A stretch of DNA of 64,000 bases, from positions 1-64,000 of the forward strand of contig NZ_FOLI01000007.1 in assembly GCF_900112405.1 (NCBI RefSeq), in the 5' to 3' direction. Source of the DNA: Fructobacillus durionis (GTDB lineage: Bacteria; Bacillota; Bacilli; Lactobacillales; Lactobacillaceae). A program made the position numbers and the translations under genes. The notes beneath the pieces were generated by a model, which was not told the DNA's origin, made no database searches, and was given only the letters and a program-made list of their open reading frames with translations. Shown here piece by piece: positions 1 to 64,000 of this stretch (position 1 is its first letter; every line of letters begins with the position of its first letter).

Positions 1-11
1 TTTCTTTCCAA

Positions 12-84
12 CTGTCCCGGCTGGGCTCGAACCAGCGACCTTCGCATTAACAGTGCGGTGTTCTACCTGCTGAACTACAAGACA
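12..84 (-). tRNA. tRNA-Asn (GTT)
   Basis: On the minus strand this folds as a complete cloverleaf. The 7-bp acceptor stem starts TGTCTTG and pairs with CGGGACA, followed by discriminator G. The D arm and the T arm (GCTGG/CCAGC) are intact, and the anticodon loop CTGTTAA carries GTT. The outermost anticodon-stem pair is a C-A mismatch. The 3' CCA is not encoded. A promoter with a striking palindrome lies directly upstream. Confidence 0.95.
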
Positions 85-90
85 ATCAAA

Positions 91-131
91 TAGCGTGATA
101 TAAATATATCACGCTACCATGTGTTTGACAA
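91..131 (-). promoter_or_regulatory. tRNA-Asn promoter overlapped by a perfect palindrome
   Basis: Reading the minus strand, the -35 is TTGTCA (131-126), followed by 17 bp and the -10 TATATT (108-103). Bases 91-116 form an inverted repeat with 12-bp perfect arms (TAGCGTGATATA) around a 2-bp centre, covering the -10 and the probable start site. No T-run follows, so it does not look like a terminator. An operator is plausible; the protein that would bind is unknown. Confidence 0.65.
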
Positions 132-173
132 CACTTTTATGAAATTAATTTTAATTAAATAACAAAATTATGA

Positions 174-198
174 TAAAAAGCTCATTATATGCGCTTTT
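174..198 (-). terminator. Weak hairpin after the ECF operon
   Basis: On the minus strand AAAAGC and GCTTTTT flank an AT-rich loop of about 11 nt, 22 bp after the ecfT stop. It is a short-stem candidate intrinsic terminator for the SAM-hydrolase/ECF operon. Confidence 0.45.
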
Positions 199-219
199 AT
201 GACATTTTTGAACTTTAAA

Positions 220-1044
220 TTAAGCAAAGGGGTTCCAGAATCGACCATCGTCGACTGAAACAAGGACAATGGCTAGGATTAGCAAAGCAATTCCTAACAA
301 TAGTCCAACCCAGTCAGCCAAATGCCAGGATTGGGCATAGTACCAGGTACGCTTCTTCTTTTTTCCAAAGCGACGAAGTGCCATCGCTTCTGAAATTGTC
401 TCGACTTTTTCAAGGGTTGAAAAAGCCAAAGCTAGGAGCAAACGTGTTGAGGCAACTAACTTCTTTCCAAGCGATGCTTTCTTACCTAAGGCAAAGCCAC
501 GGGCTTCTTGCACCTTACGAGTTGTTTGAAACTCACTTTGGATGGTTGGCAAGTAGCGCAGTGTGAGTGAAAAGGCGTAGGCGACTTTGTAAGACACCCC
601 CACCTTGTTCAAACCGGCCGCCAACTGGGAGGGCTGGGTCGTCAACAAGAAGGCCAGTGAAAGCGGAACCGAGAAACAGTACTTTAAGAGCACGAGTAAC
701 TCGTAAAAGATCTGTTGGGAAGTTAAGGCGTAGTAGCCTGAACCAAGCAAAACTGTCTTACTATGGTAGAGTTCTACTCCGTACTGTGGTGCAAAGACGT
801 AAATCAATAGCAGGTTCAGCACGGCAAAGAGAACCGTTAAATAAACCAGGATGCGAATGGACTGCCAGGAAATCTTGGATAGGTAGAGAACCAATCCCGC
901 AAAGACCGTTAGTCCAACTAGGAAACGCATGTCAAAGGAAAGAATACCGGCAACTGTCAATAGAATGAAGACAATCAACTTACTCGTTCCGTTCATCTTA
1001 TGAATGAAAGAATCACGTTCCTGGTAACCAAGAAAATCATTCAT
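220..1044 (-). CDS. ecfT: ECF transporter transmembrane protein EcfT
   Basis: 274 aa membrane scaffold of an energy-coupling-factor (ECF) importer. It joins the substrate-binding S component to the two ATPases in the cytoplasmic membrane. Hydrophobic segments lie near residues 22-56, 64-85, 115-135 and 240-262. The coupling region carries an Ala-Arg-Gly motif at 181-183 and a second, degenerate one (ALR) near 222-224; in EcfT proteins these motifs contact the ATPases. It is the last gene of the operon and overlaps the ATPase gene by 8 bp, so translation is probably coupled. Because a dedicated ATPase and S component are encoded alongside, this is a group I (self-contained) ECF system. Confident family call; substrate not shown by this subunit. 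Confidence 0.9.
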   Translation of the reverse strand: MNDFLGYQERDSFIHKMNGTSKLIVFILLTVAGILSFDMRFLVGLTVFAGLVLYLSKISWQSIRILVYLTVLFAVLNLLLIYVFAPQYGVELYHSKTVLLGSGYYALTSQQIFYELLVLLKYCFSVPLSLAFLLTTQPSQLAAGLNKVGVSYKVAYAFSLTLRYLPTIQSEFQTTRKVQEARGFALGKKASLGKKLVASTRLLLALAFSTLEKVETISEAMALRRFGKKKKRTWYYAQSWHLADWVGLLLGIALLILAIVLVSVDDGRFWNPFA

Positions 1045-2716
1045 GGCTGGCCCCCTTTCCCTTTAGGCCTAGTCGTTCTAACAAGACCTGATCAGATGGT
1101 TGAATCAAAGACGTTTCAGACAACAAATCAGTACTTTCGAACAGCGTCTTTGGACTAGTTTGACTAGTGATTCGACCATTTACTAATGAAACTACTCGAT
1201 CCGACCACTTTTCAATCAAGGCCATGTCGTGGGTCACTGTAACAAGAGCTAATCCCTTATCACGGAGGGATTGCAAGTAAGTTAAGAGTCCCTTAGCCGA
1301 GATATCATCCTGTCCAGCAGTTGGTTCATCAAGAATCAAAACGGCCGGTTCTAGAATAGCGACAGCTAGGACGGACAAACGACGCTTCTGTCCAAAGGAC
1401 AGGGCTTGGCTTGGCCAGTTACGATATGGATAAAGGTTGGCTTCCTTTAGGGCAACCAAGACTTTTTCATTAATGGTCTCTTCGGACACGTTGCGCAGGC
1501 GTAAGCCAGCGGCAACTTCCTCAAAGACTGACAAACCAATCAACATTTCATTGGGGTTTTGCGACACATAACCCACGTACTGAGCGTGTTCTGCCAAAGG
1601 CAAGCCGTTTAATTCAACGGCCTTATCATCTTTGCCATTCGCCTTCACAAGACCTGCCTGTATAGGCAAGAAGCCTGCCAACAAACGAGCTAAGGTCGAT
1701 TTACCAGAACCGTTTTCACCAATTAAGGCTAACCATTCCTTCTTCTGGACTGAGAAGTCAATGTCTTTCAAAACCTGACGCTCTCCGTACTGGTAGTCAA
1801 TCCCAGTCGCTTCCAAAGCCGTGGAGCCAAAGCTTTCTTCCGCCTTCACGGTTGGGTGGACGGCCAAAAAATCAGACAACTTATCCGCTAGTTTCGGCCC
1901 GTCAACTTTCACCAAGTCCGAGATGTCCGTTAAATCGTCCAAAGCGTAGCCCGACTTTTCAATCAAGGAGACATAAGCTGGCTGAGCCAACTGCCAGTCA
2001 TGAAAGTCCGGCTGGACTAATAGTTCGTCAGCGCCACCATCAAAGACTAGTTCCCCCTCTTCGAGGACCAAAACTTGGTCGACGCCCTTGCGCAAGACTT
2101 CATCAATCCGGTGCTCAACCATGATGACCGTGATGCCTTCTTGATGAAGTTGGTCCATCGTTTCAAGCAAGGATTGTCCCGCCTTTGGATCCAAACTAGC
2201 CAGTGGTTCGTCCAAAACCAAAATGGGGCTATCCCCGACCAACACGCCAGCTAAGGCGACCCGTTGCTTTTGTCCACCGGACAAAACGTTTGGCCCCAAT
2301 GGCAAAAGCTCGGTTAAGCCAAAACGTTTGGCAACATCCGTCACTGCCTGGCGCAACTTGGACAAAGGTTCCCCCTCGTTTTCCAAAACAAAGGCAATGT
2401 CTTCTGCTACCGTTAAGCCAACGAACTGACGGTCCGTATCCTGCAAAATCGTTCCAACTAAGAGTGAACGGTCAAAGGGGTCTTTCCCAGATTGGTCAAC
2501 ATCGTTAATCAAAACACGTCCTGATAGGTCCCCGTTTTCTTCGGTCACTAAGGCGTTAATCAAGGAAATCAAGGTTGACTTACCGGATCCAGAAGGCCCC
2601 AAAACTAAGGTTTTGCTACCCGTCTTAATGGTAAAGTTAATATTTTTCAACGTTGGCTCTGCCTGCGTTTCATAGCGGAAAGTCACGTTGTCGAATTGTA
2701 AAGCGGAATCAGCCAT
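1037..2716 (-). CDS. ECF transporter ATPase, two ABC domains fused
   Basis: 559 aa protein with two complete ABC nucleotide-binding domains in one chain. The first has Walker A GPSGSGKST near 40-48, signature LSGGQ near 145-149 and Walker B ILVLDEP near 165-171. The second has Walker A GENGSGKST near 333-341, an altered signature LSFGQ near 439-443 and Walker B ILDEP near 461-465. It would drive vitamin- or metabolite-type uptake with EcfT and the S component. Fused double ATPases are typical of the YkoD-like branch that accompanies UPF0397 S components, and that is the arrangement here: 14 bp after the S-component gene and overlapping ecfT by 8 bp. The second signature (F for the middle G) fits asymmetric ATP sites, which is an inference. 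Confidence 0.92.
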   Translation of the reverse strand: MADSALQFDNVTFRYETQAEPTLKNINFTIKTGSKTLVLGPSGSGKSTLISLINALVTEENGDLSGRVLINDVDQSGKDPFDRSLLVGTILQDTDRQFVGLTVAEDIAFVLENEGEPLSKLRQAVTDVAKRFGLTELLPLGPNVLSGGQKQRVALAGVLVGDSPILVLDEPLASLDPKAGQSLLETMDQLHQEGITVIMVEHRIDEVLRKGVDQVLVLEEGELVFDGGADELLVQPDFHDWQLAQPAYVSLIEKSGYALDDLTDISDLVKVDGPKLADKLSDFLAVHPTVKAEESFGSTALEATGIDYQYGERQVLKDIDFSVQKKEWLALIGENGSGKSTLARLLAGFLPIQAGLVKANGKDDKAVELNGLPLAEHAQYVGYVSQNPNEMLIGLSVFEEVAAGLRLRNVSEETINEKVLVALKEANLYPYRNWPSQALSFGQKRRLSVLAVAILEPAVLILDEPTAGQDDISAKGLLTYLQSLRDKGLALVTVTHDMALIEKWSDRVVSLVNGRITSQTSPKTLFESTDLLSETSLIQPSDQVLLERLGLKGKGASHE

Positions 2717-2730
2717 TCGCTGTCCTTTCT

Positions 2731-3288
2731 TTAATCTTCTTTGCGCAGCAAGGTTTGCTGCCCCTTGTTCTTCAAATAAAGTGATAAGAGTGTCGTTCCG
2801 ATGATACCCGTTGAAATCACGTTCACAATAACCGAAAGGCCACCCTGTAGATAAACCTTGTTGGCAGGCTCAGCGTAAATCACGATGTCCAAAGTTGGCG
2901 CGATCAACAACCAAGCAATCAAGTTGGCAATCAACTGGCTAATGTTAAACCAGGCGATTTTCCAAAAGTTCAGCGAACCCTTTAGTAAACGGGCACGCTT
3001 CACCAATAGGGCAAAAATGAAAGCATAGCAGCCGTCAGCAATCACCCATGACCACCAGACGGATCCGTAGGAAATGGCATCATTCAAGCTGTGTCCTAAG
3101 ATGGCAACGAAGAAGCCAACCATTGGTGAAAAAAGAATCGAAATCAATGATAACCAAGACTGGGCCACGTTGACTTGCGTGTTGGGAATTCCCGTTGGAA
3201 TCGCCACAAACTTAAACAGAATCAAAAAGACGGCAGCACCAATTCCAATGGCTACGACATCCTTTGTTGATAAGCCCTTCTTTTTCAT
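2731..3288 (-). CDS. ECF S component, UPF0397 family
   Basis: 185 aa integral membrane protein with about five to six hydrophobic segments and short loops. It resembles the UPF0397 family through the N-terminal VVAIGIGAAVFLIL stretch, the IPTGIPNT loop, the GHSLNDAISYGSVWWSW region and the LIAPTLDIVIYAEPANKV segment. UPF0397 proteins are substrate-capturing (S) subunits of ECF importers; automated names such as riboflavin transporter are not well supported. The gene starts on the base after the stop codon of the SAM-hydrolase gene and precedes the ATPase and EcfT genes, so all four are one transcript under a methionine T-box. Context therefore points to a methionine- or SAM-related substrate (inference). 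Confidence 0.87.
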   Translation of the reverse strand: MKKKGLSTKDVVAIGIGAAVFLILFKFVAIPTGIPNTQVNVAQSWLSLISILFSPMVGFFVAILGHSLNDAISYGSVWWSWVIADGCYAFIFALLVKRARLLKGSLNFWKIAWFNISQLIANLIAWLLIAPTLDIVIYAEPANKVYLQGGLSVIVNVISTGIIGTTLLSLYLKNKGQQTLLRKED

Positions 3289-4134
3289 TTAGTTATCCTT
3301 TTCAATTTCAATCGTCCAGTTTTGACCGGCTGACAAGTGGTTTTCAGCAGCCATTGAACCCATTCGGATGGCAATTCCAACCGTGTAAACCGAGTTCATG
3401 TAAATCAATGTTTCGCCGTTCTTCACATCGGCAAAAGTCTTGTAGTAAGGCAACTTTGCCTGGTAAACACGCTTGCCTTCGTAGAAGACAGAAACGTTGA
3501 AGACATCCCCATAACGGGCACCAAAGTCTTCTTCCCAACGTGATTCTTCAATGTTGGTCCACAATGAACCGAAGTTAACATCGGTAATATCAACGTTACC
3601 AACAATCTTGTTACCTTCGATACGGGCTGGGTTCAAGGCCAAGCGTTCAATATCTGCCACTGGCAATTCCTTACCAATTTCTTCAAAAGTAATTTGTCCA
3701 CCGGCCAAACGAGCACCGTTGTATACATAGATGTCACGGCCGTGGAACGTAGCGGACTTTTCAGAGCCTGGCAAACGGTCGATGCTTTCATCGATGACGC
3801 GCACGGCTTCGATTCCGTATAACTTGTCCAAGTGAGTCAACGTTCCGTTATCAGGTGTTACGACATAGTGACCAGTTTTCAACTTGGCAACCAATGACAA
3901 ACGCTTTGAGCCAACGCCAGGATCAACAACTGAAACAAAGACCGTACCAGCTGGCCAGTACTTCGCTGTTTGTGAAAGTCGGAAGGAACCTTCAAAAATG
4001 TTAAATGGTGTAATCCCGTGCGTTAAATCGGCCACGGTCACTTCAGGGTCAACCTGACGTGCCACACCGTACATCGTTGAAACGGCGCCGTCATTCAATC
4101 CAAAATCTGTTTGCAATACAAGTGCTGCTTTCAT
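3289..4134 (-). CDS. SAM hydrolase (SAM hydroxide adenosyltransferase, DUF62)
   Basis: 281 aa. The DUF62 family, related to SAM-dependent chlorinase/fluorinase, splits S-adenosylmethionine with water to adenosine and methionine. Family signatures include the N-terminal LVLQTDFGLNDGAVSTMYGV, DLTHGI, VVDPGVGS (catalytic Asp region), TPDNGTLT and TFHGRDIY (conserved His/Arg region). The chosen start has GGAGG 7 bases upstream; an in-frame start further upstream has no such site. It is the first gene of the ECF operon, directly behind the T-box terminator. Low methionyl-tRNA supply would switch on both a transporter and an enzyme that can release methionine, which suggests salvage of SAM or a similar adenosyl compound. 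That role is inferred. Confidence 0.88.
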   Translation of the reverse strand: MKAALVLQTDFGLNDGAVSTMYGVARQVDPEVTVADLTHGITPFNIFEGSFRLSQTAKYWPAGTVFVSVVDPGVGSKRLSLVAKLKTGHYVVTPDNGTLTHLDKLYGIEAVRVIDESIDRLPGSEKSATFHGRDIYVYNGARLAGGQITFEEIGKELPVADIERLALNPARIEGNKIVGNVDITDVNFGSLWTNIEESRWEEDFGARYGDVFNVSVFYEGKRVYQAKLPYYKTFADVKNGETLIYMNSVYTVGIAIRMGSMAAENHLSAGQNWTIEIEKDN

Positions 4135-4174
4135 GTTCTTCCTCCGGCTCAATGTGAGCATTTTTTGTTTTAGT

Positions 4175-4458
4175 AAGCAAATAAAAACCCGGACAGGTCA
4201 AAAGACCTGCCCGGGACGAAATGTTCGCGTTACCACCTGGTGTTTGGTTATTTTTCACAAAATAACCCTTCATACGTTCGAGACTCTTTTGGTCTGAAAC
4301 GATTCGCTGTAACGGGCGATTCCCGATTCAAGTTCACCAATAGCTCACCCAAATAATTAGCTCCCAGACCATATTCACTGTGTTGACTGTCCGGTTTTCA
4401 CCAAACACCGGCTCGCTAAGCAGTCGCGACAGTTACTTATCTGTTCTTCGCTGTGATG
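4175..4458 (-). promoter_or_regulatory. T-box leader, methionine specifier
   Basis: Minus-strand leader with the main T-box parts in order. Stem I has the distal AGCGAG bulge, a GGTGAAAACC-type terminal loop and paired CCGGT/ACCGG and GACTG/CAGTC arms. The specifier context is GTGAAT-ATG (AUG at 4372-4370). The antiterminator core is AGGTGGTAACGCG (about 4239-4227), whose UGGU bulge can pair with a tRNA 3' ACCA end, as in tRNA-Met with discriminator A. The leader ends in the hairpin at 4183-4215. Uncharged tRNA-Met would stabilise the antiterminator and allow expression of the downstream operon. Confidence 0.93.
4183..4215 (-). terminator. T-box-controlled terminator
   Basis: Minus-strand GC-rich stem (CCCGGGCAGGTC pairing with GACCTGTCCGGG) with a short T loop and a TTTTTATTT tail. 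It mutually excludes the T-box antiterminator just upstream. Confidence 0.93.
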
Positions 4459-4464
4459 TTTATT

Positions 4465-4493
4465 ATATTACGACATTCGGCAATCAATGTCAA
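4465..4493 (-). promoter_or_regulatory. Promoter of the T-box/ECF operon
   Basis: Perfect -35 TTGACA (4493-4488), 17-bp spacer and -10 TAATAT (4470-4465) on the minus strand, placing the start near 4458. A strong constitutive-looking promoter fits regulation by the T-box rather than by initiation. Confidence 0.9.
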
Positions 4494-4565
4494 AAGTTTT
4501 TCAAAAATTAGTAATATTATAAATTCAAGTTAGAAAACGAACATTCAATTCGATATCGCCGACTT

Positions 4566-5495
4566 TTATTCGTTACCAACAACCTCAGAAAACTTTTCTG
4601 AAATCGATTTTGCGGAAGCTGCTAGCTTCTCCTTTTCATCAGACGATAAAGTCCAACTCGATTCGGCCACAATTCCTTGACGGCCAACGATGGCTGGCGT
4701 CGACAAGTAAGTACCAAAGGCCTCTTGGTAGTGTGAGACCGGTAGCTCTTCATGGGCGTCGGAAACAATGACTTTGGCCAAGCGCACCGCCGCGGCTGCG
4801 ATACCGTATGAAGTATACCCCTTTGCATCGAAGACATCGTTTCCGCGGACAATGGAGGCCTTTTCAATTTCGGCCAAATCAACCCCTGCTGCCTCAGCCA
4901 TTTGCAGAGCGGGTTGGCCCATCACGGAACCCGTCGACCATGCCGTAAACTGCGTGTTTCCGTGCTCACCGAGGTTATACCCGGCTACCGACTTAGGAGA
5001 CACAGCAAAAGCTTGACCAGCTGCCGCCCGCATCCGTGCCGTGTCCAATAGCGTTCCCGTACCAATCACTCGTTCAACTGGATAACCGGTTTCTTTTTGA
5101 TAAAAAGCAGAAATGGCATCACAAGGATTGGTGATGACCACTAGTACGCCGGCAAAACTAGTCTTCTTCAATTGAGTCGCAACCTTTTGAACTTGTTCAA
5201 CGTTATAGGGCAATTCAGTAAAGCGGTCCTTGCTAACACTGTTGTATTGCAAGGCAATGTGTCCCAGTGCTGAAATCACAAGGTCGGCATCATCCAAAGC
5301 GGCATAATCATTCACGGTGATTTTATAGGAGCCATTTTGGTTAGCTAAAGCATCTTCCAAATCCAAAGCTTCCGCACGGACTTTCTCAACCTTCGTGTCA
5401 ATTAACACGTATTCATCAAAAGTGCCTTCTTGCACCAGGGCGTGGGCTATTGCTGATCCCACATGTCCCATTCCGATAATTCCGACTTTTCGCAT
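4566..5495 (-). CDS. L-2-hydroxyacid dehydrogenase (L-HicDH type), copy 2
   Basis: 309 aa NAD-dependent enzyme of the LDH/MDH fold. It would reduce branched 2-oxo acids such as 2-ketoisocaproate to L-2-hydroxy acids, regenerating NAD+ during amino-acid catabolism. Seen: Rossmann motif GMGHVGSA at the N terminus, VVITNPCDA, and the active-site GYNLGEHGNTQF loop. The chosen start has AAGGA 7 bases upstream. It lies 10 bp after its paralogue and shares long identical blocks with it. It differs in the region that shapes substrate choice: here ALGHIALQYNS, in the partner ALGNIQLQHNN. The first has His where the known L-HicDH pattern is Gly-Asn, so its substrate may differ. Alternative: an L-lactate or malate dehydrogenase, less likely. 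Confidence 0.85.
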   Translation of the reverse strand: MRKVGIIGMGHVGSAIAHALVQEGTFDEYVLIDTKVEKVRAEALDLEDALANQNGSYKITVNDYAALDDADLVISALGHIALQYNSVSKDRFTELPYNVEQVQKVATQLKKTSFAGVLVVITNPCDAISAFYQKETGYPVERVIGTGTLLDTARMRAAAGQAFAVSPKSVAGYNLGEHGNTQFTAWSTGSVMGQPALQMAEAAGVDLAEIEKASIVRGNDVFDAKGYTSYGIAAAAVRLAKVIVSDAHEELPVSHYQEAFGTYLSTPAIVGRQGIVAESSWTLSSDEKEKLAASAKSISEKFSEVVGNE

Positions 5496-5505
5496 GTTTT
5501 TATCC

Positions 5506-6438
5506 TTATTGTTGGCCTTGCACAACTTCAGCAAACTTATCTGAAATCGATTTGGCAGAAGCCGCTAGCTTCTCTTTTTCATCCTCTGTTAATGTCAAAG
5601 TCGATTCGGCCACGATTCCTTGGCGGCCAACAATGGCTGGCGTTGACAAGTAAGTGCCAAATGCTTCTTGGTAGTGAGAAACAGGCAATTCTTCGTGGGC
5701 ATCCGACACAATCGCCTTAGCCAAACGAATGGCTGCAGAAGCAATACCATAAGAAGTAAAGCCTTTTCCGGCAAAGACCGTATAGCCACCGACAACGGAA
5801 TCTTTTTCAATTTCCGCCAAATCCACGTCCTTGGCTGCGGCAGCATCTTTAGCTGATTGACCCATGACTGAAACCGTTGACCAGGCCGTAAATTGAGTGT
5901 TTCCGTGTTCGCCAAGGTTGTAGCCAGCAACAGACTTAGGCGACACATCGAAAGCCGCCCCGGTTGCACGGCGCATCCGAGCCGTATCCAAAAGTGTCCC
6001 CGTTGCAATCACTCGTTCGACTGGATACCCCGTTTCCTTTTGATAAAGGGCCGCAATGGCATCACAAGGGTTGGTAATGACAACCAAGACACCTGAAAAA
6101 TCGGTCTTCTTCAATTGCCCCGCCACTTCTCGTACTTGTTCGACGTTGTATGGCAGTTCAATAAAACGGTCCTTAGATGGGTTGTTATGCTGTAATTGAA
6201 TATTTCCCAGTGCTGAAATCACAACGTCGGCATCATCTAAGGCAGCGTAGTCGTTCATCACGATTTTATAGGATTCATTTTGGTTAGCCAAAGCGTCTTC
6301 CAAGTCCAAGGCTTCTGCCCGAACTTTTTCGACCTTTTTATCAATCAAAACGAACTCATCAAAAGTTCCTTCTTGAACCAAAGCGTGTGCTACCGCTGAT
6401 CCAACGTGTCCCATTCCGATAATTCCAACTTTTCGCAT
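5506..6438 (-). CDS. L-2-hydroxyisocaproate dehydrogenase, copy 1
   Basis: 310 aa member of the LDH/MDH superfamily, closest in pattern to L-2-hydroxyisocaproate dehydrogenase of lactic acid bacteria. The match includes the nucleotide-binding GMGHVGSA, the VVISALGNIQLQ substrate-loop segment, GTGTLLDTAR-like (here ATGTLLDTARM), GYNLGEHGNTQF with the catalytic His, and a C-terminal PAIVGRQGIVAE segment. It would use NADH to reduce branched-chain 2-oxo acids made by transamination. It is the first of two tandem paralogues with a 10-bp gap, driven by a clear promoter at 6465-6493. The conserved loop suggests this copy keeps the ancestral specificity (inference). Confidence 0.88.
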   Translation of the reverse strand: MRKVGIIGMGHVGSAVAHALVQEGTFDEFVLIDKKVEKVRAEALDLEDALANQNESYKIVMNDYAALDDADVVISALGNIQLQHNNPSKDRFIELPYNVEQVREVAGQLKKTDFSGVLVVITNPCDAIAALYQKETGYPVERVIATGTLLDTARMRRATGAAFDVSPKSVAGYNLGEHGNTQFTAWSTVSVMGQSAKDAAAAKDVDLAEIEKDSVVGGYTVFAGKGFTSYGIASAAIRLAKAIVSDAHEELPVSHYQEAFGTYLSTPAIVGRQGIVAESTLTLTEDEKEKLAASAKSISDKFAEVVQGQQ

Positions 6439-6464
6439 GTTAATACCCCGCTTTCATGTAACAA

Positions 6465-6493
6465 AGGATAGAAGATTAATGAGAAGATGTCAA
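6465..6493 (-). promoter_or_regulatory. Promoter of the tandem dehydrogenase genes
   Basis: TTGACA (6493-6488), 17 bp, TATCCT (6470-6465) on the minus strand. Just upstream of the -35 is a short imperfect palindrome TTAG-N6-CTAA that could be an activator site; this part is weak. Confidence 0.82.
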
Positions 6494-6529
6494 GAAAACG
6501 ATTAGAAAAGACTAATTTTATCAAAAATA

Positions 6530-6554
6530 AAAAGCAGCTAGGATAGCTGCTTAA
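6530..6554 (-). terminator. Terminator of the CHY zinc-finger gene
   Basis: AAGCAGCTA/TAGCTGCTT stem with TTTTTAT tail on the minus strand; the stem overlaps the last codons of the gene. Confidence 0.85.
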
Positions 6555-6853
6555 TTGAAGTAGATATGACAGTGCTTGGCACAGCCCGGATTAAAGGGTG
6601 TCTGGCAGTAAATGCACTGTCCCTGTTGGTACTCAGAAAAGCTGAGCTTTTTTTGGCAAACACCGCAAAGAACCGGTTTTCCATCCCCCTTTGGCCAGGG
6701 TGCAAAGTCATGGTCCGCCAAGCGATTATGGCATTCGTAGCAGGCATAATAGCGTTGACATTGTGCACATTCCAGCGCCACCACGTCTAATTCGCTATGG
6801 TAGTGTTGGCAGGTACCCCGAGGGCCAATATCAATTCCATAAATCTTGGTCAT
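6551..6853 (-). CDS. CHY-type zinc-finger protein
   Basis: 100 aa protein that is almost all metal-binding pattern. It has C-x-H-Y-H near the N terminus (GTCQHYHSELD), then ECAQCQRYYACYECH, a central VLCGVCQKKLSF and a C-terminal CIYCQTPFNPGCAKHCHIYF. This arrangement matches the stand-alone CHY zinc-finger family of Firmicutes, whose molecular role is not established. Several zinc ions are probably bound by about ten Cys and several His. It lies alone between the dehydrogenase operon and the broken flavin reductase gene, with its own terminator. No signal peptide or membrane segment is visible, so it should be cytosolic. Confidence 0.85.
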   Translation of the reverse strand: MTKIYGIDIGPRGTCQHYHSELDVVALECAQCQRYYACYECHNRLADHDFAPWPKGDGKPVLCGVCQKKLSFSEYQQGQCIYCQTPFNPGCAKHCHIYFN

Positions 6854-6894
6854 GCTACCATCCTATCGGTTTCTGCTTGTCGATGCACGATTCG

Positions 6895-7440
6895 TTACTT
6901 CACTTCTTCTTTCAACGCTTGGACGAGTAAGTCCGCCTGATCTAAGTACTTTGCCAAAAAAGCATCTGTCTCAGCTTCGTCAGCTTAACGAGCGATTTCA
7001 TCCGGCTTAATGCTCAAGCGTGGATTAACCGAGAGACGTTGCATCTTCAACCCCTGCAAGACCATTGAAAGGGCTAATTCACCCTGAAAACCACCATGAG
7101 ATCCGATGGCAACGGTTGCAACGGGCATCCCCTGCCATTCTTGATAAAGTGTGTCCAAGGCGTTCTTCAAAACCGCTGGGTAACCCCAATTGTACTGTGG
7201 GAAAACGATGACCAGAGCATCGTACTCCTTAATCATTTCAGACCAGGTCTTTGTCGCTTCCAATTGGTAAAGTCCGAGGGCTGGTAGCTCGGGCTCATCC
7301 AACCAGGGAAGATTAATTTCGGCTAAGTCCAAAACATCCGCGTCCAAGCCCTTCATGTTGAGAATAGGCGCCAGCCAATGGGCCACCTTGCGTGACACAC
7401 TAAAACGACGGTTTGATCCAACTAATACTGCGACTTTCAT
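6895..7440 (-). pseudogene. NADPH-dependent FMN reductase, interrupted by a stop codon
   Basis: The readable part is 151 aa: start MKVAVLVGSNRRFSVSRKVAHWL (flavodoxin-like phosphate loop GSNR..S), VFPQYNWGYPAVLKNALD (the usual PxYN flavin-contact loop) and AIGSHGGFQG. It ends at a TAA (6985-6987). Reading on in the same frame gives a further 30 codons, encoding ADEAETDAFLAKYLDQADLL and the rest, to a TAA at 6895-6897. This restores about 181 residues, the usual family length, and an acidic C-terminal helix typical of these proteins. The stop therefore looks like a recent nonsense change (a CAA to TAA change would explain it) or a sequence error. The 151 aa product still contains the flavin-binding core and might fold. 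Intact homologues supply reduced flavin or detoxify quinones. Confidence 0.8.
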
Positions 7441-7506
7441 ATCGGCCTTCTTTCAATCAATTCTGCTTCTATTGTAGTTGTTTTGAAAAGGAAAGGCGAA
7501 TAGGTA

Positions 7507-7553
7507 AGAAAAAAGAGCTAAGTTCAGCAATGAATGCCAAGATTAGCTCTTTT
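7507..7553 (-). terminator. Terminator after the four-repeat membrane gene
   Basis: AAGAGCTAA and TTAGCTCTT arms enclose a loop of about 20 nt and end in TTTTTT on the minus strand, about 75 bp after the stop of the membrane-protein gene. Confidence 0.65.
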
Positions 7554-7625
7554 CTGTTTAGTGGAGAAGAAAATCTTCCAACCAACACTCAGCTATTCAA
7601 TCCCACTAATCAGCAAACTAACTCA

Positions 7626-8390
7626 TCACAACTTTACACCTAGCGACTCGATCAATTGCCTCATTTCCGATTTCTGCAAAACGTGTGTCGTATTTTCTAT
7701 TTCGATTAATCCTGATACCCCAGTCGCTAAAAAGAAAAAAACAGTCACAGCTAGTAGCCATTTCCCCTTCTTCGAGAGCGGAAGACCGGATCTTCGATTT
7801 GTACGCCACTCGATGACAAGGTAAAGCAACGCATCATATAAACAAGCGGCAAGTATGAACGAAATTTTAAACGCATCAGAAGAAACCGTTACGCCAAAAC
7901 CAAGAAAAGAAAGTTCGAATGCGAAAAGCAGCCACTTTCCCTTTCTCGAGAGTGGTATCCCCATCTTTCGATTGGCGCGTGATTCAACAATTAACCAAAT
8001 CGCAGTAACAATGCAGCTAAGCATGAAGAGTTCGGAAAGCTCAGATGAATCAGCATCGGATACGATGCTGTACATCCGAGTTGCAACAATGAATACAATT
8101 AGCCACTTTCCTTTTTTTGAGAGCGGAACGCCCATCTTTCGATTGGCACGCCACTCAACAATTAACCAAATGATAGCTACGATAAAAGTAAGCGAAACCA
8201 CTTCATGAATTTTGGATGAACCAGAATTATTTTCTGCAATCATGACAAGCACAGAAAGAACCATGGTAACCAGTAACCACTTCCCCCTTTTCGAAAGTGG
8301 AACACCCGCCTTGAAATTTAAAATTCGCTCGATTAAAAACCAAATGCTAGCTACTAAAAACGCAAATCCTGCTAACTCATTAAAATACAT
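7626..8390 (-). CDS. Membrane protein built of four tandem repeats
   Basis: 254 aa protein of no family that I recognise. It consists of four copies of a unit about 57-58 residues long. Each has a hydrophobic helix ending in [LIV]-E-x-R, a basic linker, and the motif G-[VIL]-P-L-S-[KR]-[RK]-G-K-W-L, followed by another hydrophobic helix. The motif prolines are at 31, 89, 146 and 204. Between units are short acidic or Ser-rich loops (ENNSGSSK, SDADSSEL). The likely topology is about eight membrane segments with all four basic motifs on the cytosolic side. The repeats are also visible in DNA, with related 30-bp stretches near 7757, 7931, 8101 and 8274. It is monocistronic, between a flavin reductase remnant and tRNA-Ser. 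Confidence 0.8.
   Translation of the reverse strand: MYFNELAGFAFLVASIWFLIERILNFKAGVPLSKRGKWLLVTMVLSVLVMIAENNSGSSKIHEVVSLTFIVAIIWLIVEWRANRKMGVPLSKKGKWLIVFIVATRMYSIVSDADSSELSELFMLSCIVTAIWLIVESRANRKMGIPLSRKGKWLLFAFELSFLGFGVTVSSDAFKISFILAACLYDALLYLVIEWRTNRRSGLPLSKKGKWLLAVTVFFFLATGVSGLIEIENTTHVLQKSEMRQLIESLGVKL
7757..8312 (-). repeat. Four tandem coding repeats, period about 174 bp
   Basis: Internal repeats of the membrane-protein gene. The best conserved 30-bp segment of each begins near 7757, 7931, 8101 and 8274 and encodes G-x-P-L-S-K-x-G-K-W-L. The copies have diverged at synonymous and non-synonymous sites, so the expansion is not recent. Confidence 0.8.
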
Positions 8391-8479
8391 CTTATCTCCA
8401 AAACAACTCTTTGAAACGATTGTTGTCGATTCTATTTAAAATATTCGATTCTATTTACGGAACAATAATATCACACAAC

Positions 8480-8508
8480 AAAAAAAGGCGGCAAATAAGC
8501 CGCCTTTC
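8480..8508 (-). terminator. Second terminator downstream of tRNA-Ser
   Basis: AAAGGCGGC/GCCGCCTTT stem with a TTTTTTT tail on the minus strand. The 8391-8637 gap holds this hairpin, the one at 8575-8624, and the upstream region of the membrane gene. Confidence 0.8.
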
Positions 8509-8574
8509 CTAGTATCCCTGCTAAATAAAAATGTGTTATTTTGCTTACTTTCTCTTGATTTCTCTTGCCTTCGA

Positions 8575-8624
8575 AAAAATAAAAAAGGCTTAACACCGGT
8601 AGTTTTGACTACCAGTGCCAGCCC
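8575..8624 (-). terminator. Terminator of tRNA-Ser
   Basis: A long imperfect stem (GGCTGGCAC.GGTAGT pairing with ACTACC.GTG..AGCC) and T-rich tail start a few bases after the tRNA 3' end. Confidence 0.75.
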
Positions 8625-8637
8625 TTGATATAGCTGA

Positions 8638-8725
8638 TGGAGAAGAAGGGATTCGAACCCTCGCACGCTTTAACACGTCTACACCCTTAGCAAGGGCGCC
8701 TCTTCAGCCTCTTGAGTACTTCTCC
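8638..8725 (-). tRNA. tRNA-Ser (GCT)
   Basis: Class II tRNA with a long variable arm. The acceptor GGAGAAG pairs with CTTCTCC, and the anticodon loop TTGCTAA carries GCT on a CGCCC/GGGTG stem. The discriminator reads A rather than the usual G of serine tRNAs. CCA is not encoded. Confidence 0.93.
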
Positions 8726-8935
8726 AATAACAGATAATACTATACCAGATTATCGGCCTCCCGGCAAGGAACATCGGCTTTAGCCGTGTATTCTTACTGG
8801 ACTTTTAAAAAACCGACTAATTCATTTCGTAGGGCCATCTTTTGTAGAGCAAATGTCTTGAAACAAGTCCTTTTTCATGTAATTTCACCTCTGCTATACT
8901 ATAATAGCTATATCGATTACACGAAGGTGGAACTT

Positions 8936-9583
8936 ATGACACAACTCGTAACTAGAGATGAAATGCAGGCTATTGAAGCCTACACCATTCACGAAGCCGG
9001 CCTGTCAGCTGACGTCTTAACAGAGCGTGCAGCTATGGCTGCTATGAACGTTTTGGCCGCTGGCCGATTTGACCTTTCCAAGGTGTTAGTTCTAGCCGGA
9101 CTAGGAAATAACGGTGCTGACGGTGTCGCCTTAGCCCGACTTTTACATCAGGCTAAGATTCCAGTTACCTTACAATTTGTTGGAAACGTTAACAGAGCGA
9201 ATCAGGCAGTAAAGGACCAACTAAAAGCCGCCACAGCTTGTGGAGTGGAACGGGCCGAGAAATCCGATTTCAAGGAGCCTTCCCTCATCATTGATGCAAT
9301 CTTCGGAACAGGTCTACACGATGATCTTCCAGAGGGTTTGCAAAAGATGCTCAAAGCGGCTAACCATATCGATAACACAGTTGTAGCCTTGGATATTCCA
9401 ACCGGAATTAACGCTGACACCGGCGATATGTACGGAGCGGCTTTAAAGGCTAAAGCCACAATTGCCTTTGGCTACCCAAAAGCCGGCGTTAACCGTTCTA
9501 ACGGAAAGAAAATGTCCGGACGTGTTATCACACAAGATATTGGCTTGATTACACCCGAAAACTTTGATTTCTCAATTAAATAA
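8936..9583 (+). CDS. nnrE: NAD(P)H-hydrate epimerase
   Basis: 215 aa YjeF N-terminal domain protein. It epimerises the R form of hydrated NADH or NADPH to the S form, so that the partner dehydratase can repair it. Seen: MQAIEAYTIHEAGLSADVLTERAAM (N-terminal helix), the LVLAGLGNNGADGVALARLL nucleotide-binding loop, the LIIDAIFGTGL motif with its conserved Asp, and ALDIPTGINADTG. The chosen ATG follows an AAGGTGG site by 6 bases; an upstream in-frame extension of 50 residues looks non-coding. The C-terminal dehydratase domain (NnrD) is not fused and is not nearby. It stands alone on the plus strand and ends in a strong bidirectional terminator. Confidence 0.9.
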   Translation: MTQLVTRDEMQAIEAYTIHEAGLSADVLTERAAMAAMNVLAAGRFDLSKVLVLAGLGNNGADGVALARLLHQAKIPVTLQFVGNVNRANQAVKDQLKAATACGVERAEKSDFKEPSLIIDAIFGTGLHDDLPEGLQKMLKAANHIDNTVVALDIPTGINADTGDMYGAALKAKATIAFGYPKAGVNRSNGKKMSGRVITQDIGLITPENFDFSIK

Positions 9584-9615
9584 AGCCAAGTTTTAAACGA
9601 AGCATTCTTCCCAAC

Positions 9616-9660
9616 TAAAAAAGTCCTCCGAAAGTTTATTTCTTTCGGGGGACTTTTTTC
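9616..9660. terminator. Bidirectional terminator between nnrE and the surface-protein gene
   Basis: AAGTCCTCCGAAAG/CTTTCGGGGGACTT stem, with A-tract and T-tract on both sides. It serves the convergent nnrE (+) and LPXTG-type gene (-). Confidence 0.9.
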
Positions 9661-9680
9661 AGTTAATTATTAACAAGGAA

Positions 9681-11195
9681 TTAATGCTTACGGGTGATGA
9701 ATACCGCAGCGGATGCACTTGCTAGTGTGAAAATCAAGCCAAGGATGGCTGTTGAAGACGCCTGTTTAGCCGTTGCTGGCAGAACACTCGTCTTTTGTTC
9801 TTGGGCAGGTGTTGATTCAGAAGCTGGTTCGTCACCACCTGTTGCCGGCAAGACGTTCTTCTTACCTGGCGCTGGGGCAGGTGTTGGCGTACTTGGTGTA
9901 TTTGGCGTATTCGGTACACTTGGCGTTCCTGGAACGTGTGTATTCGTAATATCAAAGCCATTGATGGATGAGCTATAACCACTTACCGGATCTTCAGAAA
10001 CAGTGTAAGTGATTTCCTCGCCATTGTCAGACTTTGGTAGATCGTCGAATGTATACTCCCAGTTATCAGCAGCCGTCACAGTTGTCGTCTTAACGACTTT
10101 ACCATTTGCTAACAAGTGAACAGTAATACTGTCTGGTCGAATCTTGTCTTGGTTGTTATTATCATTCCAAGTCTTTTTACCGCTTACAGAAGTCTTTCCG
10201 TTATCGGCAGTTCCACCGCCAGCGTAGTCTGCAGTCCAAACTGTCAGTTCCTTCTTTTGAAAGTTTGAACCAGTTAAATCAACCTTGTTACCGTATTTAT
10301 TAGCTTTACCGTTATCCGTTATCCGGGTGTAGTAGTAAATTTGGTAGGTATCATCAATATTTCCGAGGTTAACATGGAATTTAGTATCACTGTCACGGAT
10401 AATATTTGAACTATCCACACTACCCTTCGCTTTGAATTTACCGTTTTCATAGTCGCCGCGTAATATAACGAACGGATAAATTGCTTCATTTACCAATTTC
10501 TGGTTATTAAGCGACTCGTCCGTCACAACAGCGTTGTCAACGTGCTCACACCCGGCATTCACGATAACAGTCCAACGAATCAAAGTGGGGTCTCTAGGAT
10601 CATAGACACCGAATTTTGTTAATACTTGGTCTTTACCAGGTCCGTTGTCAGGATTAATCACGACAACTGTCTCGCCAGGCTTGATGTTATCACTACCTGG
10701 TATGTTCCAATGAATCGGTACCTGTACACCGGCATCAACTTTTTCCATGTTCCAGTTGGCCAAAAACCACATACTACCCGAAACATCACGAGTCGCATTA
10801 TCGTTTACAACATCGTCTGCCATTGTAACGTGGATAGTATTAGTGGTTGGGTCTGCAACCGCTTCCCCCAAAGTCTTGGAACCGTCACTAGACTTAATCT
10901 CGAACTGAACGTCTCTTGTTAAAGTAAACTGTTCTGGGAGAACGGCGTCAAATGTCTTATTATTTTCACTCAATGACCCCGTAGGAATTTTAAAGGTGTA
11001 TTCAACCTTCATTGAATCGTGCTGATCGTAGTTACCGTTTGCCTTCGGATTAGTATAATCAGTTAATTTTACATTTGTAATATATTGGTTGTCACTGGCG
11101 AATACTTGGTTATTTTGACTGAATACAATGGCACCCATTGTTAGTGCAGTTAAAATAAAGAAGAATAAGCATTGTCGCTGCTTTTTTATAATCAT
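9681..11195 (-). CDS. Cell-wall-anchored surface protein with Cna-B domain
   Basis: 504 aa secreted protein. It has a signal peptide (basic MIIKKQR, hydrophobic core to about 33), an N-terminal collagen-adhesin-like region (residues about 36-330; families with this pattern form paired Ig-like folds), a Cna-B domain at about 336-420 (SVSGKKTWNDNNNQD...FDITNTH) and a Pro/Thr-rich wall spacer at 421-446. The tail has two sorting-like motifs: LPATG at 449-453, not followed by a membrane helix, and LPATA at 472-476, followed by a hydrophobic stretch and the charged tail TRKH. The pentapeptide in the normal anchoring position is thus non-canonical. A role in adhesion is expected. No sortase gene is in the window. 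Confidence 0.85.
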   Translation of the reverse strand: MIIKKQRQCLFFFILTALTMGAIVFSQNNQVFASDNQYITNVKLTDYTNPKANGNYDQHDSMKVEYTFKIPTGSLSENNKTFDAVLPEQFTLTRDVQFEIKSSDGSKTLGEAVADPTTNTIHVTMADDVVNDNATRDVSGSMWFLANWNMEKVDAGVQVPIHWNIPGSDNIKPGETVVVINPDNGPGKDQVLTKFGVYDPRDPTLIRWTVIVNAGCEHVDNAVVTDESLNNQKLVNEAIYPFVILRGDYENGKFKAKGSVDSSNIIRDSDTKFHVNLGNIDDTYQIYYYTRITDNGKANKYGNKVDLTGSNFQKKELTVWTADYAGGGTADNGKTSVSGKKTWNDNNNQDKIRPDSITVHLLANGKVVKTTTVTAADNWEYTFDDLPKSDNGEEITYTVSEDPVSGYSSSINGFDITNTHVPGTPSVPNTPNTPSTPTPAPAPGKKNVLPATGGDEPASESTPAQEQKTSVLPATAKQASSTAILGLIFTLASASAAVFITRKH

Positions 11196-11220
11196 ATCTC
11201 TTTCCCCTTTATTTCATTAT

Positions 11221-11249
11221 TGTAACAGTTTTGTAGTATATTTGTTACA
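11221..11249 (-). promoter_or_regulatory. Inverted repeat around the -10 of the surface-protein gene
   Basis: TGTAACA (11221-11227) and TGTTACA (11243-11249) form a 7-bp inverted repeat with 15 bp between. A -10-like TATACT (11240-11235 on the minus strand) sits between the arms, about 40 bp before the start codon. No good -35 is visible. The placement suggests an operator. Confidence 0.5.
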
Positions 11250-11297
11250 TTTTATCTTAATTTATTCAATATTTAGTCCTTATTTTTACTTTAATTC

Positions 11298-11335
11298 AAA
11301 AAACAGGGACAGTTTTAAAACACTGTCTCTGTTTT
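11298..11335 (-). terminator. Terminator of rlmH
   Basis: AACAGAGACAGT/ACTGTCCCTGTT stem with TTTTTT tail on the minus strand, overlapping the end of rlmH. Confidence 0.85.
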
Positions 11336-11813
11336 ACTTGTGATATGGCGATCCAACTTCAATCATCTGCGCTCGGTAAATCTGCTCCATCAAAACCAGA
11401 CGCATCAATTGGTGAGGTAATGTTAATAAACCAAAGGATAGCAGCAAGTCCGCCCGCTTCTTGATTTTAGGGTCCAATCCCAAAGAACCACCAATGATAA
11501 AGGTAAGCGTGCCGTGACCTGATAGCTTAGCCTGCTGCAAGGCCTTAGAAAACTTTTCAGATGGCAACTGCTTTCCTTCAATAGCTAAGACCACAACATA
11601 GTCCCGTTCACCAATTTTGGCCCAAATGCGTTCGCCCTCTTTGGCCATAATCTCCTGGTTTTCCGCTTCAGAAGCCTTTTCAGGCGTTTTTTCATCGGCT
11701 AATTCAACCATATCAACTTTGGCAAAACGCTGAAGGCGTTTCGCGTACTCCGCAATGCCGTCTTTTAGGTACTTTTCTTTTAATTTTCCTACGGTAATTA
11801 CTTTAATTTTCAT
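11334..11813 (-). CDS. rlmH: 23S rRNA (pseudouridine1915-N3)-methyltransferase RlmH
   Basis: 159 aa SPOUT-fold methyltransferase that methylates pseudouridine 1915 in helix 69 of 23S rRNA, in the assembled 70S ribosome. Seen: N-terminal [27 protein letters not shown], the central [14 protein letters not shown], the knot motif [11 protein letters not shown], and the C-terminal [28 protein letters not shown], which is close to invariant in the family. Length is normal. It lies immediately downstream of a DnaA-box-rich region, and its promoter must lie within or beside that region. Confidence 0.96.
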
Positions 11814-11851
11814 TTAAATTTCTCCCTTTTCATTTGGTCTAAGCGTTTTAC

Positions 11852-12074
11852 TTATCCCGACTTTTGCACTTATCAACAAGGTTATCCACAGTTATCCCCC
11901 ATTGACTCGGTAAAAAGTCCGCTTATATCCGCATTTCACTATAGTTATCCACAGTTATTCTCTTTTTACACAACTTTTTAGTCAAAACTTATCCAAGTAT
12001 AAAAAGATTATGATACCGCGGTTTATCCCCCATTAGGTCGATTTATCCACAGACTTATCCACAGCTGTTGATAA
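11852..12074. other. DnaA-box cluster in a 544-bp gene-free region
   Basis: Four perfect TTATCCACA boxes (11882-11890, 11945-11953, 12043-12051, 12055-12063) and two single-mismatch TTATCAACA boxes (11870-11878 forward, 12066-12074 reverse) lie in 205 bp. Weaker TTATCC-type sites are at 11852, 11892, 11989 and 12023. AT-rich stretches lie between them (11960-12010). This density is what is seen at replication origins or DnaA-titrating clusters. dnaA and dnaN are not in the window, and flanking genes on both sides point the same way, which argues against the active oriC. The rest of 11814-12357 holds no convincing gene. Confidence 0.8.
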
Positions 12075-12314
12075 GCACATTTGTTCGGACTTGTTCGACC
12101 AAGAATACTTCGGTTTTTCCGGTACGTTTTCACCAATAAATCCCATAAACATGTTAAAAAAACTTTTAAGAGCGACGATAAAACCGAACGGCCTTTTCCA
12201 AAAAGGGTCAATGCATAGATTTTACCCCAAAACAAGCGAACATGCATTCTAAAATTGGTATAGTTGCTATCCCATATTACCTTCTTTACATTTTCAAAAT
12301 CTGTTCAATAAAGA

Positions 12315-12345
12315 AAAGGCATTGACCGTAGTCAATGCCTTTTTT
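12315..12345 (-). terminator. Terminator of the VanY-type gene
   Basis: AAAAGGCATTGAC/GTCAATGCCTTTT stem followed by T residues in both orientations, 13 bp after the stop. Confidence 0.9.
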
Positions 12346-12357
12346 AATTAAACTTTC

Positions 12358-13119
12358 TTAACGTCCCGCTTCTTTCAAAGCCTTCACATAGGCCTCGAGC
12401 GTCAGGTTGTGCTTAACCATGTACTTAGCGTTCTTCACACCAACGTAGCGGAAGTGCCAAGATTCATAGTCAATTCCAGTTTCTTTAATTTTACTCTTTG
12501 CTTCAGGATAACGGAGGACGAAGCCATAATCGGCAGCATGGTCAATTAACCACTTCTGAGAGTCAAAGGTATCCATATTAGCCTCTAAGCTAGGATACTT
12601 TTCAAAGGCGTCAGAACCCGCAATATCGATTGCTAAACCAGTATGGTGCTCAGATGATCCAGGTTCTTGTACAACAGCCTTCGTCGCCTTCTCAGCTTGG
12701 GCATCGGTCATCCCCTCAGCCATATCGTTTTTCTTCACGTTATCAAAGACTTCTTGCTGGTATTGAATAGAGCGATAACCCGAGACAAGGACTGTTTGGT
12801 AGCCAGCCGCACGGGCGCCATTCTGAAAGTCGAGAACAGCCTGCTTAATACGGGCGTCTACGACTTTACCGGAAACCGACACCTTATCAAAGTTCATTTC
12901 AGAAGACAAAGGATGCCACTTGTTCACAAGCGTCAGGTCCCAGTCCGTTGACTTCACACCCTTTGGCAAATCCTTTAAGGACGACGAACTCGATTGGCTC
13001 TTTTCAGACTTACTAGACGTCTGATTGCCATGGTCGCCATTCAGCGTGTAAGCCGCCACTGATCCGGCAGCCAAAACAACTAGAACGGCAAGAGCGACAA
13101 TGCTTTTCTTATGTTTCAT
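12358..13119 (-). CDS. D-alanyl-D-alanine carboxypeptidase, VanY family
   Basis: 253 aa exported zinc peptidase that trims the terminal D-Ala of peptidoglycan stem peptides. The N-terminal signal anchor is MKHKKSIVALAVLVVLAAGSVAAYTL, followed by a Ser/Lys-rich linker to about residue 60 and the VanY domain. The metal and catalytic motifs are visible: SGYRS, SSEHHTGLAIDI (His-x6-Asp) and ESWHFRYVG (second His). The chosen ATG has GGAGGAG 5 bases upstream; the longer upstream reading frame runs into the tRNA-Lys gene and is not credible. It is monocistronic, with its own terminator. Cell-wall maturation rather than glycopeptide resistance is the likely role. Confidence 0.9.
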   Translation of the reverse strand: MKHKKSIVALAVLVVLAAGSVAAYTLNGDHGNQTSSKSEKSQSSSSSLKDLPKGVKSTDWDLTLVNKWHPLSSEMNFDKVSVSGKVVDARIKQAVLDFQNGARAAGYQTVLVSGYRSIQYQQEVFDNVKKNDMAEGMTDAQAEKATKAVVQEPGSSEHHTGLAIDIAGSDAFEKYPSLEANMDTFDSQKWLIDHAADYGFVLRYPEAKSKIKETGIDYESWHFRYVGVKNAKYMVKHNLTLEAYVKALKEAGR

Positions 13120-13136
13120 AGTCTCCTCCAGTGTAC

Positions 13137-13164
13137 AAAAAAGGACCGGGAATTCCCGGTCCTT
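13137..13164 (-). terminator. Terminator of tRNA-Lys
   Basis: Perfect 24-bp palindrome AAGGACCGGGAA/TTCCCGGTCCTT with a T-run on the minus strand, 4 bp after the tRNA. Confidence 0.93.
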
Positions 13165-13168
13165 ACGA

Positions 13169-13241
13169 TGGTCAGTCAGGGGCTCGAACCCTGGACCCAC
13201 GGATTAAGAGTCCGTTGCTCTACCAACTGAGCTAACTAACC
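13169..13241 (-). tRNA. tRNA-Lys (CTT)
   Basis: Complete cloverleaf. The acceptor GGTTAGT pairs with ACTGACC, discriminator A. The anticodon loop CTCTTAA on an ACGGA/TCCGT stem carries CTT. T arm CAGGG-TTCGAGC-CCCTG. No encoded CCA. Confidence 0.96.
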
Positions 13242-13265
13242 ATGATGTCTTTATCAACAAAAAAT

Positions 13266-13294
13266 ATCATACCATGGATTCCTTAGGGTGACAA
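13266..13294 (-). promoter_or_regulatory. tRNA-Lys promoter
   Basis: TTGTCA (13294-13289), 17 bp, TATGAT (13271-13266) on the minus strand, about 25 bp before the tRNA. Confidence 0.8.
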
Positions 13295-13354
13295 GGTTTT
13301 TAGAACAGTTTTTTCAATTAATTTTACAAGGAGTCTCAACACGCTTCCTATCAA

Positions 13355-13870
13355 TCAACGAATTTTTTCTAAATGATTAATCAACCATTCGGGCAGGTCC
13401 GATACGACAATTTGATAAAGATAATCATCGAATTCTAGCAAAATATCTAAGTCCTCAAAGTAGTTAATCACTTCGTCAATACTATCATGTAATCCTAAAC
13501 GCAATCGCAATACTCGACGAAAAATCATTTCATGTCGTAAACGATACTCAATCTTTTGCACATTATCTAATATATTAGATAGCATTTCTCTATTTTGGCT
13601 ATTTTCTGCAGCCAGCTGTGCCCAATCCAGTAAACGAAATCCTTCAAAAACGCCCTGCCGGCAAAGGTCTTTCATACTTACACCCATGGCTGCCAACAGT
13701 TGAATGGTTGTACTCAACTGCATATCTGTATGGCCTCTTTCAAACTTTGAAATGGCGCTTGTTGAAACCTTCGTTTTTTGCGCTAATTTTGCAGCTGAGA
13801 TGCTCCGTGTTTCTCGTATATGCCGAATTAGTTTCCCCAACTTTTGTACTTCTGTAAAATTCTTGTTCAC
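13355..13870 (-). CDS. XRE-family helix-turn-helix regulator
   Basis: 171 aa. Residues about 12-66 form an XRE/Cro-type HTH (LIRHIRETRSISAAKLAQKTKVSTSAISKFERG), followed by an all-helical region of about 100 residues rich in Leu/Ile/Arg. The layout recalls the N-terminal half of Rgg/MutR-type peptide-responsive regulators (which are about 280 aa), but the protein is shorter and lacks their full repeat domain, so the resemblance is only suggestive. It is the last gene of a four-gene operon, 22 bp after a TPR-protein gene. It could regulate that operon. A TPR-like helical C-terminal half would fit sensing of a peptide or partner protein. Confidence 0.75.
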   Translation of the reverse strand: MNKNFTEVQKLGKLIRHIRETRSISAAKLAQKTKVSTSAISKFERGHTDMQLSTTIQLLAAMGVSMKDLCRQGVFEGFRLLDWAQLAAENSQNREMLSNILDNVQKIEYRLRHEMIFRRVLRLRLGLHDSIDEVINYFEDLDILLEFDDYLYQIVVSDLPEWLINHLEKIR

Positions 13871-13892
13871 TCAAACCTCCATTTTCAAAAAA

Positions 13893-14456
13893 TTAGTTAG
13901 CATACTTTTTGAATGCAAAAACTACCGTTGAATCAATTCGCATGTACAGGCTAGCCAATTCAACCTGTCGACGCCGTTCCGCCTGCGTTTTAGCTTGTAC
14001 GTGCAACCCCTGTTTAATAACTGACACCGCCTCTAACTTTCGCCCAACATCGTATAAATAAAATGACAGAGACTTTGCCGTTAATAAATTATGGGGATTG
14101 CTAAGCAGCGATTTTTTGTAATATTCTTCTGCTTTCTGACTCTGCCTAAAAAAATAGGCGATAGCACCAGCCAAGTAAAGTGTTCGATCATTCTGAGGAT
14201 TAATGTTCAGACTTTTGTGAGTATAAAAAACCATCTTAACCATTGGCAAAAATTTAGTAAATAAATTGCGATTAACTAGCATTTGGTGAGCGTATGCATG
14301 TGCCAATTCATAATATAGTACGTCGTCTTTATGTTTTCTTTTTAATTCCTTAGCTAATTTAATTGCTTGACGATGATACATCCGCTTTCTTTGTACCGAA
14401 TGTTCCATATTCTCAATTCCTTTTTGATTTAATTCGTGAATTTTATCAAAGGTCAT
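13893..14456 (-). CDS. TPR-like helical protein
   Basis: 187 aa, predicted cytosolic, all alpha. Several tetratricopeptide-like units can be traced: residues about 45-60 (YYELAHAYAHQMLV), 93-122 (RTLYLAGAIAYFFRQSQKAEEYYKKSLLSNPHN) and 126-150 (KSLSFYLYDVGRKLEAVSVIKQGL). It is a probable protein-protein interaction module. Its start codon overlaps the stop of the upstream acyltransferase-TPR gene by 4 bp. The C-terminal part of that protein has the same end pattern (QRRQLEALAFLMRFNKKYDYIV versus ERRRQVELASLYMRIDSTVVFAF), which suggests that the two TPR regions are related by duplication. Function unknown. Confidence 0.7.
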   Translation of the reverse strand: MTFDKIHELNQKGIENMEHSVQRKRMYHRQAIKLAKELKRKHKDDVLYYELAHAYAHQMLVNRNLFTKFLPMVKMVFYTHKSLNINPQNDRTLYLAGAIAYFFRQSQKAEEYYKKSLLSNPHNLLTAKSLSFYLYDVGRKLEAVSVIKQGLHVQAKTQAERRRQVELASLYMRIDSTVVFAFKKYAN

Positions 14457-15649
14457 GGTTGTTTCTCCTGTTCAACAATGTAATCGTATTTTTTATTAAA
14501 GCGCATTAAGAAAGCCAGCGCTTCTAACTGACGACGTTGTGAAACTTGATCGACACTCTGTAAAGTAGTCGTATTTTTCGCTAACGATTCAGCCAAATTG
14601 TATTCTTTTTGTTTCTGATAAATTCGGATAAGCCAGATTCGACTTGGGAAATGATTAGCATTTACTTTTAACGCCCGCTCGTAAAAAAGGCGCGCTCTTT
14701 CATATTTCTTTTGCTCATGATAGAGTCGTCCCACCGCAAATAGTATGGATTCATCTTCTCGGTTAATAAGAAGAGACTCATCAAAAGCCCCCATCGCTTT
14801 TCGCTGATAATACCAGCGCTTTACAGTATGACGAGTTAACAAAGAAAGACGGGCATAACTAATGCCAAGCTCTAACCAGGCCTCTTCATCCTGAGGATTA
14901 TTTTTGACATATTGTTTCATCAACAATTGCGCACGAATAAAAGCAGTACGAGCTGGTATTCTTTCATTTAAGAAATCTCGAATACCTACAGTATTGTAGA
15001 AACGGGCTACATCAACAACGGATTGGACCTGATTGTTATTAGAATATTCGCCACTTAGTTGCGCAATGTCATCCATTAATTTTTGCGTCTCAACTGCACG
15101 ATGCCGATTCCCTTTAAACTGGATTCTTCTTGCAGAACCAACGGCTACGTGAACGATAGATTTTCTAGGCCAGAAATGCTTCGCGGGTAGGGCATCAAAA
15201 GCACCCGTAATGCCAATCGGGATAATTGGTGCTCCCGTTAAATTTGCTATTACAACGGCACCATCACTACCCTGTCCTATTAAACCTGTTCTTGTACGCG
15301 TTCCCTCTGGATAAATCACGACGACATCACCTTGTTTGAGATGTTTTACAATTTCTCTCAAAGAAGATGTGGCCTTTCCATCACGATCTATTGAAATCCC
15401 CTGCATCATTTCATGCCACCACTTAGTAAAGAGACCTTGAAATGCTTCTTTTTTAGTTAAAAAATAGATTTTCTTTCGATCAATTACGCCTTCTAATAAA
15501 GCTAAAATAATAAAATGGTCAAGGTAACTAGCATGGTTAGCAGAGATGATACTGCCTTCGAGATGCTTTAAATTTTCGATTCCCGTCACCTTTCGAAGAT
15601 AGAACGTACGAATCGCCCATGAGAGACAAGTAGAAATCAACTTAACCAC
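14453..15649 (-). CDS. PlsC-type acyltransferase fused to TPR repeats
   Basis: 398 aa. The N-terminal half (to about 210) is a 1-acyl-glycerol-3-phosphate acyltransferase domain. It has the catalytic H-x4-D motif NHASYLD (His39, Asp44), a substrate-binding YPEGTRTRTG (113-122) and IIPIGITGAF. The C-terminal half (about 225-398) is helical with TPR-like units (DEEAWLELGISYARL, ESILFAVGRLYHEQKKYERARLFYERALKVN). The fusion is unusual: PlsC enzymes normally end after about 240 residues. It overlaps both neighbours (8 bp with ribB, 4 bp with the TPR gene), so the proteins are probably made in fixed proportion. Possible roles are phospholipid or lipid-intermediate acylation targeted by the TPR part; the acceptor is unknown. 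Confidence 0.85.
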   Translation of the reverse strand: MVKLISTCLSWAIRTFYLRKVTGIENLKHLEGSIISANHASYLDHFIILALLEGVIDRKKIYFLTKKEAFQGLFTKWWHEMMQGISIDRDGKATSSLREIVKHLKQGDVVVIYPEGTRTRTGLIGQGSDGAVVIANLTGAPIIPIGITGAFDALPAKHFWPRKSIVHVAVGSARRIQFKGNRHRAVETQKLMDDIAQLSGEYSNNNQVQSVVDVARFYNTVGIRDFLNERIPARTAFIRAQLLMKQYVKNNPQDEEAWLELGISYARLSLLTRHTVKRWYYQRKAMGAFDESLLINREDESILFAVGRLYHEQKKYERARLFYERALKVNANHFPSRIWLIRIYQKQKEYNLAESLAKNTTTLQSVDQVSQRRQLEALAFLMRFNKKYDYIVEQEKQP

Positions 15650-16265
15650 GGTCTTTTCCCTCCAAGAGATGCTTTCTTAAATCAGCAATGGTTATCATTG
15701 GCAGATTCCATTCAATTGACATTTGCCGCAGATATTCCGACCGAGCCATCTGACCGTCAGGCATTAAAATTTCAATAATAACGCCAACCTCAGCACTACC
15801 CGCTAATTTAGCCAAGTCAATGGCGGCTTCCGTATGACCAGCACGCTCCAATCCCCCTCCTGTTTTCGCAACTAAGGGAAAGGTATGCCCAGGTTGAACG
15901 AAGTCTTCAGCCATAGCCTCTGTTTTAACTAATTGGCGAATGGTTTGTGTGCGGTCGCTAACAGAAATACCTGTTGTCACACCTGTTTTAACGTATTCGC
16001 CATCAATTGAAACAGTAAAAGCTGTTTGATTCGATTCTGTATTATGGTCTTTCATTTGCTTTAATTTAAGCTTTTGCGCCAGTTTCTCAGTAATCGGAGT
16101 GCAAAGTAAGCCGCGCCCCTTTGAAATCATAAAGTTAATATTATCTTCAGTAATATATTGGCCCAGGCCTAGCAAATCGCCTTCATTTTCCCGATCAAAA
16201 TCATCCAGTACGATTAACAGTCCACCTTTTTTCAACCATTCCACTGCATCCAAAATCTTTTGCAT
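15642..16265 (-). CDS. ribB: 3,4-dihydroxy-2-butanone-4-phosphate synthase
   Basis: 207 aa stand-alone RibB domain. It converts ribulose 5-phosphate to 3,4-dihydroxy-2-butanone 4-phosphate plus formate. The active-site elements are intact: DRENEGDL (24-31), STESNQ-like DHNTESNQ, TTGISVSDR and the RAGHTEAA loop (141-148). The usual GTP cyclohydrolase II partner (RibA) is not fused, and no ribD, ribE or ribH is near. It is the first gene of the operon with the acyltransferase-TPR, TPR and XRE genes. No FMN riboswitch can be seen in the 130 bp upstream. Without the rest of the riboflavin pathway nearby, the product may serve another purpose, or the strain may have the rest elsewhere. Confidence 0.9.
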   Translation of the reverse strand: MQKILDAVEWLKKGGLLIVLDDFDRENEGDLLGLGQYITEDNINFMISKGRGLLCTPITEKLAQKLKLKQMKDHNTESNQTAFTVSIDGEYVKTGVTTGISVSDRTQTIRQLVKTEAMAEDFVQPGHTFPLVAKTGGGLERAGHTEAAIDLAKLAGSAEVGVIIEILMPDGQMARSEYLRQMSIEWNLPMITIADLRKHLLEGKDRG

Positions 16266-16345
16266 CGTCTATCTCCTTTTTTGCTTTAGTGTATCTTTTT
16301 TTGTAATGTCTTCTTCCTATATTGCTTAAGAGAAACTCAAAATAA

Positions 16346-16382
16346 AAAACGACAAAACCATCATCGGTTTTGTCGTTTTTTT
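16346..16382 (-). terminator. Terminator of the fructokinase gene
   Basis: AAAACGACAAAACC/GGTTTTGTCGTTTT stem with T-runs in both orientations, 15 bp after the stop. Confidence 0.9.
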
Positions 16383-16396
16383 CTTTTAATCGTTTA

Positions 16397-17272
16397 TTAC
16401 GCCCTTGTCATCGCTGACTTGGCTAAGTAAAAGCAGCCTAAGATACCGGCGTTATCGCCGTTCGCAACGGGCACGAGGTAGTCCTCCAAATCAGGAGTGG
16501 CCAAGTAGCCAGCCATTAATTCTGCAAAGCGCTTTCGAATCAATGGTAGTAAGACCTCGCGATGGGGTACACCACCGCCGAAAACAATCTTATCGGGCCG
16601 CAGAATGGTCGTGTAGGTCATCGCGGCTTGCGCTAAGTAATCCGCCTCAATTTCCCAAGCCATGTGTTCGTCAGCCAGCTCCTTTGCAGACTGCTGCCAG
16701 CGGTCTTCCATGGCAGGACCAGAAGCGACCCCCTCTAAGCAACGGTCATGATGAAAGGGGCAGTGCCCGAGGTAGTGATCCTTGGGATTCTTTGAAATGA
16801 TAATGTGCCCTGCTTCAGGATGCCCAAAGCCAGACAAAATTTGTCCGTTCACGATGATACCAGCCCCAACACCGGTTCCCACAGTCAAGTAAACCAGGGA
16901 CTTCACCTCAGAATTAGCTCCGTGGCGGTACTCCGCCCAGGCTGATCCGTTGACATCCGTTGTCCAGTAGTATGGAATATCCCGCCAATTTTTCAGGTAA
17001 CCTAAGAAATCAAAGCCAGCCCAGCCGGGTTTAGGCGTATCCAAAACATAGCCGTATGTTTTCGACTGAGGGTTTAAATCAACTGGTCCAAAGGCTGCCA
17101 CACCAATCGCATCAATGTTATCAAATTGGTCAAAATAGGTCGTTACTTTGGCCAAAGTGGTAGGGCCGTCTTCCGTTGGGACGACCGTTCGGTCAATAAT
17201 ATTAAAGTTTTCATCACAGACGGCCAAGATGAACTTAGTGCCGCCGGCTTCAATTGCTCCTAAGAGTGCCAT
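16397..17272 (-). CDS. scrK: ROK-family fructokinase
   Basis: 291 aa sugar kinase that probably phosphorylates fructose at C6 with ATP. Seen: N-terminal phosphate motif GAIEAGGTKF, the ROK region VYLTVGTGVGAGIIVNGQ, a zinc-binding GHIIISKNPKDHYLGHCPFHHDRCLEGVASGPA (the HxCxxHxxC pattern typical of ROK fructokinases) and the FGGGV motif. The ATG has AGGAGG 7 bases upstream; a longer reading frame lacks a site. A promoter (TTGTCT, 18 bp, TATAGA) can be traced about 40-70 bp upstream. It is monocistronic between the ribB operon and galE. Confidence 0.9.
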   Translation of the reverse strand: MALLGAIEAGGTKFILAVCDENFNIIDRTVVPTEDGPTTLAKVTTYFDQFDNIDAIGVAAFGPVDLNPQSKTYGYVLDTPKPGWAGFDFLGYLKNWRDIPYYWTTDVNGSAWAEYRHGANSEVKSLVYLTVGTGVGAGIIVNGQILSGFGHPEAGHIIISKNPKDHYLGHCPFHHDRCLEGVASGPAMEDRWQQSAKELADEHMAWEIEADYLAQAAMTYTTILRPDKIVFGGGVPHREVLLPLIRKRFAELMAGYLATPDLEDYLVPVANGDNAGILGCFYLAKSAMTRA

Positions 17273-17452
17273 TTGAAGCCTCCTTTTGTCTCGTACTTGC
17301 ACTCTATATTGTAAGGACTTTTTTTGAGACAAACAATACTTTACGGCCGAAAAAGTCTAACTGGTCTAGTCCGATAAGCATTGATAACGCTATACCTGAA
17401 ACGACTCCTAAGATTTTGGTCTATCATCGCATCCCAAAATCACCAAAATAAA

Positions 17453-17474
17453 AAAGCGGCCACAAGGTCGCTTT
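17453..17474 (-). terminator. Terminator of galE
   Basis: AAAGCGACC/GGCCGCTTT stem with TTTTTT tail on the minus strand. Confidence 0.85.
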
Positions 17475-17487
17475 CTAAAATTAATTT

Positions 17488-18483
17488 TTACTTTTTGTCA
17501 TCGTAGCCATTTGGATGCTTTTCAGTCCAGTTCCAGGCCGTCTTGATGATTTCTTCCACGTCATCGTACTTTGGCTTCCAGCCAAGTACTTCACGAGCTG
17601 CCGTTGAGTCAGCAATCAAGATGTCAGGGTCACCGGCACGGCGAGGACCAATCTTTGACTTAATGTCGACACCGGTTGCCTTACGAGCAGCTTCAACCAT
17701 TTCCTTCACAGAGAAACCAGTGGCTGAACCGAGGTTAAACTGAGCGGATGGCTTGCCTTCCTTCAAGTAGTTCAAAGCCAAGATGTGGGCATCGGCCAAA
17801 TCAACGACGTGCACGTAGTCACGAACGTTGAAACCGTCTGGTGTATTGTAGTCATCACCGAACATTTCGATGTAGTCACGCTTACCAGAAGCAGCTTGCA
17901 AAATGATTGGAACCAAGTGTGTTTCAGGTCCGTGGTCTTCACCAATTGAACCGTCAGGCATTGCACCGGCCACGTTAAAGTAACGCAGGGCAACCCACTT
18001 GATGCCGTAGGCCTTGTCAGCCCATCCCATCATCTTTTCCATCATCAGCTTTGATTCACCGTATGGGTTGATTGGATTTTGTGGATCCGTTTCCTTAATT
18101 GGAATGTTAACGGGGTTACCATAAGTAGCGGCCGTTGATGAGAAGACAATCTTCTTCACATCGTGTTCCTTCATGACTTCAAGCAAAGTCACCATTCCGG
18201 CCGTGTTGTTATCGAAGTACTTCAATGGCTCTGCCACTGATTCAGGAACGATTGAGAAGGCTGCAAAGTGAACAACCGCTTCAATATCTTCCTTATCGAA
18301 AACTTCAGACAAAGCCTTCTTATCACGAATATCAACTTGATAGAACTTTGCTTCTGGTGCAACCGCAGCGCGGTGACCCTTTACCAAGTTATCAACAACG
18401 ACAACATCTTGACCGTCGGCCAAAAGCTGACGAACCATGTGGGAACCGATGTAACCGGCACCACCCAATACTAATACTGACAT
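17488..18483 (-). CDS. galE: UDP-glucose 4-epimerase
   Basis: 331 aa SDR-type epimerase that interconverts UDP-glucose and UDP-galactose for the Leloir pathway and for polysaccharide precursors. Seen: NAD-binding [28 protein letters not shown], the catalytic Tyr-x3-Lys ([11 protein letters not shown]), RYFNVAGA and the C-terminal GWKPKYDD. The start has GAGGAT 6 bases upstream and follows the thioesterase stop by 12 bp, so galE is probably the last gene of the dnaX-to-galE run. No other gal genes are adjacent. Confidence 0.95.
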
Positions 18484-18495
18484 GTTTATCCTCAC

Positions 18496-19239
18496 TTACT
18501 TCGCTTTGACAGGAGTCCAGTGGATAATGGCCTCGGCTGCCGTCTGTTCACCGTCTTTGACCCGGTGTTTCGTCTCATTATCCCCCATTACGACCTGAGA
18601 ATCAACTTGATGGCCATAGTGGACCTCATTCTCATATCGAATAGAAAAGCGACTTGGTTCATGCTCTTTTAAGAATTCTAATGGCAAAACGTCTAACATC
18701 CATTCCAAGTATTTGGAATTATTTACGTGGCGATTACCATCGATATCCAAGAAACGCACCTGATAGGGTTTATCCGTATCAACCGGCTCATCCTTAATCT
18801 TAGGAATCTTAACCATTTTAGGCAGTCGCTTGGACTCTTCTCCACCGTATGGTTGGACAAGGTCCAAAGGCAGTTTTTGAATGTGCCGACTTTCCAAATC
18901 AATCAGGGTCCAGAGTGAATCGATGTCGATAATCACTTCGCCCTTGGCGTCTTTAAAGAGAAAGCCTCGCATGGCAAAGTAGGTTGACCAAGCACCAGCC
19001 TTGGTTTCGATAGTTAGCTCTTCTCCCAGCTTAGGACGACGAATGATGTTGACGTCGTACTGCAGGATAACCCAGCCTAAACCACGTCGGTCCGTTTCCT
19101 CGTAACCAACTTTAAGGTACTCCCCTTGTTTACGTGAACAAAGGATTGCAAGATTCAAAATCATTGAAAGCGAAAGCTTTCGAGTTAGGTCGACCTGGTA
19201 GTATTCAACCGGTCGGTCAATGGAATAGATATCAGCCAT
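18496..19239 (-). CDS. Acyl-ACP thioesterase
   Basis: 247 aa, double hot-dog fold (FatA/FatB-like bacterial acyl-ACP thioesterase, PF01643 type), which hydrolyses acyl-ACP to release free fatty acids. Seen: VGYEETDRRGLGWVILQYDVNI, a central FAMRGFLFKDAKGEVIIDIDSLWTLID and the catalytic-region motif FLDIDGNRHVNNSKYLEWMLDVLP, with the Asn-x-His and Asn residues expected. It overlaps rsmI by 8 bp. The rsmI-thioesterase pairing is common in Lactobacillales. Confidence 0.92.
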   Translation of the reverse strand: MADIYSIDRPVEYYQVDLTRKLSLSMILNLAILCSRKQGEYLKVGYEETDRRGLGWVILQYDVNIIRRPKLGEELTIETKAGAWSTYFAMRGFLFKDAKGEVIIDIDSLWTLIDLESRHIQKLPLDLVQPYGGEESKRLPKMVKIPKIKDEPVDTDKPYQVRFLDIDGNRHVNNSKYLEWMLDVLPLEFLKEHEPSRFSIRYENEVHYGHQVDSQVVMGDNETKHRVKDGEQTAAEAIIHWTPVKAK

Positions 19240-20134
19240 TTTCTTCCTCGATGTGATGATAAAGTTTATAAATTTCTTGACGATTTCGTCCGGTTTCCTT
19301 GGCCACCTGCTTAATGGCAGCGTTTGGCTTCATCCCCGAATCAACAAGGGTGCGAACTGCGGCTTCCGGGTTGGTTTCGACCTCTTCGTCCAGTAGTGAC
19401 TGGTCATCTGCTGGTAGACCGTCCCCGTCCTTTTGCCCTTCTAAGAGAACAACAAACTCACCCCGAATTTCATTATTGTTCGCCCATTCTAAGGCTTCTT
19501 CAGTAGTACCACGCAGGAACTCTTCGTAACGCTTGGTCAACTCGCGGGCCAAAACTATTCGACGCTGTCCGCCCAAAACTTCGACAAGATTTGCCAAAGT
19601 CTTCTTCAAGCGGTGAGGCGCTTCATAGAAGATGATGGTTTCTGGACGCCAGGAGAGCTTTTGAATTTCTGCCGCCTGTTCCTGCTTCTTTCGTGGCAAA
19701 AAGCCGTGGAAGTAGAAGGGCTGTGGTACCAATCCCGAAGCAATCAAAGCGGTAATCCCAGCAGATGCGCCAGGAATTGGAACAACCGGAATACCGGCTT
19801 CAATTGCCTGGGCAACCAATTCCTTACCGGGATCAGAGATTGATGGCAAGCCGGCATCCGAAACCTGGGCAATAGACTTACCAGAGAGGAGTTCGGCAAC
19901 CAACTCCGGTGCCTTTTCCTGCCAATTGTGTTCATGCAAGGAGGTCTTATTGTTCTTGATATCAAAGTAGTTCAAGAGCAACTGCGTATGACGAGTGTCC
20001 TCGGCCGCAATCAAATCGACTTCTTGCAAGGTTTCCAGCGCCCGGTTGGACATATCCTGAAGGTTACCAATCGGCGTCCCAACCAGGTAAAGGGTACCAG
20101 TATCATGAGTTGTAAAGGACTTTTGTGTCTGCAT
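19232..20134 (-). CDS. rsmI: 16S rRNA (cytidine1402-2'-O)-methyltransferase
   Basis: 300 aa tetrapyrrole-methylase-fold enzyme that 2'-O-methylates C1402 in the decoding centre of 16S rRNA. Seen: LYLVGTPIGNLQDMSNRALETL, DLIAAEDTRHTQLLLNYF, VSDAGLPSISDPG, VPIPGASAGITALIASGL and FYEAPHRLKKTL. The chosen start is MQTQK, with AGGATAACG before it; the upstream in-frame Met lies inside holB. It is 2 bp after holB. In many relatives ricT and yabA lie between holB and rsmI; here nothing does. Confidence 0.95.
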   Translation of the reverse strand: MQTQKSFTTHDTGTLYLVGTPIGNLQDMSNRALETLQEVDLIAAEDTRHTQLLLNYFDIKNNKTSLHEHNWQEKAPELVAELLSGKSIAQVSDAGLPSISDPGKELVAQAIEAGIPVVPIPGASAGITALIASGLVPQPFYFHGFLPRKKQEQAAEIQKLSWRPETIIFYEAPHRLKKTLANLVEVLGGQRRIVLARELTKRYEEFLRGTTEEALEWANNNEIRGEFVVLLEGQKDGDGLPADDQSLLDEEVETNPEAAVRTLVDSGMKPNAAIKQVAKETGRNRQEIYKLYHHIEEENG

Positions 20135-20136
20135 CG

Positions 20137-21096
20137 TTATCCTAACAAAATGGCGCATTCAAGCGCTGTTTTTTCCAGCTTTGATTGGAAAGCTAATTGT
20201 ACATTCTTTAGTTTATCGATAGATAAAAACTCTTCGACCACTTCCTGCAGTTGCTTTTCCGAATATCTGGCCGCGGCCTTTTTATAGAAGCCTGCCAGCT
20301 GTGGAAAGTAGAGTCTTGGTTGAGCCAGGCTCTTCTGCATGTAGAGGTCGCGGGCCAGTTGCTGCAACCAAAGTAAGGTAGTTTCTTCCTTGGCCTTCTC
20401 GTCGATGTTTTTAATCAAGGTTGTTTGCAAATAGGCCATGGAGGCGACGTCGCGTGCGACGACTTTTTCAAACCACTTAAAGACCAAAGGCTGCACTTCT
20501 GCTTCGAAGCTAGCCATTCCCTCCTGTGCCTTCTCCGCCACCTCAGGGCTAGCCTTCAAGTGAACAACTTGAGCACGGGAAACAATGGTCTGCAAAACAT
20601 CATCTGCCTTGTTAGCCAGCAAAATAATCAACTGAGGTCCTGCCGGCTCCTCGATGAACTTCAACAGGGAATTAGCAGCTGCGGTCGTCAATGTTTCCGT
20701 ACGGTCGATAATAAAGACCTTAGCGGGGGCTTCTAGCGCCGTTGTCGTCAACTCAGGAACGATGGCTCGAATCTGGGCAATCTTAATGCTAGCACCCTTT
20801 TTCTCGGGTAAGACCGTTACCAAGTCCGGATGGTCAAGCTTCGCAATTCGTGCCTGCGTATCCTCATCCTGCCCCAAAACCATTGAGGAAAAAGCGAGGG
20901 CTAAGGCCAATTTTTCCTCATCGCCCGGGCCAGCTAAGAGGTAGAGGTGGGAACGACGATTCTCATCAACGGCCTGCTGGAGCTGTTCAAGGTTTTCTGG
21001 ATAAGCCGCTTTTGCAATGTCTAAAAAATCGGCCATCTCAAAAACGGCCGACTCGTTCGATTTTGCAGCAGTCGATTGTTTCTTCGCCGCTGCCAT
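20137..21096 (-). CDS. holB: DNA polymerase III delta' subunit
   Basis: 319 aa clamp-loader subunit. It has a short N-terminal extension (about 25 residues, Ala/Lys-rich), a degenerate P-loop (LAGPGDEEKLALAL), as expected for a non-ATP-binding delta', the VFIIDRTETLTTAAANSLLKFIEEP sensor region and TIVSRAQVV. The four cysteines that usually form the zinc module between the P-loop and the HPDL motif are absent (here VLGQDEDTQARIAKLDHPDL). Its start overlaps the darA stop by one base (TAATG). DnaX in the same operon shows the same loss. Confidence 0.92.
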   Translation of the reverse strand: MAAAKKQSTAAKSNESAVFEMADFLDIAKAAYPENLEQLQQAVDENRRSHLYLLAGPGDEEKLALALAFSSMVLGQDEDTQARIAKLDHPDLVTVLPEKKGASIKIAQIRAIVPELTTTALEAPAKVFIIDRTETLTTAAANSLLKFIEEPAGPQLIILLANKADDVLQTIVSRAQVVHLKASPEVAEKAQEGMASFEAEVQPLVFKWFEKVVARDVASMAYLQTTLIKNIDEKAKEETTLLWLQQLARDLYMQKSLAQPRLYFPQLAGFYKKAAARYSEKQLQEVVEEFLSIDKLKNVQLAFQSKLEKTALECAILLG

Positions 21097-21419
21097 TAGA
21101 AGCGGTAAAAGTCATCGATGGTTTGTGTGAAGACAGTTGCACCACCAACTTCGATTTCAACTGGATAAGCAGCTGCACGTTCACCTTCGATTCCCATTGG
21201 TGGAACCATGAATTGCTTACGCTTTTGTGAAACTTCCTTGATGATGTCCAAAACTTCTTGGACACGCTGATCATCAATGGCAACTAAGAACGTCGTGTTT
21301 CCAGAACGCAAGAAGCCACCTGAAGTGGACAAGCGGGTCGCTTGAATCTTGTTCTTCACAAGGGCGTTAGATAACTTCGTGGCATCCTTATCTTGTACAA
21401 TGGCGTTAATCAGCTTCAT
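21096..21419 (-). CDS. darA: Cyclic di-AMP receptor, PII-like
   Basis: 107 aa, family DarA/PstA (YaaQ), a trimeric PII-like protein that binds cyclic di-AMP. Seen: the MKLINAIVQDKDATKLSNALVKNKIQATRLSTSGGFLRSGNTTFL start with the conserved T-loop Gly-Phe-Leu segment, and the C-terminal EVGGATVFTQTIDDFYRF. It lies in the conserved tmk-darA-holB order. No output partner is known with certainty for the family. Confidence 0.93.
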   Translation of the reverse strand: MKLINAIVQDKDATKLSNALVKNKIQATRLSTSGGFLRSGNTTFLVAIDDQRVQEVLDIIKEVSQKRKQFMVPPMGIEGERAAAYPVEIEVGGATVFTQTIDDFYRF

Positions 21420-21422
21420 GTT

Positions 21423-22076
21423 CTACCTCCAATTTTCTTCAATAATTGCTTTAACTGCAGTTAAGACCTCTTCTGGTGACTGAGTCGCATCCACCGTTTG
21501 AATGCGGTCGGGGTTTTCCTGAGCCAGTTGCAAATAACTGTTACGTACCTGCTGGTGAAAGTCTAATCCGGCTTGATCCAAACGATCAATCTTATCAGTA
21601 CGGTTACTAAAAATTCGTTCCAAGCCAATTTCAACGGGTAGGTCCAAATAAATCGTTAATTCAGGAAGGACCGCCTCCCCGTTTTCTGGATTACGGACGG
21701 CAAAGTCATTAATCTCTTGCACATCGGCCATCCCCAGGTGGCGGGCGCCACCCTGGTAGGCCAGTGACGAGTCCAAGTAGCGGTCAGATACGACGACCTG
21801 ATCAGCTTTCAAAGCTGGCAAAATCGTTTGAACTACGTGTTCGCGCCGGGAAGCCGCTAGTAAAAGTGCTTCTGTCCAGGGGTCAATTTCTGGTTCCGTT
21901 TGAGCCTTCAGTAGGTTGCGAATCGCTTCTGCAACGGGATTACCACCCGGTTCACGGGTGAGCAACACTTTTCGTTGACTGAGTTCCTCGATATAGGGCA
22001 AAACAGCTTGAATAACCGTTGTTTTCCCCGCACCCTCAGGGCCTTCAAATGATATAAAATGGGCTTTTTTGTTCAT
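21423..22076 (-). CDS. tmk: Thymidylate kinase
   Basis: 217 aa P-loop kinase (dTMP to dTDP). Seen: FEGPEGAGKTTVI (Walker A), LLTREPGGNPVAEAIR (DRY-type region preceding), VVSDRYLDSSLAYQGGAR and the LID region RIFSNRTDKIDRLD. Two ATG codons are adjacent; the second sits better relative to the AAGGGG site and is used here (the first, at 22079, would add one residue). It is 3 bp from darA and 9 bp from yaaL. Confidence 0.96.
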   Translation of the reverse strand: MNKKAHFISFEGPEGAGKTTVIQAVLPYIEELSQRKVLLTREPGGNPVAEAIRNLLKAQTEPEIDPWTEALLLAASRREHVVQTILPALKADQVVVSDRYLDSSLAYQGGARHLGMADVQEINDFAVRNPENGEAVLPELTIYLDLPVEIGLERIFSNRTDKIDRLDQAGLDFHQQVRNSYLQLAQENPDRIQTVDATQSPEEVLTAVKAIIEENWR

Positions 22077-22085
22077 CATTTCCCC

Positions 22086-22352
22086 TTATTCATCACTTTG
22101 GTGGTACAAACGAGGGCCGTTGGCCACCGTCTTTCGGCGCTTTGCTTCCTTATAGAGGTAAGTAAAGCGTGCCTTCTTCAAAGCCGTTTGCGCCTGAACC
22201 ATGTGGCCGTTCACACGGGCATCCACCAGAGCCGTTTCAGAATCCTGGGCCTGATGGTAGTCCTTACGAGCGTGATCAACCTCTTGTAATAAAATTTGGT
22301 CGTACTCAGCCTTTAAATTGTTATAACGAGTTGTTCTCTTCTTAAAAATCAT
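22086..22352 (-). CDS. yaaL: YaaL family protein (DUF2508)
   Basis: 88 aa, basic and predicted helical, with the family pattern [24 protein letters not shown] and an Arg/Lys-rich C terminus ([15 protein letters not shown]). It is conserved between recR and tmk in Firmicutes. No molecular function is established. It overlaps recR by 4 bp. Confidence 0.88.
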
Positions 22353-22954
22353 AGTTCGTTTCGACCTTCGATTGACTTGATCAAAGTCAATTGGTCGGCG
22401 TAGTCGATGTCAGAACCGACTGCCAAACCGGATGCTAAGCGCGTGACTTTGATGTTGGCGGGCTTCACTAGACGGGCAATGTACATGGCGGTTGCTTCAC
22501 CATCGGTGTTAGCGTTCGTTCCAACAATAACTTCCTTAATCTCATCATCCTTTGACAAACGACGGATTAGAGCTGGTAAGTTAATGTCTTCTGGTCCGGT
22601 ACCAGCAGAGGGTGAGATAACCCCGTTCAAAACGTGGTAAAGACCGTGGTATTCCTGGGTCTGTTCCATGGCCATGACATCCTTTGGATTTTGTAGCACT
22701 AGGACCGTTGACCGGTCTCGAGAGCTATCCATGCAGATGGCACAGGGGTTTTCGTCCTTACTGGTAATATTACCGCAAATCTCACAAAAAGTAATCGAAT
22801 CTTTTACAGTAGACAATGAATCAGCAAAATTCTTTACGTCCTCTGGGTCCATTGTTAAGGTGTAAAAGGCTAAGCGAGAAGCGGTTTTAGCACCAACCCC
22901 GGGTAGCTTAGAATAAGAGTCAATTAATTTTGCGATTGGTTCAGGGTATTGCAT
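22349..22954 (-). CDS. recR: Recombination protein RecR
   Basis: 201 aa DNA-repair protein acting with RecO/RecF to load RecA. Seen: N-terminal helix-hairpin-helix ([18 protein letters not shown]), an intact Cys4 zinc finger ([18 protein letters not shown]), the Toprim domain ([15 protein letters not shown]...[18 protein letters not shown]) and a C-terminal Walker B-like region. The ybaB/ebfC gene that usually separates dnaX and recR is missing: only 9 bp lie between them. Confidence 0.96.
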
Positions 22955-22963
22955 TGTTTTTCC

Positions 22964-24976
22964 TTACTTGGTCTCGGACTTTACCTCAACCAGATCGTCG
23001 CCAAAGAGTGCCTTGGCAGAGGCGACGACATCATTTTCATCATCTTTATTGTCAGCTTCAACTACGGGTGCTGAATTAGTTTGTCCGACGGAATGGTTAC
23101 TTTGCTCAGCCACAACCGTGGGCGTCAAATCAGACAAGGCAATTTTGACCGTTTGACCAGCCTTCAAAGCCTTTACGTAATCAGCACGGTCGTTTTGCCA
23201 CTGGTCTTTACTACGCATGACCAATGTTTGTGGCAAATCTTCTGCCTTCAATGCCTGGGCCAACTCTGCTTGTAAGGCGCTATCCTTCTGTGCCTTATCC
23301 TGTAGGGCCGGATAATCAAAGGCCAAAACAATGGCATCCATGGAAGCCGCCATTGGTTCAGCAGTTTGCAAAACAGCCTGATCCTTCACAGGTAGCTTCC
23401 CAACAATATTTGGCCACTCTGACTGTGCCTTATTCAACTGGTCACGCTTGGCCTGAGCCAACACCGCTTGAACAGGTTCGTTACCCGTGTAAATGGTCAG
23501 TGATTGAGCGGCTGTTGCTGCTGTTGAGGCAACTGGGTTATCGCTGACCACCGACTGTGCTTCCGTAACCGATTGCGAAGCATCAGCAGTTTTCTCTTCA
23601 ACTACTGGGTTTTCGTCTGGTGCTGCTGGTTCTGCTTTCTCTTCTGGCTTCGCTTGAGCCGTAATTTCAACAGAATCAGTCGCCACACTGGCTTGCTCAA
23701 CAGCAACTGGTGCTTCTACCGGAGCTTCCGGTTGAGTAGTGGTTTTTTCTTCAACCTTTGTCGCTGGCTTTGCTGGTTCTAACTGAGCCTGTAATTCTGA
23801 CTGTTCTGGTGCAGCCTGTTGAACTGGCTGTGGTGCTGGTTCAGCTGTTTTAGCCGGTGCCTCAGCCGTTTGCTTTGCAGGCTTTGCCGCTGGTGCGGGT
23901 GTTGCCTGAGCCCCCGTCACACTTTGATTCTTTTCTCCTGCCGCCTTTTGTGCCAACTGGACGGTTAGAATCTCTAGGTAAATATCAGACTGCAAAGATT
24001 GCGCCAAGGCTGTCTTGATTTGGTCAATGACCTGTAGCATGTCTTGAATCTGAGCCTGTGAACTCTCAGCCAGAAAGGCCTTTAGTTCAGCTTCCTTCGA
24101 CTTGGCCTTCACCAAATCCGGTGCCAAATCAACTAACATAACGTCACGCAGTGTGGCGATTAGGTCGGACAAGAAGCGGTTGGCGTCCTTACCAGACAAC
24201 AAAATCTGAGTCAAAGTTTCGAGTGCCTGTGCGGTGTCACCGGCCAAAACCTGGTGTAGGTAGGTCAAGACTTGGTCAATATCAACCGATCCCGTCACTG
24301 TCAGAGCATTCTCAGCCGTGACTTTATCAGGACCGAAGGCAATCACCTGGTCCATGATGGACAAGGCATCACGCATTCCACCTTCAGCGGCGGTGGCAAC
24401 AATGTCCAAAGCCGCCTCTTCGTATGGCTGGTTTTCCTTGTTCAAAATTTCTTCCAAACGCCCCTTAATTGTTTGGTTGGACAAACGTTTAAACTCAAAG
24501 CGCTGCGTACGCGATAAGATTGTTGCCGGCATCTTTTGAATTTCGGTGGTGGCTAGAATGAACTTTACCTGTGCAGGTGGTTCTTCCAGTGTCTTCAAAA
24601 GGGCGTTAAAGGCACCTGTTGAGAGCATATGTGCTTCATCAATGATGTAGATTTTGTAGGGAGCCTCAATTGGCGCATAGTTAGCAGAATCACGGATGGA
24701 ACGGATTTCATCAACCCCGTTGTTGGAAGCCGCATCGATTTCAATGATATCGGGTTGCGACTGCCCTGCCTGATCCGGTCCAATGCCGTTCACTTCACGA
24801 GCGAAAATCTTGGCAGCGGAAGTTTTACCAGTTCCACGTGGTCCAGCAAACAAGTAAGCGTGCCCCGTTTGCTTCTTTTCAATGGCGTTTTGCAGTGTTT
24901 TGGTAATGACCTCTTGGCCAACCATTTCTGAAAAAGTCTTTGGCCGGTATACCCGGTACAATGCTTGATACGCCAT
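22964..24976 (-). CDS. dnaX: DNA polymerase III gamma/tau subunit
   Basis: 670 aa clamp-loader ATPase and replisome organiser. The AAA+ part spans residues 1 to about 360, with Walker A GPRGTGKT (45-52), Walker B IYIIDEAHML, and SRTQRFEF with its sensor/Arg finger. A long Ala/Pro/Glu/Gln-rich linker (about 370-530) leads to a C-terminal domain that binds polymerase. The zinc module normally found just after Walker A (four Cys) is replaced by a short Cys-free stretch (AREVNGIGPDQAGQSQPD, 59-76), and no Cys is seen anywhere in the protein. The ATG at 24976 has a GGGAGAAA site; the longer upstream frame runs into the SRP RNA. It follows the SRP RNA gene, as in Bacillus. Confidence 0.96.
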   Translation of the reverse strand: MAYQALYRVYRPKTFSEMVGQEVITKTLQNAIEKKQTGHAYLFAGPRGTGKTSAAKIFAREVNGIGPDQAGQSQPDIIEIDAASNNGVDEIRSIRDSANYAPIEAPYKIYIIDEAHMLSTGAFNALLKTLEEPPAQVKFILATTEIQKMPATILSRTQRFEFKRLSNQTIKGRLEEILNKENQPYEEAALDIVATAAEGGMRDALSIMDQVIAFGPDKVTAENALTVTGSVDIDQVLTYLHQVLAGDTAQALETLTQILLSGKDANRFLSDLIATLRDVMLVDLAPDLVKAKSKEAELKAFLAESSQAQIQDMLQVIDQIKTALAQSLQSDIYLEILTVQLAQKAAGEKNQSVTGAQATPAPAAKPAKQTAEAPAKTAEPAPQPVQQAAPEQSELQAQLEPAKPATKVEEKTTTQPEAPVEAPVAVEQASVATDSVEITAQAKPEEKAEPAAPDENPVVEEKTADASQSVTEAQSVVSDNPVASTAATAAQSLTIYTGNEPVQAVLAQAKRDQLNKAQSEWPNIVGKLPVKDQAVLQTAEPMAASMDAIVLAFDYPALQDKAQKDSALQAELAQALKAEDLPQTLVMRSKDQWQNDRADYVKALKAGQTVKIALSDLTPTVVAEQSNHSVGQTNSAPVVEADNKDDENDVVASAKALFGDDLVEVKSETK

Positions 24977-24990
24977 CTTTTCTCCCTTAC

Positions 24991-25015
24991 AAAAAAAGCC
25001 GCCGGAAGGCGGTTT
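24991..25015 (-). terminator. Terminator of SRP RNA
   Basis: AACCGCCTTCCGGCGGCTTTTTTT on the minus strand, between the SRP RNA and dnaX; readthrough may feed dnaX. Confidence 0.85.
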
Positions 25016-25102
25016 TGCTATGTACACAAGCACAAGGTCAAGCAATCTTAGAGCTGCTACATCTCTGTCCTGACTCGGTTCGAAAGTAGACCCTTGCCTG
25101 CT
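25000..25102 (-). ncRNA. ffs: Small bacterial SRP RNA (scRNA/4.5S)
   Basis: The minus strand carries the SRP domain IV hairpin with GTCAGGACAG, then AGCAGC and CTAAG, flanked by complementary arms (GGCAAGGGTC... and GACCTTGTGC...). The gene sits directly upstream of dnaX as in Bacillus and lactobacilli. A promoter TTGCGC-17 bp-TATAAT lies at 25136-25108 and a terminator follows. Ends are estimated from the promoter and the terminator. Confidence 0.88.
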
Positions 25103-25107
25103 CCTTT

Positions 25108-25136
25108 ATTATATCGAAAATTCGAAAGGGGCGCAA
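25108..25136 (-). promoter_or_regulatory. SRP RNA promoter
   Basis: TTGCGC (25136-25131), 17 bp and a consensus TATAAT (25113-25108) on the minus strand. Confidence 0.8.
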
Positions 25137-25169
25137 ACAAAAGCAGTCATTTTTATAGGGAAACTATCA

Positions 25170-25700
25170 CTAATTCTGTCCAGTATCTTGAGCAGCCTTT
25201 CGGAGTTTCTTCTCGGCCTTTTGCTTGGCACGTAGGCTCTGGAAAAAGTCCTTCAGCATCGCTGACGACTCTGCCTGCAAGACACCTGGCACGACTTTGA
25301 CCTGGTGATTCAAGCGCTCATCATCAAAAACGGAATAAAGTGAAGTGACCGCCCCCGCCTTTTTATCTTGGGCCCCGAAGTAGACCAAGGGAATCCGTGC
25401 GTTCAAGATGGCACCGGCACACATCAAGCAGGGTTCCAAGGTCACAAAGAGCGCGGTTTCTTCTAAGCGCCAGGTTCCCAGCTTTGCGTTCGCTTCCAAG
25501 ATGGCATGCATTTCAGCGTGGGCATCGGTTTTTTGGTCCTCTTCCCGACGGTTACCGGCCGAAGCGATAATCTTACCGTCTTTGACAATGACGGCCCCAA
25601 TTGGCACTTCACCACGGTCGCCGGCTGCCTTGGCTTCAGCTAATGCCGCTTCCATAAAGGTCTTAATCTGGCTTGATTCCAGTTGTGGAATGACTGCCAT
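25170..25700 (-). CDS. tadA: tRNA-specific adenosine deaminase
   Basis: 176 aa zinc-dependent deaminase that makes inosine at position 34 of tRNA-Arg(ACG). Seen: GEVPIGAVIVKDG, catalytic DAHAEMHAI (His-Ala-Glu) and the PCLMCAGA zinc ligands, plus an extended Lys-rich C terminus (RAKQKAEKKLRKAAQ). It follows rsmC by 2 bp and precedes the SRP RNA. Confidence 0.95.
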   Translation of the reverse strand: MAVIPQLESSQIKTFMEAALAEAKAAGDRGEVPIGAVIVKDGKIIASAGNRREEDQKTDAHAEMHAILEANAKLGTWRLEETALFVTLEPCLMCAGAILNARIPLVYFGAQDKKAGAVTSLYSVFDDERLNHQVKVVPGVLQAESSAMLKDFFQSLRAKQKAEKKLRKAAQDTGQN

Positions 25701-25702
25701 CC

Positions 25703-26329
25703 TTAGTTCTCCTTTGGGTTCTTTGCCATCAAAACAAAGTAGCCCTTCTTCTTACCAATAACGGAAACGTCTTCAAAAACCGCTTCCAAATTCTTTTGTG
25801 CAGATGGTGCGCCCTGCTTCTTTTGCAACACGGCAACAATTGCACCGCCATCCACCAGGTGCTTCGCTGCCCCCTGAAGCATGGCCGTTACAACGGGCTT
25901 CCCAGCACGAATTGGTGGGTTGACCAAGATGGCAGCGTACTGATCCTGCACGTTGTCATAGATGGAAGATTGGAAAACGTGCGTCAGAATATCGACTCCG
26001 TTCTTTTGACAGTTGACCTTGGCCAAGTCCAGGGCACGATCGTTCACATCCACCATGTCGACCTCGCGACCCCAGGCCTTTGCAACTGCGTTTCCTACTG
26101 GCCCGTAGCCACAACCCAAATCCAGGATTTTTCCAGGCACAAAGTCTTCTTCCGCCGCAGCGTCAAGCATGACGCGCGTTCCGAAGTCGATCGTCTTTTT
26201 GGAGAAAACACCGGCATCAGTCTTAAAGTGCAGGTTATGACCTAGTAATTCAAAGTCGAAGTTCTGGTAATCGTGTTCCGCCGTTGGATCAGCCGTGAAA
26301 TACTGTTGTCCGCTCACTTTTTCTGCCAT
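25703..26329 (-). CDS. rsmC: RsmC-type class I SAM methyltransferase
   Basis: 208 aa Rossmann methyltransferase. Its motif I is KILDLGCGYGPVG and its catalytic motif NPPIRAGK matches the RsmC/RlmG family that methylates guanine N2 in rRNA. Homologues next to rplL (Bacillus YbxB) are annotated as 16S rRNA G1207 methyltransferases; the exact target here is inferred. It lies downstream of rplL past a terminator and 2 bp before tadA. Confidence 0.9.
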   Translation of the reverse strand: MAEKVSGQQYFTADPTAEHDYQNFDFELLGHNLHFKTDAGVFSKKTIDFGTRVMLDAAAEEDFVPGKILDLGCGYGPVGNAVAKAWGREVDMVDVNDRALDLAKVNCQKNGVDILTHVFQSSIYDNVQDQYAAILVNPPIRAGKPVVTAMLQGAAKHLVDGGAIVAVLQKKQGAPSAQKNLEAVFEDVSVIGKKKGYFVLMAKNPKEN

Positions 26330-26368
26330 CGATTCTCTCCTCTGTTTAGCACCAACAAATTTATGTAC

Positions 26369-26393
26369 AAAAAAAGAGCACGAAGTGCTCTCT
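26369..26393 (-). terminator. Terminator after rplL
   Basis: AGAGCACTTCGTGCTCT hairpin with a TTCG tetraloop and TTTTTTT tail on the minus strand. Confidence 0.93.
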
Positions 26394-26404
26394 TCTTTTA
26401 AGAA

Positions 26405-26770
26405 TTACTTCAAAGTAACTGAGGCACCAGTTTCTTCCAAAGCTTCCTTCATTGCGTTGGCATCAGCTTCAGCAACGCCTTCCTTGATGATTGAAGGTGC
26501 GTTGTCAACTAAGTCCTTAGCATCCTTCAAACCAAGACCAGTTGCTTCACGAACTGCCTTGATAACCTTAACCTTTGCAGTACCTGCAGAAGTCAATTCA
26601 ACATCGAATTCTGACTTTGCAGCGGCACCTTCGCCAGCAGCACCAGCAGCGGCAACAGGGGCAGCAGCTGAAACGTCAAATTCTTCTTCGATAGCTGAAA
26701 CCAAGTCAGCCAAGTCCAAAATCGTTGCATCCTTCAATGATGCGATAATCGCGTCTTTATCAAAAGCCAT
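26405..26770 (-). CDS. rplL: 50S ribosomal protein L7/L12
   Basis: 121 aa stalk protein that recruits translation GTPases. It has an N-terminal dimerisation helix ([24 protein letters not shown]), an Ala/Gly-rich hinge (about 35-52) and the conserved C-terminal domain ([38 protein letters not shown]). It is co-transcribed with rplJ, 50 bp downstream. Confidence 0.98.
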
Positions 26771-26820
26771 GATTAATTTCCTCCAATTTATAAATGTTTA
26801 GTAATAAGTATAAGTCAAAC

Positions 26821-27342
26821 TTATTCGGCAGCTTCGGCAGTTTCGCCTTCAGCTTCCTTCTTTTCTTGCAATGCCTTAACAGCATATGCAAAGCTCCGGA
26901 TTGGGAACTGGAACTCGGCCATCAACTGACCAAGCAAACCTTCGCGAGAAGGCAATGAAGCGTACTTGTTGATTTCGTCGATATCTACGACAGAACCATC
27001 AATAACACCACCCTTGATAGTCAACTTTTCGTTGGCATCAGAGTACTTCTTCAAAATGCGGGCTGGGGCAACAGCGTCGTCTTCTGAGAAGGCAACGGCA
27101 GTAGGACCAGCAAACAAATCGTTCAATTCTTCAAAGCCAGCATCCTTGGCAGCACGTACAAGAACCTTGTTCTTGATGACTTCCAAAACGACACCTTCTT
27201 GACGTAATTGGTGACGCAAATCAGTTGATTCTGCAACTGTCAAACCAATAGGATTAACAAGAACAGCAGATGAAGCGTTCTTGAATTGTTCAGTCACTTC
27301 AGCAACCTTTTGCGCTTTCAAAGCAATAGCTTGTTCACTCAT
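26821..27342 (-). CDS. rplJ: 50S ribosomal protein L10
   Basis: 173 aa stalk base protein that anchors L7/L12 dimers and represses its own operon through the upstream leader. Seen: N-terminal QKVAEVTEQFKNASSAVLVNPIGLTVAESTDLRHQLR, the NKVLVRAA stretch, and a C-terminal helix for L7/L12 ending in EKKEAEGETAEAAE. It has its own promoter and leader between rplA and rplJ. Confidence 0.98.
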   Translation of the reverse strand: MSEQAIALKAQKVAEVTEQFKNASSAVLVNPIGLTVAESTDLRHQLRQEGVVLEVIKNKVLVRAAKDAGFEELNDLFAGPTAVAFSEDDAVAPARILKKYSDANEKLTIKGGVIDGSVVDIDEINKYASLPSREGLLGQLMAEFQFPIRSFAYAVKALQEKKEAEGETAEAAE

Positions 27343-27344
27343 GT

Positions 27345-27493
27345 GAAATTCTCCTTCCTAAAGATTTTTTTGCAAAAGAAACCCGCCTGCCAGAAGACAG
27401 ACGGGTCAGTTAGTTTTCATAACTTCCTCGGCAGGAGATTAAGGTGCAAGCACCACCTGAGTCTTAGGCAAAATTGATTTAATTTACTTAGTT
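27345..27493 (-). promoter_or_regulatory. L10 leader (rplJL autoregulation) with attenuator
   Basis: A 150-nt untranslated leader sits between the rplJ promoter and rplJ. On the minus strand a strong hairpin, CCCGTCTGTC/GGCAGGCGGG followed by TTTCTTTT, ends 20-30 nt before the rplJ ribosome site. Upstream lies GGTGGTGCTTGCACC. This layout matches the Firmicute L10 leader, where excess L10(L12)4 binding favours termination. Confidence 0.8.
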
Positions 27494-27522
27494 AGTCTAA
27501 CAGCTTAATTGACGACTGTCAA
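27494..27522 (-). promoter_or_regulatory. rplJL promoter
   Basis: TTGACA (27522-27517), 17 bp, TAGACT (27499-27494) on the minus strand, starting at the rplA stop. Confidence 0.85.
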
Positions 27523-28215
27523 TTAAAGAGACGTTACATCCAAAGTAACGGCTGGTGACATCGTTGAAGCCAAAGCCACGTTAGAAACGTAAGTTCCCTT
27601 AACAGCGGCTGGACGAGCCTTCAAGATAACAGAAGCGATTGCCTTGATGTTTTCTGCCAACTTAGCATCATCAAATGATACACGGCCAACAGTAACAGCA
27701 ACGTTTCCGTCACGGTCAGTACGGTAGGTAACTTGACCACCCTTGGCGTCAGAAACGGCCTTCTTAACGTCCATGGTAACAGTACCAGTCTTAGGGTTAG
27801 GCATCAATCCCTTAGGACCCAATGCACGACCTACACGACCAACTTGTGCCATCATGTCAGGCGTTGCGATAGCAACGTCAAAGTCAAGCCATCCGCCTTG
27901 AATCTTTTGAACCAAGTCAGCAGCGCCGACAACGTCAGCACCAGCAGCTTCGGCTTCCTTAGCCTTGTCGCCTTGCGCGAAGACAACAACCTTCTTGTCC
28001 TTACCAGAACCGTTAGGCAAAACTACGGCACCACGGAGTTGTTGGTCAGCTTGACGAGTATCAACGTTCAACTTGAAAGTCAATTCAACAGAAGCGTCGA
28101 AGTTTGCGTATGAAACTTCCTTCAACAATGAAACACCTTCAGTCAAGTTGTAAGCCTTTTCGGCTTCAACCTTGGCTGCGGCTTCTAAATACTTCTTTCC
28201 ATGCTTTTGAGTCAT
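27523..28215 (-). CDS. rplA: 50S ribosomal protein L1
   Basis: 230 aa L1 stalk protein for E-site tRNA release, and probable translational repressor of the rplK-rplA mRNA. Seen: N-terminal [43 protein letters not shown] and the GKVSFDD-like [14 protein letters not shown]. Its start overlaps the rplK stop (TAATG), so translation is coupled. Confidence 0.98.
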
Positions 28216-28679
28216 TATTCTGCGTCCTCCTTGATTGCTGTTCCATCAACAGTCAAGTCCACACCGTCGACAGTAACACCCATTGAACGGGCAGTACCTT
28301 CGATCATCTTCATGGCAGCTGTGATGTCATTGGCGTTCAAATCGGCCATCTTGTTTTCCGCAATGGCACGGATTTGGTCAAGGGTAACATTTCCACACTT
28401 AGTGCGGTTAGGTTCACCAGAACCCTTACCAACAATCTTACGCAATTGGTCAGCTGCTGGTGGAGTCTTCGTTACGAATTCGAATGAACGGTCATCGAAA
28501 ACTGAGATTTCAACAGGGATAGTTGAACCAGCTTGGTCAGCAGTCCGGGCGTTGAATTCCTTAGTAAACTGTGCAATGTTAATTCCAGCTTGTCCCAATG
28601 CAGGACCTACTGGAGGGGCTGGTGTTGCCTTAGCGGCAGCGATCTGTAGCTTAACTACATTTACGACTTTTTTAGCCAC
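28215..28679 (-). CDS. rplK: 50S ribosomal protein L11
   Basis: 154 aa GTPase-centre protein. Seen: [42 protein letters not shown] and [26 protein letters not shown]. The start codon is GTG, chosen because GGAGG lies 8 bases upstream and [12 protein letters not shown] is the usual N terminus; the longer frame would read through the leader. The C terminus is about 13 residues longer than the common 141 aa form and acidic ([11 protein letters not shown]). Confidence 0.96.
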
Positions 28680-28696
28680 GATATTTTCCTCCTCGT

Positions 28697-28734
28697 GTTG
28701 TGGTAGAGCGCAGCTTAAGTGCTGCTTCCACACA
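28697..28734 (-). promoter_or_regulatory. Leader hairpin of rplKA, candidate L1-binding site
   Basis: On the minus strand TGTGG-A-AGCAGC pairs with GCTGC-GCTCTA-CCACA, giving an asymmetric internal loop a few bases above the rplK ribosome site. Ribosomal protein L1 represses the L11-L1 operon in many bacteria by binding such a stem; the assignment here is by position and shape. Confidence 0.6.
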
Positions 28735-28762
28735 TGTCTTTGACATGCCCTATTATCATAAC

Positions 28763-28792
28763 AAAAAAAGCCCCCTTCGTAAAGGGAGCTTC
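28763..28792 (-). terminator. Terminator of nusG
   Basis: AGCTCCCTTTACGAAGGGGGCT stem with TTTTTTT tail on the minus strand, 3 bp after the nusG stop. Confidence 0.92.
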
Positions 28793-28795
28793 TCA

Positions 28796-29365
28796 TTAAA
28801 TGTTTGTATCGATATCGTTGAATCCAAGTTCAGTTGGTGTTTCACGTCCGAAGACTTCAACAGTTGCTTCAACTTCTTGCTTTTCTGGATCGATAGAACG
28901 GATAATTCCTTCCATACCGTTGAATGGTCCGGCAACAATCTTGATTGTTTGACCAACTTCAACGTCCAAATCAACAACCTTTTCACCAGTCATGCCCATT
29001 CGCTTCATCAACAAATCAACTTCTTCTGGCAAAAGTGAGTTAGGCTTTGAACCGGCACCGTGAGAACCAAGGAATCCAGTAACACCTGGCGTGTTTCGAA
29101 CAACGTACCAAGCTTCATCCGTCATGTTGCCATCTTGTGGCGTAGCCATTTCGACCAAAACATAACCAGGAAAGTCGTTTTCAATCGATGTCTTTACTTC
29201 ACCATCTTGCACTGTTGAAACTTCTTGTTCAGGCACCAAGACACGGAAGATTTGGTCAGCCATCCCCATTGTTTGTGTACGTGATTCAAGGTTAGCCTTC
29301 ACCTTGTGTTCGTATCCTGAGTAAGTATGCACAACAAACCATGCTTTTTCGATTGAATCGGTCAT
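28796..29365 (-). CDS. nusG: Transcription termination/antitermination factor NusG
   Basis: 189 aa elongation factor. Its NGN domain ([23 protein letters not shown]...FPGYVLVEM...[12 protein letters not shown]) contacts RNA polymerase, and its C-terminal KOW domain ([23 protein letters not shown]) contacts ribosome or Rho. The start [10 protein letters not shown] matches the family. A strong AAAGGAGG lies 22 bp upstream, with a GCGAGC/GCTCGC hairpin between it and a closer AGGA. Longer in-frame starts run into the upstream terminator. A terminator separates it from secE, so it probably has its own start; a TATACT lies at about 29450. Confidence 0.95.
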
Positions 29366-29407
29366 ATTCCTGCGAGCTAGGCTCGCCCTCCTTTGATTTT
29401 TTGTAAA

Positions 29408-29437
29408 TAAAAAAGAGTCGATTGACTCTTTTTCTCG
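29408..29437 (-). terminator. Terminator between secE and nusG
   Basis: AAAGAGTCAATCGACTCTTTTTT on the minus strand. Confidence 0.88.
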
Positions 29438-29463
29438 CTGCATCTAGTATACTACAGCTTTTC

Positions 29464-29640
29464 TTAGTGCGCTACCAAGAAATTAACACCTTGCTTCAAG
29501 ACCCAATCAAAGGCCCCAATCAAGACACCGAAGATGATTGACATAGCAATAACCGCAACGGTTTCACGGTTTGTTTGCTTCCATGACAACCAGGTCACTT
29601 TCTTCATTTCTGAAGCTACATTCTTAAAATAAGTAATCAT
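29464..29640 (-). CDS. secE: Preprotein translocase subunit SecE
   Basis: 58 aa single-span membrane protein that clamps SecY. Its translation begins MITYFKNVASEMKKVTWLSW, with the conserved Glu-x2-Lys-Val-x-Trp motif, followed by KQTNRETVAVIAMSIIFGVLIG.. and one hydrophobic helix. Length and position between rpmG and nusG are typical. Confidence 0.95.
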   Translation of the reverse strand: MITYFKNVASEMKKVTWLSWKQTNRETVAVIAMSIIFGVLIGAFDWVLKQGVNFLVAH

Positions 29641-29649
29641 GAAAAAACC

Positions 29650-29799
29650 TCACTTAGTTTCTCGATGGAAGGTGTGCTTGCCACAATGTGGACAAAACTT
29701 TTTAACACCCAGACGTTCTGTACGGCCCTTTGAAAGGGTTACCGTGTAGTTTCTTGAACCACAAACGTCACAGGCTAACGATGCTTTTTGACTAGGCAT
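29650..29799 (-). CDS. rpmG: 50S ribosomal protein L33
   Basis: 49 aa, Cys-containing (zinc-binding, C+) form: CDVCG near residue 10 and CPHCG near residue 36, with [22 protein letters not shown] between and the usual KHTFHRETK end. It lies 9 bp before secE, the normal rpmG-secE-nusG order. Confidence 0.95.
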
Positions 29800-29862
29800 A
29801 TTAATCCTCACTTCCTGTTATAATAGCACGATTTCAGGCGGAGAACAAGTTACAGCTACCTA

Positions 29863-30420
29863 CTATTGCAGTACTTGATGAATCGTCATTTTCAAATGGT
29901 ATTGTACCTGTTGTACCTGTCGCTTTTCTTTAACAGATATCTTTTTCAATAGGGGGTTTACCCCAATCAAGGTTAGTAAACCCTGTCTGTAAACGATGCC
30001 ATGCCGCAAGTGCGTATGGGATAGCGACTCTTTTAGTATGGCAATCTGTTCAGGGTTAAAAGTATTCGTTGCAACAAAGCGCTCCACGCCCGGTGTTTCT
30101 TCTAACGAAAGCTGGCTCGTTCGAAAATGTCCTTTATCACTCTTGTGAATCCGTTTTAAATCAATGGACTTGTTGATTAAAGACTGCATGTAATAGGTTG
30201 AAAAAAGCGCTCGCGAATCTAAAGCAATGAAGCAACGCACAGAATTCAGCAAAACCTCTAAAGCATCCGCCTCCCAATCATCCAAACGATAGTAGCCGGA
30301 CAGGTGGTCTTCATATACTTTGTAAGCTAATCTTTTTGTTCTGCTTTTCAACACACAATAGGCCCACTCGTGGCCGCGCTGTGCCGCAATAACTGCTGGT
30401 AACAGGATGTCTTTTCTCAT
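29863..30420 (-). CDS. ComX/SigH-like alternative sigma factor
   Basis: 185 aa. The position between rlmB and rpmG is that of sigH in Bacillus and of ComX-like genes in lactic acid bacteria. The N-terminal half is helical with sigma region 2 features (AYKVYEDHLSGYYRLDDWEADALEVLLNSVRCF...LFSTYYMQSLINKSIDLKR), and the C-terminal half fits region 4 (EQIAILKESLSHTHLRHGIVYRQGLLTLIGVNPLLKKISVKEKRQVQQVQYHLK). Divergence is high, so the call leans on context. Such factors switch on late competence (DNA uptake) genes. No com genes are in the window. Confidence 0.72.
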   Translation of the reverse strand: MRKDILLPAVIAAQRGHEWAYCVLKSRTKRLAYKVYEDHLSGYYRLDDWEADALEVLLNSVRCFIALDSRALFSTYYMQSLINKSIDLKRIHKSDKGHFRTSQLSLEETPGVERFVATNTFNPEQIAILKESLSHTHLRHGIVYRQGLLTLIGVNPLLKKISVKEKRQVQQVQYHLKMTIHQVLQ

Positions 30421-30458
30421 CCAAACCTCCCAAATTCTGGCAGGTTTTTAAGACCCAC

Positions 30459-31211
30459 CTAGTTCTTTGGGTGTCTCGTACCAAAGGCTTGATAAATCAA
30501 AAGCGATGCGGCTACGGAAGCGTTCAAAGATTGCACGTGACCAATCATTGGAATCGTTAACATGGCATCGACCTGCTTTTTAAGCAAGGGCGAAATACCC
30601 TTTCCTTCGTTTCCAATAATTAAGGCCGTTGCCCCCTTGGCATCCCAGGTCCGGTAGTCCTGACCATTCATGTCAGTACCGAAGACCCAGAGACCACGGT
30701 CCTTCAAAGTCTTAACAGTCTGAACCAGGTTCGTCACACGGCAAACCGGCACGTGTTCAATCGCACCAGTCGATGCCTTCGCCACCGTTCCAGTTAATTG
30801 AACTGAACGGCGCTTCGGAATGATAATTCCATGAACACCGGCAGCGTCTGCCGTACGCATGATTGATCCCAGGTTATGTGGATCTTCGATTTCGTCCAAA
30901 ATCAGGAAGAAAGGTTCTTCACCAGCCTCTTTTGCCTTTTCAAAGAGCTGATCTAAATCAGCATAATCATAGGCTGCAACGGAAAGAACCAATCCCTGAT
31001 GGTTACCACGGTCAGCCAATTCGTCCAACTTACCCTTAGGTCCCTGCGTGACAACTAAGCCACGGTCCTTAGCCAGCTTACTAGCTTCTTGGGCAACACG
31101 TGGGTTCAAACCAGTTTGAATCCACAACTTATTCAAGGACTGGTCACCCTTCAAAGCCTCAATAACAGCGTGGTGCCCGTAAATAAAGGCTTGGTTATCT
31201 TGTTTTGGCAT
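30459..31211 (-). CDS. rlmB: 23S rRNA (guanosine2251-2'-O)-methyltransferase
   Basis: 250 aa SpoU/TrmH-type SPOUT enzyme. Seen: N-terminal RNA-binding domain FIYGHHAVIEALKG, LILDEIEDPHNLGSIMRTADAAGVHGIIIPKRRS (motif 1), LIIGNEGKGISPLL (motif 2) and IPMIGHVQSLNASVAASLLIYQ (motif 3). Start MPKQD is chosen because GGGAG lies 9 bases upstream; an upstream ATG adds seven residues without a site. It overlaps mrnC by 17 bp. Confidence 0.95.
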   Translation of the reverse strand: MPKQDNQAFIYGHHAVIEALKGDQSLNKLWIQTGLNPRVAQEASKLAKDRGLVVTQGPKGKLDELADRGNHQGLVLSVAAYDYADLDQLFEKAKEAGEEPFFLILDEIEDPHNLGSIMRTADAAGVHGIIIPKRRSVQLTGTVAKASTGAIEHVPVCRVTNLVQTVKTLKDRGLWVFGTDMNGQDYRTWDAKGATALIIGNEGKGISPLLKKQVDAMLTIPMIGHVQSLNASVAASLLIYQAFGTRHPKN

Positions 31212-31614
31212 CGTCTGTTCTCCCTTGTTCAACCTGCTCGTAAATCCAATTCATCATCTGTTCCAAGCGTTCTTCTTGGCCGGATAAGTAAAGGTATCCC
31301 ACCATTGCTTCAACACCGGTTGAAATCCGGTATGCTACAACGTTGGTATTTTTGGCCTTCGTATAGGACTTGGCGTTGCGGCCACGCTTAAAATAGTGCA
31401 TCTCCGTCTCGGTCAAGTAGTCCTCATCCCGCATGATATCAAACAAGGCCGCGTGTGCCTTGGCTGAAACATAGTGCCGGGATTTCTTTTGAAGATCGTT
31501 AACCTTCGTCAAACCGGTGGCCACCAAATGTGTCCGCACCTTAATCTCATAAATTGCATCGCCAATGTAGGCAAGAGACAACCCATTCATTTGTTCGTAG
31601 TCGAGCTTTTCCAT
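31195..31614 (-). CDS. mrnC: Mini-ribonuclease III
   Basis: 139 aa RNase III catalytic domain without the double-stranded RNA-binding domain, which matures 23S rRNA ends. Seen: signature LAYIGDAIYEIKVRTHLVATG, the VSAKAHAALFD region and a second acidic motif STGVEAMVGYLYLSG. It lies before rlmB as in the cysS-mrnC-rlmB order, but cysS is not upstream here. Confidence 0.94.
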   Translation of the reverse strand: MEKLDYEQMNGLSLAYIGDAIYEIKVRTHLVATGLTKVNDLQKKSRHYVSAKAHAALFDIMRDEDYLTETEMHYFKRGRNAKSYTKAKNTNVVAYRISTGVEAMVGYLYLSGQEERLEQMMNWIYEQVEQGRTDDAKTR

Positions 31615-31809
31615 ATTTTCCTAACTAATAAAAGAATCCCTCGAGCAACTTCATTTTAATTCCATATTGGAATAATGCGTGAAAAGTCGCCCGCCATTTC
31701 CTTTAATTTGGCCAAAGAGGCCTTTTTTATACACTACTAAATTTAATGTCCCTATCAATCCGATAAAAAGAACCCATTCCTGGAAAAGTACACCAGTCAG
31801 GGCCTTTTT

Positions 31810-32262
31810 TTATTTCTTTGATTGGTGTTGGGCACGAATTCCATTGTACCAGCGCCAGGTCCACATCACCATGAAACCAAGTACAACGGATGCAATGACG
31901 TGCACCGCAATTTCACCCTGATTTTGTGGTGGCCAGAATAGCAAGGCTGCAATTAACAAAACTGCAGTTGCCATAAGGGCCTGCGTCCACTGTGTCCAGT
32001 TCGTAACCTGATATTGGTTATGAGGCACAGACTTAGGGAAGAGGCGGTACTGGATTTGTTCTCCGGCAGGGCTAAAGGCTAAGGCATAGTAAGTACAAAG
32101 GCCATAAGCAAACCAGTTTACTTCATACTCTGAATTACCAGACTTCACGCGCCAAACTAACAATGCCAAGATAATAATAACCGGCACAATGGCAATGAGC
32201 CAAAGCTGCTTTTTAGACAACTTCTTTACCCAATTCACCCATTCAATTGTTACTTTTGCCAT
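31810..32262 (-). CDS. Membrane protein of unknown function
   Basis: 150 aa; I do not recognise the family. Four hydrophobic segments are visible: about residues 21-41 (LWLIAIVPVIIILALLVW), 52-66, 94-110 (LMATAVLLIAALLFW) and 118-138 (IAVHVIASVVLGFMVMWTW). The C terminus is basic (RAQHQSKK). The start at 32262 has GGAGG 5 bases upstream. It lies after the rpoC terminator and before a gene-poor 190-bp stretch. Confidence 0.7.
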   Translation of the reverse strand: MAKVTIEWVNWVKKLSKKQLWLIAIVPVIIILALLVWRVKSGNSEYEVNWFAYGLCTYYALAFSPAGEQIQYRLFPKSVPHNQYQVTNWTQWTQALMATAVLLIAALLFWPPQNQGEIAVHVIASVVLGFMVMWTWRWYNGIRAQHQSKK

Positions 32263-32321
32263 AGTAACCTCCATTTATTCACTAAGACTAGTCTACCCCA
32301 TTTTAAGGGCTCACTCAATTA

Positions 32322-32370
32322 AAAAAGCCAGCTGACTAAGCTTCTTTCGCTTAGCCAACTGGCTTTTATT
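32322..32370 (-). terminator. Terminator of rpoBC
   Basis: Long stem AGCCAGTTGGCTAAGC / GCTTAGTCAGCTGGCT with a GAAAGAA loop and TTTTTT on the minus strand; T-rich on the other side too. Confidence 0.93.
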
Positions 32371-32377
32371 TAAGTCA

Positions 32378-35300
32378 TTAGTCTTCTTGGTCCATCTTTT
32401 GGGCCACGTCATCCAATGATTGGATGTCTTCTGCTGAATCTTCTGGCTTTGCAACCACTTCTCCAACAACTTCTGGCTTAATCTTACGGTATTCAGACAT
32501 ACCCGTTCCGGCAGGAATAATCTTACCAATGATAACATTTTCCTTAAGTCCGACCAATGGGTCGTTCTTTCCGCGGATAGCTGCATCCGTCAAGACACGA
32601 GTCGTCTCCTGGAATGAGGCGGCTGACAAGAATGAGTTTGTCTCCAAGGCAGCCTTCGTAATTCCAAGCAAGACAGGACGTGCTGTGGCAGGTACCTTAC
32701 CAGCAAAGAGTGCTGGTTCGTTAGCCCGCTTGAAGTCAGCGATGTCCAACAAAGTTCCTGGAAGCAAGTCAGTCTGACCTGGATCCATGACACGCACCTT
32801 ACGAAGCATCTGACGAATCATAACTTCGATGTGCTTGTCGGAAACTTCGATACCCTGCAAACGGTAAACCTTTTGGATTTCTGACAACATGTATGATTCA
32901 GTAGTCAAAGTATCCGTAACGGCAAGCAATTCCTTAGGATCAATAGGTCCTTCGTTAATCGCTTCACCACGCTTGATGGCATCACCTTCACCGAAACGCA
33001 TACGGGCTGTCAAAGGCAAAGTGTAAGTACGAGTATCCGTCTCACCTTCGATTGTGACATCCTTTGTACGTTCGGCAGGATTTTCTTCGATTGATGCAAT
33101 CTTACCCGTTACTTCAGAAATTTCAGCGCGTCCCTTAGGGATACGTGCTTCAACAATTTCCTGCACACGAGGCAAACCTTGCGTGATATCGTTTCCACCG
33201 GCAACTCCACCCGTGTGGAAGTTACGCATGGTCAACTGAGTACCTGGTTCACCGATTGACTGTGCGGCAACCGTACCAACGGCTTCCCCAACTTCAACCT
33301 CTTCACCAGTAGCCAAGTTACGACCGTAATCAAGAACAGAAACACCGTGTTCAGTCGTTGAAGTAAAGACAGAACGGATAGTAACTTCTTCGATACCGGC
33401 AGCAACAATCTTCTTGGCTGCGATTTCATCAATCATTTCGTTACGTGGCACAATCTTTTCACCAGTTTCTGGGTCAAAGACAGTCTTCATTGCGTAACGT
33501 CCAAGGATTCGGTCGTAAAGTGGTTCAACAACTGACTTACCGTCGGTGATGGCCGCAACCTTCACACCACGATCTGAACCGTTGTCGTATTCACGAACGA
33601 TAACATCCTGAGCAACATCAACCAAACGACGAGTCAAGTAACCTGAGTTGGCCGTCTTCAAGGCCGTATCAGACATTCCCTTACGGGCACCGTGGGTTGA
33701 GATAAACATTTCCATAACAGTCAAACCGTCACGGAAGTTTGATGTAACAGGCAATTCGATGATCTTTCCACCAGGTCCGGCCATCAAACCACGCATTCCA
33801 GCAAGCTGAACGAAGTTCGAAATGTTACCACGAGCTCCTGAATCCTGCATCATAAAGATTGGGTTTCGGAGGTCGAAAGTCTGAATCAATTCGTCTTGGA
33901 TAACATCCTTGGCCTTTGACCAGATCTCGATAACACGTTGGTAACGTTCGGCATCAGTAATCAAACCACGACGGAACTGCTTCGTAACCGTAGCAACATC
34001 CTTATGCGCGTTTTCCAAGATTTCTTGCTTGTTGTCCAATTCCGTAACATCGGTCATGGCAACCGTCAATCCAGACTTGGTTGAGATATCGTAACCAAGG
34101 TCCTTCATACGGTCCAAAAGCAATGAGGTTTCTGTAACCTTATAACGCTTGTAAACAGCGGCGATAATGTCGGCCAAGAATCCCTTCTTGAAAGGCTTGA
34201 TGATGGCTTTACCATCAAGGTAATCCTTGATGTCTTGTCCTGGTTCAAGGAAGAAGTCATCAGAGATGCTTTCAAAGTTTTCATCTGAAGGTTCGTTGAT
34301 GTATGGGAATTCAACTGGCAAGATTTCGTTGAAGAAGAGCTTACCAACTGACGTCACCATAATCTTTGAACGTTGTTCATCAGTGAATGGCTTTTCGGCT
34401 GGGAATGAAGAAGTTTGGATACCAACACGAGTGTGGTAGTGGACCAACTTGTTTTCAAAGGCCAAACGAGCTTCATCAACAGATGAGAAGATCATGCCTT
34501 CACCTTCGCGTCCGGCTTCTTCAGTGGTTAGGTAGTAGTTACCGATAACCATATCCTGAGAAGGCGTAACGATTGGCTTTCCATCCTTAGGAGCCAAGAT
34601 GTGTCCTGCGGCCAACATAAGCAAACGGGCTTCTGCCTGTGCTTCATCTGACAAAGGAACGTGAATGGCCATCTGGTCACCATCGAAATCGGCGTTATAA
34701 GCTTCACAGATCAATGGGTGCAGACGCATGGCCTTACCTGAAACCAAGATTGGTTCAAAGGCCTGAATTCCAAGACGGTGCAAGGTAGGTGCTCGGTTCA
34801 AAAGAACTGGGTGTTCCTTGATCACGTCTTCCAAAACATCCATTACGTCTTCGTCAGCCTTATCAATCTTACGCTTAGCAGACTTAATGTTGCCGGCAAG
34901 ACCACGGGCCGTCAATTCCTTCATGATGAATGGACGGAACAATTCGATTGCCATTGGACGTGGCAATCCCATTTGGTTCATCTTCAAGAATGGACCAACA
35001 TCGATAACGGAACGACCAGAGTAGTCGACACGCTTACCAAGCAAGTTTTGACGGAAACGTCCTTGCTTACCCTTCAACATGTGTGAAAGGGACTTCAATG
35101 GACGGTTACCAGGACCGGCAACAGGACGGCCACGACGACCGTTATCCATCAAAGCATCGACGGCTTCTTGGAGCATTCGCTTTTCGTTTTGAACGATGAT
35201 ACCAGGAGCGTGCAAGTCGAACAAACGCTTCAAACGGTTGTTACGGTTAATTACACGACGGTACAAGTCGTTCAAATCAGAAGTGGCAAAACGGCCACCT

Positions 35301-36037
35301 TCCAATTGGACCATTGGACGCAAGTCAGGTGGGATAACAGGAATAACATCCATTACCATCCACTCTGGCTTGTTGTCTGATTGCAAGAAGGCCTCAATGA
35401 TATCCAAACGGCGAACCGCACGGACACGCTTTTGACCAGTTGCTTCTTGCAATTCAGCCTTCAAGGCAGCGCCTTCACCAGCCAAGTCAACGTCAGCCAA
35501 CAATTCCTTGATGGCTTCGGCTCCCATTCCTGCCTTAAAGTTTGCCCCGTATTCCTTCTTCAAGTCGCGGTATTCGCGTTCTGTCAAAAGGCGCTTCTTT
35601 TCAACAGGGGCATCACCTGGGTCAACCACAACGTAAGAAGCAAAGTAAATTACTTCTTCCAATGAACGTGGTGACATGTCCAAGACCAATCCCATACGTG
35701 ATGGAATTCCCTTGAAGTACCAGATGTGGGTAACGGGTGCAGCCAACTCAATGTGACCCATCCGTTCACGGCGGACCTTAGCTGAAGTGACTTCAACACC
35801 ACAGCGGTCACAAACGATTCCCTTATAACGGATTCGCTTGTACTTTCCACAGGCACACTCGTAATCCTTGGTAGGACCAAAGATACGTTCATCAAACAAG
35901 CCGTCTTTTTCTGGCTTGAGTGTTCGATAGTTAATCGTTTCTGGCTTCTTAACCTCACCATGAGACCAGTCATGGATTTGATCAGGAGAAGCAAGACCGA
36001 TTTGCATAGATTCGAACTTGTTAACATCGATTGCCAT
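32378..36037 (-). CDS. rpoC: RNA polymerase beta' subunit
   Basis: 1219 aa. The catalytic Mg-binding motif [10 protein letters not shown] is at 448-457; the N-terminal zinc site is intact (Cys61, 63, 76, 79). The second zinc site, four Cys in most bacteria, is lost: the DCGTD position reads DNGSD (Asn819), and the CxxxxxxCxxC motif reads S-x6-S-x2-D (Ser893, Ser900, Asp903) in [23 protein letters not shown]. Other parts such as [21 protein letters not shown] are well kept. It is 22 bp after rpoB and ends at a strong terminator. Confidence 0.98.
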
Positions 36038-36059
36038 CTATTCGGTCACCTTTCTTAAA

Positions 36060-39000
36060 TTATTGTTCTTCGTCAGTAAAGGTGCTTTGTTCTTGGGTCT
36101 CTTTTTGACCATCTACCTTATCAAAGGCAACCTTAACTTCTTCATCATCACGGTTCAACAAGTCAGGGTTGGTACGAGCCAACTTTTCCAAAGCGTCAAC
36201 AGGCAAGACAGAGTCGTCTTCGTCCATTTGCTTCAATTGAACTGCTTCACCTTCTTGGTTCAAGACACGCATGTCCAAACCGAGGGCTTGCAATTCCTTG
36301 ACCAAAACTCGGAATGATTCAGGCACACCTGGCTTAGGAATGGCTTCACCCTTGATGATTGATTCGTAAACCTTAACACGACCTGCAACGTCATCTGACT
36401 TGTAAGTCAAGATTTCTTGCAAGGTGTAGGCAGCACCATAGGCTTCCAAAGCCCAAACTTCCATTTCTCCGAAACGCTGTCCACCGAACTGGGCTTTTCC
36501 ACCAAGTGGCTGTTGCGTAACAAGAGAGTAAGGACCGATTGAACGGGCGTGAATCTTGTCGTCGACCATGTGGGCCAACTTCAAGTAGTGCATAACACCA
36601 ACAGCAACACGCTTATCGAAGGCTTCACCAGTTTGTCCATCATAGACAACTGTCTTACCATCGGCTGGCAAACCAGCTTCGGCCAAAGTCTCTTCGATTT
36701 CATCATCAGTAGCACCATCGAAGACAGGGGAGGCAACGTGGATACCAAGCTTCTTAGCAGCGTATCCCAAGTGCAATTCCAAAACCTGTCCGATGTTCAT
36801 ACGAGATGGCACACCCATGGGTGACAAACAGATGTCAATTGGTGTTCCGTCTGGCAAGTATGGCATGTCTTCTTCGGGAACAACGACTGAAACAGTACCC
36901 TTGTTTCCGTGACGACCGGCCATCTTGTCACCGACTTGAATCTTACGCTTCTGAGCAATGTAAACACGAACCATCTGGTTAACACCAGGTGAAAGTTCGT
37001 CACCGTTTTCAGGAGTGAAGACGCGAACGGATTGAACAACTCCACCACCACCGTGTGGCACCTTCAATGAAGTATCGCGAACTTCACGAGCCTTTTCACC
37101 GAAGATTGCGTGCAAAAGTCGTTCTTCAGCTGACAAATCAGTCACACCCTTAGGGGTAACCTTACCAACTAGGATGTCGCCATCCTTAACTTCGGCACCA
37201 ACACGGATGATTCCGTTTTCGTCCAAATCACGCAACTGTTCTTCACCAGTGTTAGGAATTTCGCGTGTGATTTCTTCAGGGCCAAGTTTTGTATCACGAG
37301 CCTCTGAATCGTATTCTTCGATGTGAATTGATGTATAAACATCTTCACGGACCAAACGTTCGTTCAAAACGATGGCATCTTCGAAGTTGTAACCGTGCCA
37401 AGTCATGAAGGCGATGACAGGGTTTTGTCCAAGGGCTAATTCACCCTTTTCCATTGATGGTCCATCGGCCAAGATTTGGTCATCATCAATCTTTTCACCA
37501 ACTTTGACGATTGGCTTTTGGTTATAGTTCTTACCACCGTTTGAACGGCGGAACTTCATCAATTCGTAAGTATCTAATTGACCGTCTTCGCGACGAACAC
37601 GAATCTGCTTAGCATCAACGTATTCAACTTCACCAGCGGCCGTTGAAATCAAAGCAGCACCAGAATCGTGGGCAGCCTTGTATTCAACACCAGTACCAAC
37701 AAGTGGCGCATGTGGGTCGAGCAAAGGCACGGCCTGCTTCTGCATGTTGGCACCCATCAAAGCACGGTTTGAATCATCGTTTTCCAAGAAAGGAATAGCT
37801 GATGTTCCAATTGAAACAACCTGCTTTGGGGAAACATCGACGTAGTCAATCTTTTCGATTGGCGTTTCGATGTTTTCTTCACCGTAACGGGCCATGGCTG
37901 TTTGATGAACGAATGAACCGTCATCTTCCAACTCCGTGTTGGCCTGGGCAACGATGTAGTTATCTTCTTCATCGGCAGTTAGGTAATCAATCTTGTCGGT
38001 AACCTTGTGAGTACCCCAATCAACACGACGGTATGGTGTTTCGATGAAACCGTACTTGTTGATACGACCGTAAGTGGCCAAGGAGTTAATCAAACCGATG
38101 TTAGGACCTTCGGGCGTTTCGATAGGGTCAATACGGCCGTAGTGGGTGTAGTGAACATCTCGAACTTCAACACCGGCACGGTCACGAGTCAAACCACCAG
38201 GACCCAAGGCTGACAAACGACGCTTGTGGTTCATTTCGCCAAGTGGGTTGGTCTGATCCATGAACTGTGACAACTGTGATGAACCGAAGAATTCCTTAAT
38301 TGACGCAACAACCGGACGGATGTTGATCAATTGTTGTGGTGTAACCGTTGCGGCGTCTTGGATAGACATGCGTTCGCGAACGACACGTTCCATACGAGTC
38401 AAACCAATACGGAATTGGTTTTGCAACAATTCACCAACAGAACGGATACGACGGTTACCCAAGTGATCGATGTCATCAACTTGGCCAACGCCTTCTTGCA
38501 AGTTCAAGAAGTAGTTCATACCAGCGATGATATCAGCTGGGCGAACGTTGTGTTCGTTTTCAGGCAAGTGACCGTTACCAATTAATAGCAAAGTCTTGTC
38601 TGGGTTTTCAGGTGATTCAATCTTAATCTTTTGCAATACAACAGGGTCTTGCAAGACAGCATCACCAGATGGTGTATAAGTAACCGTCTTGAAGTCAGGG
38701 TTGTCCAAGAATGGTGCCAACTTAGCCATCACAGCCTTGTCCACAACCGTTCCCTTTTCCGCAATGATTTCACCAGATTCAGGGTCAGCCAAAGTTTCGG
38801 CCAAAGTCTGGTTCAACAAACGGTTCTTCAATGACAACTTCTTGTTGATCTTGTAACGACCAACAGGAGCCAAATCGTAACGTTTTGGATCGAAGAAACG
38901 AGCAACCAAAAGGGCACGAGATGAGTCGGCCGTCTTAGGTTCGCCTGGACGCAAACGTTCGTAGATGTCCTTCAATGATTCTTCAACACGTGAATCGGAC

Positions 39001-39689
39001 ATGTTCTTGTGAACATCCTTTTCCAAAGTCATGTTCAAGGCATCGTAGCCATCAGAGAAGATGTCGATGATGTCAGAATCTGATCCGAACCCAAGGGCAC
39101 GTACCAGTTCCGTCATCAACAACTTACGTGTACGGTCAATACGAACGTTAGCGATACCCTTGGCATCTGTTTCGTATTCCAACCATGCACCACGGTTAGG
39201 GATAACCGTTGTACCAAAGTGTGGACGACCGTTCTTATCAGCTTCCTGGTTGTAGTAAATACCAGGTGAGCGGACAAGCTGAGAAACGATAACTCGTTCG
39301 GCACCGTTAATAATGAAAGTACCTTGCTTTGTCATCAATGGGAAATCACCAAAGAAGACGTCTTGTGACTTAATTTCGCCAGTTTCCTTGTTAGTCAAGC
39401 GAAGAGTCACGTGCAAAGGTGCTGAGTAGTTCGCATCGTGCTCGCGAGCTTCGTCCATAGTGTACTTTGGCTCCATCAACTGGTAGTCAACGTACTCCAA
39501 AGACAAGTTACCCTGGAAGTCCTCGATTGGCATGATGTCGTTAAACATCTCCTTGATTCCTTCATCAAGGAACCACTGGTAAGATGCCGTTTGCACTTCG
39601 ATCAAGTTCGGAAGATCAAGAACTTCTTTGATCTTTGAATATGAACGACGAGTACGGTATTTACCATATTTTACTAAATGTCCTGCCAC
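36060..39689 (-). CDS. rpoB: RNA polymerase beta subunit
   Basis: 1209 aa. Seen: [28 protein letters not shown] at the N terminus; the rifampicin-pocket region [32 protein letters not shown] (wild-type pattern); [10 protein letters not shown]; and [28 protein letters not shown] near the C terminus. A GTG start at 39689 is preferred because GAGG lies 6 bases upstream and the product starts MAGHLVKYG like relatives; the earlier GTG at 39698 has no room for a site. It is transcribed with rpoC from a promoter about 200 bp upstream. Confidence 0.98.
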
Positions 39690-39787
39690 ACTTATCACCT
39701 CATCTAAAATTCACTGTTCATGCAAAATAAATATTACAATTTCATAAAAATTTAGCAAAAAAGTCCTTATTTTAGCGCCGTAAGGCA

Positions 39788-39830
39788 CAAAAAAAGCAAG
39801 TCTCGCGCCTTAAAAAGTCGCGGACCTTGC
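39788..39830 (-). terminator. Attenuator-like terminator in the rpoB leader
   Basis: On the minus strand GCAAGGTCCGCG pairs with CGCGAGACTTGC around an 11-nt loop, followed by TTTTTTT. It lies about 70-110 nt after the predicted start and about 100 nt before rpoB, so it must be overridden for rpoBC expression. Part of the leader 39690-39899, which holds no gene. Confidence 0.8.
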
Positions 39831-39899
39831 CTGCTATAAGGGCTCTGATGGACAATAGATCACCAGTCGCCATATTTATTTACAGTGTTACTGAATACT

Positions 39900-39927
39900 A
39901 TTATACGGGTTTTGAGCGGAAAAACAA
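39900..39927 (-). promoter_or_regulatory. rpoBC promoter
   Basis: Consensus -10 TATAAT (39905-39900) with TTGTTT (39927-39922) 16 bp upstream on the minus strand. Confidence 0.75.
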
Positions 39928-39976
39928 GGGTGGTACTTGACAAAAATTCAGAAAACTGCTTTAGCTGATTCAATTT

Positions 39977-40002
39977 AAAAAGTCGAGCAAGCGCGCGACT
40001 TT
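39977..40002 (-). terminator. Terminator of the TauE-family gene
   Basis: AAAGTCGCGCGCTTGCTCGACTTT with TTT tail on the minus strand, 27 bp after the stop. Confidence 0.78.
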
Positions 40003-40028
40003 GACAGAAAAGATTGATTTATTCAAAA

Positions 40029-40772
40029 TTAGCAATAGGCCTGGTAAAAGAGCACCACGGACAAAAGCAAGGCAAAGATGCCGACATAAGTCTTAATTTT
40101 GTCTTGCGGTACGTGACGAACCACAATGGGTCCCAGAAAACCGCCGGCAAAGAGGCCAATCATCAAGACTGGCACCACCGTCCACTTCACCGGTAGCGAG
40201 AAGCAGAACATCCCCGCCGCAATCAGGTTGTTGATGAAGGTGGCGAAGTTTCGAATGGCGTTGTAGGTGGCGTACTTCTCGTTCAGCGCACGAGAAAGGA
40301 CGGCAATCATCAGCAAACCCGATCCAGCGCCAAAGTAGCCAATGTAGCCTCCAACTAGGAAGATACTAATCCAAGACACAACCTTGACCCACTGCTTTGT
40401 AGGCTGATTACTCCCCTGCTTCTTGGGCATCAAAATCAGAACAGCCGCTAATAAAATGAAGAAAGGCACGACTTTTTTAAAGTTCGAATCCGAACTGTGA
40501 ATGAGTAGCAAAGCGCCTACTACACCAGCAGTTGCATTAATGACCGTAATCAGTAATGTTTGTTTCCAGTGGTTCTTCAGTTCCTTTAAGGAAGACAGAA
40601 GCGTTCCCACCCCCGAGGCCATCTGTGAAATCGTAATGGTCGCATTGGCGGAAACTGGCGGAATTCCAAGCGACAGCAAGACTGGATAAAGGGTCAGCGC
40701 GGCCATCCCCACAATGCCGTTCAAAACACCGGCAATCAAAGCCATTGCAATCAGATATAAAACGGAAGCCAT
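40029..40772 (-). CDS. TauE/SafE-family membrane transporter
   Basis: 247 aa with about eight hydrophobic segments in two similar halves. The N-terminal MALIAGVLNGIVGMAALTLYPVLLSLGIPPVSANAT and the second-half VGGYIGYFGAGSGLLMIAVLS carry the paired Gly-rich motifs of the TauE/SafE (DUF81) family. Members are proposed exporters of sulfite or organosulfonates; the substrate here is unknown. It stands alone between rpoB and the divergent Bce-type genes. Confidence 0.85.
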   Translation of the reverse strand: MASVLYLIAMALIAGVLNGIVGMAALTLYPVLLSLGIPPVSANATITISQMASGVGTLLSSLKELKNHWKQTLLITVINATAGVVGALLLIHSSDSNFKKVVPFFILLAAVLILMPKKQGSNQPTKQWVKVVSWISIFLVGGYIGYFGAGSGLLMIAVLSRALNEKYATYNAIRNFATFINNLIAAGMFCFSLPVKWTVVPVLMIGLFAGGFLGPIVVRHVPQDKIKTYVGIFALLLSVVLFYQAYC

Positions 40773-40836
40773 TAGCTCTCCTCCTAACAGAAAAGAATAG
40801 TTCTAATTAACAACTTCAGTATAGCACTGCTACACA

Positions 40837-40855
40837 CGAACAACGCCGCTGTTCG
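40837..40855. promoter_or_regulatory. Inverted repeat upstream of the response-regulator gene
   Basis: CGAACA-N7-TGTTCG, 60 bp before the response-regulator start, with a TAATAT -10-like box just downstream and no clear -35. Operator-like; it differs from the Bce-type operator at 42577. Confidence 0.5.
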
Positions 40856-40914
40856 TCGCTATGTTAATATAAAGTCAACCAAATCAATTTGTAGAAAGAA
40901 AGACAGACATCCCC

Positions 40915-41598
40915 ATGACCGCACACATTTTTATCGTGGAAGACAATCAAGAAATCGTGGACCTTTTGGAAAAGGGCCTTGCTGGCTGGGGCTTTACTGT
41001 CTCTTCCTGCCAGGACTTTCATGAAGTGGACCAAGAGGTCTTGGCAGCTAAGCCAAACCTGGTCTTGATGGATGTGAACCTGCCCTTCTTTAATGGCTTT
41101 TACTGGACACAGGCGATTCGCAAGCAGTCGCAACTGCCCATCATCTTCCTTTCTTCCCGCGCGGAAGACGCGGATCAGATTATGGCCATGAACCTGGGTG
41201 CCGATGATTACATGACCAAGCCCTTTAACTTGGACCTGCTGATTGTCAAAATTCAGGCTCTCTTGCGACGGACAGAAAGTGCTGCTGAATCCACGTCAAC
41301 GGCCGTGAGGGACTTTGCCGGATTCGAACTGAACATCCTGGATAATAGCTTGAGCAAGGATGGCCAGGTCGTTTCCTTGAGTAAGAACGAAACCAAGCTT
41401 CTTTATCCCCTTTTTGAAAAACCGGGTCAGGTTGTTTCCAAAGAAGATATCATGGAGGCTCTCTGGGACGACGAACTCTTCGTTGACCGCAACACCTTGT
41501 CCGTAATGGTCAACCGAATTCGGACAAAGACGAAGAAGATTGGCTTTGATATGGTCTTACAAACGGCCAAAGGAAAGGGACTGATGCTTCATGATTAA
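40915..41598 (+). CDS. OmpR-type response regulator, BceR-like
   Basis: 227 aa. The receiver domain has acidic pocket VEDN (9-11), phospho-acceptor Asp53 (LVLMDVNLPFFNG), and Lys102 (YMTKPF). A winged-helix DNA-binding domain follows (about 130-227; LSKNETKLLYPLFEKPGQVVSKEDIMEALWDDELFVDRNTLSVMVNRIRTK). In Bce systems this regulator is phosphorylated by a small sensor kinase and activates the adjacent ABC genes. It overlaps the kinase gene by 8 bp. The ribosome site is weak (AAAG-rich). Confidence 0.9.
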   Translation: MTAHIFIVEDNQEIVDLLEKGLAGWGFTVSSCQDFHEVDQEVLAAKPNLVLMDVNLPFFNGFYWTQAIRKQSQLPIIFLSSRAEDADQIMAMNLGADDYMTKPFNLDLLIVKIQALLRRTESAAESTSTAVRDFAGFELNILDNSLSKDGQVVSLSKNETKLLYPLFEKPGQVVSKEDIMEALWDDELFVDRNTLSVMVNRIRTKTKKIGFDMVLQTAKGKGLMLHD

Positions 41599-42574
41599 AA
41601 GTTGTCTTACCTTTCTGAAGGATTACTGGCTGCTCTACTTCTTATATGCCTGCACGATTCTCTTCTTAGCTTGGTCCACCCTGCTGCGTTCGGCCAATGC
41701 TGCTATCTTTTCAGATGTTTTCTGGCCGTTTACCTATTTGCTCCTGATTATGACGGCCATCTTAGCCATCAAATGGCGGCGCAAGCGCCTGGCTGTTCGT
41801 AAGCTGCTAAAAGACCCAGACTTATCCACAGTGGAAGAGCACTTAGGGAGCAGTAGCCAGGAAAAGGCACTGCAAGAACTACTGGAACAGGTTCTCTCAC
41901 AGAAAACCAACCTCGTCGAAGAAAAGGAACGGGAGAGCCAAAAGCTCAAGGATTACTACGCCCTCTGGGCCCACCAAATCAAAGTTCCCCTCTCCGTCTT
42001 GGACTTGATGAACCAAACCGGCACGGTGGACCAGGCGCAAACCAAGGAACAACTTTTCTTGATTAATCAGTATCTTGAGATGCTCCTTTCCTTTATCCGT
42101 CTGCAGAACTTTAACGGTGACTTAAACCTGAAAAAGGCCTCTGCCCGCTCACTTGTCATGCAAGTGTTAAAACAGTACAAGTTCTTCTTTATCCAAAAGG
42201 ACCTGTCGCTCAAAGTTTCCGAGGGCGACTTTACCCTGATGACCGACAGCAAGTGGCTACGCTTTGCCCTTGAACAGATTATCTATAACGCCATTAAGTA
42301 TACGAAAGAGGGCTCGATTCAAGTTTCCTGCACGGATGATCAAAAGATTATCATTCAGGATTCCGGGATTGGGATTGATGCAGCCGACCTTCCCCAGGTC
42401 TTTAATCAGGGCTATACCGGCTTTAACGGTCGTGTCCAAGATAACGCCTCTGGTCTGGGTCTCTACCTAGTCAAAGAGATTCTAGACAAACTAGGCCACA
42501 AAGTCTCGATTGAATCGACGATTGGGGTCGGTACAACGGTGACCATCGACTGCTCCCAGCAGACTTTATCCTAA
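41591..42574 (+). CDS. Intramembrane-sensing histidine kinase, BceS-like
   Basis: 327 aa. Two N-terminal membrane helices (about 13-30 and 42-60) are joined by a very short outside loop, the mark of kinases that sense through a partner ABC transporter rather than directly. The DHp domain carries His128 in LWAHQIKVPLS, and the ATPase domain has NAIKYT (N box), DSGIGI (G1) and ASGLGLYLV (G2). It is expected to form a complex with the permease encoded downstream. Confidence 0.9.
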   Translation: MIKSCLTFLKDYWLLYFLYACTILFLAWSTLLRSANAAIFSDVFWPFTYLLLIMTAILAIKWRRKRLAVRKLLKDPDLSTVEEHLGSSSQEKALQELLEQVLSQKTNLVEEKERESQKLKDYYALWAHQIKVPLSVLDLMNQTGTVDQAQTKEQLFLINQYLEMLLSFIRLQNFNGDLNLKKASARSLVMQVLKQYKFFFIQKDLSLKVSEGDFTLMTDSKWLRFALEQIIYNAIKYTKEGSIQVSCTDDQKIIIQDSGIGIDAADLPQVFNQGYTGFNGRVQDNASGLGLYLVKEILDKLGHKVSIESTIGVGTTVTIDCSQQTLS

Positions 42575-42576
42575 TC

Positions 42577-42590
42577 TTACAAGACTGTAA
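42577..42590 (+). promoter_or_regulatory. BceR-type operator upstream of the ABC genes
   Basis: TTACA-AGAC-TGTAA exactly fits the TnACA-N4-TGTAA inverted repeat that BceR-like regulators recognise in Bacillus. It lies 2 bp after the kinase stop and about 80 bp before the ATPase start. A further TGTAAG half-site is at about 42606. Confidence 0.75.
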
Positions 42591-42632
42591 GGATGGCAGC
42601 CCTGCCTGTAAGCACGGCCGCCGTCCTTTTTA
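42588..42632 (+). terminator. Terminator between kinase and ABC genes
   Basis: AAGGATGGCAGCC pairs imperfectly with GGCCGCCGTCCTT, then TTTTT. It would separate the sensor operon from the ABC operon, as in known Bce loci. Confidence 0.65.
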
Positions 42633-42670
42633 CGTTATGCTTAATTCACGTTAAACAGAGAGGAAACATC

Positions 42671-43426
42671 ATGACACTATTAGCCGTTAATCATCTTAAA
42701 AAAGAATACAAATCAAAGCGCTCAACCCAAAAGGTTCTCGCCTTAAAGGACGTGGACTTCCAGGTCAACGAGGGCGAGTTCATCGCCATCATGGGGGAGT
42801 CGGGTTCTGGTAAGTCCACCTTGCTAAACTGTATCGCGACCTTGGACAAGCCCACTGCCGGCCACATTCTCTTGAAGAATGACGACCTGGCTAACTTGAA
42901 GGACAAGGACCTGGCCGCCTTTCGTCGCGACCACCTTGGTTTCGTCTTCCAGGACTTCAACTTGTTAGACACTTTGTCCGTTAAGGACAACATCTACCTT
43001 CCACTAGTGCTCGCTAAGAACACCAAGGGTAAGGAAGAAAAGCTGGCTCACCTAGCCAAGCAGCTCGGTATCGAAGACCTCTTGAACAAGTACCCCTACG
43101 AACTCTCCGGTGGACAGCAACAACGTGTGGCCATCGGCCGAGCCTTAATCACGAAGCCCGAATTACTGCTCTGTGACGAACCAACTGGGGCCTTGGATTC
43201 CAAGAACGCCGCCGACATCTTAAACCTCTTCGATGAATGCCACGAAAACGGACAGACCATCTTGATGGTTACCCATTCATCCCTTTCGGCTTCCCATGCC
43301 GGACGAGTGCTCTTCATCAAGGACGGTACCGTCTTCCACCAGCTCTACCGGGGCGACAAGTCCGAGCAGGAAATGCTCGTGGCCATCAACGAGGCCATGA
43401 CCAACCTACTGGGAGGGCAGTCTTAA
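42671..43426 (+). CDS. Bce-type ABC transporter ATPase
   Basis: 251 aa MacB/LolD-like ATPase. Walker A GESGSGKST, Q-loop FVFQDFNLLDTLSV, signature LSGGQQQRVAIGRAL, Walker B LLLCDEPTGALD, and H-loop MVTHS. The ATG has GAGAGGAAAC before it; the longer upstream frame lies in the operator region. With the permease it would remove peptide antibiotics such as bacitracin or lantibiotics from their lipid targets and report flux to the kinase. It lies 1 bp before the permease gene. Confidence 0.93.
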   Translation: MTLLAVNHLKKEYKSKRSTQKVLALKDVDFQVNEGEFIAIMGESGSGKSTLLNCIATLDKPTAGHILLKNDDLANLKDKDLAAFRRDHLGFVFQDFNLLDTLSVKDNIYLPLVLAKNTKGKEEKLAHLAKQLGIEDLLNKYPYELSGGQQQRVAIGRALITKPELLLCDEPTGALDSKNAADILNLFDECHENGQTILMVTHSSLSASHAGRVLFIKDGTVFHQLYRGDKSEQEMLVAINEAMTNLLGGQS

Positions 43427-43427
43427 A

Positions 43428-45383
43428 ATGTTTTACGTGAAACTCGCTTTCGACTCGCTTCGAAAGAATAAGGAAAGCTACCTGCCCTTCCTCCTCGCTG
43501 GAACAGCCGCGGTAGCGCTGAACTTCTTAGTTCAACTGCTCATCTACTCATCAGGTGTTAAGAACCTACAGTTCGCCTCCGACATCGTCCGTCTGCTACT
43601 CGTACTCGGACAGGTCATCATCGGCCTGCTCTCCCTGGTCATCATGATCTACACCTACTCCTTCTTAAAGAAGGGCAAGGAAAAAGAGTTTGGCCTTTAT
43701 AGCATTCTCGGAATGAAAAAGTCGGACTTGGTCAAGATTTCTTTGATTCAACAGGCCATGTCCTTTGCCATCACCATCGTGACCGGTCTGATCACAGGCT
43801 TCGTTTTCGCCAAGCTGATGATTCTTTTGCTCGTTCGCATGGTGGGTGGTAAAACTTTCGGGATGGAACTTTCCCTCCCCGCCTTGGCCTGCACCATCGC
43901 CTTCTTCTTTGGCGTCTATGCGGTACTGACCATTATCGATGCCATCGCAGTCGCTCGCACCAAGACTTTGGACCTAATGAAGTCCGAAAAAAAGGGTGCA
44001 TCGGCTCCTAAGAACCGCTGGCTCTTCTTCCTCTTCGGTGGCGCTGCCCTTATCTGGGGTTACGGTCTGTCATTGACGGTGCCATCCCCCATCAAGGCAG
44101 TCAACCAGTTCTTCTTCGCCGTTCTGCTTGTGGCGGTGGCCACCTACCTCCTTTTCATCGCGGCTTCGACTTTGATTTTGAAAGCCCTGCAAAAGAAGGA
44201 AGGCTACTACTACCAAAGTAAGCACTTCATTACCGTTTCCAACATGCTCTTCCGTATGAAGCAAAACGCCGTTGGACTAGCCTCGATTGCCTTACTCACT
44301 ACCATGACTTTGGTCGTGACCGTGACGACGGCATCGATGTACTTTGGTAAGGCCGACCTCGTTCAGAAAATGTTCCCACGAGACGTTGAGGTAGCCCTCG
44401 AAAACAAGGGCATTACAGAAGAACAGGTCGATTCACTTGTTAACAAGTACGACTTAAAAGCATCTGGTAAGTACACGCAAACCGTATCACTGCCAGCCCG
44501 TGCGGCCATGTCAAAGGATCAGCACTTCACTAGCACGGAGTACGCAAGCAATGCCAACGAACGTAACATTCAGTTCATGACCTTGGACGAATACCAGGCC
44601 GCAACCGGCGACAAGCAAAGCCTAAAGGCCAACCAGGTCTTAGCCTACGGTCGTAACGGTGGCAAACTAACCCGCTCTGACATTTACTTGGGTAAGGACC
44701 GCTACAGCGTCAAGCAAAACCTGAAGAGCATCAAGGGTATGCCATCTGCATCGGCCGATAGCACCGCTTCCTTCGTCTTTGTTCTACCAACCGAAGAAAG
44801 CCTGCAGTCCGCAACCAAGACCTTCTTCCCAGAGGTGGATGAGTCAAAGATCATGCAAACCAGCTACTTCTTTAACATTAGCGGTTCAGCAAAGCATGAA
44901 GAAGACTTCTGCAACGCCCTCGATAACTACCAGGGCCAGAACATGTCCTTCCAAGTGAAGTCCATGACTGAAAAAGTCATGAACGGTATCTACGGTGGCT
45001 TCTTCTTCATCGGGATTCTCTTCTCGATCTCCTTCATCCTGGCCACCGGCTTGATGATTTACTACAAGCAGATTTCCGAAGGAAAGGCCGACCAGGCCCA
45101 GTTCGAAATCCTGCAAAAGGTGGGAATGTCCGAAGGGGAAATCAAGAAGACCATCCGCTCACAAATCATCTGGCTCTTTGGTCTCCCAATCGCCGTTTCA
45201 CTCATTCACTTGAGTTTCGCCATGCCAATGATTAACAAGCTGCTCCTAGCCTTCTCAGTTCCCGTAACCGGCGCCGTTTACGTGGTAATGGCGATGACCA
45301 TTCTCCTGATGGTGACCATCTACTACATCATTTACAAGATTACTTCCCACACCTATTACAAGCAGGTCACGGAATTAAATTAA
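43428..45383 (+). CDS. Bce-type ABC transporter permease (FtsX-like)
   Basis: 651 aa, ten predicted membrane helices. FtsX-like domains lie near residues 55-190 and 520-650, and a large outside domain of about 210 residues (about 305-515) sits between helices 7 and 8. This layout is diagnostic of BceB/VraG-type permeases, where the outside domain recognises peptide antibiotics. The N terminus MFYVKLAFDSLRKNKESYLPFLLAG is typical. C-rich codons (AAC, ACC, CTC) are frequent here compared with neighbouring genes, which might reflect a different history. Confidence 0.9.
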   Translation: MFYVKLAFDSLRKNKESYLPFLLAGTAAVALNFLVQLLIYSSGVKNLQFASDIVRLLLVLGQVIIGLLSLVIMIYTYSFLKKGKEKEFGLYSILGMKKSDLVKISLIQQAMSFAITIVTGLITGFVFAKLMILLLVRMVGGKTFGMELSLPALACTIAFFFGVYAVLTIIDAIAVARTKTLDLMKSEKKGASAPKNRWLFFLFGGAALIWGYGLSLTVPSPIKAVNQFFFAVLLVAVATYLLFIAASTLILKALQKKEGYYYQSKHFITVSNMLFRMKQNAVGLASIALLTTMTLVVTVTTASMYFGKADLVQKMFPRDVEVALENKGITEEQVDSLVNKYDLKASGKYTQTVSLPARAAMSKDQHFTSTEYASNANERNIQFMTLDEYQAATGDKQSLKANQVLAYGRNGGKLTRSDIYLGKDRYSVKQNLKSIKGMPSASADSTASFVFVLPTEESLQSATKTFFPEVDESKIMQTSYFFNISGSAKHEEDFCNALDNYQGQNMSFQVKSMTEKVMNGIYGGFFFIGILFSISFILATGLMIYYKQISEGKADQAQFEILQKVGMSEGEIKKTIRSQIIWLFGLPIAVSLIHLSFAMPMINKLLLAFSVPVTGAVYVVMAMTILLMVTIYYIIYKITSHTYYKQVTELN

Positions 45384-45388
45384 GGCAC

Positions 45389-45421
45389 AAAAAAGTCGTT
45401 CGCGAATGCGAACGACTTTTT
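45389..45421. terminator. Bidirectional terminator after the Bce-type genes
   Basis: AAGTCGTTCGC-GAAT-GCGAACGACTT with A/T tracts on both sides; it serves the permease (+) and lysP (-). Confidence 0.93.
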
Positions 45422-45424
45422 CAT

Positions 45425-46873
45425 TTACTTATTTTTACCAGTTAAATCCACGTCTTGCAGTGGGATAACCTTGGTCTTCTTTGACCACTTGTAGCCCAAG
45501 TAAGGAATCACAAAGATTGGCACGGACAAGTAAGTCACGGCAATCTTATCCCATTCCCAGTGCGCAAAGGCTTCGGGATCTTGCAGGAAGATAACAACCA
45601 AGGACATGAAAAGTGCAAAGATTGGACCGAATGGGAACCACTTTGCCTTGTATGGCAAGTCGTTGACATCGTTGCCCTGTGCCACGTAGGCCTTACGGAA
45701 GCGCAAGTGGGCGATGGCAATCCCCATCCAAGCCAAGAATCCAGTCAAACCAGAAGCGGCAACCAGCCAACCGTAGACAACGTTGCCGCCCTTCATTTCT
45801 GAAGTAAAGGCCACAAGGCCAACGCACATCGTCAGCAAGAGTGATGCCCATGGCACACCGTGCTTTGTTAGGCGACCAAAAATCTTTGGTGCCTGACCCT
45901 TCTTAGCCAATGAGTAAAGGGTACGGGTTGAAGCGTAAGTTCCTGAGTTGGCGGCTGACAAAACAGAAGTCAGGATAACCGCGTTCATCAAGGAAGCAGC
46001 GAAAGCAATACCAGCGTTCTTAAAAACGATGGTAAATGGTGACATCATGACGTTACCGGAATCGGCAGCGGACATCAAACGTGGGTCTTGGTAGTAAACC
46101 AAGGCTGAAATCACGAAGATGGCCCCGATGTAGAAGAGCAAGATACGCCAAAAGACCGAGTGAATGGCCTTTGGCACAGACTTGCGTGGGTCCTTGGCTT
46201 CACCAGCCGTAATCCCAATCAATTCGGTTCCCTGGAATGAGAATCCAGCCACAACGAAGACGGAAAGGACACCTTGCCAACCGCCAACGAAACCGTGTTG
46301 ACCAACTGAAAGGTTGCGGACAACGTCCGTGTTGGAATGAATGATACCAAAGATAGCCAAAACCCCAATGAAGAGGAAGAAGCAGATGGTAACAACCTTA
46401 ATCAATGACAACCAGAATTCCGTTTCACCGAAGGTGCTAACGGAGAAGAGGTTAATCAAGAAGATTAAGAACAGTGCAATCGCCGAGAAAATCCAAGATG
46501 GAACGTCTGGTAGCCAGAACTGAGCAACCAACCCAACCGTCACTGTATCAACGGCTAGGGTAATGGCCCAGTTAAACCAGTAGTTCCACCCTAAGGCGAA
46601 ACCAAAGGCTGGATCAACGAAGCGGTTCCCATATTCTGCAAATGAACCCGACGTTGGTGCAAAGGTTGCCATCTCCCCAAGGGAAGTCATGAGGAAGTAG
46701 ACCATGATTCCGATGATGAGGTAGGCCAAGATAGCACCGAATGGTCCGGCCTGTGAAACTGAAGCACCCGAGGTCAAGAAGAGCCCGGTTCCGATTGACC
46801 CACCGAGGGCAATCATCGACACGTGGCGTGTCTTCAATTCATGTTGAATTGTATTTTCATTTGTTTCTGCCAT
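45425..46873 (-). CDS. lysP: Lysine-specific permease
   Basis: 482 aa APC-superfamily transporter with 12 predicted helices. Seen: N-terminal ELKTRHVSMIALGGSIGTGLFLTSGASVSQAGP, YFLMTSLGEMATFAPTSGSFAEYG, GFALGWNYWFNWAITLAVD and GFSFQGTELIGITAGE, all close to LysP-type lysine:proton symporters. The lysine riboswitch upstream independently supports lysine as substrate. The ATG at 46873 has GGAGG 9 bases upstream; a TTG two codons earlier is less likely. Confidence 0.92.
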   Translation of the reverse strand: MAETNENTIQHELKTRHVSMIALGGSIGTGLFLTSGASVSQAGPFGAILAYLIIGIMVYFLMTSLGEMATFAPTSGSFAEYGNRFVDPAFGFALGWNYWFNWAITLAVDTVTVGLVAQFWLPDVPSWIFSAIALFLIFLINLFSVSTFGETEFWLSLIKVVTICFFLFIGVLAIFGIIHSNTDVVRNLSVGQHGFVGGWQGVLSVFVVAGFSFQGTELIGITAGEAKDPRKSVPKAIHSVFWRILLFYIGAIFVISALVYYQDPRLMSAADSGNVMMSPFTIVFKNAGIAFAASLMNAVILTSVLSAANSGTYASTRTLYSLAKKGQAPKIFGRLTKHGVPWASLLLTMCVGLVAFTSEMKGGNVVYGWLVAASGLTGFLAWMGIAIAHLRFRKAYVAQGNDVNDLPYKAKWFPFGPIFALFMSLVVIFLQDPEAFAHWEWDKIAVTYLSVPIFVIPYLGYKWSKKTKVIPLQDVDLTGKNK

Positions 46874-46898
46874 GAGCAAAAACCTCCGTTTGATTTTT

Positions 46899-47131
46899 CA
46901 AACAAAAAACCTACTCTTGTATCAAAACAAAAGTAGGCGTCATCACATTTTTTAAGCATGATAGCAAAGCGCACCGTTTAAAAAACGACAGTCCATGAAA
47001 TCTTTTTCCATGTCCCAAGCTCTGCACTCCCCCGAGTGGAAAACTTTCGGCAACCGCACCTTTTGTACCGGGTCATCGTCTTGGGTAGACTAGCCGGCAG
47101 GACTGATTTTGGTCGCAACCTCTTTGTTTGT
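46899..47131 (-). promoter_or_regulatory. Lysine riboswitch (L-box) with terminator
   Basis: The minus strand carries L-box conserved blocks in order: AGAGGTTGCGACC, AGTCT, GACGATGACCC, GGTTGCCGAAAG, GAGTGCAGAGCTTGGGA and CATGGACTGTCG. A terminator follows (CCTACTTTTGT/ACAAGAGTAGG then TTTTTTG, 46903-46940). When lysine is plentiful the aptamer should favour termination and shut off lysP. Start site about 47131 from the promoter at 47138-47166. Confidence 0.9.
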
Positions 47132-47137
47132 ATTTTT

Positions 47138-47166
47138 AGAATAGCATAACTAAATTTTACCGTCAA
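47138..47166 (-). promoter_or_regulatory. lysP promoter
   Basis: TTGACG (47166-47161), 17 bp, TATTCT (47143-47138) on the minus strand; it overlaps the last codons of the upstream membrane gene. Confidence 0.82.
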
Positions 47167-47803
47167 CACCGAAGAACTGCTGCCAGTGCTTTGAAAGACG
47201 GATGTACATCCCCGCAGCCGTGCGGAAGAACCAGTAGCCGAAGAGGGCGGAACCAATTAAGGTTGTCACTGACACATCGTAATCAACGATGGAAGCAGCG
47301 GCCAAAATTAGCCAGAAGAAAATCATCAAGCCGGACAAAGTCGACTTTACCCAGTAGGCCAGTGGCAAACGTACCACAAGGACCTGCTGAATTTGGAAGA
47401 GCAAGAATGCCCAAATCGTATTGGACAGTGCTGGCATCATTTGCAGCAAAACCGGCCCATCGTCCCAGTAGAAGAAGGTCAACAATGACCAGGCCCAACA
47501 CATGATAATCAAAATCGATGAGCAGGCCAAGGACCACCAGAAACCAACTTTGAAGCCGAGGGTTCTTAGGAAGGCCGCCCAAACAATGGTTAGCAACCAG
47601 GCCATCCAGAAGTTCTTCAACAGGTAGGCCGGTCCGAAGAGAAAGCCGAGCTTTGAATTCGCGAGCGCCTGAATCGCAATCGATCCAGCTGCGTCAAACA
47701 AAGTCAAAAAAGAGGAGTTAAAGCGGAGCATCCCCGACAGAATGATAAAAATAATTAATGCAAAGAGTGGCAGGAAACGTCTCTTTTTCAGTGGATAAAT
47801 CAA
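47150..47803 (-). CDS. PAP2-fold-like membrane protein without catalytic motifs
   Basis: 217 aa with about six hydrophobic helices. The order of segments resembles PAP2 (lipid phosphatase) proteins: an early FDAAGS...Q segment (36-45), a central MMPALSNTIWAF where FPSGHA would be (about 122-133) and a late AASIVDYDVSVTTLIGSALFGYW (169-191) where SRxxxxxHxxxDVxxG would be. The catalytic Lys/Arg-Pro, Ser-Gly-His and Arg/His residues are absent. So, if PAP2-related, it is inactive as a phosphatase. The similarity is by eye only; an unrelated six-helix protein is possible. It is followed by the lysP promoter. Confidence 0.5.
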   Translation of the reverse strand: MIYPLKKRRFLPLFALIIFIILSGMLRFNSSFLTLFDAAGSIAIQALANSKLGFLFGPAYLLKNFWMAWLLTIVWAAFLRTLGFKVGFWWSLACSSILIIMCWAWSLLTFFYWDDGPVLLQMMPALSNTIWAFLLFQIQQVLVVRLPLAYWVKSTLSGLMIFFWLILAAASIVDYDVSVTTLIGSALFGYWFFRTAAGMYIRLSKHWQQFFGVDGKI

Positions 47804-47846
47804 TGAATTTGCGACCTTTCATCTAATGTTCTGCAATGGTGAATGT

Positions 47847-48863
47847 TTATCCGAAGTAGTTAATGCCCATTGCTGCACGCACTTGCTTCATAGTTTCTTC
47901 GGCCTTGGCATTGGCCTTGTCAGATCCGTCCTTCAACATCTTCAAGACAGCATCCATGTTCTTGGCGTATTCCAAACGACGTTCGCGGATTGGTGCCAAT
48001 TCAGCTTCCATGACGTCAATCAAGTGCTTCTTCAACTTCATGTCGCCGAGTCCACCACGTTGGTAGTGGTCCTTTAGTTCTTGAACACGCTTCTTATCTG
48101 GATCAAAGATGTCCAAATAAGTGAAGACAACGTTGCCCTCCACGTGACCTGGATCTTCCACACGAATGTGCGTTGGGTCCGTGTACATGGACTTGACTTT
48201 TTTGGCCAAAGTCTCGGCATCATCTGACAGGTAAATCCCGTTGTTCAAAGACTTTGACATCTTAGCATTACCGTCGATACCAGGCAAACGGCCCTGCCCC
48301 TTAGGTGGGAAGACCCCTTCTGGCTCAACCAAAATATCTGTGTTGTAAGCGGAGTTGAAAGAACGAACCAGTTCACGGGTCTGTTCAATCATTGGCTTTT
48401 GGTCGTCACCAACCGGCACCTTTGTTGCCTTAAAGAGGGTAATATCAGCAGCCTGGGAAACAGGGTAAGTTAAGAATCCGGCTGGGATTCCTTCGCCGAA
48501 GCCCTTTTGCTGGATCTCAGTCTTAACTGTTGGGTTTCGTTCCAAACGGCCCAGTGAAACCAAGTTCATGTAGAACATCGTCAATTCGGCCAAAGCTGGA
48601 ATCTGTGATTGCACGAAAATCGTTGACTTGCTTGGATCAATCCCAACAGCCAAGTAATCAAGGGCCACTTCAGTCAGTGACTTCTGAATCTTTTCTGGGT
48701 CGCGGGCGTTATCAGTGAAAGCCTGTGTATCCGCAATCATGATGTAAGGGTCATAAATCCCCTCGTTCTGCATTGCCACACGGTTCTTCAACGAACCGAT
48801 GTAGTGCCCGATGTGCAATTTTCCAGTTGGTCGATCGCCGGTTAAATAAATTTCTTTTTCCAT
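47847..48863 (-). CDS. trpS: Tryptophanyl-tRNA synthetase
   Basis: 338 aa class I synthetase. Seen: [18 protein letters not shown] (HIGH motif), the [16 protein letters not shown] region and [15 protein letters not shown] (KMSKS). No T-box is visible in the 133 bp upstream. It is divergent from the PanE-family gene. Confidence 0.97.
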
Positions 48864-48922
48864 GGTTGCTTTTATTTCCCTTTATTTTCTAACCACTCTA
48901 TTATATCGAATTGTATAAAGTC

Positions 48923-48951
48923 TTGCAGGATAGCTTTGTTATTGGTATATT
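48923..48951 (+). promoter_or_regulatory. Promoter of the PanE-family gene
   Basis: TTGCAG (48923-48928), 17 bp, TATATT (48946-48951), 45 bp before the start codon. Confidence 0.8.
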
Positions 48952-48996
48952 ATTAAGAACAAATTAAAAACATTTAATGAAAGTGAGGTCGGTACT

Positions 48997-49980
48997 ATGA
49001 AATATGCAGTTGTTGGAGCAGGTGCCATGGGCTTGCGCTATGGGCTTTTACTTCAAGAAGTCGCTGGCAAAGAGGTTGAGTTCGTTGAGCCAACCAAGGA
49101 GTCAGTTGATAAGATTAAGGCTCAAGGTAACGTTGTCTACCAATCACGAGATCATGAGGACCGACATCCGGTCCCAGTAAAGGTCTTTTCACCAGAAGAA
49201 TACGAAGGTAATCCTGACGTCTGGATTTTCTTTATGAAGCAGATGCAGATGGAAGAGACTTTGAAGCGAATGGCGCCCCACTTCAAGGACCACCAAGTGG
49301 CCGTGGGTGCGATGAATGGTATGGGCCACATCGAAAAGCTCCAATCCTACTTTAAGGATGACAAAATCATTGGTGGAACAGCCATGATTGCCACAATCTT
49401 GAGCGATTATGGTGATGTTGACTTCATCGGTAAGTCAAATTCAGGTGCTTCTGCCTACTCAAACTTGTCTGGTGTGAAGACTGCCGAGACCCAAGAGGTC
49501 ATGGAAGATTTCCAAGCCGCCAATTTGAACCCAACGTACTCAAACAACTTTATGGGTACCTTGTTGACAAAGGTCTTCTTCAACGCCGTTGAGAACTCCA
49601 TTGCAACGATGTTCCAAGCACGAATGGGTAACTTGTTGTCATACGACCAATTCGTCCCAACCATCGCCAAGCCATTGGTTGATGAAGCCTACGATGCTGC
49701 GGCAGCAGCCGGCATCACCTTGCTTGAAACACGCGAAGAAATGTTGATTCAAGTGGATTACGTTGCCCGTGAAGTGGTACCACTCCACTTCCCTTCAATG
49801 TACCAAGACTTTGTTAAGAACCGTCCAACAGAAGTTGATTATATCAACGGTTGGATTGCTGACTTAGCTGAAGAACACGGTGTCGCAGCGCCAACGCAGC
49901 GTTTCATCACAGGTTTGGTTCACTTGGCCGAAGCCATGCGTGAATTTAACCCACCGGTTAACCAGTTGGAAGTAAAGTAA
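48997..49980 (+). CDS. PanE/ApbA-family 2-oxoacid reductase
   Basis: 327 aa. The N-terminal NAD(P)-binding motif GAGAMGLRYG and family features (MKQMQMEETL, AVGAMNGMGHIEKL, a conserved Lys in TKVFFNAVENSIATM) place it with ketopantoate reductases. Some LAB members of this family act instead as D-2-hydroxyacid dehydrogenases on branched 2-oxo acids, so pantothenate synthesis cannot be assumed; no panB or panC is near. A GAGG site lies 9 bases upstream. It would complement the L-type enzymes at 4.6-6.4 kb if it makes D-hydroxy acids (inference). Confidence 0.85.
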   Translation: MKYAVVGAGAMGLRYGLLLQEVAGKEVEFVEPTKESVDKIKAQGNVVYQSRDHEDRHPVPVKVFSPEEYEGNPDVWIFFMKQMQMEETLKRMAPHFKDHQVAVGAMNGMGHIEKLQSYFKDDKIIGGTAMIATILSDYGDVDFIGKSNSGASAYSNLSGVKTAETQEVMEDFQAANLNPTYSNNFMGTLLTKVFFNAVENSIATMFQARMGNLLSYDQFVPTIAKPLVDEAYDAAAAAGITLLETREEMLIQVDYVAREVVPLHFPSMYQDFVKNRPTEVDYINGWIADLAEEHGVAAPTQRFITGLVHLAEAMREFNPPVNQLEVK

Positions 49981-49984
49981 TTCA

Positions 49985-50016
49985 TTAAAAAAAGCCTCTT
50001 ACCAGGGGCTTTTTCT
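49985..50016 (+). terminator. Terminator of the PanE-family gene
   Basis: AAAAGCCTCTTACCAGGGGCTTTTTC hairpin just after the stop. Confidence 0.85.
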
Positions 50017-50062
50017 TTTGTCTACAATTTATAAATCAAGCAATGACTATTAAAAATGTAAA

Positions 50063-50093
50063 CAAAAAAGCCGCAAGCAAAGCTTGCGACTCT
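50063..50093 (-). terminator. Terminator of tRNA-Glu
   Basis: GTCGCAAGC-TTT-GCTTGCGGC with TTTTTTG on the minus strand. Confidence 0.88.
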
Positions 50094-50097
50094 TTAG

Positions 50098-50169
50098 TAG
50101 CCCGTGAGAGAATCGAACTCTCGATTCCGCCGTGAAAGGGCAGCGTCTTAGCCACTTGACCAACGGGCC
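50098..50169 (-). tRNA. tRNA-Glu (TTC)
   Basis: Acceptor GGCCCGT/ACGGGCT (first pair G-T), discriminator A. The anticodon loop CTTTCAC on a CTGCC/GGCGG stem carries TTC. The T arm GAGAG-TTCGATT-CTCTC is intact. Confidence 0.94.
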
Positions 50170-50265
50170 ATGGTCAGTTGTTGTTTCATATCGCTATCAA
50201 ACAACTATGTTAGTATAGCAAGTAGACGCTACCCTCGTCAATAGGAAATCTAAAATATTTTTATT

Positions 50266-51129
50266 TTAGTACCAATTGTATTGGTTGTGGTGAGCCAAAG
50301 CAGCTTGAGCTGAACCATAACGATCGGCAATGTAAGCCTTCATGGCTTGCAACTGGTCTTGGTAATCGGCAGTGTTTCCACCGTAGCGAGCACGCAATGA
50401 TGGTGACAATTGACCGATTCCGTAGTAAATACCGTTTGTGGCGTTTACGTTACCACCAGATTCCTTGTTAATAATGGCTTGCAAAGCAGCTTCTTCAGAA
50501 GAGTCCGTGCTTGTTGCAGTTGATGTATTAACAACTGTTGCTGATGATGAGGCGGAAGCAGCCTGTGCCTGTGAAGCAGCAGCTTGTGATGCAGCAGCCT
50601 GTGAGTCAGCTTGACTTTGAGCAGTTGCTGAATCAGCTTGTGCTTGTGAGTCAGCCTGGCTTTGGCTATCTGTATTGGTTGTCTGCGTGTTCTGTGTTGC
50701 GGCTGCAGTACCAGTCGTCTTCAAAACTTGTCCGACTGACAACTTACTTGCATCTTGAATATTGTTCAATGATGCCAAATTATCAACTGTTGTGTTGAAG
50801 CGTTGTGCCAAAGTCCAAAGGTTATCCCCTGATTGAACCGTGTAGCTTCCAGTGTTTTCATTTGAATCGGTAGTCGTTTGATTTGAATTGTCTGAGCTTG
50901 TTTGGTCGATAACCAAGTTTTCACCAGCGTAAATCTGGTGAACGTTTTGAATGTTATTTTCCTTAGCTAGTTGGTCAACACTGACGTTGTAGTCTTTAGC
51001 GATACTTGTCAATGTTTCGCCTGAGCGAATGGTGTGTTGCTTTGCACTATTGGCAGAAGCAGCGTGGTGACCTAAAGCAACTGATCCAGCAAGTCCTGCA
51101 GCAACTAACAACTTATTCTTAATAGTCAT
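50266..51129 (-). CDS. LysM protein with lytic-transglycosylase-like C terminus
   Basis: 287 aa secreted protein. It has a signal peptide (1 to about 27), LysM domain 1 (32-75, HTIRSGETLTSIAKDYNVS), LysM domain 2 (95-138, YTVQSGDNLWTLAQRFNTT), a Gln/Ser/Ala-rich linker (about 142-210) and a short C-terminal domain (214-287) with catalytic-type Glu223 in NKESGGN and the YYGIGQLSP motif, ending HHNQYNWY. The domain resembles aggregation-promoting-factor and resuscitation-factor-like muralytic proteins of lactobacilli. It would bind and remodel peptidoglycan. The linker repeats QADSQA-type units. Confidence 0.88.
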   Translation of the reverse strand: MTIKNKLLVAAGLAGSVALGHHAASANSAKQHTIRSGETLTSIAKDYNVSVDQLAKENNIQNVHQIYAGENLVIDQTSSDNSNQTTTDSNENTGSYTVQSGDNLWTLAQRFNTTVDNLASLNNIQDASKLSVGQVLKTTGTAAATQNTQTTNTDSQSQADSQAQADSATAQSQADSQAAASQAAASQAQAASASSSATVVNTSTATSTDSSEEAALQAIINKESGGNVNATNGIYYGIGQLSPSLRARYGGNTADYQDQLQAMKAYIADRYGSAQAALAHHNQYNWY

Positions 51130-51258
51130 GTGTAATCTCCTTTTCTGTAACTCATTTCAAGAGATGTTTCCACTTCCTGAACTTACTCTATGTCCTATGA
51201 TACACCCCTAAAGTTTAAGTACACATTAAATATGCAAAAAAACTTTTAAAAAACATAA

Positions 51259-51290
51259 AAAAAGGACTAGCTTTCGCTAGTCCTTTTCAC
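51259..51290 (-). terminator. Terminator of the atp operon
   Basis: AAAAGGACTAGC-GAAA-GCTAGTCCTTTT then T-run on the minus strand, just after atpC. Confidence 0.95.
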
Positions 51291-51293
51291 TTC

Positions 51294-51737
51294 TTATCGG
51301 CCTGAGCGGATAGAAGCAACATGAATTCGGTTAACAGCTCGCATCAACGCGACTTGAGCCATCTTGATTTCACGGTTATCGTTGACCTTTTGTGCTTCAG
51401 CCAAACGTGCTTGCGCACGTTCTTTGGCACTCTTAGCTCGATCAACATCAATATCGTCAGCGACTTCGGCTGAGTCGGCAATAACCGTTAATAGGTTATG
51501 TGAAAACTCGGCAACTCCACCGTTAACGGCAAGGGAACGTTGCTGATTGTCTTTTTTAACAATCATTTCATCGATGGCCAGCGCTGCCAAAATTGGCTCG
51601 TGGCCAGCCATGATTCCCATCTGGCCACCCTTAGTGTTAATTACGGCAATTTCGGATCCAGATTGATCAAAAACTTGACCATCTGGTGTCACGATTCTCA
51701 CTGTAATACCAGTCTGTTGTTGTTCTTGTTCAGCCAT
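51294..51737 (-). CDS. atpC: ATP synthase F1 epsilon subunit
   Basis: 147 aa central-stalk subunit. It has an N-terminal beta-barrel (ITVRIVTPDGQVFDQSGSEIAVINTKGGQMGIMAGHEPILAAL) and C-terminal helices (ADDIDVDRAKSAKERAQARLAEAQ) that can inhibit the motor. Last gene of atpBEFHAGDC, 11 bp after atpD. Confidence 0.97.
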   Translation of the reverse strand: MAEQEQQQTGITVRIVTPDGQVFDQSGSEIAVINTKGGQMGIMAGHEPILAALAIDEMIVKKDNQQRSLAVNGGVAEFSHNLLTVIADSAEVADDIDVDRAKSAKERAQARLAEAQKVNDNREIKMAQVALMRAVNRIHVASIRSGR

Positions 51738-51748
51738 GGATTACCCCC

Positions 51749-53167
<1,419 letters not shown>

Positions 53168-53197
53168 TTAACGGTGTTAAACACCGCCCTCAATTTC

Positions 53198-54115
53198 TTA
53201 TTCCAAAGCGACCATACCACCGGTAATTTCGGTGATTTCAGTCGTAATCTGTGACTGACGAGCACGGTTGTACTGCAAACTGAGTGTTGAAATCAAATCA
53301 TCAGCAGAGTCAGTTGCAGAAGACATCGCTGTCGATGAAGCAGCGTGCTCGGTGGTTTTCGCATCGAGCAAGGCCTCAAAGACGAGGGACTGAATGTATT
53401 GTGGCAAAACCACGTTCAAAACAGTCGCTGTATCCGGCTCAGAATCGTAGGCAGACATCGTATCGAACGATTGTTCCTGCCCATCTTCATCCTCTTGTTC
53501 CTTGGTTTCTTCAACAACTTCACGTGTCAACGGAAGCAATTGGACGTTTCGTTGGTCCGCTTGCAAACGGTTAATGAAGTGGTTGTAGACCATGTGCAAA
53601 GAGTCAAAGGCTTCGGCTTCGTAAAGGGAAATCACAGTCTTTAGAACCTGACGAACCTCGTTAAAGGTAGGCACATCCGATAGACCACGGTGTTCCAAAG
53701 CAACGGTAAAGCCACGTTTCTTATAGAAGTCGGCTCCGTTACCTCCGATAGCCAAAATCACAGTGTTTTCTGGCGTTAAGTTGTGTTCCTTCATCAAGGC
53801 GTTTGTTTTCTTGATGATGTTGGCGTTGTATGATCCTACCAAACCACGATCAGAAGTCACAAGCAAGATTCCCGTTTTCTTAACAGGACGCTTGGCAACC
53901 ATTGGCAAATGGGATGAATCAACGTTATCCAGGACGTGTGCTTCAATCAAATGTGAAACAACGGCCTTTAGACGGTAGGCATACTCATGGTAGCCCTCTG
54001 TCGAACGTTGGATTTGGCTCAACTTTGCAGTTGAAACCATCTGCATGGCTGACGTAATCTGACGAGTTTTCTTGGTAGAAGCAATTCGCCGCTTAATATC
54101 TTGTAAAGAAGCCAT
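53198..54115 (-). CDS. atpG: ATP synthase F1 gamma subunit
   Basis: 305 aa rotor shaft. Long N-terminal helix ([32 protein letters not shown]), the [14 protein letters not shown] motif and the C-terminal helix ([32 protein letters not shown]). A variable insert around 200-225 is acidic ([16 protein letters not shown]). Confidence 0.97.
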
Positions 54116-54126
54116 TTTGCCTCCTT

Positions 54127-55644
54127 TTATTTGTCAGCTGAAGAGCCTGTGTAGCTATCCTTAAAGGTCTTCACTGCAGCATCCATCTTATCGGTGTCAG
54201 GCAATTGCTTTGTTGTCACGATTTCGTTCAACAAATCCTTTTGACTAGCATCCAAGTAAGCGATGAATTCATCTTGGAAGTGTTGGATGTCAGAAACAGC
54301 AACATCGTCCAAGTAACCATGTGTCAATGCATACAAAACGAAGACTTGGTGTTGAACAGCCATTGGCTTGTGCAATGGTTGCTTCAAAACTTCAACCGTA
54401 CGCTTACCACGGTTCAACTTAGCCTGCGTTGCCGCATCCAAATCAGAACCGAACTGGGCAAATGATTCCAACTCACGGTATGAAGCAAGGTCCAAACGCA
54501 ATGTTCCGGAAACCTTCTTCATAGCCTTAATTTGGGCATCTCCACCAACACGGGAAACAGAAGTTCCGGCATCGATGGCAGGACGTACACCAGCGTAGAA
54601 CTGGTCAGCATCCAAGAAAATCTGTCCATCGGTAATTGAAATAACGTTGGTTGGGATATATGCAGACACATCACCAGCTTGCGTTTCAATGATTGGCAAG
54701 GCCGTCATTGATCCACCACCTAGTTCGTCTGACAACTTGGCTGCACGTTCAAGCAAACGTGAGTGCAAGTAGAAGACATCACCAGGATAGGCTTCACGAC
54801 CAGGTGGACGACGAAGAATCAAAGATATCTCACGGTATGCCGTTGCTTGCTTTGATAGGTCATCAAAGACAATCAAGACATGCTTACCGTTGTACATGAA
54901 TTCTTCACCCATTGCTGCCCCAGCATATGGTGCCAGGTAAAGCAAAGCAGCTGCTTCAGCAGGCCCTGCGTTAACAACAATTGTGTAGTCCATTGCGCCC
55001 ATCTTCTTGAGCGTTTCAACTTGTTCACGAACCGTTGAATCTTTTTGACCAACCGCTACGTAAATAACGATCATATCTTGGTCTTTTTGGTTCAAAATCG
55101 TATCGACAGCAATTGAAGTCTTACCTGTCTTACGATCACCGATGATCAACTCACGCTGACCACGACCGATTGGAACAAGGGCATCAATCGCCTTGATACC
55201 TGTTTGCAATGGTTCAGAAACTGACTTACGAGCCATGACACCAGGTGCCTTGGCTTCGACAGGTCGAGTCTTTGTAGTATTTAGGTCGCCTAATCCATCA
55301 ATGGGTTGTCCCAAAGCGTTGACGACACGCCCAATCAATTCTTCACCAACAGGAACTTCCATTACGTGTCCTGTTCGCTTAACTGTATCCCCTTCACGAA
55401 TACCTTCTGAGGAACCTAAGACAATGATTCCAACTTCAGATTCTTCAAGGTTTTGGACCATACCATAGGCACCGTTGTTAAAGGTAACCAATTCACCGGA
55501 AAGGGCGTTTGCCAAGCCAGTTGCTCGGGCAACACCATCACCGATATAGGTAATCGTTCCAATTTCTTCTACAGTCAGTTTTGTGTCGAACTTTTCGAGC
55601 TGCTGCTTAATTAAAGCAGAAATTTCTTCAGCTTGAATCGCCAT
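54127..55644 (-). CDS. atpA: ATP synthase F1 alpha subunit
   Basis: 505 aa regulatory nucleotide-binding subunit. P-loop [43 protein letters not shown] and the alpha signature [14 protein letters not shown]. Normal length, 11 bp from atpG. Confidence 0.98.
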
Positions 55645-55656
55645 GTCTTTTCCTCA

Positions 55657-56199
55657 CTAACCTAGTAACTCTGCCTTCAATTTGGCAATTTTCGTCTTCA
55701 GCGATCCGTCAATCAAAATTGACTTGGATTGCATGGACACACCCGCGATCAACTCGGGGTCGACCGTGTAGGTTGCTTCAACCTTCTTTGCCCCGCTTTG
55801 CTTTTGGAAGGCTTGTGCTAAGCGTTCCTTTTGACTATCATCAACTGCTACGGCTGAAGTGATGACAACACTTTCAATACCCTGGCGTTCTTGATAAAGG
55901 TCAAAGAATCGGTTAACGACTGCCCCAAACAATGCGAAGTGGTGGTGACTCAACAAAATTTTTGTTAAGTTCACAACACCTTGGTTAGCACCCTTGGTTA
56001 ATGTGTCCAATAAGGAGACTTGGTCTTCTTCTGAAATCGTTTGCGCGGATAGCAAAGCCGTTAATTTCGGATTCTTTGTTACCACATCGTTCACGACTTT
56101 CAAGTCAGCCAGTAGGCTGTCAAAAGAATCTTGATCGGAGCCGTACGCCAAAAGCGCTTCGGCGTATTGTTCGACCACTTTTTCCTTTTTGTTAGCCAT
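55657..56199 (-). CDS. atpH: ATP synthase F1 delta subunit
   Basis: 180 aa peripheral-stalk subunit linking F1 to the b dimer. Helical N-terminal domain (VEQYAEALLAYG...) and the conserved C-terminal AGVSMQSKSILIDGSLKTKIAKLKAEL. Confidence 0.95.
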   Translation of the reverse strand: MANKKEKVVEQYAEALLAYGSDQDSFDSLLADLKVVNDVVTKNPKLTALLSAQTISEEDQVSLLDTLTKGANQGVVNLTKILLSHHHFALFGAVVNRFFDLYQERQGIESVVITSAVAVDDSQKERLAQAFQKQSGAKKVEATYTVDPELIAGVSMQSKSILIDGSLKTKIAKLKAELLG

Positions 56200-56208
56200 C
56201 TGTCCTCC

Positions 56209-56715
56209 TTACTGCTGGCCTAATTCTGCTAAGTAAGCATCAATTAAGGCTCGCTGGTCATCAGCAGATAATTCCTTTTGAATCAACTTGGAAGCGATGG
56301 TTACAGACAAGTCTGCCACGTCCTTCTTGGCCGTGTTCATCGCATCGTTCTTCATCTGCACAGCATCTTCTTGGGCTGATTGGCGCATGCCAGCAACCTG
56401 CGTATTTGCTGCTTGAATCAATGAGTCGGATTGTGCTTGAGCGGACTTCTTAGCCGTCTCAATCATCTGGCTCGCTTGGTTCTTTGATTCAGAAAGTTCC
56501 TTTTGGCGTTGTTCAACCAAGGAAGCAGCATCTTCACTCTTTTGTTGAGCGTCATCTAAGTCCTTGTTAATCTTATCCGCACGTTGGTCTAAGACCTTTG
56601 TTAAAGGTCCATAGGCCACCTTCTTCAAAATGACCATTAGTAGGAGGAAGGCAACAATAATAAAGACCATATCGCCAAGTGGCATCGCCTTTGTCATTAA
56701 TAATGTTTGCGCCAT
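56209..56715 (-). CDS. atpF: ATP synthase F0 b subunit
   Basis: 168 aa: one N-terminal membrane helix (about 14-32, MVFIIVAFLLLMVILKKV), then a long Ala/Gln/Lys-rich coiled coil forming the stator. The N terminus extends about 12 residues before the helix. Confidence 0.95.
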   Translation of the reverse strand: MAQTLLMTKAMPLGDMVFIIVAFLLLMVILKKVAYGPLTKVLDQRADKINKDLDDAQQKSEDAASLVEQRQKELSESKNQASQMIETAKKSAQAQSDSLIQAANTQVAGMRQSAQEDAVQMKNDAMNTAKKDVADLSVTIASKLIQKELSADDQRALIDAYLAELGQQ

Positions 56716-56740
56716 CTTTTATCTCCTCTAAGGATTCCTC

Positions 56741-56980
<240 letters not shown>

Positions 56981-57055
56981 TTAGTTACGAAAGAGCTTTC
57001 TTCTACTATTGGATGATAACGGTCCCCCGCGTCTGCTACTAGCAGTAGTTCCACA

Positions 57056-57772
57056 CTACTCTTCGCCGGATAACTGCGCCGTGAAGACGGCTGTTAACAT
57101 AACGAAAACGTAGGCCTGGATGCCACCGATTAGTAATGAGAAGGCCTGCCAGGCCATCTCAAGCGGCAAAGCGATAATCCAGCCAAATCCATGTAATGAA
57201 AAGGCCATGCTTGCTAGCAAGTTCAACATTAATTCACCAGCAAAGATGTTTCCAAAGAGTCGCAAAGCCAGTGTCAAAAAGTTTGTCACTTGCTCAACGA
57301 AGTTCAGTGGGAACAACGCCGCATAAGGCTTCAAGAACATGTTCTTGAGATAACCGCCTAATCCTAAGGTCTTAATACCCGTTGCATTTGCCAGCATAAT
57401 TGACATGATAGCCAAACTAAAGGCAATTAAAGGATCAGCCGTTGGCGATTTAATCAAAGTCACGTCAGAGGCTGTCTTAACTTGCAACAATAGTCCCATT
57501 TCATTTGATACTACTAAGAAAAGGAACAAAGTAAAGCTGTACAGGCCAAACTGACGGGCCAGATTGCTTGGCAACTGGTCTCCCAGAATTCCCCTAACAA
57601 AGTCCAACACATATTCAATCACGTTTTGACCACGTGAAGGCCGGATGGCCACCTTCCGCGTAAGGAAGACTGCCAACAAGACAACAACGGTCATTGCCAA
57701 TAAGGTTGAGAGCACTGTTGTCCAGGTGAATGTCAGCCCTAGGAAAGAAAATGTTGATGTCGGTTCATCCAT
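57056..57772 (-). CDS. atpB: ATP synthase F0 a subunit
   Basis: 238 aa stator channel subunit with five to six helices. The essential Arg lies in FLTLALRLFGNIFAGELML, and the C-terminal QAYVFVMLTAVFTAQLSGEE is typical. First gene of the operon; an atpI gene is not present upstream. Confidence 0.97.
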   Translation of the reverse strand: MDEPTSTFSFLGLTFTWTTVLSTLLAMTVVVLLAVFLTRKVAIRPSRGQNVIEYVLDFVRGILGDQLPSNLARQFGLYSFTLFLFLVVSNEMGLLLQVKTASDVTLIKSPTADPLIAFSLAIMSIMLANATGIKTLGLGGYLKNMFLKPYAALFPLNFVEQVTNFLTLALRLFGNIFAGELMLNLLASMAFSLHGFGWIIALPLEMAWQAFSLLIGGIQAYVFVMLTAVFTAQLSGEE

Positions 57773-57841
57773 CGGTTTTCTCCTTTCTGCAATTTTCTAT
57801 TTTGACGCAAGACATCTTGTCATCTCTCAAAATATACCCCC

Positions 57842-57870
57842 ATAATACGCTCACTGTATTCTAAACACAA
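57842..57870 (-). promoter_or_regulatory. atp operon promoter
   Basis: TTGTGT (57870-57865), 17 bp, TATTAT (57847-57842) on the minus strand, about 70 bp before atpB. The rest of the 57773-58119 gap is AT-rich, holds a GGCC/GGCC hairpin near 57957-57971 and a 15-bp direct repeat, and no convincing gene. Confidence 0.72.
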
Positions 57871-57895
57871 GGGAATATGTGCCATTTTCACAACC

Positions 57896-58055
57896 AAATG
57901 AGATTTTTTAAAGAAAAGAATCAATATATGCGACAGAATGATAAAAGTGTCGAAAAGGCCGATAAAAGGCCTATCCAACAGTCTTGTGAATCTGTTTATT
58001 AAAATCGAAACGATGAACAAATACTAAAATTACTTATTTAGAATGAGATTTTTTA
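57896..58055. repeat. 15-bp direct repeat in the atp-uraA gap
   Basis: AATGAGATTTTTTAA occurs at about 57896-57910 and again at about 58040-58054 in the same orientation. Confidence 0.6.
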
Positions 58056-58078
58056 ACAATTTTGTGAAAACTCATTCA

Positions 58079-58117
58079 AAAAAAGGAGCCCTTCTTTTGA
58101 ATGGCTCCTTTTTTCTA
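58079..58117. terminator. Terminator of the uracil permease gene
   Basis: GGAGCCATTC-AAAA-GAAGGGCTCC with T-runs in both orientations. Confidence 0.9.
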
Positions 58118-58119
58118 AA

Positions 58120-59397
58120 TTACTTGCTTTCTTTTGGCAAAATTAAATTCAAAATAATTCCTAGCAATGTCGCAATGGCAACACCTGAAAAATCAACTTC
58201 TGACAAAAGCTGGAGGTGGAAGTTTCCAATCCCAACAACCAAGACCGGCCCAGCAATCAACAGGTTGCGCTTCTTACCATAATCAATACGGTTATCCACC
58301 ATCACTTGAATACCCGCGGCAGCAATCACACCGTAGAGCATGAGGCCGACACCACCGGTTACCGCACCCGGCACAGAGCGAATCAAGGCAGCTAACTTGC
58401 CGATAAAGGCAAAGATGGAAGCAAAGACAGCAGCACCTGCAATCACCCAAACAGAGAAGACACGGGACAGTTGCATCACGCCGATATTTTCACCATAAGA
58501 AGTTAAGGCAGGTCCTCCAACCAAACCAGCAAAGACCGAGGCTAATCCGTCCCCTGCCAGCGTCTTGCTCAAGCCAGGATCTTTGAAGAAGTCATGTCCC
58601 GTAACTTTTTTCAGCACCAGTAAGTGACCCAAGTGTTCCGATAGTGTCACTAGAACCAAAGGCATCATGGTCAACATGGCCATTGGATAAAAGTGCGCTG
58701 CGTGCTTAGCCGAACCAGCAAAGAAGAAATCAAAGTGTGGCAGAGAGAACCAATCGGCTTGCATCACTGGGGAAAAGTCGACTAATCCAAAGAGTAATGC
58801 ACAGATATAGCCAAAGATGATACCAAGCAGCACAGGAATCAAACCTAGAAAGCCCTTTAAATAGAAGTTACAGAAAATCGTTACTAAAAGCGTGACCCCA
58901 GCGACAATGAAGGCGCGCATATCGTACTGTCCGTTAATTTCGGTACCTGACTGGGCGGCCGTTTGCGCCAGTGACAAACCAATCACCATAATGACCGGTC
59001 CCACCACTTCTGGTGGAAAAATTTTATCAATCCAAGCCGTTCCGGCTTTGGCAACAATCAAGGCAATGACTAAGTAACAAAGTCCAACAGAGACCACACC
59101 CTGTCCAACAGCGGAATAGCCAACCGTCTTCATCATCGAAACCATGGGAATAATAAAGGCAAATGAAGAACCCATGTAAGCTGGCACACGACCGTGGGTC
59201 GTTAACAAGTGAATCAATGTTCCAACACCCGAAGCAAAAAGGGCAACGGCTGGATCAAGGCCTACTAACAGAGGGACTAAGATGGTTGCACCAAACATTG
59301 AGAATAAATGCTGTAAGGATAATCCAATAAATGGCAGCAAAGGTGGTCGGTCATACAAGTTATAAATCGCTTGTTCGCTCTCAACAGTCTTTTTCAT
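58120..59397 (-). CDS. uraA: Uracil permease, NCS2 family
   Basis: 425 aa nucleobase:proton symporter with 12-14 helices. Seen: NLYDRPPLLPFIGLSLQHLFSMFGATILVPLLVGLDPAVALFASGVGTL, GRVPAYMGSSFAFI, VTLSEHLGHL and GGPALTSYGENIGVMQLSRVFS, all close to UraA/PyrP. No pyrimidine genes lie beside it, and no PyrR-binding leader can be made out in the short upstream gap. Xanthine or other NCS2 substrates are less likely given the motif match. Confidence 0.92.
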   Translation of the reverse strand: MKKTVESEQAIYNLYDRPPLLPFIGLSLQHLFSMFGATILVPLLVGLDPAVALFASGVGTLIHLLTTHGRVPAYMGSSFAFIIPMVSMMKTVGYSAVGQGVVSVGLCYLVIALIVAKAGTAWIDKIFPPEVVGPVIMVIGLSLAQTAAQSGTEINGQYDMRAFIVAGVTLLVTIFCNFYLKGFLGLIPVLLGIIFGYICALLFGLVDFSPVMQADWFSLPHFDFFFAGSAKHAAHFYPMAMLTMMPLVLVTLSEHLGHLLVLKKVTGHDFFKDPGLSKTLAGDGLASVFAGLVGGPALTSYGENIGVMQLSRVFSVWVIAGAAVFASIFAFIGKLAALIRSVPGAVTGGVGLMLYGVIAAAGIQVMVDNRIDYGKKRNLLIAGPVLVVGIGNFHLQLLSEVDFSGVAIATLLGIILNLILPKESK

Positions 59398-59435
59398 TTC
59401 ACATTCTCCAGAATTATAAAATCGTGTTTTTGCTC

Positions 59436-59466
59436 AAAAAAAATCACCGAAACAATATCGGTGATT
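59436..59466 (-). terminator. Terminator of gpmA
   Basis: AATCACCGA-TATTGTT-TCGGTGATT then T8 on the minus strand. Confidence 0.92.
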
Positions 59467-59478
59467 CAAAAGGCCAGA

Positions 59479-60189
59479 TTACTTCAAAACCTTCTTTAAA
59501 TTGATCGTCAAATCAGCAGCCAAATCATAAACGATTGGTTGTCCGTTAGCGATTTCAACATTCAAGATGTCGTCATCTGAAATGTTTTCCAAGTGCTTAA
59601 CCAAAGCACGGAGTGAGTTACCGTGGGCGGCAATCACAACATCCTTACCAGCTGCCAAGTCCTTCTTGATCTTAGCATCCCAGAAAGGCAATACACGTTC
59701 CAACGTAACCTTCAAGTTTTCACCCAATGGCAATTCACCGTAAGGTACGTCAGCGTAACGTGCGTCAAAGGCAGGATAAGTCTTACCTTCAACTTCAACA
59801 GTTTCTTCGTAGTTGTCCAAAAGTGGAGGCAAAACATCGTATGAACGACGCCAGATGTGAACTTGGTCTTCACCGTACTTTTCAGCAGCGGCAGCCTTGT
59901 TCTTACCCTGCAAAGCACCGTAGTGACGTTCGTTCAAACGCCATGACTTTTCTTCAGGAACGTAAAGTTGACCAGCTTCTTCCAAAGCGTAGTGCAAAGT
60001 CGTGATGGCACGAGTCAAAACTGAAGTGTAGGCTTGGTCGAATTCGATACCTTCTGCCTTCAACAATTCACCTGCGTGCTTGGCTTGTTCGATACCTTGT
60101 TCAGACAACTTTGTGTCCACCCAACCATTAAACAAGTTCAATGCGTTCCATTCACTTTGTCCGTGACGGATCAAAACTAATTTTGCCAT
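59479..60189 (-). CDS. gpmA: 2,3-bisphosphoglycerate-dependent phosphoglycerate mutase
   Basis: 236 aa glycolytic enzyme (3- to 2-phosphoglycerate). The catalytic motif [10 protein letters not shown] carries the phospho-His (His9); [12 protein letters not shown] and [16 protein letters not shown] (second His) are intact. Monocistronic with its own terminator. Confidence 0.97.
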
Positions 60190-60266
60190 GTTCTAGCTCC
60201 TTTTTTGCTTGAAATGATTCTTGCTTATTATACAACATTCCAGCCTGTCTTTGCAGGCCTAGGGCA

Positions 60267-60299
60267 AAAGAAAAAGCCCGGACACATGTCCGAGCTTTT
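60267..60299 (-). terminator. Terminator of the cold-shock gene
   Basis: AAGCTCGGACATGTGTCCGGGCTT stem with TTTTTC tail on the minus strand. Confidence 0.92.
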
Positions 60300-60316
60300 C
60301 AAACTTAATTAAAGAA

Positions 60317-60517
60317 TTAAGCCTTGTTAATGTTAACAGCTTGCAATCCGCGGTCTGAGTTTTCAACTTCAAACGTAACGTCTTGTCCGTCTTCCAAAGT
60401 CTTGAATCCGTCGCCTTGGATAGCTGAGAAGTGTGCAAAGACATCTTCACCGTTTTCGCGAGTGATGAAGCCGTAGCCCTTTTCGCTGTTAAACCACTTT
60501 ACTGTACCTTTTTCCAT
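60317..60517 (-). CDS. Cold-shock protein, CspA family
   Basis: 66 aa single-stranded nucleic acid-binding OB fold: [30 protein letters not shown] with RNP1 (KGYGFI) and RNP2 (VFAHF). Acts as an RNA chaperone. A promoter and a leader of about 110 nt lie upstream, as usual for temperature-controlled csp mRNAs. Confidence 0.97.
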
Positions 60518-60635
60518 GATTGTTTCTCCTTTGGGTCATCCCATCTGTGTCATGTAAATAAATAAGATGTTTTTGGTATGACGCCTTTCGAAAAAAACAA
60601 ATCAAAATCAAAATTCAAACTTAATTTACACGTTA

Positions 60636-60664
60636 ACTATAACATAGCCAACAAGAGTTTACAA
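60636..60664 (-). promoter_or_regulatory. Cold-shock gene promoter
   Basis: TTGTAA (60664-60659), 17 bp, TATAGT (60641-60636) on the minus strand; start about 60629, giving a leader of about 110 nt. Confidence 0.78.
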
Positions 60665-60723
60665 CGCAGCCATTCTACAAATATTACAATTATTTCAGAA
60701 TTTAAACGCCTTATTTTTCAATA

Positions 60724-61392
60724 TTAGGAATTGGCAAGAATATTTTTATAATACGAAACGGCATCACGTGCTGCTTGATCAGGATCCGTCGCTGCTGTTT
60801 CCTTGTTCTGCTTCATCCATGAGATGAAATCAGGGTCGGAAACCTTAGCTGACAAGACAGCCTTCAACTTCGCACCGTCTTGAGCAGACAGGGCAATCCA
60901 AGTTGCTGGCACTTGGTAAGTAACAACCTTTGACTTCACGTCGTGGTTGTTACCAGCCCAACCAAAGAGGAACTTATAAAAGTCGTTCTTGTAAACGTAT
61001 TCCTTGGTTGTGGTTACTTGGAAGGCTTGGTTGCCATCAACGTTTTGAATTTGCGTTGATGTCTTCAAATCTGGCTTTGCAACCGTTGTCTTCTTCGCAT
61101 CGGCCTTAGCCTTATAAACAAAGGCCTTTTCGCGACCAGAAGTACCAACAGGTTGGTAGGCCAAGACACCGTATGTGTTTTGGTCTTGCGCTGAGTAAAT
61201 CTGTGTCTTCGCCGTCTTTGCCTTCACATCCATCCCGTAGTGATCATGGGCGTTGGCCACAATCAGCACAATGGATAAGGCAACAAGGACAAAGGAAACC
61301 AAAGTTGAAATCACGCGTACTGCGCGGTTCTTAATTAACATCAGTGATAGGAAAGCTAGAATAACAAAAAGAATAAATAGAATAATAATCAT
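60724..61392 (-). CDS. DUF4811 membrane-anchored protein
   Basis: 222 aa. Two N-terminal membrane helices (MIIILFILFVILAFLSLMLI and VRVISTLVSFVLVALSIVLIV) are followed by an extracellular domain of about 160 residues starting at NAHDHYGMDVKAKT, rich in Lys/Ala/Asp. This is the DUF4811 family of Lactobacillales, function unknown, usually encoded with a DHA2 exporter as here: its ATG begins one base after the exporter stop codon. The start has AAGGAGAAC upstream. A role as accessory subunit of the exporter is an inference from this pairing. Confidence 0.85.
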   Translation of the reverse strand: MIIILFILFVILAFLSLMLIKNRAVRVISTLVSFVLVALSIVLIVANAHDHYGMDVKAKTAKTQIYSAQDQNTYGVLAYQPVGTSGREKAFVYKAKADAKKTTVAKPDLKTSTQIQNVDGNQAFQVTTTKEYVYKNDFYKFLFGWAGNNHDVKSKVVTYQVPATWIALSAQDGAKLKAVLSAKVSDPDFISWMKQNKETAATDPDQAARDAVSYYKNILANS

Positions 61393-61393
61393 C

Positions 61394-62896
61394 TTAGTTC
61401 TCCTTCTCTTCCTTGCGTACGACTTTACCATTAATCATGAAGACGGACAAAGCCAAGGCCGCAACGGCGAAGAGGGCCGCCACAAAGAATGACATGTGGA
61501 AACCGTCCAAGGTTGCATCAATGGCCTTTGAAGCATAAGACAATGGGTCCGCGGTCTTCAAAGAAGCCTTAGGCATGTTGTCGTTGGCAACTGATTGCAT
61601 AACAGAAGCCAAGATGGCCGTTCCAAGTGAAGCGGCAATCTGACGAATCGTGTTGTTCACGGCAGTACCCTGAGCGGTTTCTGTACGTGGCAACACGCTC
61701 ATGGCTGCAGATGTCAAAGGCATCATCGTGAAGGCAACACCGGCCATACGAACCATGTACAAAGCAGTGATGTAAATGGTTGGTGTTTCAGCAGTCAAGT
61801 AGTAGTAAGGCAAAGTTGCCATGGCAACCAAGGCGAATCCAAAGATGGCCAAGCGCTTAGCACCAATCTTGTCATAGAAAGAACCAGCAATTGGTGAAAT
61901 CAATCCCATCATCATGGCACCAGGTAGCAAAGTCAAACCAGAATCAAGGGCTGACAAACCACGTACCATCTGCATGTATGAAGGCAAGACCATTTCGACA
62001 CCAATCATGGCGATGAATGTCAATGAAACAAGGGTTGTCGTCAAGGCAAACTGCTTGTTCATGAAGAGCTTCATGTCCAAGAATGGCTTTTCCATGTGGA
62101 ACTGGTGACGAGTGAATTCGGCAATAATCAAAGCACCAACAATGATTGGGGCGATAACGTAGCTAAATGAGTCCCAACCGTGGTTTGAAACCATGGCGAA
62201 ACCATAGAGCAAAGCACCGAATCCAAGGGTTGATTCAATCAATGAACGAATGTCCAAGGTAACCTGCTTCGTTTCCAATACGTTCTTAAAGTAGAAGATT
62301 GAAAGGAAGAAAACAATGACGGCCAGTGGCAAAACCATGGCAAAGATTGAACGCCAGTCACCACCGATGCTCATACCAAGGAATTCGTGCTTACCATCCA
62401 AAATCCAACCAGTCAAAGTAGGTCCAATGGCTGGCGCCATTCCGATAACCAAGCCGATTGAACCCATGGCCTTTCCTCGTGATTCTTCTGAGAAAAGTGT
62501 CAAAGCAACAACCTGCATCAAAGGCATAACGATACCAGCCGCAACGGCTTGCAAGCCACGGGCGACCATCATCATCCAGAATTCAGACGTTGGTGCCGTC
62601 CAGGCCATGAAAGTTCCTACAATATAAACAGCCAAGGCTGACAAGTAGAGGTACTTCGTTGGAATTCGTGTTGTTAAATAGGCTGAAACGGGCATCATAA
62701 TCCCGTTCACCATCAAGAAAATCGTCGTCAACCACTGTACGGTGGCTGAATCAACGTCAAAAGCTGTCATCAATGCTGGCAAGGCCGTTCCCAATGAGGT
62801 CTGCATCAAGATGATCACAAAAGACCCGATCATCAGCAAGGCCATCATGGCAATTTTATTTACCGGTTGCCCGGCTGTTTCTTTATTTTTCGCCAT
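61394..62896 (-). CDS. DHA2-family multidrug exporter (MFS, 14 helices)
   Basis: 500 aa. Seen: N-terminal SFVIILMQTSLGTALPALMTAFDVDSATVQWLTTIFLMVNGIMMPVSAYL (motif D1-like), motif A region TTRIPTKYLYLSALAVYIVGT, motif C-like GLVIGMAPAIGPTLTGWIL, and 14 hydrophobic segments. Closest in pattern to LmrB/EmrB-type drug:proton antiporters. The ATG at 62896 has GGAGG 6 bases upstream (a TTG inside that site is not the start). Operon with DUF4811. Confidence 0.9.
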   Translation of the reverse strand: MAKNKETAGQPVNKIAMMALLMIGSFVIILMQTSLGTALPALMTAFDVDSATVQWLTTIFLMVNGIMMPVSAYLTTRIPTKYLYLSALAVYIVGTFMAWTAPTSEFWMMMVARGLQAVAAGIVMPLMQVVALTLFSEESRGKAMGSIGLVIGMAPAIGPTLTGWILDGKHEFLGMSIGGDWRSIFAMVLPLAVIVFFLSIFYFKNVLETKQVTLDIRSLIESTLGFGALLYGFAMVSNHGWDSFSYVIAPIIVGALIIAEFTRHQFHMEKPFLDMKLFMNKQFALTTTLVSLTFIAMIGVEMVLPSYMQMVRGLSALDSGLTLLPGAMMMGLISPIAGSFYDKIGAKRLAIFGFALVAMATLPYYYLTAETPTIYITALYMVRMAGVAFTMMPLTSAAMSVLPRTETAQGTAVNNTIRQIAASLGTAILASVMQSVANDNMPKASLKTADPLSYASKAIDATLDGFHMSFFVAALFAVAALALSVFMINGKVVRKEEKEN

Positions 62897-62998
62897 TTCT
62901 TCCTCCAAAATTGTTAAGAAATAATCCAGATAGGTATACTACTGCTAAAAAAATCAAAAGTCAACAAAGGCACTTTATGCACAAGAGCCGATGTCCTC

Positions 62999-63703
62999 TC
63001 AGGCCTGCCGTGGCCCGACTTTGATTTCTGTAATCTGGTGATAGTAATCCAGGGCCACAATCCAATCGGCGGACTTTTGACTAGGGTAAATATAATCATC
63101 GTAATTTTTCTGATTAGTCTTCTCCCAGATGGCCATGGCCAACTCGTAAAAGTCAATCAGGGGTAACTTGGCGTATTGTGCACGCCAGGAGTCCGGGTGG
63201 TTGGCGGACTTCACAGTTGAGAGCAAGTTACGCTCCAGGTACCAGTCCTTCACATCGGCCATATCGGCCTCTAAGAAAATCGTACTGTTGAGTAGTTCAT
63301 CCGGCAGCTGCAAGGCAACAACCCCTTCTAAGATCAACACGTCTGGTAGTTCTAGGCTCTTCCTTTCACCAGGCACGATATCAGCAAGGGTTTGCGAGTA
63401 AACAGCGACTTGCTGGTTACTTTGTCCCTCCTGAAATTCTCGGATGAATGTTTCCAAAGCCTTTAAGTCATAGCTCTTTGGAAAGCCCTTCTCGTCGAAG
63501 ATGCCTTCTTTATGAAGGGTCGCATTGTCTTTCAAGAAAGCATCCGTTGACAGCACAGCAACTCGTAACCCGGCTTCTCTTAATCCGACAGCCAATCGCT
63601 CGGCTAAAGTCGATTTCCCAACGGCCACTGAGCCCGTTAACCCAATCGTAAAAAAAGACCCATTCTGGGCTTTTTTAATTTGGCTAAGTAATTGATCAAA
63701 CAT
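62999..63703 (-). CDS. coaA: Pantothenate kinase type I-like
   Basis: 234 aa P-loop kinase. The Walker A GLTGSVAVGKSTLAERL is the CoaA form; VLSTDAFLKDNATL, VYSQTLADIVPGERKSLELPDVLILEGVVALQ and the DDYIYPS-like C terminus also follow type I pantothenate kinase. Length is shorter than the usual about 310 aa, mainly at the N terminus. The second ATG (63703) has GGAGG with good spacing; the product overlaps the end of the helicase gene by 8 bp. Uridine kinase is the alternative within the same superfamily. Confidence 0.82.
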   Translation of the reverse strand: MFDQLLSQIKKAQNGSFFTIGLTGSVAVGKSTLAERLAVGLREAGLRVAVLSTDAFLKDNATLHKEGIFDEKGFPKSYDLKALETFIREFQEGQSNQQVAVYSQTLADIVPGERKSLELPDVLILEGVVALQLPDELLNSTIFLEADMADVKDWYLERNLLSTVKSANHPDSWRAQYAKLPLIDFYELAMAIWEKTNQKNYDDYIYPSQKSADWIVALDYYHQITEIKVGPRQA

Positions 63704-64000
63704 TGTCATCCTCCAAGATGTACAAAGAGTCTGGTAATTCTTCAATCATTGGTGACATCGCACCATAACCAATCAAACTGAGTCGGTGCATGGCACGGGA
63801 AGTAACCGTATAGAGCAAGCGACGAACGTCGTCCTTACTGTAGTGAGCGGCATCAGCCTGCCAAACAATCACGGCATCGAATTCCAATCCCTTGGCTAGG
63901 TAGGATGGCAAAATAACCGCTCCCGGTGCCAGGCGCTGGTTTTCGGAACGAATCAACGTAATTGGTTCGTCCTTCAGTGCTTCAGCAAGGGCCTTTGCTT
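63696..64000 (-). CDS. HelD-like UvrD-family helicase, C-terminal end (partial)
   Basis: The last about 100 residues of a gene that continues past the window edge. The pattern PITLIRSENQRLAPGAVILPSYLAKGLEFDAVIVWQADAAHYSKDDVRRLLYTVTSRAMHRLSLI matches the C-terminal helicase motifs (KGLEFDAVI, LYTVTSRAMHRL) of HelD, which removes stalled RNA polymerase from DNA in Firmicutes. Other UvrD/Rep helicases share the motifs, so the HelD call is probable, not certain. Overlaps coaA. Confidence 0.75.
   Translation of the reverse strand, partial: AKALAEALKDEPITLIRSENQRLAPGAVILPSYLAKGLEFDAVIVWQADAAHYSKDDVRRLLYTVTSRAMHRLSLIGYGAMSPMIEELPDSLYILEDDNV

Follow-up and report, generated by a model that had tools for sequence, protein, structure and literature searches.

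Structure of the operon and its leader

The window (the whole stretch of Fructobacillus durionis DNA that was analysed, 64,000 nucleotides) carries an operon on the - strand, running from about 4493 down to 220. A leader is followed by four tightly packed genes: a DUF62 SAM (S-adenosylmethionine) hydroxide adenosyltransferase gene (3289-4134), an ECF S component of the UPF0397 family (2731-3288), a fused EcfA-EcfA' ATPase (1037-2716), and an EcfT transmembrane component (220-1044). The gap between the DUF62 and S genes is 0, the S and ATPase genes are 14 nt apart, and the ATPase and EcfT genes overlap by 8 nt. A ribosome binding site read by eye (GGAGG) belongs to the DUF62 start at 4134; the longest frame opens at 4161. 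The promoter-like site TTGACA-17-TAATAT (4465-4493, - strand) and a hairpin past the last gene (89-118, - strand), which may mark the operon end, are consensus matches only, and promoter-like sites as a class were about as frequent as chance (7 found versus a shuffle mean of 5.3). An earlier note on this DNA had described this leader and gene set, with minimal or no gaps between the genes; Rfam, direct reading, domain searches and the gene coordinates all confirm that description. The span it assigned, 1037-4493, was too short, omitting EcfT although the note itself had named that gene.

The leader lies at 4209-4457. The covariance-model search that had been proposed as a check gave a match to the T-box model RF00230 at 4457-4209 (- strand) with 94.2 bits, above the curated cut-off of 93 (E 2.4e-19). 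The AGUA box, the specifier loop GUGAAUAUGGUC and the UGGU bulge GGUGGUAACGCG were all readable directly in the sequence. The UGGU, an instance of the UGGN bulge, is located in an antiterminator that competes with an intrinsic terminator, a 12-pair stem with a U tract at 4188-4215; this piece folded with a z of -5.1, and none of 200 shuffles folded as well. Folded from the one sequence, the stem I part did not stand out (z -0.55; 60 of 200 shuffles did equally well), and the support for stem I is that of the covariance model and the relatives, not of this fold.

A UAU (Tyr) specifier frame also fits the single sequence, so the AUG call required relatives. In an alignment of six leaders AUG was invariant in all six and the preceding base varied; the UAU frame was not conserved and was rejected. 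The AUG specifier, the UGGU bulge and the terminator claimed from the single sequence were thus borne out, and this leader would be expected to respond to uncharged tRNA-Met. The mechanism of T-box control is itself established.

The DUF62 enzyme and the ECF importer

DUF62 enzymes split SAM into methionine and adenosine. The first gene of the operon encodes a putative SAM hydrolase, as had been claimed before, and the assignment is well supported by the two DUF62 domains (PF01887, SAM_HAT_N, E 4.8e-48; PF20257, SAM_HAT_C, E 4e-16) and by the catalytic triad. The protein is homologous to PH0463, for which a structure has been solved. Its score is far under the threshold of NF053629, the NCBIfam equivalog for (R)-SAM hydrolase (138.7 versus 470). 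The triad residues, placed by motif and alignment, are D71, R78 and H131, corresponding to the Asp-Arg-His triad of DUF62-type hydrolases described in a passage of PMC10491745.

The three remaining genes make a well-supported dedicated ECF importer, upholding another of the earlier claims. The ATPase has two ABC_tran stretches and scores above the cut-offs of the ECF ATPase models TIGR04520 and TIGR04521, and EcfT belongs to the CbiQ family (E 9.4e-23), falling short of the threshold set for the cobalt CbiQ equivalog. The S component has six helices, and its AlphaFold2 model (pLDDT 91.6) has a predicted S-component fold, encoded next to its own A and T module. Its identity to the RibU, ThiT, FolT and 4hzu_S structures is about 10-20%, and a sequence search found no solved relative.

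Two family names would make this S component a riboflavin importer: it matches ECF-ribofla_trS (PF07155) with 146 bits against a cut-off of 26.7, and the riboflavin-named NF010182 with 212.3 against 99, a name and not a binding test. TmRibU was also the top Foldseek match of the model. However, 4hzu_S (presumably HmpT) and ThiT were as close as TmRibU by VIA-align (Z of 17.8, 17.0 and 16.2, respectively), no FMN riboswitch above the Rfam cut-off was found ahead of the first gene in 99 scanned loci, and methionine control, described below, recurs across many genera. Riboflavin is therefore a very improbable substrate. Choosing a substrate from the nearest fold was rejected in general, since 4hzu_S, ThiT, TmRibU and FolT all lie within a few Z units of one another. 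One FMN riboswitch was seen elsewhere, past the operon in locus L126.

Conservation of the DUF62-S gene pair

The earlier note had suggested comparing UPF0397 genes that adjoin DUF62 genes and Met T-boxes. Across 395 Lactobacillales genomes, an S gene lay immediately downstream and on the same strand in at least 113 of 144 DUF62 matches; this is a lower bound, as two more genomes carry an adjoining S gene beyond the matches listed. Strong S proteins were defined as the first 135 of the 150 S matches listed. Among the matches listed, 21 strong-S genomes had no DUF62 match; 22 were counted at first, and one of these has a partial DUF62 gene, interrupted where its contig stops. Nineteen of the 21 have a full S-A-T set, and two (G145 and G152) have the S gene alone. 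In an S tree of 83 of the 111 distinct sequences, 18 of them from genomes without DUF62, these genomes were scattered, with 13 changes, at least 8 of which are forced by starred branches. This indicates that the importer does not need DUF62. Conversely, a family of Listeria-like bacteria was represented by 18 genomes that have DUF62 but no strong S among the matches listed.

A second, divergent S type (S2, 26-27% identical) also pairs with DUF62, in the order S2-A-T-DUF62(-DUF62) in three genomes, and an A-T-DUF62 array occurs in three further genomes. Residues N36, T37, D70, W78, W81, Q148 and N156 are shared by both S types.

Methionine control across genomes

A T-box preceded 19 of the 60 sampled DUF62-S operons, representing 15 of the 33 sampled genera (17 were identified by pattern and two by Rfam). 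The other 41 had no T-box by pattern or by the Rfam cut-off. Over all groups the core pattern was present in 44 leaders, seven of which, far upstream, were discarded by eye as chance. Of the 37 kept, 35 match the Met specifier pattern, one fits it by eye, and one (G190) does not resolve. When the automatic specifier pattern was applied to the 18 T-boxes of the Fructobacillus genome, it caught that of the operon, missed that of a MetQ-type gene and gave one false call (ileS-like).

Met T-boxes were also found in six of the 21 strong-S genomes lacking DUF62, all six with S-A-T. Of the 18 Listeria-like genomes, 17 had a T-box core or an Rfam match ahead of DUF62 (for G190, the core alone), with AUG in 14 of 18 (13 by pattern, one by eye). 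Both halves of the operon thus appear to be methionine-regulated independently, and the importer is tied to methionine even where DUF62 is missing. Together with the leader and its relatives, these comparisons support the methionine control inferred earlier from one sequence.

Of 26 streptococcus-like sequences, 22 have a palindrome with at most two mismatches to a MET-box consensus, placed 71-101 bases upstream of the DUF62 gene. This is suggestive only, because sites as good turned up in 26% of block shuffles and also in 20 of 75 genomes of other kinds, and because the 26 sequences are related. Three genomes without DUF62 (G137, G145 and G152) have only sites with three mismatches.

The presence of each half alone behind a Met T-box fits an explanation in which the two are only co-regulated: the ECF system would import methionine or a non-SAM precursor, and DUF62 would have a task of its own on SAM made in the cell, either regaining methionine from that pool or clearing (R,S)-SAM. 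The 21 strong-S genomes without DUF62, 19 of them with S-A-T, fit it as well, as do the (R,S)-SAM preference of a known DUF62 (PMC12120602) and the 'Methionine precursor' ECF family named in tables of PMC3654945. On the other side are the direct adjacency of the genes in at least 113 of 144 matches and the pairing of the second S type too. Hydrolysis of home-made SAM also costs ATP, by established chemistry. This explanation is possible but on balance doubtful. A further alternative is that DUF62 lowers SAM during methionine shortage, regulating methylation or SAM-sensing RNAs, and that the transporter takes up some other, unrelated source of methionine. The cytosolic Listeria-like DUF62 behind a Met T-box, with no strong S, would be consistent with this, but the adjacency to the importer and the exported-looking relatives described below would be left unexplained, and we consider it improbable.

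Methionine metabolism of the host genomes

The Fructobacillus genome has metK and three MetQ-type matches, one of which is preceded by a separate T-box with AUG by eye, and no match to two families of methionine synthase. With MetQ-type matches present, a further importer of methionine itself would be superfluous, which also counts against simple co-regulation.

Tracking of MetE loss by DUF62, expected beforehand under an auxotrophy model, was not borne out. MetE (E under 1e-100, values hand-copied from a table) was present in 71 of 113 strong-S genomes with DUF62 versus 11 of 22 without (p 0.34). Among the 395 genomes it was found in 82 of 135 with a strong S versus 95 of 260 others, and in 93 of 141 with DUF62 versus 84 of 254 others. 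Both genes are thus commoner, not rarer, in MetE genomes, so the operon does not just make up for methionine synthesis that has been lost.

Phylogeny of DUF62

Eight DUF62 proteins with signal-peptide-like N termini formed a grade just outside a 60-row clade that contains the importer-linked proteins. The nearest DUF62 proteins outside this clade therefore look exported, as judged by hydrophobicity and eye rather than by a trained predictor. One of them is encoded upstream of metH and metF. For this tree, a filter requiring TDFG-, DPGVG- and HGRD-type motifs was applied to 25 loci, from which the locus of the window and that of G003 were exempt. It removed four loci; one more that failed it was added by hand, and four near-copies and two mislabelled duplicates were excluded. 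Near-copies were also thinned out among the Lactobacillales rows, which were labelled importer-linked by default, except where Listeria-like or S2-linked. The triad was intact in 49 of 49 default-labelled, 3 of 3 Listeria-like and 4 of 5 S2-linked Lactobacillales rows, to which such counts are confined because the other rows had passed the motif filter.

A possible route for methionine salvage

In the reading we favour, with a probability of roughly one half (about 0.48), the operon serves salvage under methionine starvation, through an imported methionine-yielding compound, most likely SAM, that is split by DUF62. Uncharged tRNA-Met would base-pair at the AUG specifier and at the UGGU bulge, so that the antiterminator forms and the operon is transcribed. 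Import of the compound, most likely SAM (fresh or epimerised) or a closely related S-adenosyl sulfonium, would fall to the S component together with its dedicated fused ATPase and EcfT. The cytosolic DUF62 would then cleave the compound, through attack of water at C5', to methionine and adenosine, the product presumably refilling methionine.

SAM is the best single guess for the cargo. It would be consistent with the pairing of the S2 type with DUF62, with the exported-looking relatives, and with a genome that has MetQ-type matches and none to methionine synthase. Against it are the retention of S in 21 genomes without DUF62, the 41 of 60 operons with no T-box, and the association of the pair with MetE. 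The salvage reading is further weakened by the Listeria-like DUF62 with no strong S partner and by an S component with no solved relative by sequence. It is also weakened by a characterised DUF62 that prefers (R,S)-SAM and lost most of its activity in salt; the authors of that study question whether it acts as a hydrolase physiologically (PMC12120602). The same preference for (R,S)-SAM would suit an enzyme supplied with racemised SAM from outside the cell. More tentatively, UPF0397 S components may be SAM importers, and this DUF62 subfamily may scavenge extracellular SAM, either exported or ECF-fed, with methionine starvation as the switch. To our knowledge, SAM import would be the first ECF route for SAM. 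The pairing across many related bacteria may enable them to obtain methionine from their surroundings, and the methionine switch on both genes, which recurs in several genera, offers a specific and inexpensive way of testing both.

Comparison with known systems

A literature search found no link of DUF62 or SAM to ECF transporters. A methionine-linked ECF importer as such is already in print: tables in PMC3654945 include the 'Methionine precursor' family (Met-P; MtsTUV in TCDB) with MtsU, likewise an ECF importer placed in methionine metabolism, whose S component may be of the UPF0397 family. The Met-P passages of that paper mention no DUF62, SAM or substrate test. RibU, ThiT, FolT and 4hzu_S have the fold, the six helices and an ECF module in common with the S component, with no sequence match. 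The Met-P family was reportedly predicted by Rodionov in 2009.

AUG T-boxes before transporter genes are likewise described, in the parts consulted, for Met operons in lactic acid bacteria by Wels (2008, PMC2494555) and in a study of L. paracasei (PMC6004538), where T-box specificity was also used for assigning transporter substrates. Those operons contain other ABC transporters and biosynthesis genes, in contrast to the DUF62 and ECF importer here. Wels (PMC2494555) lists lmo2587 as 'Met related cytosolic hypothetical'. The DUF62 protein has both domains in common with PH0463, StDUF62 and the fluorinase/chlorinase enzymes, and its Asp-Arg-His triad is that of the hydrolases. We assume that lmo2587 may be the Listeria DUF62. 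Unlike PH0463 and StDUF62, the enzyme described here is encoded together with an importer in an operon apparently switched by methionine.

Structure and control of the operon

On the minus strand of the window, a promoter-like site matching the consensus (4493-4465) was followed, in order, by a T-box leader (4457-4209; 94.2 bits with the Rfam covariance model), a terminator with a 12-pair stem (4215-4188), and the genes for a DUF62 enzyme (3289-4134), a UPF0397 S component (2731-3288), a fused ATPase (1037-2716) and EcfT (220-1044). DUF62 and S adjoin without a gap, 14 bases separate S from the ATPase gene, and the ATPase and EcfT genes overlap by 8 bases. The nearest named relatives were Fructobacillus, with 92-99% DUF62 identity in four records. 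The operon of methionine T-box, DUF62 and ECF importer described in the earlier note was borne out as real and conserved. Two adjoining, very similar lactate/malate-type dehydrogenase paralogs (4566-5495 and 5506-6438, minus strand) lay just upstream.

The specifier loop of the leader was GAAUAUGG. In a leader alignment, five relatives, three from Fructobacillus and two from Convivina, shared the AUG and the bases 3' of it with this leader, and all five had A as the base 5' of it. Because these relatives keep AUG while the preceding base is A, not U, a UAU specifier was ruled out, and the proposed AUG specifier held. The UGGU bulge was compatible with a predicted discriminator A. The genome (1.33 Mb, 17 contigs, 93% complete) had 18 T-box matches, two of which were methionine-type by eye: the operon's own and a second immediately ahead of a MetQ-type gene. 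Other features on the minus strand of the window included a lysine riboswitch (46959-47132, 89.5 bits), a match to the cspA thermoregulator family in this lactic acid bacterium (60269-60653, 89.9 bits versus a cut-off of 78), and a 254-aa protein (7626-8390) with about four copies, by eye, of an RxNRxxGxPLSKKGKW-like repeat motif.

Enzyme and S component

Both SAM_HAT domains were found in DUF62, and D71, R78 and H131 corresponded to the hydrolase triad, described as hydrolase-specific in excerpts of PMC10491745. The nearest solved relative was PH0463. The protein scored below the NCBIfam (R)-SAM hydrolase equivalog cut-off, so it may prefer either epimer. Excerpts of PMC12120602 state that a characterised DUF62 prefers (R,S)-SAM and is inhibited by salt, and its authors doubt its physiological role.

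The predicted model of the S component (mean pLDDT 91.6) showed the S-component fold, with Z scores of 17.8 against 4hzu chain S, 17.0 against ThiT and 16.2 against TmRibU; sequence searches, single-sequence or profile, found no solved relative. The riboflavin label is simply the name of the family. Among 88 aligned sequences the invariant sites included N36, T37, D70, W81, P131, D134 and Q148, and H66, W78, W79, W126, E140, K144 and N156 were nearly invariant.

Distribution across genomes

DUF62 was present in 141 of 395 Lactobacillales genomes (40 of 81 genera), compared with 23 of 398 in a phylum-wide sample that included the window's genome and one further member of the Lactobacillales. 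PF07155 was found in 375 of the 395, the strongest matches being mostly of the DUF62-linked kind. Strong S components (the first 135 PF07155 rows) occurred with DUF62 in 113 genomes and, by the matches listed, alone in 22; 28 carried DUF62 and lacked a strong S, although in some of these a weaker or unlisted one adjoined DUF62, and 232 had neither. The comparative check suggested with the earlier note, of UPF0397 beside DUF62 and methionine T-boxes, came out positive: at least 113 of 144 DUF62 matches were followed on the same strand, at no more than 1.5 kb, by an S gene (most commonly 400-430 bases after the N-domain match), and a T-box preceded 19 of 60 sampled DUF62-S operons, spread over 15 of 33 genera (17 by pattern, genomes G144 and G260 by Rfam). 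In genome G391 the operon was in two pieces, DUF62-ATPase-EcfT on one contig and a lone S gene on another (loci L179 and L154).

All seven named relatives (L019-L025) had a T-box, as did 6 of 21 genomes with S and without DUF62, all six with S, ATPase and EcfT. Of 18 genomes in a Listeria-like family, 17 had a T-box core or an Rfam match ahead of DUF62, and AUG could be read in 14. Among pattern-kept leaders, 35 of 37 fit the methionine pattern, G366 fit by eye, and G190 gave no clear specifier reading; the Rfam-found leaders of G144, G204 and G260 had AUG by eye. Neither a T-box (pattern and Rfam) nor any riboswitch above the Rfam cut-off was recognised ahead of the first gene in the other 41 sampled operons. 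A position-conserved palindrome in streptococcus-like genomes is a weak candidate for a MET-box. At locus L187 (genome G266) a methionine T-box still preceded a DUF62 remnant with an internal stop.

Substrate of the importer

Salvage of imported SAM, which the earlier note proposed for methionine starvation, is the leading but unproven mechanism. The window's genome has metK, which makes SAM from methionine, and MetQ, and no match to two methionine synthase families in this 93% complete draft, so splitting the cell's own SAM yields no net methionine. The adjacency of DUF62 and S counts for SAM as the substrate, as do the further operon types and the DUF62 tree described next.

A second operon type, with a divergent S component (S2, 26-27% identical to S) followed by ATPase, EcfT and DUF62, was found in three genomes (L197-L199), two of which carry a pair of DUF62 genes. 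S2 keeps N36, T37, D70, W78, W81, Q148 and N156, few of which are kept by two other PF07155 proteins of the window's genome. Three more genomes of another family had an ATPase-EcfT-DUF62 array and a second DUF62 (L223-L225, L230-L232; no S gene was seen within these stretches); in some, another, unassigned gene separated the two DUF62 genes. In a DUF62 tree, eight sequences whose N termini resemble signal peptides (L026, L027, L207-L209, L211-L213) branched between distant DUF62s, taken as the outgroup, and a 60-row clade of importer-linked, S2-linked and Listeria-like sequences (SH-aLRT 97). One of the eight, an exported-looking DUF62 in a Bacteroidales MAG (L026:964-6973), was followed by metH and metF. 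Together these observations suggest that members of the subfamily encounter SAM either extracellularly or by way of an importer.

The 21 genomes that keep S and lack DUF62 weigh the other way. ATPase and EcfT lay beside S in 19 of them, and DUF62 presence on the S tree required 13 changes, at least eight forced. G150 lacks DUF62, though its S protein is placed next to that of DUF62-bearing G390 in the tree, and both have methionine T-boxes. By eye, G137 shares the gene that flanks its operon upstream with the DUF62-bearing, streptococcus-like G067, G121 and G248, and the members of the pairs G287/G347 and G026/G339 likewise share theirs; these common borders look like in-place loss of DUF62. 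The importer must therefore be useful by itself. Imported SAM can act as a methyl donor, sparing methionine; uptake of methionine itself or of a different precursor would fit equally well. Across the 395 genomes, strong S and DUF62 were each commoner in those with MetE, and MetE presence did not account for which genomes keep DUF62.

Relation to known systems

A search of mostly non-subscription literature found no paper on UPF0397 and, among the matches listed, none that linked DUF62 to ECF or a T-box, fluorinase-type enzymes to ECF, or the uptake of SAM to ECF importers or to lactic acid bacteria. Excerpts of PMC3654945 list ECF families named 'Methionine precursor' and 'Methylthioadenosine', so methionine-linked ECF importers have already been proposed. 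The individual parts of this methionine-switched DUF62-ECF operon are known, and their combination appears to be new.
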